A stretch of 32,199 nucleotides of DNA, taken from NCBI GenBank assembly GCA_030041985.1, contig JASIAM010000289.1, positions 1 through 32,199 on the forward strand, in the 5' to 3' direction. Positions 1 to 32,199 of this stretch are shown here, one piece after another. The notes beneath the pieces were generated by a model that had not been told where the DNA came from, made no database searches, and was given only the letters and a program-made list of their open reading frames with translations. Position 1 is the stretch's first letter. Each line of letters starts with the position of its first letter. The stretch comes from Bryobacteraceae bacterium. GTDB taxonomy: Bacteria > Acidobacteriota > Terriglobia > Bryobacterales > Bryobacteraceae. The position numbers were made by a program, and so were the translations under genes.

Positions 1-3000
1 GTTTGAGGACATTGGGGACAACCGGCAGAATCTGAAGGGTCCGGTCGAGGTCGCTCGCTCCCAAACAGGCTATGCCTCCGGGAATGAGGAGAAGAAGGGC
101 AGAGACAACCGAAATAGTCACGCCAAGGTCGGCTTTCAGATTGCTCCCCATCCAATTTTCTGGCAGCATCCCGCCGAACCAGGTGCCGCCGCAATCGATC
201 AACAAAAAGGCTCCTAAGCCCCATAGCCAGGTAACGTTCGCTGCGCCATTGGGATCGTACGGTGAGTCGAACTTCCAATTCGGTTTCGCGAACGGCTCAG
301 TAAACCAGGGAAAACTGAAAGCAATCGCCGCGACTTCAAGCCCCAGTTCCCACTTGTTCAGGAGTTCCTCGCCCGGCACCGCTACGGTTGGGGGCGCGAT
401 ATCCATCACGGCGCTCACCACCCAGCCGAGCAGCTCGGCAAAGCCGGTGCAGTCCGCCAGAAACGCTTTCCATGCTGCCATCGCGTTACCGAGCAACGAC
501 TCTTCGGCCGTAACCGCGCTACCGGTCAAGGATTTTTTGAAGTTTGCCAGCATCGTGTTGGCGTTAAACAGGCTCTTGAAGGTATCCACGCTGGCGTCGT
601 CCGGAAAAGGCGCCTTGTTTTTCACAATCTTGTAAAAGGTCGTGGCGGGGATGGCGATCACCAGCGATAGCAAATCGAGCACCGTTAGCGGGGAACCCTT
701 GGTGATAAAGCTGTAAAGAGCCGTGACGAACGGAATATCCCACTCTTTGACGAGAAACTCACGGATCCATCCGACGATGGCGGCGAGTGCCTCGAAAGCC
801 GCATCGATCAATAGTTGCACTCCGCCGATGACGGCATTCACGAGTTGTTGCGCTACTTCGAGCAACTTTGAGAAAAGCGCCGTAAAAATGTTGTCAGCGT
901 TCGACCCCACCGTCTTCATAAAGCTCTGCGTGCCGGCAAATGCCTGCGTGCCTTGAGCGTTGGTAGCCAACTGTTCGAGCCGGGTCATGAAGTTGTCCAC
1001 GGGGCCGGTGTCTAACGTGGAGGATGAAACTCCTCTTATGCGAGCCCCACTGGCATTCTCTATGGAACCGGTCATGACGAAATTATTGCCGCCGGAAAAC
1101 ACGAACTTCGGGTCGGATCGCCGCCTGGCCTCGCCGTATCCCCCCAAACTGGCATTTGCGGCCTGCTGCTGCAATTCGCTGAATCCATCATTGACGGCTG
1201 TGCTCAGGCTTCGAAGTCCATCGTGGGCTAAACGTTGGATATCGCCGGCGGCCAGACTGGTAAATCCCAATCCCTGTTCGATCGTATAGGCCAAGGCTTT
1301 ATGCGTGCGCAAAATATCGTCCCAGTTGAGCAGAAAGCCGAGCCATTCGAAGGTTTTCTCGAAGAAATTGCTGACGCTCTCATAAACCGTAGCCAATATC
1401 GTCTCGATCAGGTCAAAGGACTGTTGTACAAACTCGACCGCCGCATCGAAAACGTATTTCACACCGTCAATTAAGAATTGAACGGCTACCTTGACCCCAT
1501 TCACGACGATTTGCGCGATATTCACCACGGCGTCGAAAAAGCCTTCGACGACGGATTCGAGAAAGTCTCCGATGGTTGACCACCAGGACTTCCCGCCGGC
1601 GTCGCTGGCTGTACGCGAGTTGGCGCGCATCTCGGCGATCATTGCTTGCGCCCTGTGCGGTGTGACTGCCTGGTAGGAGACCCCGCCCTCGCCGAACGAG
1701 AGCGTCCACGAGGGCAAGCCGGCATGCGCGATCACGCGGCTCCGTTCGAGGGCCGCTGCCTGCGATTCGATATGTAACCCGGTCCAGGCGCCCTCGCGGG
1801 AAATCAAGGGGTGCAGCGTAGCCGTTGCCGTTTTCGGCTGCTCGCTACGCAGCTTCATGCAGCCCTGGAACGCATCGGCCAAGGCTTGGCAATCTGCTGG
1901 CCTGGCGCGGATAGCCGCTTTCAGCAGCGGTTTTCCGCTGGCATCTTTGGCCGCGGCCAGGTCCGGGCCCTGAATGCCCTTCAGGCGCGTCTCGATCGAC
2001 TGCATTTCTTTCGGTAGCGCGGCGTCATCACCCACGCCGGCGCGCCCGTTGCCGTATTGTGCGAGGAACAGCCCCTCTCCTGCCGGAGTTACCCCTTCCA
2101 CTTGGATCCATAAGTCCGGCACGCTCAGGTTAGTGGTCTGCTGGGTAATCGCGAGTTTCGCCGCGCTATTGGTTTTGACGCGGGCAAACGTTAACGCATC
2201 GATGGAATAGGTTGCGCCGTTGACCGTGATGGCTGTCCGGTCGCTGGCACTAATTGTAGCGGCGGCGTTCGCCAGCGGCGCGCCAGACATATCGGTCACC
2301 GCGATGTCGCTCGAATACGAGATGAACTCCTCGATCGTACTGGCGCTATCGCCTGATTCCGGCACTTCGACGGGCCGATCCCCTTCCCAATCGCCGGTGT
2401 TCTGGTCAAGCGTCATATGCATCAACGCGCCGCCAGTTTGATTTTTGGCGTAATAGAGTTCGATGTTACCGCCGTCGTTTCGTGCCACTGATACCCATGC
2501 TACGTTTTCCCGCAGGTGTTGCTGTGGATCGAGAGGCTCATACCCAGTGGGAGAATCCTTTTGCGGCACCGGCGCGAAGTGATACAGGCGCTGGTTTTTC
2601 GAGAGGCAGAACAGGTGAGTCCCGCCCGCATGGCCGTGGACCGCAAAAACCCTTGTCAAATCCAAATTGTTTGACAGCGGCTCTGCTTTGTACCGTAGAG
2701 ACTTTCCATTTTTAGTGTCGGGAGTCAGTTGATAGAGAATGCCGTCCTCCGCGACAAAGAATATTTTGTTGCGGCCGAACGAGTCGGGCGGTGATTCGAT
2801 ATCTACGGTGGCGCTGCGCCCATTGGAAAGCTTTAAATGTGGCGCCCCCGCCTGCTCTATTGCTTTACCGGAAAGATTGGCCGTGAAAAAGAATGATGCG
2901 TTGCGTCCCTCCGGGTCGACCAAAGCCGAAAATACCGGCGTAGCGGATGCTGCGGAGTGGGTCCAGAAACTTGTGATCCCCGGATTTATGTTTGGCCACC

Positions 3001-3574
3001 AGCCGTCACCGGGGTAGCACGGCTGGAAAGAACCGGCGGTTACGTTCCATTGTGAAACGGCTATATAGACTTCGGTCGGAGGCGCGCTCCTGGTCACCCA
3101 CCCATCCACTCCCACGTAAAGCTGGCCTCCAACGGTTCTCGCGTAGATCCCTCTGACGTGCACCGCGGAGCTGCTTGGTAACAGTGGAAGTGTCGCTTTT
3201 ACGATGTTAGACCAGTTCCCGTCCCCATATTTCACCGCGTAGTTCACGCTATCCCCGGATCTTGCAAGCACGATGATGCTGCCGCCGTGGTCTACTCCGG
3301 CCGCAATAAAGTCGCCTTTCAGTCCCCCGGCCGCAGCTTTGCGATAGCCTGTAGAGCTGGTTGCATCCGGATAGAAATTCCAAATCGTTCCGTCGGTCCC
3401 GATCGTGAACAGCTCAATCTGTCCGTTCTTGTTGCGTACCGCAGCGCCTTGTTTCCCATGGTCCACCGGGGACGCCTGGCGATACTGCTTCATGAACTTG
3501 GTTTCCACTGTGAAGCCCTCACCCTTATAGGGATTTAGGCGGAGTTCTTCATCCACACTGATTGTTTCCGGCAC
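1..3574 (-). CDS. Giant uncharacterised protein, propeller-like N-terminus plus long amphipathic helices (C-terminus outside window)
   Basis: The minus-strand frame is open from a GTG at 3574 to the left edge (1191 residues, no stop). An in-frame TAG lies two codons upstream of the GTG, and a GAAAGG ribosome site sits 6 nt before it, so the start is well supported. There is no signal peptide. Residues about 25-410 contain repeated short beta-type units with G-x-I-x-x-F/Y patterns (for example IELFTIGTDGTIWNFYPD and KIFFVAEDGILYQL), which resemble a lectin-like propeller. Residues about 655-760 form nearly continuous amphipathic helices ending in WLGFLLNWDDILRTH. Another hydrophobic block (LTVLDLLSLVIAIPATTF) lies near 965-985, and strongly hydrophobic stretches lie at 1120-1175. 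I recall similar helix blocks with a W-x-DILRT motif in uncharacterised bacterial and fungal proteins. A membrane-active or cell-surface role is inference only. The many short plus-strand frames here are shadows of this gene. Confidence 0.85.
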   Translation of the reverse strand, partial: MPETISVDEELRLNPYKGEGFTVETKFMKQYRQASPVDHGKQGAAVRNKNGQIELFTIGTDGTIWNFYPDATSSTGYRKAAAGGLKGDFIAAGVDHGGSIIVLARSGDSVNYAVKYGDGNWSNIVKATLPLLPSSSAVHVRGIYARTVGGQLYVGVDGWVTRSAPPTEVYIAVSQWNVTAGSFQPCYPGDGWWPNINPGITSFWTHSAASATPVFSALVDPEGRNASFFFTANLSGKAIEQAGAPHLKLSNGRSATVDIESPPDSFGRNKIFFVAEDGILYQLTPDTKNGKSLRYKAEPLSNNLDLTRVFAVHGHAGGTHLFCLSKNQRLYHFAPVPQKDSPTGYEPLDPQQHLRENVAWVSVARNDGGNIELYYAKNQTGGALMHMTLDQNTGDWEGDRPVEVPESGDSASTIEEFISYSSDIAVTDMSGAPLANAAATISASDRTAITVNGATYSIDALTFARVKTNSAAKLAITQQTTNLSVPDLWIQVEGVTPAGEGLFLAQYGNGRAGVGDDAALPKEMQSIETRLKGIQGPDLAAAKDASGKPLLKAAIRARPADCQALADAFQGCMKLRSEQPKTATATLHPLISREGAWTGLHIESQAAALERSRVIAHAGLPSWTLSFGEGGVSYQAVTPHRAQAMIAEMRANSRTASDAGGKSWWSTIGDFLESVVEGFFDAVVNIAQIVVNGVKVAVQFLIDGVKYVFDAAVEFVQQSFDLIETILATVYESVSNFFEKTFEWLGFLLNWDDILRTHKALAYTIEQGLGFTSLAAGDIQRLAHDGLRSLSTAVNDGFSELQQQAANASLGGYGEARRRSDPKFVFSGGNNFVMTGSIENASGARIRGVSSSTLDTGPVDNFMTRLEQLATNAQGTQAFAGTQSFMKTVGSNADNIFTALFSKLLEVAQQLVNAVIGGVQLLIDAAFEALAAIVGWIREFLVKEWDIPFVTALYSFITKGSPLTVLDLLSLVIAIPATTFYKIVKNKAPFPDDASVDTFKSLFNANTMLANFKKSLTGSAVTAEESLLGNAMAAWKAFLADCTGFAELLGWVVSAVMDIAPPTVAVPGEELLNKWELGLEVAAIAFSFPWFTEPFAKPNWKFDSPYDPNGAANVTWLWGLGAFLLIDCGGTWFGGMLPENWMGSNLKADLGVTISVVSALLLLIPGGIACLGASDLDRTLQILPVVPNVLK

Positions 3575-3963
3575 GCGCTACCTTTCGTTTTCGGATTTGA
3601 GGATCGCTCTCTACCTGCTGACCGCGGTTTTGCCAATCAATCTTTTGGGGAGAACTTCAGTAACAAAGCCACTAACAGACTTCAAACGGACTTTCCGTTT
3701 GAGCGACCAGTGTATTCCTCTATTGGCTCAAATTGCAATCCTCGAGCAATTCTATTTATAGAGAACTTATGGCGGAGTCTGATTAGCGTTCGCAACCCGA
3801 GTGAGCTGTCCGAGTCATAGAATCCGCGGCTATATACTAATACGCAACGGCGTAAAGTTAAAGAGACACTTCAATCTATCCGCCCCGCCGCACTGAACCG
3901 TCCTGACTTGCGAGCAGCCCTGCGAATGCTGTAATCTGATTGCTGTTTCCCGGAGCTGACGCT
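3575..3963. promoter_or_regulatory. Divergent intergenic region between the giant gene and the molybdenum hydroxylase operon
   Basis: This 389-bp gap separates two divergent genes and is more AT-rich than its surroundings. It holds a perfect inverted repeat at 3682-3702 (9-bp arms, 3-bp spacer), an AATTGC-N9-GCAATT repeat at 3731-3751, and the small palindrome TCTATTTATAGA just beyond it. A possible plus-strand promoter for the hydroxylase is TTGCGA at 3908-3913, a 16-bp spacer and TGTAAT at 3930-3935; the match is weak. For the minus-strand gene a TATAAA lies on the reverse strand near 3755-3760, but I see no convincing -35. I see no small gene here. Confidence 0.5.
3682..3702. repeat. Perfect inverted repeat (9-3-9), candidate operator or hairpin
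   Basis: TCAAACGGA is followed by CTT and then its exact reverse complement TCCGTTTGA. It lies 108-128 bp upstream of the GTG start of the giant minus-strand gene and about 260 bp upstream of the divergent hydroxylase operon. The size and symmetry fit a dimeric repressor site. No run of T follows on either strand, so it does not look like a terminator. Confidence 0.5.
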
Positions 3964-4470
3964 ATGGCCTACAAACTAAACGTTAACGGGCGAGTTACGA
4001 CGGTAGATGTATCGCCGGACACGCCTCTGTTGTGGGTAATTCGCGATGTGCTGAACTTACACGGCACCAAATATGGATGCGGGATCGGGCAGTGCGGGGC
4101 CTGTACGGTACACCTGGGCGGCCGCGCCGTGCGCTCCTGTCAAACCCCGGTTTCCGCTGCCACCAGTGCGCCCATCACTACTATTGAAGGGCTCTCCGCC
4201 GATGGAACTCATCCCGTGCAAGTGGCGTGGCAAGAAATCGATGTGCCTCAATGCGGCTATTGTCAAGCCGGCCAGATGATGTCGGCCGCCGCTTTGCTGG
4301 CCAGAAACCCCAAACCAAGTGACAAAGAGATCGATTCGGCGATGAATGGTAACCTGTGCCGTTGCGGCACCTACCTGCGCATTCGCCAGGCGATCCACAA
4401 AGCGGCTGAGCATGGAAACACCGCGTCCGCGCGGACCGTGCAGACAGCCGAAGCAAGCGGAATCAAATAA
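3964..4470 (+). CDS. Molybdenum hydroxylase small subunit, two [2Fe-2S] clusters (IorA/NicA type)
   Basis: This 168-residue protein is the electron-transfer subunit of a xanthine-oxidase-family hydroxylase. It passes electrons from the Mo site of the partner encoded downstream. The N-terminal plant-type ferredoxin domain carries the C-x4-C-x2-C motif in [17 protein letters not shown], with the fourth Cys in VRSCQTPV. The C-terminal all-helical domain carries the second cluster in [11 protein letters not shown] and NLCRCGTY. Length and motifs match IorA of isoquinoline 1-oxidoreductase and NicA of nicotinate hydroxylase. The start is the ATG at 3964, preceded by GGAG at 3952-3955; an upstream in-frame TTG at 3940 has no ribosome site. 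It has no signal peptide, as expected for a subunit exported by riding with its Tat partner. The large-subunit gene begins 15 bp after its stop, so the two form one operon. The substrate cannot be read from sequence. Confidence 0.93.
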
Positions 4471-4485
4471 AGGAGGCCTCACACC

Positions 4486-6756
4486 ATGTCCATCAATCGT
4501 CGTTCTTTTCTCAAAGTGACTGCGGCGAGTGGCGGCGGGTTACTGCTCAGCCTCTACTCCCAACCGAAAGCTTCTGCGCAAGGCCGGGGCCGCGGTGGTC
4601 CTTTTGGCGGTCCGGAGCCTGACCCGCACGTTTACATCAAAATCGCCCCCGATGGCACCACCACCATCATGGCCAAGAATCCGGAACTCGGCCAAGGCGT
4701 AAAAACCATGCTCCCCATGCTGATTGCCGAGGAGCTGGATGTCGAATGGAAGAACGTCAAGATCGAACAGGCCGATTTTGACGACACCAAATACGCCGGG
4801 CAATTCGCGGGCGGCAGCTTCGCCACGCCGTCCAACTGGGTGCCCATGCGGCAAGCCGGTGCAGCCGGCCGCGCGCTGCTCATCAAAGCCGCCGCGCAGA
4901 ACTGGAATGTGCCGGAATCGGAATTAACCACTTCCGCGGGCAAAGTCCTCCACAAAGCCTCCAACCGCGCGGCCGGTTACGGAGAGCTGGCGGACAAGGC
5001 TTGGGCGCTGCCGGTCCCCGATCTGCGAACCCTGAAATTCAAAGATCCCAAGGACTACACCATCATCGGCAAACCGCTCATGCAGCGCGAGCTGCCCAAC
5101 ATCGTCACCGGCAAGCCGATCTTCGCCATCGACATGACGCGCCCCGGCATGTTGTTTGCCGTATATCAAAAGTGTCCGGTATTTGGCGGCAAAGTGGTCA
5201 GCGCCAATCTGGACGAAATCAAGAAGATGCCCGGTGTTCGTAACGCCTGGGTAGTCGATCGTCCCGAGATCACCGAACCCGTGCTCCCCCAGGATCCCGG
5301 CCTCGAAAACGGTATCGCTATTGTGGCTGACACCTGGTGGCAGGCCAATACGGCGCGCAAGAAACTCCAGGTCAACTGGAATGAAGGACCGAACGCCGAT
5401 GCCAGCCAGAGCAGCACGGCTTTCGCCCAGAAGGCCGATGAACTCAGCAAGCAGAAGCCGCAGCAGACCCTCCGCAACGATGGCGACGTCGAAGCGGCTC
5501 TCTCAAGCGCTGCCAAGGTAGTGGAAGGGGCTTATTCGTTCCCGTTCATTTCCCACGCCCCGCTCGAGCCGCAGAACTGCACCGCCGATTACCGGGACGG
5601 CAAGTGCGAGGTCTGGACCAATAGCCAGATTCCCGGAAGCGGACGCACCCTGGCAGCCAAGGCCCTCGAAGTTGATGAGAAGAATGTCACCCTCCACATG
5701 GTCCGTGGCGGCGGTGGTTTCGGCCGGCGCCTCACCAACGATTACATGGTGGAAGCGGCCTATATCTCCAAGCTGGCGGGCGCTCCGGTAAAACTCCTCT
5801 GGGCTCGCGAAGACGATATGGCCCACGATTATTACCGTCCGGGCGGTTTCCAATACCTCAAGGCCGGCCTCGACAATTCCGGCAAAATCGTGGCTTGGCG
5901 GAATCACTTCGTCAGTTACGGCGATTTCGATGCTCAAAAAGGCCAGGTCAAATTCGTAACTGCCGCGGCCATGGGCGCCACCGAGTTTCCGCAGCGCTTT
6001 ATTCCCAATTACGCCCTGCACGCTTCGGTTCAGCGTCTAGGCATTCGCACCGGCTCACTGCGCGCCCCCGGCAGCAATTCCTTCGCGTTCGTGATCCAGT
6101 CGTTCATCGACGAACTGGCTCATGCGGCCGGTAAGGACCCTGTCGAATTCCGTCTGGCCCTGCTGAATTCCGCTATCCCCGAGCCTGCAACGGGACGCGG
6201 TGGACGCGGTGGTTTCGGCGCCCCCGGCCTGAACGCCGATCGGATGAAAGGCGTCGTCCAACTCGCCGCCGAGAAATCCGGCTGGGGCAAGAGCAAATCC
6301 GGCAAGGGCCGCGGTATGGGCTTTGCCTTCCACTTTAGCCACCAAGGCTACTTCGCCGAAGTTGCCGATGTCAGCGTCGAGTCGGGCAACAAGGTGAAAG
6401 TGCATAAGGTCTGGGTCGCCGCCGATGTCGGCAGCCAGATCGTCAACCCCAGTGGCGCGGAAAACATCGTACAGGGAGCCGTTGTCGACGGCATGAGCGA
6501 GATGATGGGTCAGGAAATTACTCTCGACAGAGGCCGTGTAGTTCAAGCCAACTTCGACCATTTTCCGATGGTGCGCCTGGTCCAGGCTCCGCCCGCAATC
6601 GAGGTCCACTTCCTGAAGACGGACAATCCGCCGACAGGGCTGGGCGAGCCGGCTCTTCCGCCGATCGTCCCTGCGGTGGCCAACGCTATTTTCGCCGCCA
6701 GCGGCAAGCGCCTTCGCAGCTTGCCGATCGCCAAGTCCGGCTTTAGCTGGGCTTAA
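4486..6756 (+). CDS. Molybdenum hydroxylase large subunit, Tat-exported (IorB-like)
   Basis: This 756-residue catalytic subunit carries the molybdenum cofactor and hydroxylates an aldehyde or N-heteroaromatic substrate. The N-terminus has a twin-arginine signal (NRRSFLKVTAASGGG, hydrophobic stretch, SAQ), so it works in the periplasm with the small subunit. Mo-cofactor landmarks are GGGGFGRR near residue 410, RAPGSNSFAF near 526 and the GLGE motif at 718-721, with E721 as the expected catalytic base. The order and length match IorB-type proteins, which lack the usual XdhC-linked FAD subunit. The NicB-type C-terminal cytochrome domains are absent, so electrons must go to a separate acceptor. 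A strong AGGAGG at 4471-4476 precedes the ATG. Two Gly/Arg-rich stretches (GRGRGGPFGG near 34, GRGGRGGFG near 569) look like low-complexity insertions. Substrate unknown; isoquinoline, nicotinate or an aldehyde are possible. Confidence 0.9.
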   Translation: MSINRRSFLKVTAASGGGLLLSLYSQPKASAQGRGRGGPFGGPEPDPHVYIKIAPDGTTTIMAKNPELGQGVKTMLPMLIAEELDVEWKNVKIEQADFDDTKYAGQFAGGSFATPSNWVPMRQAGAAGRALLIKAAAQNWNVPESELTTSAGKVLHKASNRAAGYGELADKAWALPVPDLRTLKFKDPKDYTIIGKPLMQRELPNIVTGKPIFAIDMTRPGMLFAVYQKCPVFGGKVVSANLDEIKKMPGVRNAWVVDRPEITEPVLPQDPGLENGIAIVADTWWQANTARKKLQVNWNEGPNADASQSSTAFAQKADELSKQKPQQTLRNDGDVEAALSSAAKVVEGAYSFPFISHAPLEPQNCTADYRDGKCEVWTNSQIPGSGRTLAAKALEVDEKNVTLHMVRGGGGFGRRLTNDYMVEAAYISKLAGAPVKLLWAREDDMAHDYYRPGGFQYLKAGLDNSGKIVAWRNHFVSYGDFDAQKGQVKFVTAAAMGATEFPQRFIPNYALHASVQRLGIRTGSLRAPGSNSFAFVIQSFIDELAHAAGKDPVEFRLALLNSAIPEPATGRGGRGGFGAPGLNADRMKGVVQLAAEKSGWGKSKSGKGRGMGFAFHFSHQGYFAEVADVSVESGNKVKVHKVWVAADVGSQIVNPSGAENIVQGAVVDGMSEMMGQEITLDRGRVVQANFDHFPMVRLVQAPPAIEVHFLKTDNPPTGLGEPALPPIVPAVANAIFAASGKRLRSLPIAKSGFSWA

Positions 6757-6760
6757 ACCC

Positions 6761-7588
6761 GTGACCTGTGGGGCCAGGGCTTCCGCCCTGCCGCTGCCCT
6801 TCTGGGCGGCGTTGCTCGTCTGTGCTACCCTGGCCCCCGCCCAAGATCTCCGCACGGTTTCCTCCCCTAACGGCCAGCTCGAATTTCGCGCATTTATCAC
6901 CCCTCCGTCAAAAGGCGCGCCCGATCGTCTTGGTTACCAGGTGTTTTACCAGGGAAAGCCTCTGATTGACACGTCCTTCCTTGCCTTCGAAATCCGTTAC
7001 CAGACTCCCCTGGGCGAGAAACTCGGCTTAATCAACTCCTTCACATCCAACACCGCTTCCTACCATTCCCTCACCGCCGAATACATGCAAAACGGCACCA
7101 CCGGACGCCGGCTCACGCTCGAAGTTCGCGCTTACGATGATGCTCTCGCCTTCCGCTTCCTCATTCCAAGAACCGTGTATCTGGAAAATATCGAAATCGA
7201 ACAAGAGGACACGGAATTTCATTTCGCAGCCGATCCCGAAACCTTCCCCGTGCTGCTTTCCGGTTTTGATGCGCCCTCCAAGCCGCAAAGCCCGGCCAAG
7301 CTAAGCGAGATTTCCCCCGATGTCCTGATCGCCACGCCCTTAGTTGCGCAACTGCCCGGCATCGGTTGGCTCTCCATTTCGCAGGTTGGCGATTCGAATT
7401 ATCCGCGCCTCTTCCTCAATCACTCCGATGACGACACTGTGATAGCGACGCTGCCCCCTCTACCGGGCCAAGCCACGATTACTGTTCGAACCACTACGCC
7501 GCTTGTCTGTCCGTGGCGCGTGGTGCTGATCGGCCCCTCGCGCGACAGCGTCGGAGAATCTCATGTTCCGGCCTCGCTCGCCCGCTGA
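6761..7588 (+). CDS. Secreted stand-alone GH97 N-terminal domain protein
   Basis: This 275-residue protein starts at a GTG 4 bp after the stop of the hydroxylase gene, which suggests translational coupling, although no ribosome site is obvious. It has a signal peptide (LPFWAALLVCATLAPAQ). The rest follows the N-terminal beta-sandwich of glycoside hydrolase family 97: an opening 'SPNGQLEF' strand, 'YQVFYQGKPLID', 'EVRAYDDALAFRFLIP' in the middle, and a closing 'PWRVVLIG'. In complete GH97 enzymes (about 650-700 residues) that last motif leads into the catalytic barrel. Here the protein ends shortly after it, and the next gene begins 70 bp later with no trace of the barrel. It is either a truncated enzyme or a domain kept for carbohydrate binding or scaffolding. 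Catalytic activity is unlikely. Family assignment is by recognition of strand motifs. Confidence 0.75.
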   Translation: MTCGARASALPLPFWAALLVCATLAPAQDLRTVSSPNGQLEFRAFITPPSKGAPDRLGYQVFYQGKPLIDTSFLAFEIRYQTPLGEKLGLINSFTSNTASYHSLTAEYMQNGTTGRRLTLEVRAYDDALAFRFLIPRTVYLENIEIEQEDTEFHFAADPETFPVLLSGFDAPSKPQSPAKLSEISPDVLIATPLVAQLPGIGWLSISQVGDSNYPRLFLNHSDDDTVIATLPPLPGQATITVRTTTPLVCPWRVVLIGPSRDSVGESHVPASLAR

Positions 7589-7658
7589 TGCATTTCGCAC
7601 AACGCCCCACGCTCCTACGCGAAGGTGTACAATCACTGATCTATCCTGAGAAATTGTC

Positions 7659-8756
7659 ATGAAAGCGAAATTTAGCGCGGCGTGCTTGGTGTTCGGGGTT
7701 CCTGCGTGCGCGGCCCTGTTGTTCGTGGGCGTCACGCAACTGCTCGCCGCCGCCTCCACGGAAACGGCTTCGCAAGGGAGCTACGAGCGTATTAAGGTGC
7801 ATGGCAAATCGCTCGAGGGCAACCTCGAAGGCGATTCGCCGGATCGCGATGTCTCCATTTATCTGCCGCCCGGCTACGCGGCCGAGCGCAATCGCCGTTA
7901 TCCGGTGGTGTACCTGCTGCATGGCTACACCAATTCCGATGAGGGATGGTTTGGTCCCGGCGTCAAATCGGGATTTCAAACCGCGGGCACCACGTTGCCC
8001 GCGGTAGCCGGCCGGGCAATGGCCAGCCGCGCCTCCAAGGAAATGATCCTGGTGATGCCCAACGCGTATACGGTTTATCAAGGCAGCATGTATTCCAACT
8101 CCGTCACTACGGGCAATTGGGAAGCGTTCCTCACTCGGGACCTCGTGGAATATATCGATAGCCATTACCGCACGATCCCGGAGCCGGCCAGCCGCGGTCT
8201 CGCGGGGCATTCCATGGGCGGCTACGGCGCCATCCGAATCGCCATGAAATATCCGGGCGTGTTCTCGAGCATTTACGTTTTGAGCGGTTGCTGCCTCACC
8301 GCCAATTTGAATCCCGGAAGAGGAGCGGCAGAGGCCGAAGCGATTCACAGCCAGGCCGAGGCAGCGAAAGCCGGGCGCGGTGTAGTGACTACGCTGGCGG
8401 AAGCCGCGGCCTGGTCTCCCAATCCGAAGAATCCGCCGCTATTTTTCGATCTGCCGGTCGAGGGGGGAATGCCGCAACCGGCGGTAATCGCGCGCTGGGC
8501 CGCCAATGCTCCGCTGGCGATGATCGATCAATACATAACCAATCTCCGGAAACTCCACGCCACCGCTATTGATGTGGGCGACAAAGATGGACTGGCTGCC
8601 AGCAACCGGCAACTGAGCGAAATCCTGACGCGCTACGATATCCGGAACAGCTTCGAACTCTACGAAGGCGACCACACCAACCGGATTCCGGAACGCATCG
8701 AAACGAAAGTCTTGCCATTTTTCTCCAATAACCTTTCATTCACGGGGAAGCACTGA
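7659..8756 (+). CDS. Secreted alpha/beta-hydrolase esterase (esterase D / feruloyl esterase-like)
   Basis: This is a 365-residue protein with an N-terminal signal peptide (residues about 1-32, hydrophobic, ending near LLAAAS). It has the alpha/beta-hydrolase fold of the 'putative esterase' family (PF00756), which includes esterase D, feruloyl esterases and the antigen 85 group. VVYLLHGYTNSDEGWF near residue 86 gives the oxyanion-hole HG. The nucleophile elbow GHSMGG places the catalytic Ser at 185. D308 or D310 in GDKDG and H339 in EGDHTNR are the likely acid and base. It probably cleaves acyl or feruloyl esters outside the cytoplasm. The ATG at 7659 has only a weak GAGA upstream. The CHRD gene follows after 8 bp, so the two are likely co-transcribed. 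The neighbouring GH97 fragment hints at polysaccharide use, but the substrate is not evident. Confidence 0.9.
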   Translation: MKAKFSAACLVFGVPACAALLFVGVTQLLAAASTETASQGSYERIKVHGKSLEGNLEGDSPDRDVSIYLPPGYAAERNRRYPVVYLLHGYTNSDEGWFGPGVKSGFQTAGTTLPAVAGRAMASRASKEMILVMPNAYTVYQGSMYSNSVTTGNWEAFLTRDLVEYIDSHYRTIPEPASRGLAGHSMGGYGAIRIAMKYPGVFSSIYVLSGCCLTANLNPGRGAAEAEAIHSQAEAAKAGRGVVTTLAEAAAWSPNPKNPPLFFDLPVEGGMPQPAVIARWAANAPLAMIDQYITNLRKLHATAIDVGDKDGLAASNRQLSEILTRYDIRNSFELYEGDHTNRIPERIETKVLPFFSNNLSFTGKH

Positions 8757-8764
8757 GGAACATC

Positions 8765-9181
8765 ATGGCGTGGAAACTGACGATCGCAATGGCTCTGGCG
8801 GCTGCACTGGCAGCCCAAACCGGAGAGACCTATAAAACACGGTTATCGGCGGTGGCCGCCGACGCGAGAACACGGCCCGCGCTGGCGGGCAGCGGTTCGG
8901 CCACGGCGACGCTTTCCGGTTCGAAACTGACGGTAAGCGGATCTTTCGAAGGGCTTCTCTCGCCAGCCACTACGGCCGAGGTGCATGCCGCCATCGCGGC
9001 CGGAGTGCGTGGCCCGGTGATTCACGATTTATCGATTCCCCAGGCTACCGCCGGAGCCATTTCCGGTTCGGTTGACTTGACGCCGGATCAGATTGAGAAA
9101 CTGCACAAGGGCGGGATATACGTTCAGATTCAAAGCGAGAAAGCCCCGGAGGGCGTACTCTGGGGTTGGTTTTTGCGTTAG
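8765..9181 (+). CDS. Secreted CHRD-domain protein
   Basis: This 138-residue protein has a signal peptide (about residues 1-18, LAAALAAQT) followed by a single CHRD (chordin-like) domain. Diagnostic parts are the [27 protein letters not shown] opening, AEVHAA and 'GPVIHDL' in the middle, and the closing '[18 protein letters not shown]'. The last is very close to the family consensus for single-domain bacterial members. CHRD domains are beta-rich, and their bacterial role is not established. Such small proteins are frequent in acidobacterial and cyanobacterial genomes, often next to exported redox enzymes. It is spaced 8 bp from the esterase and 17 bp from the PQQ dehydrogenase, so it sits within a likely three-gene unit. 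Confidence 0.88.
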
Positions 9182-9198
9182 GTGAGGAGGCGAAAAGC

Positions 9199-11391
9199 AT
9201 GTCAGCCGCAATAAAACATTCTGTCCTGGTCCTGGTTTGTGTCCTGCTGGGCGCCATGGTGATCATGGGGCAGCAGCCGGGCGGCGCAACGGCGCCCGGA
9301 CCGTATACCGCGCAGCAGGCAACCGCGGGACGCGCGGTTTACCAGTCTAGCTGTGCCGGGTGCCACGGAGCCGACCTGGGCGGTCAGGGCAATGCGTCCG
9401 CGCTTGCGGGCGGCCTCTTCATGGGGAGTTGGGGTGAGCGGACCACCAGCGACCTGGTGGGCTTCCTCGAAGGCGCCATGCCACCCAACAATCCCGGCAG
9501 CCTCGGGGAAGAGGCGTATCTGAACGTGGTGGCATTCCTTCTCGAATCTAATGGCGCACGCGCCGGCAATCAGCCTCTTACCGCGGCGTCCAAAACCACC
9601 ATTCGCTCCGTGGCTACCGGCCAAGTCCGGCTAGTCGCGCAGGCAGGCGGCGGGGGGCGGGGCCGCGGCGGCCGTGGCGGACGTGGCGGCGGGGGCCAGG
9701 AGCCTTTGGGCGGCCGCGCTGAGGCTCCCATTCCCGCCACGCCACGCGGGCTGACTGTGGCCGGCGAAGTCAAGAACTACACCAATGTGACCGATGCCAT
9801 GCTGCGTAGTCCCGATCCCGCGGATTGGCTGATGATCCGCCACGACTACCACGCCGACGATTACAGCCCCCTGATGCAGATCAATACCAGCAATGTGAAA
9901 GATCTGGAACTGCAATGGGTCTGGGCCATGAATGAGGGCACGAACCAGGCCGCTCCCGTGGTGCACAACGGCACCATGTTCATCAACAACCCGGGCAATA
10001 TCGTGCAGGCGCTCGACGCGCGCACCGGCGATCTGATCTGGGAAAATCGCATCGGCAAGAGCAATACCGGAAGCTCCATGCGCGGATTGGCGATCTATGA
10101 GGACAAGGTATTTGTCACTACCGGAGAAGCGCACATTTATGCGCTCGACGCGCGCACCGGAAAAAATCTCTGGGATACCGTGATCGGCGACCGCACCTAC
10201 GGCAACTACAGCACCTCGAGCGGCCCCATCGTCATCAAAGGCAAACTGGTGCAAGGTCTGGGAGGCGCCATGTGCTCCCAGTACCGCGAAGAAAAATGCT
10301 TCATCAGCGCCTACGACACCACGGACGGCAAACTCTTGTGGAAGTTTCACACCATTGCCAAAGAAGGCGAGCCGGGCGGCGATACCTGGGGCAAACTGCC
10401 GAGTCTGTTCCGCGCGGGCGGCGATACCTGGATCACCGGCAGTTACGATCCCGATCTTAACCTGACGTACTGGGGCGTCGCCCAGTCGAAGCCCTGGATG
10501 CGCGCCAGCCGCCAATCGGGCAACGGGGAGACTCTCTACGCCAATTCCACGGTCGCGCTGAACGCAGACACCGGGAAGCTTGCCTGGTATTACGATCACG
10601 CGCCCGGCGAATCGCTCGATCTTGACGAGGTGTTCGAACGCGTCCTGGTGGATGACAACGGCGGCAAATACGTTTTCAGCGCCGGAAAGGCCGGCGTGCT
10701 CTGGAAGCTCGATCGGAGAACCGGGAAGTATGTGGGCCACAAGGAAACGGTGTTTCAGAATATCTACGACTCCTACGATCCCCAAACGGGCATGCCGCAT
10801 TACCGCAACGACATCATTGAAAACCAGATTGGCCAGTGGTTACAGAGCTGTCCCACTTCCGAAGGCGGCCATAACTGGCACGCTATGAGTTATCATGCCG
10901 GCACCAACCAGATCATCATTCCGGTAGCCCAGAGCTGCCAGGAGATGAATGCCCAGAAGGTGGAGTTGGTGGAGGGTGGCGGCAGCGCGGGCGGCGCGCA
11001 GAGGCGGTTCTTTGCGATGCCCGGCACCAACGGCGACGTCGGCAAACTGGCGGCTTACGATGTGCGCACCTTGAAAGAGAACTGGAAACTCGAGCAGCGG
11101 GCGCCATTTATGACCGCGGTACTTTCGACCGCCGGAGGCTTGGCCTTCGTAGGCGACATGAACCGGATTTTCCGCGCCGTGGACGTGCGGTCTGGTAAAG
11201 TACTTTGGCAAGCAAGGCTGGGGACTTCGGTGCAGGGCTTCCCGCTGAGTTTCAGCGTGGGCGGCAAACAGTACATCGCTGTCAGCACCGGACTGGGCGG
11301 CGGCAGCCCCCGCATGGTGCCCAGCGTGCTGGACCCGGATGTACATTACCCTGCCTACGGGAATGCGCTCTATGTGTTCGCGCTGAAGTAA
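9199..11391 (+). CDS. Cytochrome c-PQQ quinoprotein dehydrogenase (alcohol dehydrogenase type)
   Basis: This 730-residue periplasmic enzyme oxidises an alcohol, aldose or similar substrate and passes electrons to its own heme. The start is the ATG at 9199 with GAGGAGG 8 bp upstream; a GTG 33 bp earlier lies before that site. The order is signal peptide (1-26), cytochrome c domain with CAGCH at 52-56 and a likely Met ligand in GAMPPNN, then a Gly/Arg-rich linker at about 151-167, then an eight-bladed PQQ propeller from about 200. Propeller blades show the W-motif pattern, such as [16 protein letters not shown] and [16 protein letters not shown]. The [19 protein letters not shown] motif matches the methanol/ethanol dehydrogenase active-site region with its catalytic Asp. 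The classic vicinal Cys-Cys is not present. In quinohemoprotein ethanol dehydrogenases the heme domain is C-terminal, so this order is swapped. Confidence 0.92.
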
Positions 11392-11404
11392 TCGATCGGG
11401 CGGG

Positions 11405-11433
11405 TTGCAGCCATGAACAGCGGTTGCTAGAGT
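11405..11433 (+). promoter_or_regulatory. Possible tRNA-Arg promoter
   Basis: TTGCAG at 11405-11410 and TAGAGT at 11428-11433 are separated by exactly 17 bp. Initiation would fall about 17 bp before the mature tRNA 5' end at 11457. Each box matches its consensus only partly (3/6 and 4/6), so the call rests mainly on spacing and position. Confidence 0.35.
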
Positions 11434-11456
11434 GAAAAGAAGACATCTACGCACAA

Positions 11457-11533
11457 GCGCCCGTAGCTCAGTTGGATAGAGCGTCTGGCTACGAACCAGA
11501 AGGTCGGGTGTTCGAGTCACCCCGGGCGCACCA
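11457..11533 (+). tRNA. tRNA-Arg (anticodon ACG)
   Basis: A complete 77-nt cloverleaf can be drawn. The acceptor stem pairs GCGCCCG (11457-11463) with CGGGCGC (11523-11529), followed by A and an encoded CCA. The D-arm contains AGCTCAGTTGGATAGAGC. The anticodon stem TCTGG/CCAGA closes the loop CTACGAA, giving anticodon ACG, read as ICG after deamination, for Arg CGN codons. The T-stem GGGTG/CACCC closes the loop TTCGAGT. The last 19 nt, from the T-stem to CCA, are repeated 737 bp downstream, which marks this gene as an integration target. Confidence 0.97.
11515..11533 (+). repeat. Left att-like repeat (tRNA-Arg 3' end)
   Basis: The 19 bases agtcacCccgggcgcacca, which end the tRNA-Arg gene at its CCA, occur again at 12252-12270 with one mismatch. 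The 3' end of a tRNA gene is a classic integrase attachment core, and the copy inside the intact tRNA corresponds to the restored half-site. Confidence 0.7.
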
Positions 11534-11639
11534 TTCAAGCAAAAGCGAATCAGTATACAGGCGGCATCGTTAGGCTCTCCCGGTCCCGTTCCGTTGGCGT
11601 TTCCGCATGCTCTGTCTCTGGGCCACTCCTTTCAAGAGA

Positions 11640-11946
11640 ATACCGATTTCGAGGGGCTTCCAGTGCTTCGGGCAGCTTCTCGACCGTTGATTCTCGGTCC
11701 GGTACCAAATCAGTTCGAAACATCGTGGCCGTGCTTGCTTCAAGGGCGATGGTCTCAAGGTGTCGACTTCTTGAATCGAATACGACCCTGGGCAAGGAGT
11801 CGCAGGCAACGTTTTTGAAAAGCCAATTGCCCGCGCGATGGTGAGCGCGGATTAACCGGTCATCGACAGTGACCTGGTAAAGAAGGTTCTCGCCACGCGC
11901 GCCCCGAAACGGCGGCTGCCGATTGGCATTTCCCTACCGCAAGATC
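11640..11946 (-). pseudogene. Frameshifted relic of a DUF5615 PIN-like toxin gene
   Basis: No single frame is open here, but successive minus-strand frames resemble pieces of a DUF5615 PIN-like protein in the right order. Near 11900-11855 one frame reads RFGARVARTFF, like the N-terminal helix. Near 11865-11830 another reads DDRLIRAHHRAG, like the 'DDxxIWxxAR' segment. Near 11765-11690 a third reads DTLRPSPLKQARPR followed by ELIWYRTENQ, close to the family's 'PPKxIWxRxGNxST'. The expected continuation, STVEKLPEALEAPRNR, lies in the next frame, and the shift falls exactly at the NQ/ST junction. The total length of about 100 codons fits the family, and DUF5615 genes usually follow DUF433 genes as here. 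The fit is by eye; each fragment alone is weak, but their order and the gene context support the call. Confidence 0.45.
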
Positions 11947-11952
11947 AACAGG

Positions 11953-12237
11953 CTACGCTTGGCGTCCTCTTCGAACCGCGATCCTTTCCGGGATGCTCGC
12001 GAAGAATTCGTATACCGCCTGGAAGTCTTCTTTCTCCAGGTAGGGGAAATCCTTCAAAATCTCATCCTCCGTCATCCCGGAGGCTAGGTACGATGCAAGG
12101 TCATAAACCGTGAAGCGCAGGCCCCGAATGCAGGGCTTGCCTCCCATCTTGCCCGGTTGGACCGTGATGCGGGGATTTAGGCCTGCCATTTCGTAATCAT
12201 AATGCCTCCGGTGGAGCCGCTCGATCTCCAGTAACAT
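11953..12237 (-). CDS. DUF433 family antitoxin-like protein
   Basis: This protein has 94 residues from the ATG at 12237, or 78 from the in-frame ATG at 12189. The shorter form begins MAGLNPRITVQPGKMGGKP and fits the usual DUF433 length better; neither start has a good ribosome site. The core PGKMGGKPCIRGLRFTVYDLASYLASGM, followed by 'EDEILKDFPYLEKEDFQAVYEF', is the DUF433 signature, a small winged-helix-like DNA-binding domain. Family members are normally the antitoxin half of a pair with a DUF5615 PIN-like toxin encoded just downstream. Here the downstream region holds only a frameshifted relic, so this gene may be an orphan antitoxin that still represses its own promoter. It starts 15 bp inside the displaced tRNA fragment and lies within the tRNA-Arg islet. 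Confidence 0.85.
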   Translation of the reverse strand: MLLEIERLHRRHYDYEMAGLNPRITVQPGKMGGKPCIRGLRFTVYDLASYLASGMTEDEILKDFPYLEKEDFQAVYEFFASIPERIAVRRGRQA

Positions 12238-12251
12238 CGCGAGATAGGAAA

Positions 12252-12270
12252 AGTCACTCCGGGCGCACCA
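12252..12270 (+). repeat. Right att-like repeat (displaced tRNA-Arg 3' fragment)
   Basis: The bases agtcacTccgggcgcacca repeat the last 19 nt of tRNA-Arg (11515-11533) with one C-to-T change, in the same orientation. No tRNA body precedes it: the flanking bases do not match beyond the repeat on the left. The fragment includes the CCA, so it is best read as the original tRNA end displaced by integration. Confidence 0.7.
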
Positions 12271-12325
12271 CTCTGCAGGCTGTTTCCCACAATGCCCTGA
12301 CGATCTCGGGTTGGTGTAATTCGTG

Positions 12326-12331
12326 TATACT
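12326..12331 (+). promoter_or_regulatory. Possible -10 element of the carboxylesterase gene
   Basis: TATACT preceded by GTG lies 19 bp before the ATG at 12351. Initiation a few bases downstream would give a very short leader. No good -35 is seen at 16-18 bp. Just upstream is the right edge of the tRNA islet, so the promoter region may have been joined to the islet by the insertion. Confidence 0.3.
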
Positions 12332-12350
12332 TTGGCGCGGGGGCTTGTTC

Positions 12351-13871
12351 ATGAACCGTGTAACGCTGCTGGCAACTGCCGTATTGACTTTGGGTAACGC
12401 TTTCGCCGCTATCAACGATCCGGTGCGTTTGGATACGGGTTTGGTATCCGGCTCGGCTGCTTCCGGTTCGGATGTGCGGGCGTTCAAGGGAATCCCGTTC
12501 GCAGCGCCGCCGGTTGGCGATCTGCGGTGGCGCGCGCCGAGACCCGCCGCACACTGGGACGGTGTACTGAAGGCTGATGAGTTCTCTCCGGTGTGCATGC
12601 AGGATACCGGGAGCCGCGACAGCCAGAAAATGAGCGAGGATTGCTTGTACCTCAACGTTTGGACCGGCGCGCGGTCGGCGCGGGAGAAGCTTCCCGTCAT
12701 GGTGTGGATTTACGGCGGCGGCTACTACCGTGGCTCGGGCTCGCTGCCTATGTATGACGGTGAGGCGCTGGCGAGAAAGGGCGCGGTGGTGGTCACGTTC
12801 AATTACCGGTTAGGTCCTTTCGGTTTCTTTTCCTATCCGGAATTGACTAAGGAATCCGATCGCCGCGGCGCGGCCAATTTCGGCGTGATGGACGCTCTCG
12901 CTGCTTTGCAATGGGTCCAAAGAAATATCGCCGCATTCGGTGGCGATGCGAAGCGTGTCACGATCTTCGGCGAATCGGCGGGCGCCGGCATGGTGGCCAA
13001 CTTGATGACCGTGCCGCAGGCCAAAGGTTTGTTCCAGCGCGCCATCGGTGAGAGCAGCGCCTGGGCCACGACCAGGGTCGAGCGGTTGAACACGCTGGCG
13101 GAAGCCGAGGAGGCGGGGACGAAATTCGCCGCTAGCCTCGGCGCACACTCGCTGGCGGAGTTACGCGCCAAGCCAGCCGAGGCGCTTCGTACCGACGGAC
13201 GCGGCACTGCGCCGGTGGTGGATGGATGGCTCATACCGGAAGATCCGGGCAAGGCCTTCGCCGAGGGAAAGCAAATTCCAGTGCCGGTCCTGGTAGGTTC
13301 AAACCGCGACGAGTCTTTCGGCGGCAATTCGCGCGGCGCTGACCAGTTCGGCGAACGCGCGCGGAACCGGTTCGGCGATTTGGCTGACGCGTTCCTGCGG
13401 CTGTATCCATCCTCCTCCGACGATTCGGCCTTCGCTGCCGGCCGTGATGAGATGGCCTTCGTGATGCGTAATTGGGCGCGGCTGGCGTCCGGTTCGGGTA
13501 AGGCCAAATCGTACGTCTACTATTTCACGCAGCAGCCTCCGCCTGCGCCCAACGCCCGCGGACCTTTGGCCGTTGGGTCGCATGGCAGTGCGATCCACAC
13601 CGCCGAGATTCTATACGTGTTCAATCATTTGAACGGCGGGCGCGCATGGATCGACGCCGACCGCCAGGTGGCCGACACGATGTCTTCCTATTGGGTGAAC
13701 TTTGCCGCGAACGGGGACCCCAACGGCAAAGGGCTTGCGAAATGGGCTGCCTACGATGGCAAGACCCGCAATGTCATGGTGTTCGGAAATAAACCCGAAG
13801 AGGGACAGGCTCCCACCGACGCCCGGCTGGCGTTCTTTCAGTCGTATTTCGAAAGCCTGAACGCGAAATAA
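12351..13871 (+). CDS. Secreted type B carboxylesterase
   Basis: This is a 506-residue serine hydrolase of the cholinesterase/type B carboxylesterase family. The signal peptide (MNRVTLLATAVLTLGNAFAA) predicts export. Family marks in order are 'FKGIPFAAPPVGDLRWRAP' near 45-62; 'SEDCLYLNVW' near 95; the oxyanion-hole region 'VMVWIYGGGYYRGSGS' near 117; the nucleophile FGESAG with Ser at 209; E321 in NRDES as the acid; and H416 in AIHTAEILYVF as the base. The triad is complete, so it should be active on carboxylic esters. The ATG at 12351 is preferred over a TTG at 12345. The ThDP enzyme gene begins 25 bp after its stop on the same strand, so they may be co-transcribed; the two activities have no obvious link. 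Confidence 0.93.
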   Translation: MNRVTLLATAVLTLGNAFAAINDPVRLDTGLVSGSAASGSDVRAFKGIPFAAPPVGDLRWRAPRPAAHWDGVLKADEFSPVCMQDTGSRDSQKMSEDCLYLNVWTGARSAREKLPVMVWIYGGGYYRGSGSLPMYDGEALARKGAVVVTFNYRLGPFGFFSYPELTKESDRRGAANFGVMDALAALQWVQRNIAAFGGDAKRVTIFGESAGAGMVANLMTVPQAKGLFQRAIGESSAWATTRVERLNTLAEAEEAGTKFAASLGAHSLAELRAKPAEALRTDGRGTAPVVDGWLIPEDPGKAFAEGKQIPVPVLVGSNRDESFGGNSRGADQFGERARNRFGDLADAFLRLYPSSSDDSAFAAGRDEMAFVMRNWARLASGSGKAKSYVYYFTQQPPPAPNARGPLAVGSHGSAIHTAEILYVFNHLNGGRAWIDADRQVADTMSSYWVNFAANGDPNGKGLAKWAAYDGKTRNVMVFGNKPEEGQAPTDARLAFFQSYFESLNAK

Positions 13872-13896
13872 GTCTAGATATTTGAGGCGATCCACT

Positions 13897-15792
13897 ATGG
13901 CCAAAGCGAAAAAAACGGCATTCGGAAGAAGAGGCTTTCTCAAAGGAGCGGCTGCCGGAGCGGCATCGCTTGCGGCGCACCCCACCAGCGCGCAGCAAGC
14001 GGAAACTCCGCGCGGCGCGCGCAATGGGACCGCCCGTCCGAATGCGGCCACACTCGCAGCCGATACCGGGGCGCGCCCGCCACAACCGGCCGGCCGCGTG
14101 ATCGAACGTCCCGGGTCGGATTTCATGGTGGATGTGCTCAAGACACTGAATCTGGAATATCTCGGCTCCAACCCAGGTTCTACATTCGAATCGCTGCACG
14201 AATCGATCATCAACTACGGCCAGAACCGCATGCCGGAGTTCCTGACCTGCTGCCACGAAGAATCCGCCGTCGGGATGGCACAGGGTTACGCCAAGATCGA
14301 AGGCCGGCCGATGATGGCGCTCATTCACGGCACTGTCGGGTTGCAACACGCGGCGATGGCCATCTACAACGCCTTCGCCGACCGTGTGCCGGCGTACCTC
14401 GTAGTGGGGAACCATGCGGATTCGGCGGTGCGGAGCGGGATTGAGTCCTACCACAGCGCGCAGGATATTGCGGCGTTGGTGCGCGACTTTACGAAGTGGG
14501 ACGACGAGCCGGTATCGCTCGAAGGCTTCGCGGACTCAGTGGTCCGCGCCTACCAGTTCGCCACTACTCCACCGATGGGCCCCGTGCTGCTGGTGGCCAA
14601 CCATGAGTTGCAGTCGAACCCGGCGCCCCCGCGCGAGCCGCGCATCCCCAAGTTGACTATGGCGGCGCCGCCTCAGGGAGATGCCGCGGCAGTGGACGAA
14701 GCAGCGCGCCTGCTGGTGGAAGCGGAGCGTCCGGCGATTGTATGCGAACGCGGCGTGCGCACGGAAGATGGTGTGAAACTGCTGGCCGGCTTGGCCGACG
14801 CGCTCCATGCGCCGGTGAACTGTACCGACCGGAATTGCATTCCGACACACCATCCGCTCGCTGGAAACGGAGGCCCGGGCTATCAGCCTGATGTGATTCT
14901 GGCTCTCGAAGTCACCGATCTATCCCGGGTGGCGCGGCAGGCGCGAGCCCGCGGCGGCAAAACGATCAGCATCTCTTCGATCGATCTCTTCCACAAGAGC
15001 AACATTCAGGATTTTGGCCGGTACGCGGATGTTGATCTGGAGATTGCCGCTGACGCCGAGACCACGCTGCCGGCGTTGCTCGAAGCTATCCGCCGCCGGA
15101 CTACTGCCGATCGCAAGCGGGCAATGGAAGACCGCGGTAAGAAAATCGCGGCGGCGCACAGAGAAGCGCACAACCGGCTGGTGGATGAGGCTGCTTACGG
15201 CTGGGACGCCAGCCCGGTTGCCCTAAGCCGCCTGTGCGCGGAGTTATGGCCGCTCATCAAGAATGAAGACTGGTCGCTGGTCTCGTGGCAGGGATTTATC
15301 AGTAGTTGGCCGAATCGCTTGTGGACTTTCGACAAACTGTACCAGTACATCGGTTCGCACGGGGGCGGCGGCATGGGAGGAGGCCTTCCGGCGGCGGTGG
15401 GCGCCGCGCTGGCGAACAAGAAGCATGGCCGCCTCTCCATTAATATCCAGGGCGATGGCGACCTGAACTACGCGCCAGGAGTGCTGTGGACCGCCGCGCA
15501 TCACCGGATTCCGATGCTGACAATCATGCACAATAACCGTGGCTATCACGCCGAGCTGATGTTCGTCGAGCAGCAATGCAGTCTGCACGACCGTGGTCAG
15601 GACAATGCCCACATCGGCACCAAATTGTGGGATCCGAATATTGACTACGTGAAAATTGCCGAAGGCTACGGTCTGCATGCCGAAGGTCCGATCACCGACC
15701 CGAAAGACCTGGCGGGCGCATTCCGCCGTGGTATCGAGCGTGTGAAGGCCGGCGAACCGGCGCTGATCGACGTGATTACGCAGCCGCGGTGA
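13897..15792 (+). CDS. Tat-exported thiamine-diphosphate-dependent enzyme (acetolactate synthase-like)
   Basis: The 631-residue protein starts at the ATG at 13897, with GAGG 9 bp upstream. The N-terminus is lysine-rich and then carries a twin-arginine signal (FGRRGFLKGAAAGAASLAAHP, Ala-rich, SAQQ). A 60-residue Pro/Arg-rich spacer precedes the enzyme body. The PYR domain holds the ThDP-activating Glu at 121 in CHEESAVGMAQGYAK and 'LIHGTVGLQHAAMAIYNAF'. The middle domain lies around 250-360. The PP domain holds the ThDP/Mg motif GDGD from 519 to the NN at 546-547. This is the acetolactate synthase / benzoylformate decarboxylase superfamily, decarboxylating or carboligating 2-keto acids. Such enzymes are usually cytoplasmic, and Tat export would carry the protein folded with cofactor bound. 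The substrate is not evident, and an active acetolactate synthase for amino-acid synthesis is unlikely. Confidence 0.88.
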   Translation: MAKAKKTAFGRRGFLKGAAAGAASLAAHPTSAQQAETPRGARNGTARPNAATLAADTGARPPQPAGRVIERPGSDFMVDVLKTLNLEYLGSNPGSTFESLHESIINYGQNRMPEFLTCCHEESAVGMAQGYAKIEGRPMMALIHGTVGLQHAAMAIYNAFADRVPAYLVVGNHADSAVRSGIESYHSAQDIAALVRDFTKWDDEPVSLEGFADSVVRAYQFATTPPMGPVLLVANHELQSNPAPPREPRIPKLTMAAPPQGDAAAVDEAARLLVEAERPAIVCERGVRTEDGVKLLAGLADALHAPVNCTDRNCIPTHHPLAGNGGPGYQPDVILALEVTDLSRVARQARARGGKTISISSIDLFHKSNIQDFGRYADVDLEIAADAETTLPALLEAIRRRTTADRKRAMEDRGKKIAAAHREAHNRLVDEAAYGWDASPVALSRLCAELWPLIKNEDWSLVSWQGFISSWPNRLWTFDKLYQYIGSHGGGGMGGGLPAAVGAALANKKHGRLSINIQGDGDLNYAPGVLWTAAHHRIPMLTIMHNNRGYHAELMFVEQQCSLHDRGQDNAHIGTKLWDPNIDYVKIAEGYGLHAEGPITDPKDLAGAFRRGIERVKAGEPALIDVITQPR

Positions 15793-15810
15793 AGACGTTT
15801 TGCACGCGCG

Positions 15811-17136
15811 TCAAACTTCCAGCATGGCTGTGCTATCGCCGAACTTATCCAGGTGAACGCCCATTTTGTCCAGCAGCGCCAGCATGAGATTCGACATCGG
15901 AGTGTGCGCCGGGGAACTCAGGTGACGGCCGCCTTTTAGCTGTCCGGAGACGCCCCCGGCCACCACGATGGGAAGCGGATCGTGATCGTGCTGATTGCCG
16001 TTGCTCATGCTGCTGCCGTAAAGGACCGCGGCATGGTCCAGCAGGTTGCCATCGCCATCGGGTGTGGCCCGCATCTTCTCGAGTAAATAAGCGAGCACCT
16101 GCACGTGGTAGCGGTTAATGAGCGCGAATTTGTCCATGTTGGCGCGCACATTGGAATGGTGCGAGGCCGTGTGGAAGCCGTCACGCACGCCGCTTGCGGG
16201 GTAGGTCGCTCCGCTGGTGTCGCGCGCGTACATCATGGTCGCGATGCGCGTGATCTCGGCGCGGTAAGCGAGCACCAGCAAATCCCACATCAGCTTGATA
16301 TGGTCCTCGAATGCTTCGGGGATTCCGACCGGCGCTTCCGGAACATTCAATTCGTTGGCAGATTGCTGAGCAGCCTTCTGAATCCGCCGCTCAATTTCGC
16401 GGATGTCATCGAGATACTCCGTGAGGCGGACGCGGTCGCTGGGATCGAGCCTGCTCTGAAGGCGCGCCACCTTATCGGTGACCGAATCGAGAATGCTGCT
16501 GTCCTGCTTCTTGCGTGCCAGGCGCTGCGCCGCATTGCTGCCATCGCCGAATAGCCGCTCAAAGACCACCTGGGGGCTGTTCTCCATCGGCAGGGGCAGC
16601 GTCGCGGTCCGCCACGAGATGGTGTTGTAATACGCGCAGCCGTAGCCCGAGCCGCAGTTCAAACCGACTTCTTCGATGGCCAATTCGATCGATGGCAGCG
16701 GCGTGTCCTGCCCGATATGTTCGGCTAATAGCTGATCGAGCGTCATGCCTGCGTGCACCGAGCCTTTTTCCGGATGCGCTCCACTCAGGAACACGGCGGC
16801 CGAGCGCGCGTGATCCGCTCCGGCGTCCGAGCCAACCCCTCCCGCCAATGGATGCGCCAGGTTGCTGAACACGTTCACGCGATCGCGCAGTTTCTCTAGA
16901 GGCTTCAGGCTCTCAGAGAGCTCGAAACCCGTGCCATCCTGCGTAGGCGTCCACTTGTCCATAGTCGCGCCATGCGGGACGTAGATACCAAGGAACCGGC
17001 TCTTGGGGACTGCCGCGGTTTTGCTCAGCGGCGTCTGAGCGGGCAGCATCGAATCCAGCAGGGGCAACGCCAGGGTAACTCCCATGCCGCGCAAGAACGT
17101 GCGGCGGGGCAAATGTTTTTTGGTGATATACATCAT
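15811..17136 (-). CDS. DUF1552 Tat-exported protein
   Basis: This 441-residue member of the DUF1552 family has no known biochemical function. The N-terminus has a twin-arginine-like signal (LPRRTFLRGMGVTLALPLLDSMLPA). Family marks include 'FLGIYVPHGATMDKWTPT', 'FSNLAHPLAGG', 'HARSAAVFLSGAHPEKG' and the C-terminal 'VAGGVSGQLKGGRHL' with 'NLMLALLDKMGVHLDKFGDST'. The gene begins 10 bp after the stop of the DUF1592 cytochrome gene. The pairing of DUF1552 with DUF1592 is a recurrent operon in Acidobacteria, Planctomycetes and Verrucomicrobia. By context it is an exported partner of the cytochrome, perhaps a metal-binding hydrolase-like subunit; that is inference. It converges with the ThDP gene, with only 18 bp between the stops. 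Confidence 0.92.
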   Translation of the reverse strand: MMYITKKHLPRRTFLRGMGVTLALPLLDSMLPAQTPLSKTAAVPKSRFLGIYVPHGATMDKWTPTQDGTGFELSESLKPLEKLRDRVNVFSNLAHPLAGGVGSDAGADHARSAAVFLSGAHPEKGSVHAGMTLDQLLAEHIGQDTPLPSIELAIEEVGLNCGSGYGCAYYNTISWRTATLPLPMENSPQVVFERLFGDGSNAAQRLARKKQDSSILDSVTDKVARLQSRLDPSDRVRLTEYLDDIREIERRIQKAAQQSANELNVPEAPVGIPEAFEDHIKLMWDLLVLAYRAEITRIATMMYARDTSGATYPASGVRDGFHTASHHSNVRANMDKFALINRYHVQVLAYLLEKMRATPDGDGNLLDHAAVLYGSSMSNGNQHDHDPLPIVVAGGVSGQLKGGRHLSSPAHTPMSNLMLALLDKMGVHLDKFGDSTAMLEV

Positions 17137-17146
17137 GGCTCGACTC

Positions 17147-19582
17147 TCAATCCGCCTTTCGGCTACTGGACGCTTCTTTCATTCGCATCTGAAACGGTGC
17201 GCTCTTCACAATTCCCAATACAAGCTCGGAGAACCGGTACCGGTTGGGAGCCGCATCATGCATGATGGCGCGCACCACCGGCATATCGTAGTATTTCGTT
17301 TCCCGCCCGATTCCGTACATCAGCAGCTTTTCCGTCATCGTGCCGACAAACGCGTCGGGACGGTCGAGCAAGGCTTTCCGTAAACTTGCCGGTCCATCGA
17401 TCGGGGTGCCATCCACCAATTGGCCGGAGGCATCGATCGGGAAACCGGAATCCACGGTGCGCCATCGGCCGATGCCGTCGAAATTCTCGAGCGACAGTCC
17501 GATCGGGTCCATAATCTTGTGGCAGCCAGCGCACACCGGGTTGGAACGATGCGCTTCCATGCGCTCCCGAACGGATGTGGCCGCCGCGCCCGCCGCGTTT
17601 TCCTTCAGGGGAGGCACATTGGGCGGCGGTAATGGCGGTGGGCTGCCCAACAAATTCTCCAAAATCCATTTACCGCGCTGGACCGGCGATGTACGGTTGG
17701 CGTTGGAGGTGACCAGGAGCATGCTCCCTTGCCCCAGCAGGCCGCGGCGCGCATCACTCGGAACGGGAACGCGCCGGAAGTCGGGGCCGTAAACATTGGG
17801 AATGCCGTAATTCTTCGCAAGCCGTTCGTTGACGAACGTGTAATCGGCATCGAGCAGGTCCAATACGGAGCGGTCTTCGTGTACGATGCTGGCAACCAGC
17901 ATCTCTGTTTCTTTCTGGAATGCCTGGCGCAAATTGTCGTCAAAATCCGGGAACTCGCGCGAATCGGGATTAGCACTCTTGAGATCGCGCAAGTAGAGCC
18001 ACTGGCCCGCAAAATTCGTCACCAGCGCGCTGGCGCGCGGATCGCTGAGCATTCGCCGTGTCTGTTGTTCGAGGATGGCGGGATCGTGCAGCTTGCCCTG
18101 AATAGCCAGGTTCAGCAACTCATCGTCGGGAATACTCGACCAGAGAAAGAATGACAGGCGCGAAGCGAGTTCGGTATCGGTGATGCGATAGGGCGTATTC
18201 GGCGCGACGCTCGAGGGTGGCGGCTCGAACCGGAAAACAAATTCCGGGTCCGCTAAAATGCGGCGGAGCGCCATTTCGATTCCTGCGTCGAAACTGCCGG
18301 TAGCAGTGCGTTCCCGCTGGTAGAAGCTGAGGAGCGTTTCGAGATCGCCATCGTTCGGAGCGCGGCGAAATCCGCGGCGCACGAGGTTGGAGATAATCTG
18401 CCTGGCGCACGGAATCTCGTCGGCCGCTGCGCTGGGGTGGCAGATAAAGAATCGCCTGCGGCTGGGCGTATCGCCCGGGCCGGCCGCCTGGTAAGGGCCG
18501 GTAATGTCGACGCGCCCGAGGTGCGGAACCGTGGTGTACCCGTACTGCATGCCGATGTTGGGATCGTTGGTGCTGTTCAACGGGCGATGCACCAGGTCTT
18601 CGATCGCCGCGTAGCTTTTCTCGAGAAATGCGACGCCAAGATTTTGCGGGCCGGCCTTCACCTGGACGCGGAATTCCAGATGAATATCCGGAGTCATTTT
18701 GGCGCGCTCCTCCTGAGGATCGGAGAGTGGCTCCAGCGGAATCGGCGAACCGGGCTTTTCGCGCATGAAGAACATCGGCACTTCGTCCAGCTTGTACAGT
18801 TTGATCCGCTGGCCGTTCAGGGTAACTTCCAACTCCTGTCCTTCGGCTCCCTCCCCGAATACCTGGCCAAAGCTGAGCTTGGTAAGCGACAGTTTGATCG
18901 AATATTCGCCATCGAGCGGGAAATTGTGACGGATGACCGTGCCACCGCGTGTTCCAAGCGGCTGGCCATCGAGTGTCTCGGTTTGCGTGAGATCGCCTTT
19001 GACGGTGTAGGTGACATCCGTAGGCGCGGTTTCCGGGTCGCCCACCGCAAGCCGGCTGATCTTCGCCGCCGCGGAGACGTAGCGTTCGAGCAGCGCAGGG
19101 GAAACCCCCAGGACATCGGCGATGTTGTCAAAGCCGTTGGAGGAATCATCGGCCGGCAGCAGCGTGGCAGGGTCCACTTCGACGGCCAGCAAATCCCGGA
19201 TCGCATTAGCGTACTCGCCGCGATTCATGCGGTGCAACGGAGTCCGGCCAGGGTTCGGATTTGCGGCGGCAGCGCGGTCGAGCGAATCTTCCAGCGTGCT
19301 GGTAAAGGCGTCCAGGGTTTTACGGTCGGGCCGTCTGGCGCCGGCCGGCGGCATCATGCCGGCTCGCAGCTTGCGCACAACCTTCTCCCAGGTTTCGGCG
19401 TCTCGGCCAACGTGTTCCAGCTCCAGCTTGTCGAGAGCCAGGCCGCCGGTATTCAGCTTTTGGTTGTGGCAGGTGATGCAGTATTGATTGAGCAACGCCT
19501 GCGGGGCGATTTCTTGGCCCCAAGCGGATGAGGCCGCTACCACGGCCACGGCCAGCGGAAATTGTAGGGCGAAGCTTTTCAT
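17147..19582 (-). CDS. DUF1592/DUF1588/DUF1585 c-type cytochrome (Planctomycete-type)
   Basis: This is an 811-residue exported protein. The start is the ATG at 19582, whose first base is the last base of the ankyrin stop (TAATG), so translation is coupled; a longer frame upstream is a shadow inside the ankyrin gene. The signal peptide ends near AWGQE. A PSCyt1-type heme motif, CITCH, lies at 35-39 and is followed by DUF1587 ('LNTGGLALD', 'GMMPPAGARRP', 'LHRMNRGEYANAIRDLLAVEVD'). DUF1595 and DUF1592 follow ('LADPEFVFRFE', 'LASRLSFFLWSSIPDDELL', 'NFAGQWLYLRDL'). DUF1588 ('RRGLLGQGSMLLVTSNANRTSPVQRGKWILENLLG') leads into a second heme motif CAGCHK near residue 680, and DUF1585 closes the protein. 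It is expected in the periplasm or outer membrane as an electron-transfer protein. The family function is not established. Confidence 0.94.
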   Translation of the reverse strand: MKSFALQFPLAVAVVAASSAWGQEIAPQALLNQYCITCHNQKLNTGGLALDKLELEHVGRDAETWEKVVRKLRAGMMPPAGARRPDRKTLDAFTSTLEDSLDRAAAANPNPGRTPLHRMNRGEYANAIRDLLAVEVDPATLLPADDSSNGFDNIADVLGVSPALLERYVSAAAKISRLAVGDPETAPTDVTYTVKGDLTQTETLDGQPLGTRGGTVIRHNFPLDGEYSIKLSLTKLSFGQVFGEGAEGQELEVTLNGQRIKLYKLDEVPMFFMREKPGSPIPLEPLSDPQEERAKMTPDIHLEFRVQVKAGPQNLGVAFLEKSYAAIEDLVHRPLNSTNDPNIGMQYGYTTVPHLGRVDITGPYQAAGPGDTPSRRRFFICHPSAAADEIPCARQIISNLVRRGFRRAPNDGDLETLLSFYQRERTATGSFDAGIEMALRRILADPEFVFRFEPPPSSVAPNTPYRITDTELASRLSFFLWSSIPDDELLNLAIQGKLHDPAILEQQTRRMLSDPRASALVTNFAGQWLYLRDLKSANPDSREFPDFDDNLRQAFQKETEMLVASIVHEDRSVLDLLDADYTFVNERLAKNYGIPNVYGPDFRRVPVPSDARRGLLGQGSMLLVTSNANRTSPVQRGKWILENLLGSPPPLPPPNVPPLKENAAGAAATSVRERMEAHRSNPVCAGCHKIMDPIGLSLENFDGIGRWRTVDSGFPIDASGQLVDGTPIDGPASLRKALLDRPDAFVGTMTEKLLMYGIGRETKYYDMPVVRAIMHDAAPNRYRFSELVLGIVKSAPFQMRMKEASSSRKAD

Positions 19583-21108
19583 TACCGCGGCACCGCCGCC
19601 GTGGTTGCTTCCGCGCTGCCCATTAACTGGTTGAGCAGCGCGATGGCTTTCGGTTTCGCTTCGGGAGGCCGCACGGCCAGAAAGATACCCTGCGCGAAAA
19701 TCATCGGCGTCCGTCCGGCGATATCCTTCACGTCCAGTTTGGCGCCATGGTCGGCCAGAATCTGAATGATCGATACCCATCCGCGATTCGCTGCGCCGTG
19801 CACGGCGGTCAAGCCCAGCGAGTTGGCGGCGTTCACTTCCGCTCCACGATCCAGACACAGCTTGACGGCTTCGATGTACGCCTCCTCGCTGTGACTGTAG
19901 GTCTGGCCGGGAATCCAGTTGATGCCCGATGCGGCCATGAGCGCGGTAGTCCCCTGCGTGGTCTGGATGTTCGGGTCAGCGCCGTTTGCGAGCAGCAGCC
20001 GCATCACCTCGATATCGCCGGATAGAGCGGCGCGGATGAACGGCGTTTGCCCGTCAAAGTTCACCCAGGAGGCATCGAACTGCATCAGGCCGTGTACGGG
20101 AACCGTGTCGGTTCTGAGGTTTGTATCAGCTCCCTTCTGAAGCAGCGCCTTGATTAGGTCCAGCGGGTCGCGCCCATCGGTCGGAAGGTCGCCGTATTTT
20201 TCGTGATTGAAGTTGCGGAGATCGATGGCGGCAAACAACGCCGCGCGATGATAATCGTCGGCCGCATTCGGATTGGCGCCCCGTGCGAGCAACTCTGTCG
20301 CGAGTCCGACCTGCCCGTTGAGCAAAGCAATGATCAGCGGTGTGGTGTGATTGCCGGAGGATTGGTTGCTATCGGCTCCGTGATCGAGCAGGAGCCGCAT
20401 CATATCGGCGTTGCCGTCGCGCACCGCAAAGAGCAGAGGCGTCATGCCGCCATCGGCCGTCGGCAGTGCGCGCTGCCGGATGATTCCTGTTCCCGAGGCT
20501 CCGCCGGCGCGCGCCGGCACATACTCGCCCTGGGGTATCGTCACCTTCGTGTGGCCGTTAATGTCAGCGCCGCGCGATAAAAGCAGCTTGACCACGTCGG
20601 TATGATTTTCGAGCACCGCCCACATGAGCGCGGTCTGCTCGTGCACACTCTCTTTCGCATTGACATGGGCGCCGCGATCGAGGAGCAATCTGACCGCGTC
20701 CAGACTACCGGCGCGGGCCGCAGTCATGAGAGCCGTTTCTCCGCCTGCATTGGCGCTGTCTGGATCGGCACCCGCGTCTAACAATATGCGGAGCATCGGG
20801 GCGCTTCCGTTCATAGCCGCGAGAGCCATCGGAGTAACGCCGTACCGGTTTACCGCTTTGATATCCGCTCCGGCTTGAATGAGTGCTTTGGCCGCGTTGC
20901 CATCATCGCGGCGCACCGCCCAGTGCAACGCGGTGGTGCCATCGGGTTGCGGAGCGTTAATGCGCGCGCGATCGGCCGGCAGAGAGCGGAGAACCGACGT
21001 GTCGCCCCGCATGATGGCGTCGGCCAATGAAGAATCGGCGCCGGCGGCAAATACCGCGCTTCCACCGCCCAGCAACGAAACCAGCAGCACAATCGGAATT
21101 TGGCGCAA
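19582..21108 (-). CDS. Secreted ankyrin-repeat protein
   Basis: This protein has 508 residues from a TTG at 21108, preceded by GGGGAGGG. That start follows a plausible promoter at 21180-21152 and yields a clean signal peptide (MRQIPIVLLVSLLGGGSAVFA). Extending the frame to 21279 would place the start upstream of the promoter. From residue about 30 to the end it carries roughly ten ankyrin repeats with the consensus G-x-TALHxAxxxGxxxxxxxLLxxGAD, for example 'DGTTALHWAVRRDDGNAAKALIQAGAD' and 'TALMWAVLENHTDVVKLLLSRGAD'. Two repeats contain loop insertions near 215-245. It should be a periplasmic protein-binding scaffold. The stop overlaps the next start (TAATG), so ankyrin, DUF1592 and DUF1552 proteins are made together and may form one complex. 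Confidence 0.92.
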   Translation of the reverse strand: MRQIPIVLLVSLLGGGSAVFAAGADSSLADAIMRGDTSVLRSLPADRARINAPQPDGTTALHWAVRRDDGNAAKALIQAGADIKAVNRYGVTPMALAAMNGSAPMLRILLDAGADPDSANAGGETALMTAARAGSLDAVRLLLDRGAHVNAKESVHEQTALMWAVLENHTDVVKLLLSRGADINGHTKVTIPQGEYVPARAGGASGTGIIRQRALPTADGGMTPLLFAVRDGNADMMRLLLDHGADSNQSSGNHTTPLIIALLNGQVGLATELLARGANPNAADDYHRAALFAAIDLRNFNHEKYGDLPTDGRDPLDLIKALLQKGADTNLRTDTVPVHGLMQFDASWVNFDGQTPFIRAALSGDIEVMRLLLANGADPNIQTTQGTTALMAASGINWIPGQTYSHSEEAYIEAVKLCLDRGAEVNAANSLGLTAVHGAANRGWVSIIQILADHGAKLDVKDIAGRTPMIFAQGIFLAVRPPEAKPKAIALLNQLMGSAEATTAAVPR

Positions 21109-21151
21109 GTTCCCTCCCCGCAGTCTCGTCCTCGAACGAAACGGTCTACTT

Positions 21152-21180
21152 ATTCGATCATTCCCGCATGCCCGCGTCAA
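21152..21180 (-). promoter_or_regulatory. Probable promoter of the ankyrin-DUF1592-DUF1552 operon
   Basis: Read on the minus strand, TTGACG (21180-21175) is followed after 17 bp by TCGAAT (21157-21152). The -35 matches 5 of 6 and the -10 matches 4 of 6 bases. Initiation near 21145 would leave a leader of about 37 nt before the TTG start at 21108, and it excludes the longer frame that begins at 21279. Confidence 0.5.
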
Positions 21181-21247
21181 GCCTTTGATTTGTTGCGCTT
21201 TGCCGTGGATAAATGCTACCTGTAAGAGCGGTAAGAGGGCCTTCCTT

Positions 21248-21934
21248 ATGAAAGTGCTGGTTATCGACGTTGGCGGCACCCACGTTAAGATTCTTGCAAC
21301 CGGTCAGCAACAGCCCATGAAATTCCTATCGGGCCCGAAGATGACCCCGAGACAGATGGTTTCCCAAGTTCGGAAGGCCGCCAGCGGTTGGACCTATGGC
21401 GCAGTTGCCATCGGTTATCCAGGACCGGTGCTGCGGGGCCGCCCGATCGCCGACCCGTACAACTTGGGTCGGGGCTGGGTAGGATTCGATTTCCATAAAG
21501 CATTCGGAGTCCCGGTCAAGGTCGTCAACGATGCTGCGATGCAAGCGTTGGGAAGCTACCGGGGCGGCAAGATGCTCTTTCTCGGACTAGGCACTGGCCT
21601 CGGAACGGCAATGGTTGTAGACGGTGTTGTGGAACCGATGGAATTGGGTCATCTCCCTTACAAGAAGGGAACCTATGAGGAGTACGTTGGCGTAAAGGGA
21701 TTAGAGAAGCACGGCAAGAGGAAATGGCGGCGCGATGTCGCCGATGTAGTCGCCCGCTTGCTCGCTGCCCTCGAACCCGATGACGTGGTTCTCGGCGGAG
21801 GGAATACCAAAGAATTGAAAGAACTGCCTCCCCATTGCCGGCTGGGAGACAACAGCAACGCGTTTCTGGGTGGATTTCAGCTTTGGCAGAAAGAACGCAC
21901 GGGTAAAGGTTCCCGCCAAACACCTCCGCAGTAA
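21248..21934 (+). CDS. Short ROK-family sugar kinase (polyphosphate glucokinase-like)
   Basis: This 228-residue protein starts at the ATG at 21248 with AGAGGG upstream. The phosphate-binding DVGGTHVK motif lies at 7-14. The catalytic Asp is D95 in VVNDAAM. The second phosphate loop is GLGTGLGT at 113-120, and ELGH at 132-135 matches the ROK substrate motif. The overall pattern is closest to polyphosphate/ATP glucokinases, which phosphorylate glucose at C6. The usual ROK zinc-binding Cys cluster is absent, as in polyphosphate glucokinases. At 228 residues it is slightly shorter than the usual 240-270. It is cytoplasmic, divergent from the ankyrin operon, and its stop faces the soxD-like gene 20 bp away. 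Confidence 0.85.
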   Translation: MKVLVIDVGGTHVKILATGQQQPMKFLSGPKMTPRQMVSQVRKAASGWTYGAVAIGYPGPVLRGRPIADPYNLGRGWVGFDFHKAFGVPVKVVNDAAMQALGSYRGGKMLFLGLGTGLGTAMVVDGVVEPMELGHLPYKKGTYEEYVGVKGLEKHGKRKWRRDVADVVARLLAALEPDDVVLGGGNTKELKELPPHCRLGDNSNAFLGGFQLWQKERTGKGSRQTPPQ

Positions 21935-21953
21935 GAGTACAGCTTTAACGCGA

Positions 21954-22541
21954 TCATGGGTAGCCTTGAAGTCTTGGCTCGCCGTGCTTCCACTGCGGCG
22001 GAAGACCGTATCCATCACGATTCGGCATTTTCACCTTAGGCAGACTCTGGGCATCCAGGACTTCATCCTCCTTAATGACACCGTTCTTATAGAGGAGGAA
22101 AGCGGTGAGTGAGTACACCTCGTCCGGCGCGAGTGTCCCTTCCTTGCCTAGAGGCATGCCGCGGTTGATGTAATCCCATATCGTTGTAGCGTAGGGCGAG
22201 TGTACACTCATGGTGTTCAAATCGTTGACGCAAGGGGCCAGGCAAAAGGCAGAGGTGTCCGGCTTCACATCCTTCCGGCTAATCAACGTAGGTGCATGCA
22301 TGCCTGATCCGCTTGCCCCGTGGCATCCTGCGCACCCTTTGCGTGTATAGAGCACCGCACCTTCTTTGGCTGTCCCGTGGCCCTGCGGAAGTTCTTTGCC
22401 TGTGGGGCTGATGGCGATGTCCCATTTATGGATTTCTTCCGCAGAGGGGGTCCTGCCAAGGCCATAAGTGGGCGATTGCGACCACACAATCTGAGAAATT
22501 CCAAAGATCGCAGCGAATAGATAAATCTTACGCCAGACCAT
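21954..22541 (-). CDS. soxD: SoxD-like monoheme c-type cytochrome
   Basis: This protein has 195 residues from the ATG at 22541, which overlaps the end of soxC by 14 bp and has GGGAG 8 bp upstream. The signal peptide is residues 1-22. It then reads 'SPTYGLGRTPSAEEIHKWDIAISPTGKELPQGHGT', the typical opening of SoxD ('GLGRxxTxxEIxxWDIdvxPdGxgLPxGxGt'). The single heme motif CAGCH is at 70-74, with a likely Met ligand in NRGMPLGKEG near 131. SoxD is the electron-accepting partner of SoxC, the sulfane dehydrogenase, and passes electrons to cytochrome c. Paracoccus SoxD is diheme; this one has a single heme. The assignment depends on the N-terminal motif and on the overlapping soxC gene. Confidence 0.82.
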   Translation of the reverse strand: MVWRKIYLFAAIFGISQIVWSQSPTYGLGRTPSAEEIHKWDIAISPTGKELPQGHGTAKEGAVLYTRKGCAGCHGASGSGMHAPTLISRKDVKPDTSAFCLAPCVNDLNTMSVHSPYATTIWDYINRGMPLGKEGTLAPDEVYSLTAFLLYKNGVIKEDEVLDAQSLPKVKMPNRDGYGLPPQWKHGEPRLQGYP

Positions 22542-23763
22542 TGTGCACGCTCCCATCGCTCGCGATTTTCCACGGTTGAACGGAATTATCGGCCCCTGGG
22601 ACCCGGAAGTTCTCGTCCAAAGGCTTGTTCCAATACTTAGCGGCCTCCGCCCGGGTCGGTTGAACCGTGCCCAATTCATCGGTGCAGCGCGACATCAGCT
22701 CACATTCTTTTCCATCCCACTTCCAGTTGAGACCAAATCGGGTATGCGCCATGGGATGCGCGGGCGATCGCAGGTCGGCACTCTTCCAACTCCGGCCGCC
22801 GTCGGTGGAAACTTCCACTCCGCGGATTGCGCCAGCGCCAGACCACGCCAAGCCGCTGATTTCGTAGAAGCCGGGTCCGGACAACTGCTGGCCGCCGGAA
22901 GGATAAGTGATGACGGATTTCGGCCCGATCTGGTGAGTGAGCGCCGCCACCTTCGGGTCGGGGTTGATGTGTCCGTAGTCGTCATAGGTCATATAATAAC
23001 GGTCGACGACCTTGATTCGCCTCAGGTACTTGATCTGATAGATGCCCTCGAAACCGGGAACCATGAGCCGCAGGGGGAAGCCTTGCTGGGGACGGAGTGG
23101 CTCGCCATTCATTGCGTAGCACACCACGCAGTCGTCCAGGGCCTTGGCAAGGGGGATACTGGAGTCGCCCTTAATCTCCTCGGCTCCTTCGGCAACGATC
23201 CAGGACGCTGAGTTTTGCACGCCGGCCTCCTTGAGCAGCAAAGGGAGCGGCACGCCAGTCCATTCGGCGCAACTGGTCAGTCCATGCGTTTCCTGCACGG
23301 TTTTGTGAGTGGGCCGCGCCCGGTTTCCGAGGCACTCGATGAAGTGAACCCGGGAGACGTAGGGGAGGCGCTTGAGATCTTCCATGGTGAAGATCAGCGG
23401 CCGATCGACCATACCATGGATCATGAGACGGTGCTCCCGCGGGTCGATATCGGGAACATACGCGCCGCGGTGAGTTGCCGTATAGAAGAGCGAGGATGGC
23501 GTAATGATCCCGAACGAATCCTGAAGTGGAGTCAGGACATGAAACGTAAGCCCGAATTCGTCCGGCGAATGTCTCTCAGCCACGGGAATACGCACCGAGG
23601 TGACAAAACGAGAGCGATCGCCATAAGCGATCAGTTCGTCCACTTTTTTGGACGGCATCCCCTGGGCTTGGCCCTTGGCAACCTCTCTGCCGCCTGCGCC
23701 TAGACCGGCTAACGCGACGCTATTCTTCAAGAATCCACGGCGATTAAAACTCTTAGAAGCCAT
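22528..23763 (-). CDS. soxC: SoxC-like molybdenum sulfane/sulfite dehydrogenase, Tat-exported
   Basis: This 411-residue enzyme of the sulfite oxidase family starts at the ATG at 23763 with GAGGAGAG upstream. The twin-arginine signal FNRRGFLKNSVALAGLGAGG predicts export of the folded Mo enzyme. The Mo-ligand Cys is C144 in HFIECLGNRARP. The following 'TVQETHGLTSCAEWTGVPL' is the feature that separates SoxC from SorA and YedY. Further sulfite-oxidase-fold marks are 'GFPLRLMVPGFEGIYQIKYLRRIKV' near residues 225-250, and the C-terminal dimerisation domain 'GVEVSTDGGRSWKSADL'. SoxC with SoxD oxidises the sulfane sulfur bound to SoxYZ in the Sox pathway. No soxXYZAB gene is in this window, so the natural substrate here could be sulfite or another sulfur compound. 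Confidence 0.87.
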   Translation of the reverse strand: MASKSFNRRGFLKNSVALAGLGAGGREVAKGQAQGMPSKKVDELIAYGDRSRFVTSVRIPVAERHSPDEFGLTFHVLTPLQDSFGIITPSSLFYTATHRGAYVPDIDPREHRLMIHGMVDRPLIFTMEDLKRLPYVSRVHFIECLGNRARPTHKTVQETHGLTSCAEWTGVPLPLLLKEAGVQNSASWIVAEGAEEIKGDSSIPLAKALDDCVVCYAMNGEPLRPQQGFPLRLMVPGFEGIYQIKYLRRIKVVDRYYMTYDDYGHINPDPKVAALTHQIGPKSVITYPSGGQQLSGPGFYEISGLAWSGAGAIRGVEVSTDGGRSWKSADLRSPAHPMAHTRFGLNWKWDGKECELMSRCTDELGTVQPTRAEAAKYWNKPLDENFRVPGADNSVQPWKIASDGSVHNGLA

Positions 23764-23785
23764 GAGTCTCTCCTCTCGGCCCGAG

Positions 23786-24556
23786 CTATTCGGGCTGCGT
23801 TCCCGCTTTGATATGCCCTTCCTGAATGTCTTTGTTATTTTCCTCGCAAGAGTATTCCATGATTTCCCACTCCGGGTGCAAGTTCCACGTCCGGATGCTA
23901 TCCCATTTTCGTGTATAAGTCTTCGGATCGTCGATTGTGAGGACGTAATCGATGTGGCCCAGATCGCGGCGTGTATACCGCTCGATAGTGTGTAACTGAT
24001 CGCTCACGGGATGTCCGATGGTATCGACGCGCGTCTTGCCGTTGAAGCCGATGGTGTCGATCACCAACGTGTCGCCTTCCCAGTGGCCGACCGAGTTGCC
24101 GAACCAGGTGGGGTCGGGGTTTTTAGGATGTTGGCGGCCATCGATGGGTACTACGTGGAACCACGTGTTCTGCTCCCACAGAAAAGCAATGTATTTATCA
24201 TTCTGGATGATCTGAACGGGATGTGGCCCTCCGACCGAACGCAGCAAGCCAAAAGGCAGACAAGTTCCGGCGTAGTCGCCTTTGGCGGCATCGTAGCTCT
24301 CCCACTGCTGCCTGCCCCAAGCCGTGTACGGAAGTTCCCCGGAAGGTTTGCAGCAGCGCTCTGCCTTGGTGACATCGGCCATGCGCGGAGGTTGCCATAC
24401 ACCGCTGAAGTCCGGTTTGCCGCTAGCCGTTCGCGGAACCGGTCCTGTGGGAGCCTTGTATCCGGGCGTCTCATCCCCCGCGGCGGAGTGCGTGAAGAAC
24501 GGAATTATCACCACAGCCACGGCCGCAAGTCCGATGCTTGCCGAACGCTTACTCAT
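23786..24556 (-). CDS. Secreted acidobacterial 'DFSGVW' family protein, function unknown
   Basis: This 256-residue protein starts at the ATG at 24556 with a strong AGGAGGG. The N-terminal signal peptide covers about residues 1-26. The body has the pattern I associate with a family expanded in Acidobacteria: 'GKPDFSGVWQPP' near 46, then 'PVQIIQNDKYIAFLWEQNTWFHVVPIDGRQHP', 'DPTWFGNSVGHWEGDTLVIDTIGFNGKTRVD', 'HTIERYTRRDLGHIDYVLTIDDPKTYTRKW' and a C-terminal 'YSCEENN'. It looks beta-rich and lipocalin-like in strand pattern, which is inference. It is the first gene of a three-gene unit with soxC and soxD (22 bp gap), so a role as a periplasmic accessory or ligand-binding protein for that enzyme is possible. 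Function unknown. Confidence 0.85.
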   Translation of the reverse strand: MSKRSASIGLAAVAVVIIPFFTHSAAGDETPGYKAPTGPVPRTASGKPDFSGVWQPPRMADVTKAERCCKPSGELPYTAWGRQQWESYDAAKGDYAGTCLPFGLLRSVGGPHPVQIIQNDKYIAFLWEQNTWFHVVPIDGRQHPKNPDPTWFGNSVGHWEGDTLVIDTIGFNGKTRVDTIGHPVSDQLHTIERYTRRDLGHIDYVLTIDDPKTYTRKWDSIRTWNLHPEWEIMEYSCEENNKDIQEGHIKAGTQPE

Positions 24557-24593
24557 TGCGATTAACCCTCCTGTTTACCCAGTACGTGGCGTT

Positions 24594-24622
24594 ATTCTAT
24601 CCGCATATATTGATGGTGTCCA
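24594..24622 (-). promoter_or_regulatory. Sigma-70 promoter of the DFSGVW-soxC-soxD operon
   Basis: On the minus strand TGGACA (24622-24617) and TAGAAT (24599-24594) are separated by exactly 17 bp, each matching its consensus at 5 of 6 positions. Initiation near 24587 gives a leader of about 30 nt to the ATG at 24556, with the AGGAGGG ribosome site inside it. This is the best promoter match I found in the window. Confidence 0.68.
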
Positions 24623-24675
24623 GCCCAGGCTGTTCCGTGTGTTCCGTGGGGGCATGGTAATGGGGTCAGGACCGC

Positions 24676-26034
24676 TTAGGGCGCAATCGCTTCGAGGGGC
24701 CGGCGGCGCGTCTCGATCATGCCGCCGGCTGCCAATGCGCCCAAGATGCTAATCGCCGCGAAGACCTGGAAAACGGTAGCTACGCCTCCGTGTCCCACCA
24801 TGAAGCCCACCAGGGTAGGGCCGGCTGCGGAAGCGAGGCGCAGCCAGGCGGTCGCCATGCCGGTTCCGATGGCCCGCATACGTGTCGGATAGACTTCGGG
24901 CGTATAGAGATACAAAACTGCATTGGCCGAGCCGATGACGCCATAGCTCAATGTCCCCAAAATGACCACGCTCAGCGCGGTGCGCGCCCCGGTGATTCCC
25001 AGAATGGCGAGCAACACGGCGCACACCAGAAAGCAGGCTAAGGTCCAGTTGCGGCGCCCAATCCGGTCAATCGAAAACGCACAGATCAGCACGAGAATCA
25101 CTTGCGCCACGTTGGTGAGAGAGGCTGCGCGGAGCGATGGGCGCAGGCCGAGATGATAGACGCCGGTGTAAAGACTGGGCATCCAGTTGTTGAGGCTGTT
25201 GGCCACGAAGTAAGCGCACGCCCAAAGCGCCCAGACAATCAAAGTGCGCCGGCGGTAGAAGTCGGAGAGCGGCTCGCTCCAGCGAGTCGGGCGGCCGAGA
25301 GCTTCCCGATTGATTTCGGGTCCGGCGCCAAGGCGCGCGCCTGCTCCCACGCTTGCTTCCATCTGCTTGACGATGGCTTCGGCTTCGGCGGCGCGTCCCC
25401 GGGCGATCAGCCAGCGCGGCGATTCCGGCAGGCGCGCCAACAGAACGGCAATCACGCAACAGGGAATCGCGCCGATCAGGAAGATGGCCTTCCAACCGAG
25501 GGCCGGCACCAGCCACGCGCCCACCTGGCCGGTGGCCATCAAGCCGGCGGGGAAGATGATCTCGTAAACCAGAAAGAAGCGCCCCCGCCCGCGCGCCTGC
25601 GATAGTTCACTGATATAAGCGGCCGCTACTGGCATTTCGCCGCCGATGCCGATGCCTTGGACGAGGCGGCACGCGAGCAGCGCATAAAACCCATTGGCCC
25701 ACGCACAGCCGAAGCTCATCACCGCCATGATCGTTACGGCCACGGTGGCGCTGGGAACGCGGCCGAACTTCTCCGCCATCCAGGTGAACAGAAATGCGCC
25801 GGCCAGTTGCCCCACGTACGCGATCGCAATCAGAACACCCACCCGCTGCGGCGACAGGCGCCACAAGCCGGTCAGAACGGGGAGCGCAAAGGCGAGGGAG
25901 AGAGCGCTGAAGGCGTCGAAGAATGTCGCGCTGCCCATGACGAGGCGCGGCCGCAGATGCCAGTGCGTGGTGGGAATGCTTTCGATGCGGGCGAGTAGAG
26001 AGGCGGCATCGAAATGCTCGCGGCCCGGTGTCAT
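24676..26034 (-). CDS. MFS transporter (metabolite:H+ symporter type)
   Basis: This 452-residue integral membrane protein has about 12 predicted hydrophobic segments and a charged central loop ('EAEAIVKQMEASVGAGARLG'). Family marks are the loop 2-3 motif 'AEKFGRVPS', 'RLVQGIGIGGEMPVAAAYISEL' in helix 4, and 'RLPESPRWLIARGRAAEAEAI' after helix 6. These are shared by the sugar-porter and aromatic-acid/niacin-type symporters. The gene follows the NicC-like monooxygenase by 7 bp, with GAGG between, so the two form an operon and the transporter probably imports the monooxygenase substrate or its precursor, such as an aromatic or N-heteroaromatic acid. The final residues are charged (METRRRP type), as usual for a cytoplasmic C-terminus. 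Specificity cannot be settled from sequence. Confidence 0.9.
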   Translation of the reverse strand: MTPGREHFDAASLLARIESIPTTHWHLRPRLVMGSATFFDAFSALSLAFALPVLTGLWRLSPQRVGVLIAIAYVGQLAGAFLFTWMAEKFGRVPSATVAVTIMAVMSFGCAWANGFYALLACRLVQGIGIGGEMPVAAAYISELSQARGRGRFFLVYEIIFPAGLMATGQVGAWLVPALGWKAIFLIGAIPCCVIAVLLARLPESPRWLIARGRAAEAEAIVKQMEASVGAGARLGAGPEINREALGRPTRWSEPLSDFYRRRTLIVWALWACAYFVANSLNNWMPSLYTGVYHLGLRPSLRAASLTNVAQVILVLICAFSIDRIGRRNWTLACFLVCAVLLAILGITGARTALSVVILGTLSYGVIGSANAVLYLYTPEVYPTRMRAIGTGMATAWLRLASAAGPTLVGFMVGHGGVATVFQVFAAISILGALAAGGMIETRRRPLEAIAP

Positions 26035-26041
26035 CGCCGCC

Positions 26042-27217
26042 TCATGCTATGCGCGTTTCCACCGGAGGCAAAGGAACGCTCCAGGCATCGTAGCCGTAGA
26101 GCCAGGAGGTGTCTTCATCGCCGCCTCTCATCCATGTGTTGGCGCTGGAGATGGCTTGAATGCGAGAAGTTCGCCGTTTGCGATGGGCTTCGTAGCGGCG
26201 GAAAGCACCCTCGATGTCTTCGCCTTCCGTCTCTTGCAGGCAGCGGGCCAGCACGGCGGCATCTTCGATAGCCGTGCCAGCTCCCTGCGCCATGTAAGGC
26301 GTCATGGGGTGACAGGCATCGCCCAGCAGCACCACGCGCCCGCCGCTCCAACGGTCCAGCGGTTCGCGCTCCAGGATCGCCCACTTGTGGCAATCGGGGC
26401 AGGCGGCAAGCACCGCGCGGACATCGGGGTGAAAGCCGGAGTAGGCCTCTCGCAGCTCGCGCACATCACCTTTGGCGGACCACGATTCCGGCGTAAGCCA
26501 CTCGGCCGGCTCGGGCACACTGGTCACGAAGTAGATCTCGCTGCGGTGGCAAGTTATGTAATAGATGACGATGTGGCGGTCCGGGCCCCACCACTTGGTG
26601 CGGGAGGGGCCTGCATCAAAGCCGTTCAGCAAAGCTGCGGGGAACACCGCGCGATAGGCGATGCGGCCCTTGTGGATGGGCTGGTCGGCGCCGATGATCA
26701 TTTCGCGCACCGCAGAATGGACGCCATCCGCTCCCACTGCAGCGCCGGCGCGTGCGCTAGACCCATCCGCAAACCGGAGCGTAACCTCCGAGGAATTCTG
26801 CTCCAGACCAGTGAGCTTTTTGTTGCGGTGAATGATTTCCGGCGGCAAAACGGAGAGCAGAGCGTCGTGCAACTCGGCGCGGTGCACGCAGAGGTACGGC
26901 GCGCCAAAGAGGTCTTCCGGCATGGGCAACTCGCGCAGCAGCGCGCCGGTGTCCCATTCGCGGTTGAGGTGGGAATAGGGCTGGAAGGCCACGCGGCCGA
27001 GGCGCTGATGGATGCCGATGCGGCGCAGCACCTTCATGGCGTTAGGCATGATCTGGATGCCCGCGCCCACGCGCGCGAAGTGGCTGGCCTGTTCGTATAC
27101 CTGAACGGCGAATCCCGCCTGGCGCAGAGTTGCGGCTGCGGTGAGACCGCCCATTCCCGCGCCGATGATTGCTATCGAAAGTGGATGCGTGGGCAACCTG
27201 GTGAGATAGGTTATCAC
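26042..27217 (-). CDS. FAD-dependent aromatic monooxygenase (NicC-like, 6-hydroxynicotinate 3-monooxygenase family)
   Basis: This is a 391-residue class A flavoprotein hydroxylase. The FAD dinucleotide fold is GAGMGG at 19-24, with the conserved 'GAGIQIMPNAMKVLRRIG' shortly after. 'GADGVHSAVREMI' near 170 and GDACHPMTPYMAQGAGTAIEDAA near 297 are the DG and GD motifs. Compared from memory with Pseudomonas NicC, several parts agree closely, including 'KWWxxDRHxxxYY', 'YFVTxVPE', 'MAQGAxxAIEDAAxLxRCLQE' and a C-terminal 'SxANTW' with 'WxYGYD'. NicC decarboxylatively hydroxylates 6-hydroxynicotinate to 2,5-dihydroxypyridine; salicylate-type substrates are an alternative. The GTG start at 27217 is tentative because no ribosome site precedes it; a TTG seven codons later is possible. 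It leads an operon with the MFS transporter. Confidence 0.85.
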   Translation of the reverse strand: MITYLTRLPTHPLSIAIIGAGMGGLTAAATLRQAGFAVQVYEQASHFARVGAGIQIMPNAMKVLRRIGIHQRLGRVAFQPYSHLNREWDTGALLRELPMPEDLFGAPYLCVHRAELHDALLSVLPPEIIHRNKKLTGLEQNSSEVTLRFADGSSARAGAAVGADGVHSAVREMIIGADQPIHKGRIAYRAVFPAALLNGFDAGPSRTKWWGPDRHIVIYYITCHRSEIYFVTSVPEPAEWLTPESWSAKGDVRELREAYSGFHPDVRAVLAACPDCHKWAILEREPLDRWSGGRVVLLGDACHPMTPYMAQGAGTAIEDAAVLARCLQETEGEDIEGAFRRYEAHRKRRTSRIQAISSANTWMRGGDEDTSWLYGYDAWSVPLPPVETRIA

Positions 27218-27239
27218 GCAGTGCAGGCACCGCGTGGAA

Positions 27240-27257
27240 CCCCACCGAATCGTGGGG
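27240..27257 (+). repeat. Inverted repeat in the divergent NicC/FecR intergenic region
   Basis: CCCCAC and GTGGGG flank CGAATC, a perfect 6-bp stem. It sits between the divergent starts of the monooxygenase (27217) and the FecR gene (27288). It could be an operator shared by both or a leader hairpin of the FecR gene. No T-run follows. Confidence 0.35.
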
Positions 27258-27287
27258 CATCTAACGTTCTAGGAAAGGATGTTAACT

Positions 27288-28274
27288 ATGGCTAAGCTTT
27301 GGAGGTTGCCTCTCGGGCTGGCCGCTGTTGGAATGTTGGTGGTAGCGAGTGCCTTTGGGCAATCCTACGGTCAGAATTACGGTCCGAACTACAATCCGAA
27401 CTACGGTCAAAACAGAGTTGCCCAGCCTGGTGCGGTGAACTACGTTGAAGGGAATGTTTCGATTAACGGACGTACGATCACGAACCAAACGGTCGGTACA
27501 GCGCTAGTAGAACAAGGACAAACGCTCGAAACGGCTCAGGGCAAAGCGGAAATGTTGCTCACTCCTGGGGTGTTTGTGCGGTTGGACAGTAACAGTGCCG
27601 TGCAACTGGTCCGCAGTTCGTTGGTGAATCCGCAGGTCCAATTGCAGAGGGGCCGCGCGATGATTGAAGTCGACCAGATCGCGAGGGAAAACAACATCTC
27701 GGTGCTGGTCAGCGGGTCAACAACGCGGCTAGACAAGAAGGGACTTTACGAATTCGACGCCGATACGCATTCGGTGGCGGTGTTTAAGGGAAAAGCGACG
27801 GTCCAAGTGGACGATCGCAACATCAATGTTGACTATGGGCAAGAGCTGATGTTGTCGTCCACGGGCAAGCTGAAAGCGCGGAACTTCAACCGTAAAGCGC
27901 CTGACGAACTGTATGCCTGGAGCAAGCTGCGCTCGGAATATATGGCGGAGGCCAACGCCTCATCAGCGCAGATGATTTACGTGGATAACCCGTGGTGGTG
28001 GTACGGGACGGGCTGGTATTGGAACCCGTGGTTTGACTCGTGGGCATTTGTGCCGGGCGGCGGATTTTTCTATAGTCCGTTTGGATTCGGATTCTATTCA
28101 CCGGTGTATCTGGGAGCCTATGGTTTCCGAGGAGGCTATGGCTACCGTGGATTGCCTGGCCGTGGAGCATACGGATATCGGGGATTTGCTGAGGGCCCTG
28201 GACCGGGATTCCATGGAGGTGGTTTTGGCGGAGGCTTCCACGGAGGTTTCGGGGGAGGCGGAGGCCGACGGTAA
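27288..28274 (+). CDS. Exported FecR-domain protein with Gly/Tyr-rich tail
   Basis: This protein has 328 residues from the ATG at 27288, which is 9 bp after AGGAAAGG; the ATG at 27279 touches that site and is unlikely. The signal peptide (LGLAAVGMLVVASAFGQ) is followed by four degenerate YGQN/YGPN/YNPN units. Residues about 45-195 form a FecR domain: 'VNYVEGNVSINGR', 'VEQGQTLETAQGKAEMLLTPGVFVRLDSNSAVQL', 'RGRAMIEVD' and 'VFKGKATVQV'. The C-terminal third is extremely rich in Trp, Tyr, Phe and Gly ('WWWYGTGWYWNPW', 'FGFGFYSP', 'GFGGGFHGGFGGGGG'). In FecR proteins this domain lies in the periplasm, but no transmembrane anti-sigma part is present here. It may be a periplasmic or cell-surface structural protein. 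It ends just before a strong terminator. Confidence 0.87.
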   Translation: MAKLWRLPLGLAAVGMLVVASAFGQSYGQNYGPNYNPNYGQNRVAQPGAVNYVEGNVSINGRTITNQTVGTALVEQGQTLETAQGKAEMLLTPGVFVRLDSNSAVQLVRSSLVNPQVQLQRGRAMIEVDQIARENNISVLVSGSTTRLDKKGLYEFDADTHSVAVFKGKATVQVDDRNINVDYGQELMLSSTGKLKARNFNRKAPDELYAWSKLRSEYMAEANASSAQMIYVDNPWWWYGTGWYWNPWFDSWAFVPGGGFFYSPFGFGFYSPVYLGAYGFRGGYGYRGLPGRGAYGYRGFAEGPGPGFHGGGFGGGFHGGFGGGGGRR

Positions 28275-28306
28275 TTTACTTTGACTGACGCTACTGACTA
28301 GCTTTG

Positions 28307-28344
28307 CGTTCGCGGCCCTGGTGGGAGGCCGCGAACGTTTTTTT
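28307..28344 (+). terminator. Rho-independent terminator of the FecR gene
   Basis: CGTTCGCGGCC (28307-28317) pairs perfectly with GGCCGCGAACG (28327-28337) around a 9-nt loop, and seven T follow (28338-28344). It lies 33 bp after the FecR stop. On the other strand no T-run follows, so it acts on plus-strand transcripts only. Confidence 0.92.
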
Positions 28345-28350
28345 CAGAAA

Positions 28351-29877
28351 TCACGCGCGGACGGCACCTGATACCGGTAGAAGCCGGCTGCGGATTTGAT
28401 TCATAACATCCGACGCGAGGAAAGGTTTGCGAAGCACGGGAAAATTATGCTCTTCGCAGAGCGCTTCTTCTTCGGGCGGAAGTATTGTGCCAGTCATTAC
28501 AATTACGAGCATGTTGGAAATCTGCCGCAAGAATTCCACTCCGAGTTCCACCCCATTTCCGTCCGGCAGCATGTAATCAAGCAAAGCAGCATTGGGCCTG
28601 TTCTCGCGTACGAGGCGTTGGGCTTCGGTGGCGGATTCGGCCGTGAGAAGGCGCCAACCGGCGTCGGCCATGAGACGTTCCAGGAAATGCAGCAGATCGC
28701 GATTGTCATCGACCAACAGAACCGTGGGATGGGCAGGAGCACTGGCCTCGTGCTGTTCGACCGTGTGGATGTTCAGCTTTTCCCGCTCTTCGGAAATATC
28801 CACGCGCACGCGCGATCCGGGGGTCACCTGATTGGTCACCACCAGGGCGGATAGTGGCTGCGTGAGTTGGCGATGGATGGTGCGCTTCAGTTCCCGGGCG
28901 CCGTATTCGGCACTGGTGCCCTTTTCGAGCAGAAACTGGCGGGTTTCAAATGGGACCTCAAGGGTAAAAGAACGATTGCCCAAGCGCGTATTGACGTGAT
29001 TCTGCAGATCGGTGATCTGCTTATCCAGAATGGCGGAAAGGGATTCGGGAGTAAGGGGCTGATAGGTAATGATGCAATCGACGCGGTTTACAAATTCGGG
29101 TGAAAACCGCTTGCGCACGGAGACCAGGGCAATGTTCTGCAGCTTGCTGGTGAGATCGGGGCGGGGATCACCGGCCTGAGCGGATTGAAAGCCGAAATCG
29201 GGGTTAATCTCGCGAATCATTTCGCGGGCGCCCAAGTTGCTGGTGAGAAACACCAGGCTTTTTTCGAAGTTGACGGTGGAATTATCGCCCAGACGCAGGA
29301 TTCCCTTATCAAGGACGCCGAGCAGGAGGCGCGTCATGGAAGGGGCAGCCTTCTCGATCTCGTCGAACAGGACGAGGGAGAGGGCGCACTTTTCACTGGT
29401 AATGGCATTGAGCTTCTGCTGGGTGAGCATCGGCTGCGTTTCGCGATGGCCTAGGTAACCCGGTGGGGCGCCGATCAATTTGGCCACTTCGTGTTCCATC
29501 TGGAACTCGCCGCAATCGATTTTGAGCACATTTTTTTCGGTGCCGTGCAGGATCTCGGCCAACGCTTCGACGGTTTTGGTTTTGCCGGTTCCGGTCGGAC
29601 CGAGTAGCAGGAACACGCCAACCGGACGTCCTTCGGGGGCCAACCCGGCCTGAAACATCTGAATATACGGCACGATGACACGTGTCGCGGCTGGTTGTCC
29701 TACCACTTTCTGGGCAAGGACCGAGGTCAGGTCTTCAATCGTATCAGCTCCCTGTTTGCGTGTCCGAGACTGCGTGCCTTTCGGTTTTTCCACGCCATCC
29801 TCCGCCTTGATTATATTGGCCGGATTTGCTTTGACTCGGGTTTTCCGTCTCTCTTCAGGACGGTTCGGCTCTTTCAT
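28351..29877 (-). CDS. ClpB/ClpA-type AAA+ ATPase fused to a response-regulator receiver domain
   Basis: This is a 508-residue cytoplasmic protein. Residues 1-45 are basic and look disordered. Residues about 50-350 form one Clp/Hsp100 D2-type AAA+ module: Walker A GPTGTGKT at 93-100, pore loop GYLG at 140-143, Walker B LVLFDE at 168-173, sensor-1 'FLTSNLGA', Arg finger in 'RFSPEFVNRVD' near 265, and sensor-2 'YGARELKR' near 328. Residues 384-500 form a receiver domain: acidic pair D390-D391, phospho-acceptor D434 in LLDYMLPDG, T462 in MTGT and K484 in LRKPF. All key residues of both modules are present. The N-domain and D1 of ClpB are missing, and I see no ClpP-binding loop. Phosphorylation of D434 probably gates the ATPase. 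No histidine kinase is adjacent. No clear ribosome site precedes the ATG. Confidence 0.92.
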   Translation of the reverse strand: MKEPNRPEERRKTRVKANPANIIKAEDGVEKPKGTQSRTRKQGADTIEDLTSVLAQKVVGQPAATRVIVPYIQMFQAGLAPEGRPVGVFLLLGPTGTGKTKTVEALAEILHGTEKNVLKIDCGEFQMEHEVAKLIGAPPGYLGHRETQPMLTQQKLNAITSEKCALSLVLFDEIEKAAPSMTRLLLGVLDKGILRLGDNSTVNFEKSLVFLTSNLGAREMIREINPDFGFQSAQAGDPRPDLTSKLQNIALVSVRKRFSPEFVNRVDCIITYQPLTPESLSAILDKQITDLQNHVNTRLGNRSFTLEVPFETRQFLLEKGTSAEYGARELKRTIHRQLTQPLSALVVTNQVTPGSRVRVDISEEREKLNIHTVEQHEASAPAHPTVLLVDDNRDLLHFLERLMADAGWRLLTAESATEAQRLVRENRPNAALLDYMLPDGNGVELGVEFLRQISNMLVIVMTGTILPPEEEALCEEHNFPVLRKPFLASDVMNQIRSRLLPVSGAVRA

Positions 29878-30053
29878 AGGGCAGACTTGGCTTTTGCTTC
29901 CAATAGTTTACGGTCACAGGGAAGACCGGCCAAAAAACTTGCCCGAGCTGTGACCTCCCTGCGCACTGCCTCTTTTTTTAACATACCGGAGTAGTTTTGG
30001 AACGTTCGATCGTGACCAAATAGTACCGGAAGTTCGGGAATTTTCTCTCGGGA

Positions 30054-30272
30054 TTACCGATGGCGGAAAGTTATGCGTCCTTTGGTAAGATCGTAGGGAG
30101 AGAGTTCCAGGGTGACTTTGTCGCCTGCCAGCACACGGATGCGGTTCCGGCGGAGCCGGCCGGCTAAATGAGCCAGCACGACGCGGTCGTGTTCGAGCTG
30201 GACGCTGAACAGGCCGCTGGGGAATTTCTCCAGCACGGTGCCGGTTACTTCGATGCTATCTTCTTTACTCAT
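30054..30272 (-). CDS. infA: Translation initiation factor IF-1
   Basis: This 72-residue protein has the S1/OB fold of IF-1, which binds the ribosomal A site during initiation. The family pattern is clear: '[25 protein letters not shown]', '[41 protein letters not shown]'. Length and both ends match the standard protein. AAAGGA lies shortly before the ATG at 30272. It follows the cold-shock gene by 53 bp on the same strand, outside any ribosomal-protein cluster in this window. Some details, such as 'HLAGRLRRN' instead of the common 'HISGKMRKN', suggest it could be a second, cold- or stress-linked copy; a genome-wide count would decide. Confidence 0.95.
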
Positions 30273-30325
30273 ATTCCTTTCAAGTGCGGGCCGGCGGCCA
30301 AACGAAGCCGGCCCGCGAAAATTCG

Positions 30326-30529
30326 TCAGCCGGTAGTGACGTTGGTCGCCTGCAAGCCCTTGGGGCCTTTGGTCACCTCAAACTCTACCCTGGAGCCTTC
30401 ATCCAGCGTGCGATAGCCCTGCGATTGGATGGCGGAGAAGTGTACGAACACGTCTTCCCCGTTCTCCCTCTGGATAAAACCGTAGCCCTTGGCTGCGTTA
30501 AACCACTTCACTGTACCTTTTTCTTTCAT
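30326..30529 (-). CDS. Cold-shock domain protein (CspA family)
   Basis: This is a 67-residue single cold-shock domain. The start is the ATG at 30529, with GAGG and AAGGAA upstream; a longer frame with an extra 10 residues lacks a site. Nucleic-acid binding motifs RNP1 (KGYGFIQR) and RNP2 (VFVHFSAI) are intact, and the opening '[16 protein letters not shown]' is canonical. Such proteins bind single-stranded RNA and act as RNA chaperones and transcription antiterminators. It heads a two-gene unit with infA. Its leader contains a perfect terminator-type hairpin 57 bp before the start codon, which may be a target of its own antitermination activity. Confidence 0.96.
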
Positions 30530-30585
30530 CTGCCTCGTTTCCTTCTGTAAAAAATGCATTTACTCGTCGGGCCGCTCTGATAGCA

Positions 30586-30623
30586 AAAAAGGGGGTGCGG
30601 ACGTACGCACGCACCCCCTTTTT
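30586..30623 (-). terminator. Strong bidirectional terminator-type hairpin in the cold-shock gene leader
   Basis: AAAAAGGGGGTGCG (30586-30599) pairs perfectly over 14 bp with CGCACCCCCTTTTT (30610-30623) around a 10-nt loop. A GC core flanked by A- and T-runs gives an intrinsic terminator on both strands. On the minus strand it lies between a TATAAT at 30665-30660 and the cold-shock ATG at 30529. No gene ends upstream of it on the minus strand, so it is not a normal gene-end terminator there. Confidence 0.82.
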
Positions 30624-30659
30624 ACTGTAGAGACGAAAGCAAGAGTCAAATGCCAAACC

Positions 30660-30665
30660 ATTATA
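30660..30665 (-). promoter_or_regulatory. Possible -10 element of the cold-shock/infA unit
   Basis: A perfect TATAAT, preceded directly by TG, occurs on the minus strand in GC-rich surroundings. The -35 position (around 30683-30688, CCATCG) does not match the consensus. Initiation near 30653 would leave about 30 nt before the hairpin at 30623. Confidence 0.4.
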
Positions 30666-30919
30666 CAACAGGATGGAGGGCGCGATGGGGCCAAGCAATG
30701 CCTTACTGGCGCCAGCTTGTGATTTTTACGGGCGCCAGCCAATCCCGGGCCCGAACCCTCGATTCCCACTTGCAACCACCTAACCTAATTTTGCATCATA
30801 AAACTAGCGTAGTCTGTCGATTCGAGCCGGTCGGAATCCCCCAAAAGCCAGTTGGGACTTTAAGAAGAAACAATTGCCGAGGCGCGACGTCGAGAATAAT
30901 GTGAGGCCACACAAAACTG
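30666..30919. other. Intergenic region between cold-shock unit and sigma factor, with GGCGCCAG repeats
   Basis: This 254-bp divergent region has no gene I can support. It contains a perfect 10-bp palindrome CTGGCGCCAG (30706-30715) and a second GGCGCCAG (30731-30738) 23 bp after the first, which could be a paired operator. A GC-rich stretch follows (30745-30775). An AT-rich stretch at 30786-30806 may hold the sigma-factor promoter, but no clear -35/-10 pair was found. Confidence 0.3.
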
Positions 30920-32199
30920 ATGGAAAACTTTGAAAAATACGTGGCAGAGCAAGATCAATTGCACCCAGGGGAGTCGCAGGGGTTAGAGTTGGTGGAGTCG
31001 CCCGAGCTACTGGAAACCGACTTCCCGGAGCATGAGGAGCACCACGAAGAATCTGTTTTTACCGATGACCCGGTACGCGTGTATCTGCGCGAGATGGGAT
31101 CGGTGCGTCTGCTTACGCGGCAGGCGGAAATCGATCTGGCTCGCCGGATGGAGTACGGCGCCATGCGGATGCGCAAGGCGCTCTCGCGCTCTCCGCTGGT
31201 GTGGAGGCGCGTGCTCGGGATCTATGAAGACCTGCGAAAGTCGAAAATCCGGCCGGATCAAGTGATGGAGCTTGGCTCGGACGAAGACGTTCGCGCCCAA
31301 GCCACAGCCGATGTGATGCGGCGCTTCGCCCGGTTCGTGCGTCTGCACCGGGACTGGATGGGCTTGCAGGGCAAATTGGAAGCCACCCCGGAACGGTACG
31401 TAAACGTACGGGCGGAGTTGCGAGGGCGCATTGTCCGTTTGTGGATCGAATGCTCGCGGCAGCTTCGCCGTATTCCGTTTCAGACGCCGCAGTGGAAGGA
31501 GTTTCGAGCGGCAGTGGATCTCGCGGCCGACGAAATCGGCCAGCTCGAAGCAGAACTGCATACAGCACGCGAGCAGTCCGCGCAGGCAGCGGAGTTGAAA
31601 CGGCGGATTCGCGATAAAGAAGCGGAGGCGGGAGCGAGTGGGAAGGCTATGCGCCGCTGGCTGAAGGCGGTACGGAAAGGGGACGCGGAAACGGCAGCGG
31701 CCAAAGCTGCGCTGGTGGAGGCTAACCTGCGCCTGGTGGTCTCGATTGCCAAAAAATATGTGAATCGCGGGTTGCATCTTCTCGACCTGGTGCAGGAAGG
31801 CAACATCGGACTGATGCGCGCCGCCGATAAGTTCGATTACCACCTGGGCTTTAAGTTCTCAACTTACGCCACCTGGTGGATCCGGCAAGCGGTGACGCGC
31901 GCCATCGCGGACCAATCGCGCACCATTCGCGTGCCGGTGCACATGAACGAAAGCCTGACCAAGTTTCTGCGCACCTCCCGGGAGCTGGAAAAGGAACTGG
32001 GGCACACGCCCCACGACGAGGAAATCGCCCGCCGCATGGAGACTACTGTAGAAAAGGTGGAGCACTTGCGGGTGATCTCACGCGACCCGGTATCGCTCGA
32101 CATTCCGGTGGGACGGGATGGCGAATCAGTGTTGGGAGACCTGCTACAAGGGCGTTCGGCGGATTCGATTCTGGAGCCGATTATCGCTCATGATGCGCA
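30920..32199 (+). CDS. RpoD-type primary sigma factor family (C-terminus outside window)
   Basis: The first 426 codons of a sigma-70 protein start at the ATG at 30920. The opening 45 residues are acidic (region 1.1-like but short). Region 1.2 is '[29 protein letters not shown]' at about 50-78. A non-conserved insertion of roughly 150 residues, rich in Arg and Glu, follows, as in RpoD. Region 2 is close to the housekeeping consensus: '[17 protein letters not shown]', '[56 protein letters not shown]'. Region 3 begins with '[14 protein letters not shown]'. Region 4 lies beyond the right edge. It directs RNA polymerase to -35/-10 promoters. The ribosome site is weak. Primary sigma or a close paralogue cannot be told apart without region 4 and the rest of the genome. 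Confidence 0.93.

Follow-up and report, generated by a model that had tools for sequence, protein, structure and literature searches.

The locus examined here raises the question of what a phospho-receiver domain does when it is joined to the C-terminal end of a Clp-type ATPase. The window, a stretch of 32,199 nucleotides from a contig of a Bryobacteraceae bacterium, carries one such gene. Its host is a soil acidobacterium, and many relatives also carry the fused protein. The coordinates assigned to the gene by an earlier note on this DNA are correct and the gene lies on the minus strand; read in frame 1 of the opposite strand, 28351-29877 contains six stops. The gene and the layout of its product are as follows.

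28351..29877, minus strand: fused gene, 508 amino acids, ATG start, intact open reading frame; full-length relatives exist
29074..29628, minus strand: AAA_2 domain, residues 84-268 (Pfam 121.1 bits, above cut-off)
28801..29055, minus strand: ClpB_D2-small domain, residues 275-359, containing R328 (Pfam 58.7 bits, above cut-off)
28729..28791, minus strand: linker, residues 363-383, variable in sequence and nearly constant in length
28393..28722, minus strand: receiver domain (Response_reg), residues 386-495 (Pfam 50.6 bits, above cut-off)

Of the 85 proteins aligned (L074 included), 62 have a linker of 22 residues, and both linker and receiver are more variable than the motor. The N-terminal ∼40 residues vary among homologues and are unstructured in an AF2 model built from an alignment of 61 fused homologues (mean pLDDT 81.9, pTM 0.70). 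Across motor and receiver, the means of 10-residue blocks in this model are at least 72, with the exception of block 231-240 (51). The Pfam domains and the residue conservation described below uphold part of the reading in the earlier note, namely a D2-type Hsp100 motor with a C-terminal, apparently phosphorylatable receiver; the two prove to be conserved as a unit.

The fused form is represented by 84 distinct proteins, 82 with both domains complete and two cut by contig ends. These derive from 119 extracted long-tailed sequences (the window's copy and 118 loci), 85 of which are distinct by their last 380 residues; L074, with a long non-receiver tail and a divergent Walker region, is excluded from the counts. 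L109, whose 3' end is lost at a contig edge, is counted for every receiver column except K484. L076 lacks its 5' end and enters the receiver counts only, while L075 and L077 are fragments excluded from the motor alignment counts. If the fused form is called wherever the match to the query extends into the receiver, 18 of 61 genomes (the window's own and its relatives) harbor it, G020 as two contig pieces. A class-level search of 399 genomes returned matches in 98 at E ≤ 1e-98, with the match spanning the receiver in 30 of the 399. At the phylum level, seven of 396 genomes match at E ≤ 1e-90, and four of these matches, that of the window's genome included, span the receiver. At least 80 loci matched among the named relatives (n=401). 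The fused form is centred on the Bryobacteraceae and Solibacteraceae and is sporadic in other Acidobacteriota, with further fused loci in records titled Blastocatellia, Pyrinomonadaceae and Gemmatimonadetes (a MAG); this taxonomic spread suggests some horizontal transfer. Plasmid carriage was considered and rejected: among the 40 plasmid records that match, none covers more than 80% of the query, and the best 8 of the 40 match the motor only.

A motor that lacks the receiver is present in many Bryobacteraceae genera (L055-L074, L177), mostly downstream of infA, and the window's fused gene has the same upstream neighbours.

30054..30272, minus strand: infA-like gene (IF-1), an upstream neighbour common to many fused and unfused orthologues
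30326..30559, minus strand: cold-shock-protein-like (csp) gene, adjoining infA

The order csp-infA-gene seen in the window is common: of 86 fused loci (distinct by DNA, hence more than the 84 distinct proteins), 48 have infA and/or csp nearby, as do 18 of 22 unfused loci. Because these neighbours are common to fused and unfused loci, the same site carries the motor with or without the receiver. Six genomes (G006, G007, G012, G019, G032 and G035) contain an unfused copy as well as a fused one at another place, and infA adjoins the unfused copy in four of them (G006, G019, G032 and G035). In other genera (L045, L046, L047, L055), a UDP-GlcNAc 2-epimerase-like gene lies between infA and the ATPase. 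This gene is absent from the window, where a gap of 176 bases is found at 29878-30053.

The motor harbors the following AAA+ motifs.

29578..29601, minus strand: Walker A GPTGTGKT, residues 93-100; K99 in 82/82 aligned fused proteins
29449..29460, minus strand: pore loop GYLG, residues 140-143; Y141 in 82/82 aligned fused proteins
29359..29370, minus strand: Walker B LFDE, residues 170-173; D172 and E173 in 82/82 aligned fused proteins
29083..29085, minus strand: Arg finger R265 (FVNR); 82/82 aligned fused proteins

Sensor-1 N214 and sensor-2 R328 (GAR) are each likewise kept in 82/82. The Walker A and B motifs, pore loop, Arg finger and sensor 2 that had been claimed for the motor are thus all present and conserved. 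Conservation extends to a wider set of 124 aligned single-ring proteins, comprising the 82 fused proteins, 20 unfused orthologues and 22 paralogues, in all of which K99, Y141, D172, E173, N214, R265 and R328 are kept. The paralogues are one-ring D2 Clp ATPases without a receiver, found in the window's own genome (L002:1462-2589 and L003:1483-2703) and elsewhere (L178-L197). Over the core, they share 44-50% identity with the motor, and their C-terminal tails have 24-58 residues.

The affinity of the motor within the Clp family depends on the comparison used. NCBIfam scores rank the second ring of ClpB first (223.8 bits), followed by ClpA (200.2), ClpV (196.9) and ClpX (33.5); no ClpC model is found among the best 25 of 55 matches listed, and the scores fall far under the full-length cut-offs because the protein has one ring only. 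With the whole domain as query, a sequence search of the PDB places the motor slightly nearer ClpB (188.5 bits) than ClpC (181.8 bits). In fold comparisons of the whole model, the ClpC1P1P2 entry 8ycx (Z 31.6, rmsd 3.4, 316 aligned) and ClpB entry 6oax (Z 31.0, rmsd 3.1, 307 aligned) are tied, and SKD3 follows (Z 27.2, rmsd 3.6, 318 aligned). Motor matches fill both lists of the fold search, and no receiver structure appears in the best 50 matches of either; for the receiver, Pfam and the sequence search provide the coverage. Judged by sequence, the protein is a single-ring Hsp100 unfoldase whose ring resembles the second ATPase ring of ClpB/ClpC.

The motor also bears a conserved tripeptide.

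29188..29196, minus strand: FGF tripeptide, residues 228-230, at the position of the ClpP-docking loop of ClpC/ClpA

According to the consulted portion of PMC8745299, a flexible loop bearing (L/I/V)-G-(F/L) is what Clp ATPases use to dock on ClpP. The excerpt of PMC5540906 describes ClpB and Hsp104 as lacking the tripeptide and as joining no protease, and places the ClpB M-domain inside the first ring. All 124 single-ring proteins, whether fused, unfused or paralogous, have [FLIMV]-G-[FL] at 228-230. The fused proteins (n=82) display FGF in 71, IGF in six, LGF in three and VGF in two; the unfused orthologues (n=20) FGF in 15, FGL in two, and LGF, MGF and VGF in one each; and the paralogues (n=22), which come from several families of the class, [LMIV]GF throughout (LGF 13, MGF 5, IGF 3, VGF 1). 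G229 and F or L at 230 are found in 124/124, and the adjacent residues 233-236 are variable, with majority residues at 18-29%. The published strict form is matched by 11/82 fused proteins, and the window's FGF falls outside it. Residues 232-235 have pLDDT <50 in the AF2 model, as expected of a flexible loop.

When residues 190-278 alone are compared with PDB sequences, ClpC chains come first (30.1-30.5 bits, against 26.1 for the best ClpB proper), a lead of ∼4 bits; the six best distinct sequences comprise five named ClpC or ClpC1 and one from an entry titled ClpC1:ClpP1P2. The corresponding alignment to Mycobacterium tuberculosis ClpC1 pairs GF with GF, while a displacement of one or two residues separates the GFs in those to Staphylococcus aureus ClpC and to Streptomyces ClpC1. 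A MAFFT alignment with the Clp rings of the window's genome places IGF (L004) and LGF (L006) in the same columns. Both are Clp D2 segments with ClpB as the top NCBIfam model. The full ClpB of this genome (L005) has GAF in these columns and a ClpV-like D2 (L007) has EGM, so that the tripeptide is lacking from both. The genome holds one clpP gene. The analysis therefore favours a ClpP-partner unfoldase over a disaggregase, with docking as a prediction, because the docking-type tripeptide is kept in 124/124, the loop region is slightly nearer ClpC, and ClpB is without the motif. The comparison also reveals an Acidobacteriota set of one-ring D2 Clp ATPases that retain a ClpP-docking-type motif, a set of which no description was found among the titles and abstract openings covered by a literature search.

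The receiver contains the residues D390, D391, D434, T462 and K484, numbered as claimed in the earlier note, and thus has the acid pair, phospho-aspartate, T/S and lysine that define a response regulator.

28576..28578, minus strand: phospho-acceptor D434, in 84/84 distinct fused proteins

Loss of this aspartate across homologues would have spoken against a phosphorylatable receiver; it is present in every fused protein. K484 is found in 83/83 fused proteins where it is readable, the acid pair DD in 78/84 and T or S at position 462 in 77/84. The full set DD/D/[TS]/K is found in 71 of the 83 receivers with a readable lysine, and 12/83 deviate.

The history of the fusion can be read from both domains. 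In a tree with long branches and few columns, a branch with SH-aLRT 97 separates 46 representative fused receivers from 13 others (12 from the neighbourhoods and one from the window's genome). Receiver identity tracks motor identity (r = 0.85, 1035 pairs). The receiver clade is most simply read as one fusion event, after which the two domains would have evolved as a unit. Mapped onto the motor tree, the fused state requires seven changes, only one of which is forced by supported branches; the seven may represent later receiver losses or poor resolution, and these alternatives cannot be told apart. A trace of a two-gene ancestor, in the form of an unfused motor with an adjacent receiver gene, was looked for and not found: among loci L055-L077, receiver matches occur near unfused copies only in L073 and L075, inside larger open reading frames more than 4.3 kb away.

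Some fused genes have histidine kinases as neighbours. A histidine kinase lies within 3 kb of 10/38 fused loci without infA or csp nearby, 1/48 fused loci with them and 0/22 unfused loci, with distances measured from the matched stretch rather than from start or stop codons. 'Without infA' here denotes no infA/csp match in the available flank, which is shortened in 17 of the 38, so that some of these loci may be infA-linked; with full flanks only, the counts are 7/21, 1/27 and 0/15. The enrichment (10/38 against 1/70) gives p ∼1e-4 by Fisher's test, with related genomes that are not independent. Against a chance expectation of 2.6 in 38, the 10 observed give p ∼2e-4, again with non-independent genomes and with a background drawn from the window's genome only (6.0 Mb with 72 HATPase_c matches, one below the family cut-off and not all of them kinases), so that kinases may be more frequent in other genomes. 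The kinase is on the same strand as the fused gene in six of the 10 loci.

Pfam HisKA and HATPase_c domains were found in 7/7 scanned neighbours (L135, L140, L150, L145, L153, L156 and L127, the last a contig-cut fragment) and also in the neighbour at L209, so that all eight loci scanned with Pfam, of the 10 (the other two being L111 and L146), have them. Four loci have record titles of Blastocatellia or Pyrinomonadaceae. At L135, L140 and L150, a PAS histidine kinase gene directly follows the fused gene in the same orientation; at L134, a Blastocatellia MAG, a Ser/Thr protein kinase gene is located downstream of the fused gene instead (L134:2322-4463). At L209, which belongs to a different family of the class, the region upstream of the fused AAA-REC gene (L209:2680-5999) encodes a hybrid histidine kinase together with an NtrC-type response regulator; the regulator, of the sigma-54 type, is directly upstream and ends 14 bases before the matched stretch. 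Near the window's own copy, no kinase gene was found within 3 kb.

The reading to which slightly better than even confidence is given is a signal-switched single-ring Hsp100 unfoldase that feeds ClpP and carries its receiver in cis, with docking and phosphorylation both predicted from conserved residues. Six copies would assemble into a ring, the Y141 pore loops would drag substrate through it, and flexible hydrophobic-G-F loops would dock on ClpP. A histidine kinase would phosphorylate D434 and thereby alter the assembly of the ring, its docking on ClpP or its choice of substrate, with the signal passing through the linker, whose length is nearly constant; phosphorylation might switch the motor either on or off. 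The whole would represent a built-in counterpart of RssB and CpdR, the separate receivers that steer ClpXP. A broader claim is more tentative and falls somewhat short of an even chance, namely that the protein is a self-contained, two-component-controlled protease regulator in which same-chain phosphorylation sets ClpP docking or assembly, and kinases would command degradation directly with neither a transcription factor nor a separate adaptor. The weak points of the ClpP reading are the F that begins 71/82 fused tripeptides, outside the published L/I/V set, and a whole-domain similarity that is about equal for ClpB and ClpC.

Both weak points bear on the rival that the earlier note had put forward, a disaggregase or remodelling motor switched by a two-component signal. 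The Hsp100 motor with its conserved receiver stands, and the disaggregase is not retained as first choice because a protein with one ring only has no first ring and no M-domain and carries a docking-type tripeptide that ClpB/Hsp104 lack. A signal-switched motor that works independently of ClpP, like mitochondrial SKD3/CLPB, would account for ClpB being the nearest NCBIfam model, for the SKD3 fold match and for the replacement of L/I/V by F in most fused members. Such a motor would leave unexplained why xG[FL] is kept in 124/124 beside a variable stretch, in a position where ClpB and Hsp104 have no tripeptide, and the protein has no ankyrin domain among its Pfam matches; this reading is considered unlikely, though it is the leading rival.

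The role of the receiver allows a different reading, in which it serves as a protein-docking or localisation module, such as a substrate adaptor, and phosphorylation has little weight in vivo. The six of 84 proteins that lack part of the acid pair and the seven of 84 without T/S fit this reading, as does RssB, whose phosphorylation tunes rather than gates its activity in the excerpt of PMC7226468. The invariance of D434 and K484 argues for retained phosphorylation chemistry, kinases adjoin some copies, and a pure docking role appears quite improbable. The prospect that an assembly or sequencing error joined two genes is practically negligible: no support for it was found beyond the MAG titles of most records, and the fused form recurs as 84 distinct proteins in many assemblies, among them that of Acidobacteriaceae bacterium KBS 96, a 6.7-Mb scaffold without a MAG label in its record title (L153), with receivers that form one clade. 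The fusion is genuine.

Compared with known systems, both modules are already known, and the novelty is in the fusion, the domain order and the ring type. ClpC and ClpA share with the fused protein the D2 fold, the pore loop and, if the wider form [FLIMV]-G-[FL] is allowed, a hydrophobic-G-F/L tripeptide at the same place. They differ in their two AAA+ rings and Clp N-domain, whereas the fused protein has one AAA_2 domain, no D1 ring, no Clp_N match in Pfam, a C-terminal receiver and a tripeptide that starts mostly with F. Scored over the whole domain in NCBIfam and the PDB, the ATPase is nearest to ClpB and Hsp104; two rings and an M-domain characterise them, while the fused protein, at 508 amino acids and 223.8 bits (cut-off 1232.1), is without D1, M-domain and N-domain and bears a tripeptide of the docking type, though not in its strict form, that ClpB lacks. 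SKD3, the human CLPB, has only a D2-type ring. It is not known to carry a receiver. The likeness of the fused protein to it is confined to the ring (Z 27.2), with no ankyrin match in Pfam. SKD3 itself is mitochondrial and has an ankyrin N-terminal domain, as stated in the portion of PMC9934407 consulted. ClpX is one AAA+ ring that feeds ClpP (PMC7112952, in excerpt), a likeness that for the fused protein includes a putative feeding step; the latter has no zinc-binding N-domain in Pfam and scores 33.5 bits against a cut-off of 359.

Receivers that control a Clp unfoldase are represented by RssB and CpdR (excerpts of PMC7226468 and PMC8973945). RssB delivers sigma-S, and phosphorylation enhances it in vitro (same excerpt of PMC7226468); unphosphorylated CpdR binds ClpX and primes ClpXP (same excerpt of PMC8973945). 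Both are separate proteins that act in trans, whereas in the fused protein the receiver belongs to the motor chain. Bacterial proteolysis is thus known to be steered by receivers as separate adaptors; with a receiver inside the unfoldase, a single polypeptide would suffice to test how a phospho-signal switches an AAA+ motor, and the fused protein would supply a phosphorylation-controlled degradation module. NtrC-type response regulators also combine a receiver and an AAA+ domain in one chain. In these the receiver comes first, the AAA+ domain is of the sigma-54 class and a DNA-binding HTH is present (as in L209), while in the fused protein the receiver comes last and the ring is Clp-type. No receiver fused to a Clp ATPase is described in the titles and abstract beginnings searched, which does not prove absence.

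Two further genes flank the locus in the window. At 30920-32197 lies a divergent gene for a sigma-70 factor with regions 1.2, 2 and 3, truncated by the window end. An RssB-like tie to a sigma factor through rpoD synteny was considered and rejected: the match lies only beside the window's copy, with none near the other copies compared. On the other side, the gene at 27279-28274 is convergent to the fused gene; its product has a FecR domain and a C-terminus rich in Gly and Tyr.
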